Assembly: GCA_021781185.1 (NCBI GenBank)
Contig: JAJXXI010000523.1
Span: forward strand, 1 to 7,141
Length of the DNA stretch: 7,141 nt
Direction of reading: 5' to 3'
From: a bacterium
GTDB lineage: Bacteria; Verrucomicrobiota; Verrucomicrobiia; Limisphaerales; UBA11358
Shown: positions 1-7,141 of the stretch, piece by piece
Numbering within the stretch: position 1 is the stretch's first letter
Layout of the letters: each line of letters opens with the position of its first letter
Notes under the pieces: generated by a model
Databases searched by the model: none
What the model saw: only the letters and a program-made list of their open reading frames with translations
What the model was told of the DNA's origin: nothing
Program-made: the position numbers and the translations under genes

Positions 1-859
1 CAGAACCAAACCCAATGCCAGAGGTGTTGAAATAGACGTTGTAAGCCACATTGGAACCGCTGGTATCTTGAATGAACACCGCCCGGGTCAACACATTGCT
101 CGTTCCCGCGCCATCCTGTTTGATATAGGCGGTCGAGTTGGTCAGATATAAAAAATACGGAGCCAGCGGGAAATAAGCTGATTCGGCATAATTCGCCCCC
201 AAATACAGACTGGGATCCCATGTTAAAAACTGATTCGAATTCACCCCGAAGACGCCCGTGCCGGCAGGTGTTATCGAACCGTTTTCGATGTTGAGCGCGG
301 CATGACTCAAGTCCACATCATGACCGGAAAAACTGATTAAACCGTCCAGTCCCGCATCCACCCCGCCCGGATTCACAATATTGGTTGCATTGATCCGACA
401 CTGGGCATAGCCCAATTGGCCAAGCACGCCCCCGTATGGATCGTTCGTATTATTGATGGAGCCACCGCTGATTGCTCCAGAATTATAAAAGTTAGCGGCC
501 GGTGTCCGCGCCCCGGTGCCGCTCCCGGGCTGGTTGTCAAATTGAAAGCCGGTGTTAGCCATCATCACGCCCGTATTGGTATAATTCATCGTGTCTGATG
601 TCTCATAAAACGGCTGGGTCAGAGAGATGGAGGTGAAATTAATGATGAAGGTGCCGGTGTTGATAAAATTGGTGGCATCAATCACCGGCGGAAATGTTTG
701 TGTTCCGGGGTAGGTGACAATGGCATCGTTTTTATAGACAGCGTCACCCGCGAGTCCCACGCGCGTTAACGCGAGGCTCAACAACCCGCATAACAGCGGC
801 CATTTCATCAAGCGTGTCAAGCCGTTCCCTGAGCGATGGATATGTAGCGTGCTGTTCAT
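1..859 (-). CDS. Secreted beta-helix-like/adhesin-like protein, N-terminal part (3' end outside window)
   Basis: From ATG at 859 the frame stays open to the left edge, giving 286 residues of a protein that continues beyond the window. A signal peptide is clear: from Met18, 'MKWPLLCGLLSLALTRVGLA' with likely cleavage after Ala37. The start is either codon 1 (ATGA overlap with the upstream gene, 17-residue leader) or codon 18 (ATG at 808, classical signal peptide length). The mature part is rich in Gly, Asn and Thr and poor in charge. It carries repeated 'f.NtG.i' elements: 'FINTGTFIIN' (65-74), 'YTNTGVMMAN' (93-102), 'FYNSGAISGG' (124-133), and then 'GLISFSGHDVDLSHAALNIE' (173-192). Such spacing of Asn-Gly turns and short hydrophobic strands is typical of right-handed beta-helices in haemagglutinin- and autotransporter-like proteins. 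No enzymatic motif is seen. It is probably a large surface or secreted structural protein; the exact family is not identified. Confidence 0.8.
   Translation of the reverse strand, partial: MNSTLHIHRSGNGLTRLMKWPLLCGLLSLALTRVGLAGDAVYKNDAIVTYPGTQTFPPVIDATNFINTGTFIINFTSISLTQPFYETSDTMNYTNTGVMMANTGFQFDNQPGSGTGARTPAANFYNSGAISGGSINNTNDPYGGVLGQLGYAQCRINATNIVNPGGVDAGLDGLISFSGHDVDLSHAALNIENGSITPAGTGVFGVNSNQFLTWDPSLYLGANYAESAYFPLAPYFLYLTNSTAYIKQDGAGTSNVLTRAVFIQDTSGSNVAYNVYFNTSGIGFGS
856..859 (-). promoter_or_regulatory. ATGA stop/start overlap (translational coupling)
   Basis: On the minus strand the bases read ATGA. TGA ends the 773-residue protein and ATG can start the last gene. No Shine-Dalgarno-like sequence is placed suitably before this ATG, so coupling is likely if this start is used. 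A second in-frame ATG at 808 would give a more standard signal peptide. Confidence 0.6.
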
Positions 860-3177
860 TGAATCGTAATTGGGTATGACCACTGAACCGATCTTCCTAA
901 AGAGTCCGTCAGTATAAGTGTAAAATCAAATGTGCCGGATTGGGCTGGCGTGCCGGAAAGTGTTCCGCCCGGCGATACCGCGAGTCCACTCGGCAAGCCG
1001 GAGGCAGACCAAGTTAATGGGGCGCTGAAAGCCCCGCCTGTCGCAGAAAAAGTTAGCGGTGGATACGGGGTGTCGCTGAATCCTACAGGCAAAATGCTGG
1101 GGGATACGTGAATCAGCACTTGATTTTCCCAATTATTGATGCTTGTGCCGTTGGGAAATACCACCGGGGCATTGGTGGTGCCATCAAACGAGGCCCAGAT
1201 AAAGTATATGGAGTAAAACTGATTAATGATGTCTCCGCCCGGAGTTTGATTGAAATACGACGCCCCATCCATGGTGGAAGAAGGGGTGTTATAGAACAAT
1301 GGACCATCCTTGTTAAACGAGATCGTCGTGGAAGGAGTGATCGTTCCCGGCCCCGCCAGTCCCGGCAGGACATTGCCGGTATCAAACGGAGGAACGGTTG
1401 ATTGGCTGGTGATTTGAAATATTTGACTGGCCGGCCCCGGAGTCAGATCCAAGGCTGAAAACAGAAAATCCGGCTGCGTCACAATCCGTTCAAAGTGCTG
1501 AACCACGGTCTGGCCGTTCGTCACCAAGGTCATCGTGTAATCATTCGTAATCGGCTGATAATATTGGCCGAGCAGCGAATCATAATCCGCCCGAACATAT
1601 TTCAGCTTCTTGATTCCCTGATAGAGACCAGTGGCATTCGCCGTCTCAGTGCAGGTGACCGGCAAAATTTGAAATGAATAGTTTGTAAAATAACTGACCA
1701 GATAAACGGAATTGCTCACACTCACAGTGTTGGTGCTGGTCACCACATTGGTGCTTCCGCCGGTCAGATAGTTGGTCACTGCGGTAACATTAAAATGACT
1801 ACCATCAATGATGTCCAGCGGGCAAACATTCGTTTCAAAGAGCGGCAATACAAAAAAGTCACCGGCAATCTGATTGGTTAATTTTATAGTCGTGTTGGTG
1901 ATTGCTGGAGTGCCATAAGGGGAACCCACCGGCGCGCTAACCGTAAGAGTCTGCCAACTGCCCACTGCATTCGTATAGTAGTGATTGGTCACAATATTGG
2001 CAAATTGGTAGTGGTAAATCGTCTGCCAATAGCCCGTGTAATTGGTGGCGACTGCAAATACCGGCGGCGTGCCATAAGGGGAGCCGATCCCCGCATTTTT
2101 ATAATAGTATGAATAGGTGGCATTTGAAGACCAGACAAGGCTGTTGGAATAGCTGTCGATCACCACGCCAGGATAAGTTGCGAGCAGATTCGTCGGGCCA
2201 TTTGTTGCGGCGTAGGAAATGAACGCCGCTAGATCACCGTAGCCAAAACCTCCATTCGTGTTCCCATTAAAATAATAAAAACCAGCGGCATTGGTCCCAG
2301 TATAGCCGGCGGGAGGAAACGACTGCGGATTGGTCAGGTTGGTGCTGATCACGCCCAACAAGCTTCCGGCCGGGACGGTTTCCCAATTAATGTTGTTGGT
2401 GCTCAACATATAACGCAGTCCAGACACATCATCCCGTGTTAATCCCGTGTAATAATCCCCCCAAGACATTGTGTCGGAAGCGACCGGCGAATAGATATCA
2501 GCCAAAGGATCTACGGAAAAGGGAACCGCCTGGGCTAACACCGGGCTTCCAGAGCACACCTCAAGTATTTGATAACTATAAAGGGTGTTATTCACATAAG
2601 GCGAATACTGAAGCTGGTTCAACGGCGAGGAAAAGTAATCAAAATTTCTTTGGACCACCGAATATTCCATGCTGATGGGACATGAGCCACCGGACGGCAG
2701 ATAGCGGTTGTGCAGCGTCCAAGAATAGTGAACCGGATCCGCCAATCCCACCTGCTGCATCATCAATCCCAGAGTAAATGACTTTAAATCAAACAATCCC
2801 AGCGCCTGGGCCTGATAATTCTGCTGGCGGGTTTCAATTGGAAACTCAGAGAGTTGCTGGCTATAGCTGTCAACATTCGTCAACGAGTTCAAAATGGTAA
2901 AGGCAGCATCCACCGAGGTCGCACCGTCCGTTCCAAAATAGTCAAAAAAATTCGCGTCATAGGCGTAATACATCACCGGAATATTACGCCGGAACTCCTC
3001 GCCGAGGTTTTTAGGAGCAACATCATCCGAGGGCGGCCCGTAACCGATATTCTGAACCTGCCAGCTATCTCCCCCATTGCCTACCGGGCCGGCGAGCGAA
3101 AACGCCCAGGATGTTTGCAGGCTGGAGGCCAGCAACAGAACCCACAAAATACTTTTATTCATTTGCTGCATACACAT
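856..3177 (-). CDS. Secreted 773-residue protein of unknown function with C-terminal putative-Ig (He_PIG-like) domain
   Basis: I do not recognise the whole protein. A signal peptide covers about residues 1-25 ('NKSILWVLLLASSLQTSWA', cleavage before Phe26). ATGs at codons 1, 3 and 6 are all possible starts and none has a clear ribosome binding site. Residues about 26-260 form one domain. Its pieces 'NLGEEFRRNIPVMYYAYD', 'LKSFTLGLMMQQVGLADP' and 'GLTRDDVSGLRYML' vaguely recall matrixin-like metalloproteases, but there is no HExxH zinc motif, so protease activity is not supported. Residues 350-560 are low in charge and rich in Tyr, Asn and Thr, with a 53-residue periodic element (GSPYGTP at 365 and 418). 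Cysteines at 166, 208, 452 and 509 could form disulfides after export. Residues about 693-771 ('PPLTFSATGGAFSAPLTWSA', 'SGLPSGLAV', 'GTLSGTP') are a typical putative-Ig domain. The TGA overlaps the next start as ATGA. A surface or extracellular location is inferred. Confidence 0.8.
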   Translation of the reverse strand: MCMQQMNKSILWVLLLASSLQTSWAFSLAGPVGNGGDSWQVQNIGYGPPSDDVAPKNLGEEFRRNIPVMYYAYDANFFDYFGTDGATSVDAAFTILNSLTNVDSYSQQLSEFPIETRQQNYQAQALGLFDLKSFTLGLMMQQVGLADPVHYSWTLHNRYLPSGGSCPISMEYSVVQRNFDYFSSPLNQLQYSPYVNNTLYSYQILEVCSGSPVLAQAVPFSVDPLADIYSPVASDTMSWGDYYTGLTRDDVSGLRYMLSTNNINWETVPAGSLLGVISTNLTNPQSFPPAGYTGTNAAGFYYFNGNTNGGFGYGDLAAFISYAATNGPTNLLATYPGVVIDSYSNSLVWSSNATYSYYYKNAGIGSPYGTPPVFAVATNYTGYWQTIYHYQFANIVTNHYYTNAVGSWQTLTVSAPVGSPYGTPAITNTTIKLTNQIAGDFFVLPLFETNVCPLDIIDGSHFNVTAVTNYLTGGSTNVVTSTNTVSVSNSVYLVSYFTNYSFQILPVTCTETANATGLYQGIKKLKYVRADYDSLLGQYYQPITNDYTMTLVTNGQTVVQHFERIVTQPDFLFSALDLTPGPASQIFQITSQSTVPPFDTGNVLPGLAGPGTITPSTTISFNKDGPLFYNTPSSTMDGASYFNQTPGGDIINQFYSIYFIWASFDGTTNAPVVFPNGTSINNWENQVLIHVSPSILPVGFSDTPYPPLTFSATGGAFSAPLTWSASGLPSGLAVSPGGTLSGTPAQSGTFDFTLILTDSLGRSVQWSYPITIQ
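1903..2085 (-). repeat. Internal 159-nt (53-codon) periodic repeat in the 773-residue protein gene
   Basis: A 16-nt sequence at 2070-2085 recurs at 1911-1926 with one mismatch, both coding for GSPYGTP (residues 365-371 and 418-424). The matched copies are exactly 159 nt apart, so they are in frame. 'YTGYWQT' and 'AVGSWQT' in the stretch between them echo each other. This suggests a duplicated beta-structured unit, now diverged. Confidence 0.55.
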
Positions 3178-3180
3178 TGG

Positions 3181-5286
3181 TTAGCGAAGGAGATACACGC
3201 GGTAATAGCCGGCAGAGCCGTTCCCGACAAATACTGAATCATTGGTGCCCGCTGCAAACCGGGGAGATCCCAAATTCTGCCACGTCTCCAAATTTGTGCT
3301 GGTTTGAACTTGATAGGTAAAGCCGGGCTGAGCGTTCCAGTTGACATAGAAACCCTGAGCAGTCCTGACTAGGGAAGTCTGCAACCAGGTGCTGGAATCA
3401 TAAGGATCACCACCGCTCAAAAAGACCTGCAAAAGCGTCAAGCCGCCGGGGGCCAACGCCACATTGGGCGCCGGCCAGAAATTGGTGCTATATTTGCCGG
3501 TGCTTGCGTTGTAGCCACCAAAATTAGCCGCCATCCACTCATAGGGGAGCCCAAAATAATTCCCCCCACCCCAAGTGGTTCCGCTGCTGGAAGGCGACAT
3601 TGGCGATACGCGTCCGTCCACCCGCAAATAGTCCACTTGAAACGAATGGGTGCTGTTCGTGCTCAAACCGTTTTCCGCCGTCATAATCCAGACATTGCTG
3701 GTTGTAACGGCCATCGGGGTTGCGGCGTTGTCGACAAAGACCTGATAATTCGAAACGGATATACCCAGCAACGGAGTCCACGAGACCTGTAGTTGCGGCT
3801 GATATGCGTTGTTGCTCAAGTTAAACGGCGCATAAACAAATGGTGCCGGCATGGGCAGCAAAATGCCGTTAGCATTGATGTAACGCTGGGCATAAAGGTC
3901 AAAACTATTGGGCAAACCCGCGAAAGAGGTCCAAACCGCCAAAAATTGGTTCGCTCCGTCGGACGCAACAACCGGCTGCATTTGCTGGCTGGCAGTTGTG
4001 GTATTGACCCGGAATTCACCGCCGGTTGGCGTGCCATCGTTATGAATAAGCTGGCCATAGACACCTTCGCGTGAACCGTCCTGACCCAGACTGGTCCAAA
4101 CTACGAGATAATCCAATCCAATCGAAACCAAGCGCGGCGCATATTGATTGCCCGCCACATGTGAATTCACCAGACTGGCGGCGTCGCCTGTCAAATTATT
4201 GCTGAAGGAACGCGCGTAAACATCCCAGCCGTTGGTAAATGTAACCATGTCACGCCCGGACCATGCGACCATGAAACTGCCGTCGGACGCGCCCGCCACG
4301 GCTGGATTGGCACAAGGGTTGAAAGACTGGTTCACCACAAACTCGTTGCCATCCGCCACGCCGTTGTTTTGAAATACTCGCGCATAAATGTCCACACTCG
4401 GAACAGTGATAGAACCAGATGTAGAATAGGCAGAATTGGTGGCTCCCACCAGCGGCGCAACCAGCCGTTGCTGTTCGGAGACCCATGTCACGACGAAGCC
4501 ACCGTTGGCCAGCGCAGCCACTGCCGGCGACCGCTGGTTGAAACTGGTAAACTGGTTCACCAAAAATTCACTCTGAACCGTGTCCCCGGAAGGCGACAGG
4601 ATTTTGGCGTAAACATCAAGCAGACTGTTGGTGCCCGCCTGGTTAAAGCTGCTCCAGACCACCACGACGTTGCTGTTGTTCAACGTGGCAATGGCGGGAT
4701 TGATCTGAAAACCATTGGTGAACGTGCTGACCACCAGATCCGTTGCCGTGAGCCAAGTATTTCCAGATGACAGATAGCGGGCAAAAATACGCTGACTGCC
4801 TCGTATCCCGCCCTGCCAGACAAAGGCCGCTCCGCCGTTTTTCAATAGGGTTACACGAGCATTTTCCTGATCATTCGCCCCCTGCGCGTTCACGCGGAAG
4901 GTGCTCAAGGTTCCAGACAACGTGTTGTCCACTTGACGCGCACTGATGCCCCATCCATCTCCGTCCGTGGCATTATCCTGCCAGACCACAAACCCACCAT
5001 TGGTGGAGAGCGCGACGTCGGGAAACATCTGGTCGCCCGGCAGCGAACCAATGACGGCATATTCGGTGCCGTTGGTGGTGTAATAATTGGTCTGGGCAAA
5101 CACGGACAACGGCAAGACCGCCGCAAGCGTAATGGACGCGGCAAACAGTTGGAATCGGGCTGTCAATGGCATCATGGAATTTGGGGGAAACATCTCACGC
5201 CACAGGCTGGTCAAAAAACAACCCACCGCTGCCGTCGCGCGGTTAAACGCGCCGACCACATTGTTATTCCGCATTTGCAAATTCAT
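3181..5286 (-). CDS. Secreted protein with seven propeller-like repeats, FN3-like domain and verrucomicrobial C-terminal module
   Basis: This 701-residue protein has a signal peptide that seems to begin at Met38/Met39 ('MMPLTARFQLFAASITLAAV'), with likely cleavage after 'SVFA' (residue 64). The ATG at 5286 therefore leaves a 37-residue leader; translation may instead start at 5175 or 5172. Residues about 85-475 hold seven divergent repeats of roughly 40-75 residues with the pattern 'P.VA...nGGFVV.W.S' then 'DvYAR.f...G' then 'EF.VN'. Strand rhythm and repeat number suggest a seven-bladed beta-propeller. Residues 480-570 resemble a fibronectin type III domain. Residues 577-636 ('YFGLPYEWMAANFG', 'GGLTLLQVFLSGGDPYDSST') look like a degenerate form of the 'DGLPDWWE..' / 'LTNLQEYLAGTDP' linker of verrucomicrobial proteins. 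The C-terminus 'GFTYQVQTSTNLETWQNLG' to 'GYYRVYLLR' is a small beta-rich module, possibly for sorting or binding. No catalytic motif is seen; a binding or surface role is inferred. Only 2 nt separate it from the exonuclease and 3 nt from the next gene. Confidence 0.85.
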   Translation of the reverse strand: MNLQMRNNNVVGAFNRATAAVGCFLTSLWREMFPPNSMMPLTARFQLFAASITLAAVLPLSVFAQTNYYTTNGTEYAVIGSLPGDQMFPDVALSTNGGFVVWQDNATDGDGWGISARQVDNTLSGTLSTFRVNAQGANDQENARVTLLKNGGAAFVWQGGIRGSQRIFARYLSSGNTWLTATDLVVSTFTNGFQINPAIATLNNSNVVVVWSSFNQAGTNSLLDVYAKILSPSGDTVQSEFLVNQFTSFNQRSPAVAALANGGFVVTWVSEQQRLVAPLVGATNSAYSTSGSITVPSVDIYARVFQNNGVADGNEFVVNQSFNPCANPAVAGASDGSFMVAWSGRDMVTFTNGWDVYARSFSNNLTGDAASLVNSHVAGNQYAPRLVSIGLDYLVVWTSLGQDGSREGVYGQLIHNDGTPTGGEFRVNTTTASQQMQPVVASDGANQFLAVWTSFAGLPNSFDLYAQRYINANGILLPMPAPFVYAPFNLSNNAYQPQLQVSWTPLLGISVSNYQVFVDNAATPMAVTTSNVWIMTAENGLSTNSTHSFQVDYLRVDGRVSPMSPSSSGTTWGGGNYFGLPYEWMAANFGGYNASTGKYSTNFWPAPNVALAPGGLTLLQVFLSGGDPYDSSTWLQTSLVRTAQGFYVNWNAQPGFTYQVQTSTNLETWQNLGSPRFAAGTNDSVFVGNGSAGYYRVYLLR
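3862..5034 (-). repeat. Seven tandem protein repeats, probable beta-propeller blades
   Basis: The region codes for residues about 85-475 of the 701-residue protein. Approximate units are 85-138, 139-193, 194-249, 250-324, 325-379, 380-433 and 434-475. Best-preserved blade signatures are 'SPAVAALANGGFVVTWVS', 'ANPAVAGASDGSFMVAWSG' and 'MQPVVASDGANQFLAVWTS', followed by 'DIYARVF', 'DVYARSF' and 'DLYAQRY'. Unit 4 carries an insertion of about 25 residues between its two halves. Unit 2 is the most diverged. Boundaries were set by eye. Confidence 0.65.
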
Positions 5287-5288
5287 TT

Positions 5289-6170
5289 TTAAATCAACTC
5301 CGCCTGTTTTCGCGCCGCCGGCACATCCAGCGCGGCAAGCATTCCCTTGAATCCCCAGCCGCCGAACAGTCCGCGCAACATTTCCCGGTCAACCGGCCGG
5401 ACAACCATTTGCTCCGGCAAAAATTCACATGCCAGTTCCGACAACTGCACCAACTGCTGGTTTCGCTGGAGAACAGTGACAGACTGCCGCAACACCGTTC
5501 TTAACCTTTCCGACTTCACTTCATCCACCCGGGCCAACAATTCCCGAACTGAACCAAACTGCCTTAATAACTCGGCGGCGGTTTTTGGCCCCACTCCCGG
5601 CACGCCAGAAATGTTGTCCACCGCATCGCCCATAAGCGCCAGCCAGTCCGCCACCTGCTCCGGCTCCACTCCAGTTTTGGCCACCACCTGCTCGCGTCCC
5701 CAAATCATCCCGGTCTTGTCGTTCGGATTTAACAGTCCGACCTGCTCTGAAACCAACTGCATAAAATCTTTGTCGGCACTGGCAATCACTACCTTCCAAC
5801 CCGTCGCCTGCGCCCGCCGTGTCAGGCTGGCGATATAATCATCGGCCTCCACACCTTCCCCACAATAAGCCGACACCCCGGAAGCGGCCAAAAACTTGCC
5901 CATCTCGTCCAACTGAATCCGCAAATCAGCCGGCATTTCCGGCCGGTGCGCCTTGTAATCCGGCAATGCCGCCAGCCGCTCGGTGCTCAACCCGCCATCC
6001 CACACCACCATCATGTGGGTCGGCTCCACCGCCGTCCGCATTTTTTCCAACATCTTGACGAATCCAAAAACTGCATTCGTCGGCCGGCCGGACGGAGAAC
6101 GCAGCTCCCGGATGGCATGAAATGCCCGGTATGCGTAGGCGTGGCCGTCAACAATCAGCAGCCGGCTCAC
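5289..6170 (-). CDS. Stand-alone 5'-3' exonuclease, DNA polymerase I N-terminal (FEN/H3TH) family
   Basis: This 293-residue protein is the size of bacterial single-domain 5'-3' exonucleases and lacks the 3'-5' exonuclease and polymerase domains of PolA. Family members cleave 5' flaps, RNA primers or duplex 5' ends using two metal ions held by acidic residues. All expected acidic residues appear present: D8 in 'LLIVDGHAYAYRAFHA', D58 in 'VVWDGG', E108/D110/D111 in 'GVEADDYIASL', D133/D135 in 'ASADKDFMQL', and D182/D185 in 'MGDAVDNISG'. The arch-region motif 'LPDYKAHRPEMP' (69-80) and the helix-3-turn-helix DNA-binding motif 'GVPGVGPKTAAELLRQFG' (189-206) are intact. No signal peptide is visible, so it is cytoplasmic. 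Translation starts at GTG (6170), overlapping the secretin TGA as GTGA, which suggests translational coupling. The GTG is supported because the family pattern begins within three residues of it. Activity is inferred from motifs; its role in this operon is unknown. Confidence 0.95.
   Translation of the reverse strand: MSRLLIVDGHAYAYRAFHAIRELRSPSGRPTNAVFGFVKMLEKMRTAVEPTHMMVVWDGGLSTERLAALPDYKAHRPEMPADLRIQLDEMGKFLAASGVSAYCGEGVEADDYIASLTRRAQATGWKVVIASADKDFMQLVSEQVGLLNPNDKTGMIWGREQVVAKTGVEPEQVADWLALMGDAVDNISGVPGVGPKTAAELLRQFGSVRELLARVDEVKSERLRTVLRQSVTVLQRNQQLVQLSELACEFLPEQMVVRPVDREMLRGLFGGWGFKGMLAALDVPAARKQAELI
5298..5304 (-). promoter_or_regulatory. Possible ribosome binding site (GGCGGAG) for the propeller-repeat protein
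   Basis: On the minus strand GGCGGAG lies inside the last codons of the exonuclease, with 11 nt between it and the ATG at 5286. Spacing is slightly long but acceptable. It is the best Shine-Dalgarno-like match among the junctions of this operon, and it supports the upstream ATG at 5286 over later in-frame ATGs that lack such a site. Confidence 0.45.
6167..6170 (-). promoter_or_regulatory. GTGA stop/start overlap (translational coupling)
   Basis: On the minus strand the bases read GTGA. GTG is the exonuclease start and TGA the stop of the secretin C-terminal half. I see no clear Shine-Dalgarno sequence just upstream, so initiation probably depends on ribosomes terminating on the secretin piece. 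Confidence 0.75.
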
Positions 6171-6817
6171 GGATTGGAATTCGGCATCCGCACCATTTTA
6201 ACCGACTCCGTTGCCTGCCCCGCCCCCGGCGGTTGCACCGGAATGGAGTTTTGTGCAAACGGCAGGTCATCATCCGAATGAACGCGGTTGCCAGCCGGAT
6301 CAACGATGGTCGCCGTGACAAAGATCATCAGATTTTTTTTCGTGGCGGTTTTGCTCTGGCTCTGAAAAAACCGGCCCAGTAATGGCAAATCGCCAAGAAC
6401 CGGAACCTCGTCCTTGGTGTTCTGCTCCTCTGAGGAGATCAGGCCGCCAATGACCACGGTCTGATTATCCCAAACATTCACCGAAGTAACCACCTGCCGG
6501 ATGGTAAAATCGGGCAAAACCACCGGCAACTGAACCACATTCAAATTGCCAGTGACCTGGGGAATGGTCGGTGCCGTGTCGTAGCCGTTGAAAGTGGTCA
6601 CCGACGGAATGAGCGACATGTTAATCGTGCATCCATCAGCCAACACATAAGGCACCACGTCCAAGATCGGGCCAGTTTCCACCGGCTGAGTGCTAAAGGT
6701 AATCGCCGAAGTGCCGGGATTGATTTGGGCACGCAGTGAAGGTGCGGCCACCATGCCACTGAACGCCAGTATAACGAGCGTCAGATGCAAAAGTTGATAA
6801 TTGGATTGAATTTTCAT
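6167..6817 (-). CDS. Secretin C-terminal half with its own signal peptide (split secretin)
   Basis: This 216-residue protein starts with a convincing Sec signal peptide (about residues 1-30). It has Lys2, a hydrophobic core 'LTLVILAFSGMVAA', and likely cleavage after 'SLRA'. From residue 32 it is the distal part of a secretin domain: 'VETGPILDVVPYVLADG' (46-62), 'DNQTVVIGGLISSE' (117-130), 'VPVLGDLPLLGRFFQS' (138-153) and 'KKNLMIFVTATIVDPAGN' (160-177). These are the most conserved secretin elements, including the VPxLGDxPxLG signature. The protein lacks the N-terminal periplasmic N0/N1-type domains and the first strands of the secretin domain, which lie in the gene just upstream. A tail of about 35 residues follows the domain. 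ATG at 6817 is chosen because it opens the signal peptide; a weak GGAA lies 10 nt upstream. Its TGA overlaps the GTG start of the exonuclease. It could be a working half-subunit, or a remnant. Confidence 0.85.
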   Translation of the reverse strand: MKIQSNYQLLHLTLVILAFSGMVAAPSLRAQINPGTSAITFSTQPVETGPILDVVPYVLADGCTINMSLIPSVTTFNGYDTAPTIPQVTGNLNVVQLPVVLPDFTIRQVVTSVNVWDNQTVVIGGLISSEEQNTKDEVPVLGDLPLLGRFFQSQSKTATKKNLMIFVTATIVDPAGNRVHSDDDLPFAQNSIPVQPPGAGQATESVKMVRMPNSNP

Positions 6818-6841
6818 GTTTGCTCGTTTCCGTAAATTTTA
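6725..6841 (-). other. 117-nt in-frame segment (stop, 21-nt spacer, signal-peptide coding) interrupting a secretin reading frame
   Basis: The segment runs from the TAA of the upstream secretin piece to the Gln31 codon of the downstream piece. It is exactly 39 codons: one stop, seven codons between the ORFs, and 31 codons of signal peptide. The ORFs on either side share the same frame, and deleting the segment would join '..TSTTTGQ' directly to 'INPGTSAITFST..', giving a normal-looking secretin domain. A CAA codon sits just before the segment and another is its last codon, so it is bounded by a 3-bp direct repeat. That is too short to prove a mechanism. The boundaries are inferred from domain logic, not from alignment. 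Confidence 0.6.
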
Positions 6842-7141
6842 TTGTCCCGTCGTGGTCGAGGTTGTCACACCGGCAGTTTGAGCGGCTGAGCCTTGTTGGA
6901 AACTGACGCCGGTGATCACCGTGATGACCTGGGTTGCACGCATCTGGGTTTGCCGCCCGCTGGTGGTTGTCACTTCTGGTTCCGCGAGCGACTCATAACC
7001 GCTGCGCTGCTGCAGGGCATGGATGACCATGCGGAAATTGGGATTGGTCAGGATGCCAGTAATCGTTGCAATCGCGGGTGCCGAGTTTTGCAGACCACCA
7101 GTCACCAACTGGTCGTTTGCCGAACCCGCGATTGTGCTGGC
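6839..7141 (-). CDS. Secretin-family protein, N-terminal side of the secretin domain (partial; 5' end outside window)
   Basis: The reading frame is open from the right window edge to a TAA at 6841-6839, giving the last 100 residues of a longer protein; the true start is outside the window. The segment 'ILTNPNFRMVIHALQQRSGY' followed by 'LAEPEVTTTSGRQTQMRAT' and 'VITVITGV' matches the start of the secretin domain of type II/III secretion and type IV pilus channels. There a helix precedes the 'L..P.VTT.SGR.A.i.v' strand pair. Secretins form multimeric outer-membrane pores. The protein stops after a Thr/Gly/Gln-rich loop, before the conserved second half of the domain ('D.VPYV', 'VIGGL', 'LGD.P.LG'). 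That missing half is encoded in the same frame by the next gene, 21 nt downstream. Whether this piece is functional alone is unknown. Family assignment is good; which secretion system it serves cannot be told. Confidence 0.85.
   Translation of the reverse strand, partial: ASTIAGSANDQLVTGGLQNSAPAIATITGILTNPNFRMVIHALQQRSGYESLAEPEVTTTSGRQTQMRATQVITVITGVSFQQGSAAQTAGVTTSTTTGQ

Follow-up and report, generated by a model that had tools for sequence, protein, structure and literature searches.

A likely type IV pilus secretin divided at its putative first gate hairpin into two chains predicted to be exported separately

In the window, by which we mean the whole 7,141-nucleotide stretch of DNA analyzed here, two adjacent ORFs on the minus strand appear to encode one secretin in two pieces. 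Our reading, to which we assign a probability of a little over three in four, is that a likely pilus secretin is divided at the tip of its first gate hairpin and that its halves are exported separately by Sec and likely re-form one pore subunit in the outer membrane. In this reading the periplasmic TPR and N-domains and the ascending gate strand would come from the first chain; the descending gate strand, the second hairpin, and the other barrel strands would come from the second; and each chain would complement the other while the ring assembles. Judged from sequence, it is very probable that the two halves form one subunit together.

The features of the locus are collected in Table 1. The initial annotation had described the two ORFs as consecutive parts of one secretin domain, and the domain searches bear this out. 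PF00263 matches the second ORF over the positions given in Table 1 with an E-value of 5.6e-29 and 101.3 bits (curated cut-off 27.5), and the first piece hits NCBIfam models of GspD and of the Amuc_1098 family, upstream of the region to which the second piece aligns. The start of PF00263, missing from the second ORF, sits in the first ORF (positions 1 to 38 in L171 and 1 to 41 in L173, both below the cut-off), which places the cut inside the domain at about positions 38 to 47; a Pfam search with the window's own first piece gave zero matches. The first ORF closes with the residues VITGVSFQQGSAAQTAGVTTSTTTGQ and then TAA, and the first-ORF tails of relatives are of similarly low complexity with Q, P, or L as the final residue. 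The second ORF begins with MKIQSNYQLLHLTLVILAFSGMVAAPSLRA, followed after the predicted cleavage site by QINPGTSAITF, and continues as QINPGTSAITFSTQPVETGPILDVVPYV.

Table 1. Positions of the divided secretin and its neighbor in the window
Feature	Position	Strand	Basis or remark
First secretin ORF, C-terminal end	6839..7141	minus	100 aa visible, open at contig end; ORF list and NCBIfam matches
TAA stop of first ORF	6839..6841	minus	Sequence
Low-complexity Ser/Ala/Thr/Gly/Gln tail, freed C-terminus, putatively at hairpin tip	6842..6889	minus	Sequence; similar tails in relatives; loop pLDDT <50 in model of a continuous relative
Putative ascending strand of first gate hairpin, RATQVITVITGVSFQQG	6890..6940	minus	Profile alignment to 5wq8/5wq9/6hcg, weak scores; strand 234-245 in model of continuous relative
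Gap from stop of first ORF to ATG of second	6818..6838	minus	21 nt
Second secretin ORF, 216 aa: signal peptide, rest of C-domain, C-terminal tail	6167..6817	minus	PF00263 positions 47-169 of 169
Predicted Sec signal peptide of second ORF, 30 aa, predicted cut after SLRA, next residue Q	6728..6817	minus	Alignment of 32 sequences and feature test
Putative second gate hairpin region, FNGYDTAPTIPQVTGNLNVVQLPVVLPDF, shorter than in most continuous relatives	6506..6592	minus	Alignment and length data; loop between strands 293-308 and 336-342 in model
Secretin signature VPVLGDLPLLGRFF	6365..6406	minus	Alignment to solved secretins
Next gene: 5'-3' exonuclease (DNA polymerase I-like N-terminal domains)	5289..6170	minus	PF02739, PF01367

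The assembly lacks the start of the first ORF, since the contig ends at position 7141; when the complete first half of a relative was used as query against the window's genome, only the end seen here was recovered. Complete first ORFs of relatives measure 712 to 806 aa from stop to stop, carry TPR repeats (Pfam TPR, in the first ORF of L096), and have a signal-peptide-like start. The second-half protein is present in four contigs, and a 94% identical protein occurs elsewhere. The exonuclease gene is a conserved downstream neighbor, found also downstream in the relatives L004 to L008, in which two conserved ORFs upstream of the secretin may resemble Amuc_1100/1099.

To define how widely the break is shared, we compared the locus across the genus, for which 49 genomes each gave some match and a family-level sample returned the identical 49. 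States were counted in 47 of them (locus fetched, or the window itself), leaving out G008 and G018, which were without a clear ortholog. The split two-ORF layout was found in 32 of the 47 and a single continuous ORF in the remaining 15; the Verrucomicrobia subdivision 3 relatives are likewise of both kinds, with two ORFs in L004 to L007 and a continuous one in L008. In the split genomes the complete first ORF terminates in a Thr/Gly/Gln/Asn-rich tail, and the distance from its stop to the next ATG is 208 nt in G043 and 14 to 38 nt in the other 31. Since 31 further genomes of the genus have the same break followed by a signal-peptide start, the ORFs of the window are not a product of chance or of an assembly slip.

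As first noted, the two ORFs of the window, where the first is represented by its C-terminal end alone, share a reading frame, yet this proved incidental: the frames differ in 21 of the 32 split genomes and agree in 11, the window among them. Because of these 21 genomes, a single nonsense mutation or readthrough cannot explain the family. Recoding by readthrough or frameshifting, yielding a full-length protein besides the short first half, could draw on the shared frames, and we consider it very improbable: a comparison of reading frames shows different frames in most split genomes, a hydrophobic signal peptide would end up buried at the gate, and in three genomes the first ORF ends in a Peptidase_S74 domain.

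Both halves are almost certainly genuine genes whose products are predicted to be exported and are maintained. When 13 pairs of split genomes were compared, the nine pairs with dS above 0.4 in both halves gave dN/dS of 0.04 to 0.18 for the mature second half and 0.07 to 0.16 for the first half. Three close, low-dS pairs gave first- and second-half values of 0.26 and 0.82 (G001/G003), 0.39 and 0.39 (G006/G001), and 0.17 and 0.04 (G013/G019); dS was not computable for G038/G043. The signal-peptide segment ranged from 0 to 1.7. Purifying selection thus acts on both halves in most pairs tested.

The signal peptide that had been described at the break was examined with a feature test requiring an early basic residue, a hydrophobic core, and then an A-x-A type site. 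All 32 second-half starts passed. Among the controls, 3 of 408 internal Met positions did so, and all 43 exonuclease starts and all 126 windows around the break of continuous proteins failed. This blind repeat with controls replaced an earlier count in which cleavage had been set via Ala-Gln, so that Ala at -1 was partly a matter of construction. In the alignment of the 32 second halves, Met1 and Ala30 are invariant and Gln31 is nearly so. In a global protein set, 1970 proteins with 0.55 to 1.75 times the query length match; among the 120 of these that were listed, 116 pass a looser signal-peptide test and the remaining four resemble shortened start calls. The proposal of two separately exported polypeptides is therefore supported by the signal-peptide features, by selection, and by the recurrence of the split, which is present in 32 of the 47 genomes of the genus and in nine from other families.

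These data also bear on two other accounts of the locus. We give next to no credence to a broken gene, whether by nonsense or frameshift decay or by assembly error. Continuous relatives do exist, as it would predict, but the same break is found in 32 genomes and in nine of other families, the signal-peptide features are kept, and no progressive decay is seen among the 32 split genomes; the pseudogene and assembly-error readings were dropped on the strength of the recurrent break and the purifying selection, in line with the original view that a frameshift or nonsense mutation does not account for the arrangement. Continuous relatives or decayed halves had been named beforehand as evidence that would count against a divided protein; the former were found, yet the split genes show no decay. 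The second account, that the second ORF encodes an independent small pore or periplasmic protein and not a partner of the first, gains something from the ORF's own start and predicted signal peptide and from the other secretin-domain genes in the window's genome. It is nonetheless improbable, as the second ORF resumes the secretin domain where the first half stops, adjoins the first half in all 32 split genomes (within the short distance given above in 31), and aligns with the C-terminal part of the continuous proteins. A second intact secretin that might make this one dispensable had also been raised: a first-half query against the window's genome (74.6% complete) turned up no second secretin of the pilus type, and continuous paralogs are carried by some other split genomes (G004, G028, G118, and G147).

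The break had been assigned to a variable loop, and by alignment this loop belongs to the first gate hairpin. The cut quite probably sits in that hairpin, at its tip as aligned, the mapping of the gate resting on weak scores for this stretch (8 to 22 bits) and on strand order. After its signal peptide, the second ORF aligns with the descending strand of gate hairpin 1 and then the remaining C-domain. The loop at the break is of low complexity and is modeled with pLDDT below 50 in a continuous relative; AlphaFold applied to the second ORF alone gave a poor result (pLDDT 48, pTM 0.21) and no usable model. The protein would share its fold, its order of strands, and a gate of two hairpins per subunit with the T4aP secretin VcPilQ (6w6m; PMC7545093) and the T2SS secretin GspD (5wq8, 5wq9). 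Each of these consists of one chain, has a hinge glycine, and keeps its first gate hairpin closed, whereas here the T of RAT aligns with that hinge, Gly453 of V. cholerae GspD.

The divided protein is likely a type IV pilus secretin, an assignment suggested by its resemblance to the Amuc_1098 family. NF042912, the model of that family, scored best (201.9 bits for the first ORF and 121.8 bits for the second ORF of L096, and 288.5 bits for the continuous L077), with both halves and the continuous protein alike below its curated cut-off of 750 bits. Amuc_1098/PilQ of Akkermansia muciniphila is a single chain of 907 residues that, like the split pair, joins a TPR-containing N-terminal part to a C-terminal secretin domain (PMC4960237). 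Two-gene secretins, with N-terminal and C-terminal parts on separate polypeptides, are known from the type III secretion systems of rhizobia (RhcC1/RhcC2) and of P. syringae T3SS-2 (HrcIIC1/HrcIIC2) (PMC3574062, PMC3459982). In these, an N-domain protein is separate from a secretin-domain protein, other genes lie between the two (PMC3574062, PMC3459982), and the second gene has a separate (Tad) origin (PMC3459982); in contrast, the cut described here interrupts the secretin domain itself, and the two genes, which lie next to each other, together correspond to one continuous gene of close relatives. The statement in the initial annotation that no such secretin was known consequently holds in part: two-gene secretins are already known, and the cut inside the pore domain, for which we found no description in the open-access literature, appears to be the new part.

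The split state tends to go with a shorter second gate hairpin. As a proxy for hairpin length we used the distance between the LDV and WD motifs, which spans the second gate hairpin, and this distance is 63 to 68 residues in most split proteins and 70 to 75 in most continuous ones. With a cut-off of 68 residues, picked after the lengths were seen, 79 of 84 rows agree with their state, the exceptions being G121, G058, G087, G037, and G026, of which G087 is the clear exception to the association across families. The 84 rows are without G091 (split, 63) and G062 (continuous, 74), whose first halves are short; G030 was entered as 54 in this test and as 66 otherwise, and G029 and G035 were mis-parsed in one measurement, with classes unaffected in each case. 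Independent pairs taken on the before-break block tree (genus plus six outgroup rows; n = 7) showed the expected direction in six or seven cases and the opposite in none (sign test, p 0.016-0.031). A wider test across families, with four usable pairs, was not significant. The association may be plain linkage inside an exchanged segment.

Evidence for such an exchange comes from trees of separate blocks. Within the genus, the second-half block tree requires one state change, on a weakly supported branch (69/15), whereas the before-break block tree requires eight, at least seven of them forced by well-supported branches, and the tree of the downstream exonuclease (41 of 47 rows) requires six, at least four of them forced. 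G017, on a very long branch, was left out of the second-half and before-break block trees and of one concatenated tree, and the first concatenated trees were set aside since they mixed the conflicting block signals. A single simple split event in the genus was rejected on the eight changes in the first-half block and the six in the exonuclease. Because the trees conflict between blocks, a segment around the gate has probably moved between lineages and taken the split or continuous state with it; fission or fusion may alternatively have happened repeatedly, with this block changing convergently. Opposite-state sister pairs gave mixed support for an exchanged gate segment. Nucleotide identity between G042 (split) and G005 (continuous) was 46, 70, and 67% in three 150-nt intervals at the gate compared with 67 to 91% elsewhere; the dip was less pronounced in G032/G040, and in G035/G011 and G012/G046 it was unclear except at the junction. 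Among same-state controls, G048/G041 and G004/G036 dipped in a single junction interval, and G015/G014 and G030/G020 showed no dip.

Outside the genus the split is rarer. In a sample of the order (116 genomes, 94 with a match), the four genomes of the genus are all split, and the other 90 comprise nine split at the same loop (G066, G131, G094, G118, G147, G063, G087, G091, and G104), 80 continuous (25 fetched and checked, 55 called from open-frame length), and one, G108, cut by a contig end; G118 and G147 also carry a continuous paralog. Since 15 of 47 congeners and 80 of these 90 genomes are continuous, the split is unnecessary for function. In a phylum sample of 240 genomes, frames among the matches listed outside the order were at least 640 aa, except for five at contig ends. 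A wider tree of second halves, in which the bootstrap had not settled and the continuous rows G136 and G081 are missing (overlooked by the motif search), places seven state changes on the best tree, at least three of them forced by well-supported branches. Because continuous forms of the genus nest among split ones in this tree, with weak support, some of them may be re-fusions.

In G131, G094, and G147 the first half ends, at the break, in a Gly-rich linker, a Peptidase_S74 domain (E-values 6.9e-12, 2.3e-13, and 4.2e-9, respectively), and a helical, coiled-coil-like tail, and the second half keeps its signal-peptide-like start. The scan for Peptidase_S74 covered 10 proteins. We found no description of a secretin with this domain in the open-access literature.

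A second secretin of the order is also divided. The GspD-like secretin of the window's genome (G000:C288) consists of two ORFs, and in L116 the first matches positions 1 to 295 and the second 280 to 599 of a 600-position GspD model. It resembles the pilus-type pair in having a second ORF with a signal-peptide-like start, here judged by eye, and differs in that the cut spares the pore domain, falls in periplasmic N3, and is far more uniform in the order. Every GspD-like locus fetched was split (30 of 30 in the genus and 27 of 27 elsewhere in the order, 57 of 57 together), with a gap of about 0.8 kb in L206 and L207. Of the 66 genomes with a match in the sample of the order, 64 have frames of 343 to 512 aa, the length that a separate second ORF would give, with contig ends possibly shortening a few unfetched frames among the 64; in the other two, G054 (942 aa) and G078 (765 aa), the frame looks continuous. 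No mention of an N3 constriction was found in PMC6532946.

The strongest competitor to our reading is neutral fission, in which the chains re-form a secretin with unaffected gating and the state changes by drift, a disordered loop being able to accommodate a stop, a new start codon, and a signal peptide. The low complexity and low model confidence of the loop, the presence of both states in one genus within a mostly continuous order, and the cut of the GspD-like secretin at a different low-complexity loop, which suggests a general tolerance, all fit neutral fission. Against it, the split goes with a shorter second gate hairpin, the same loop is cut in several families (the seven changes on the best tree, at least three forced), and a signal peptide must arise in the same event. 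We regard it as a serious contender that nevertheless falls well short of an even chance. Under the divided-gate reading, the closed hairpin that usually constricts the channel would give way to two free ends, the gate might thereby become looser or be retuned for the passage of pili, and the freed end might let an extra domain hang on, as with Peptidase_S74 in the three genomes; these are the least certain steps, and that the cut alters gating at all is a tentative proposal, somewhat less probable than its opposite.

We hypothesize, with odds we judge to be even, that the secretins of these bacteria are heteromeric, with two free ends from separately exported polypeptides in place of the closed gate hairpin, that such an open gate is a selectable and recurring state, traded between lineages as a cassette with a short second hairpin and able to carry a self-processing chaperone-type domain on its freed end, and that divided secretins could be a general building principle in the order, because the GspD-like secretin is also cut in two. 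If so, a single subunit of an outer-membrane ring could be encoded by two chains that are exported independently, a point relevant to the folding and assembly of these rings. The close relatives with hairpin 1 closed or cut, together with the matching change in hairpin 2, offer a natural series that would make the gate question directly testable.

A minor observation concerns names: some sources annotate the second halves like complete secretins, for example as 'general secretion pathway protein D', which calls for caution in naming.

A second secretin of the window's own genome, GspD-like, is, like the pilus secretin, encoded by two ORFs, the cut lying within the N3 domain. Its second ORF starts with a signal-peptide-like stretch that is followed by a Gly-rich region. 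When GspD-like loci were fetched across the genus and the order (L115-L144 and L187-L213), the gene was found to be split in 57 of 57.

For the pilus secretin, trees of the second-half block conflicted with those of its flanks in a genus-wide set of loci. The conflict suggests transfer of a gate segment between species; pairwise identity gave clear support for such an exchange in one sister pair only. Some genomes carry a continuous paralog beside the split pilus secretin (G004:C11, locus L084; G028:C91, locus L085; G118:C127; and G147:C16).

In three split loci outside the genus (L171, L172, and L173), the first half ends, at the break, in a Peptidase_S74 domain of the endosialidase chaperone type; an SDRN(L/V)K motif goes with it, as does a tail that resembles a coiled coil. 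The sole long gap between halves was seen in genome G043 (locus L098), where ORF1 stops at 3463 and the ATG of ORF2 lies at 3672; by eye, short tandem repeats of ~30 nt run throughout this gap.

Coordinates of secretin ORFs and of other ORFs in the window.
Feature	Locus	Position	Strand
GspD-like secretin, two ORFs	L001 (G000:C288)	1378-2592 and 2625-3536	minus
First secretin half with Peptidase_S74	L171	4856-7651	
First secretin half with Peptidase_S74	L172	2904-5645	
First secretin half with Peptidase_S74	L173	3558-6557	
Large ORF, 701 aa	window	3181-5286	minus
Large ORF, 773 aa	window	856-3177	minus
294-aa ORF, open at contig start	window	2-883	minus

Searches of Pfam and NCBIfam returned no match for the two large ORFs of the window or for the 294-aa ORF. 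In the relatives' loci with the split layout (L004-L006), the exonuclease gene is followed by an ORF of 693-770 aa whose final letters (..LR) are similar to those of the window's large ORFs.
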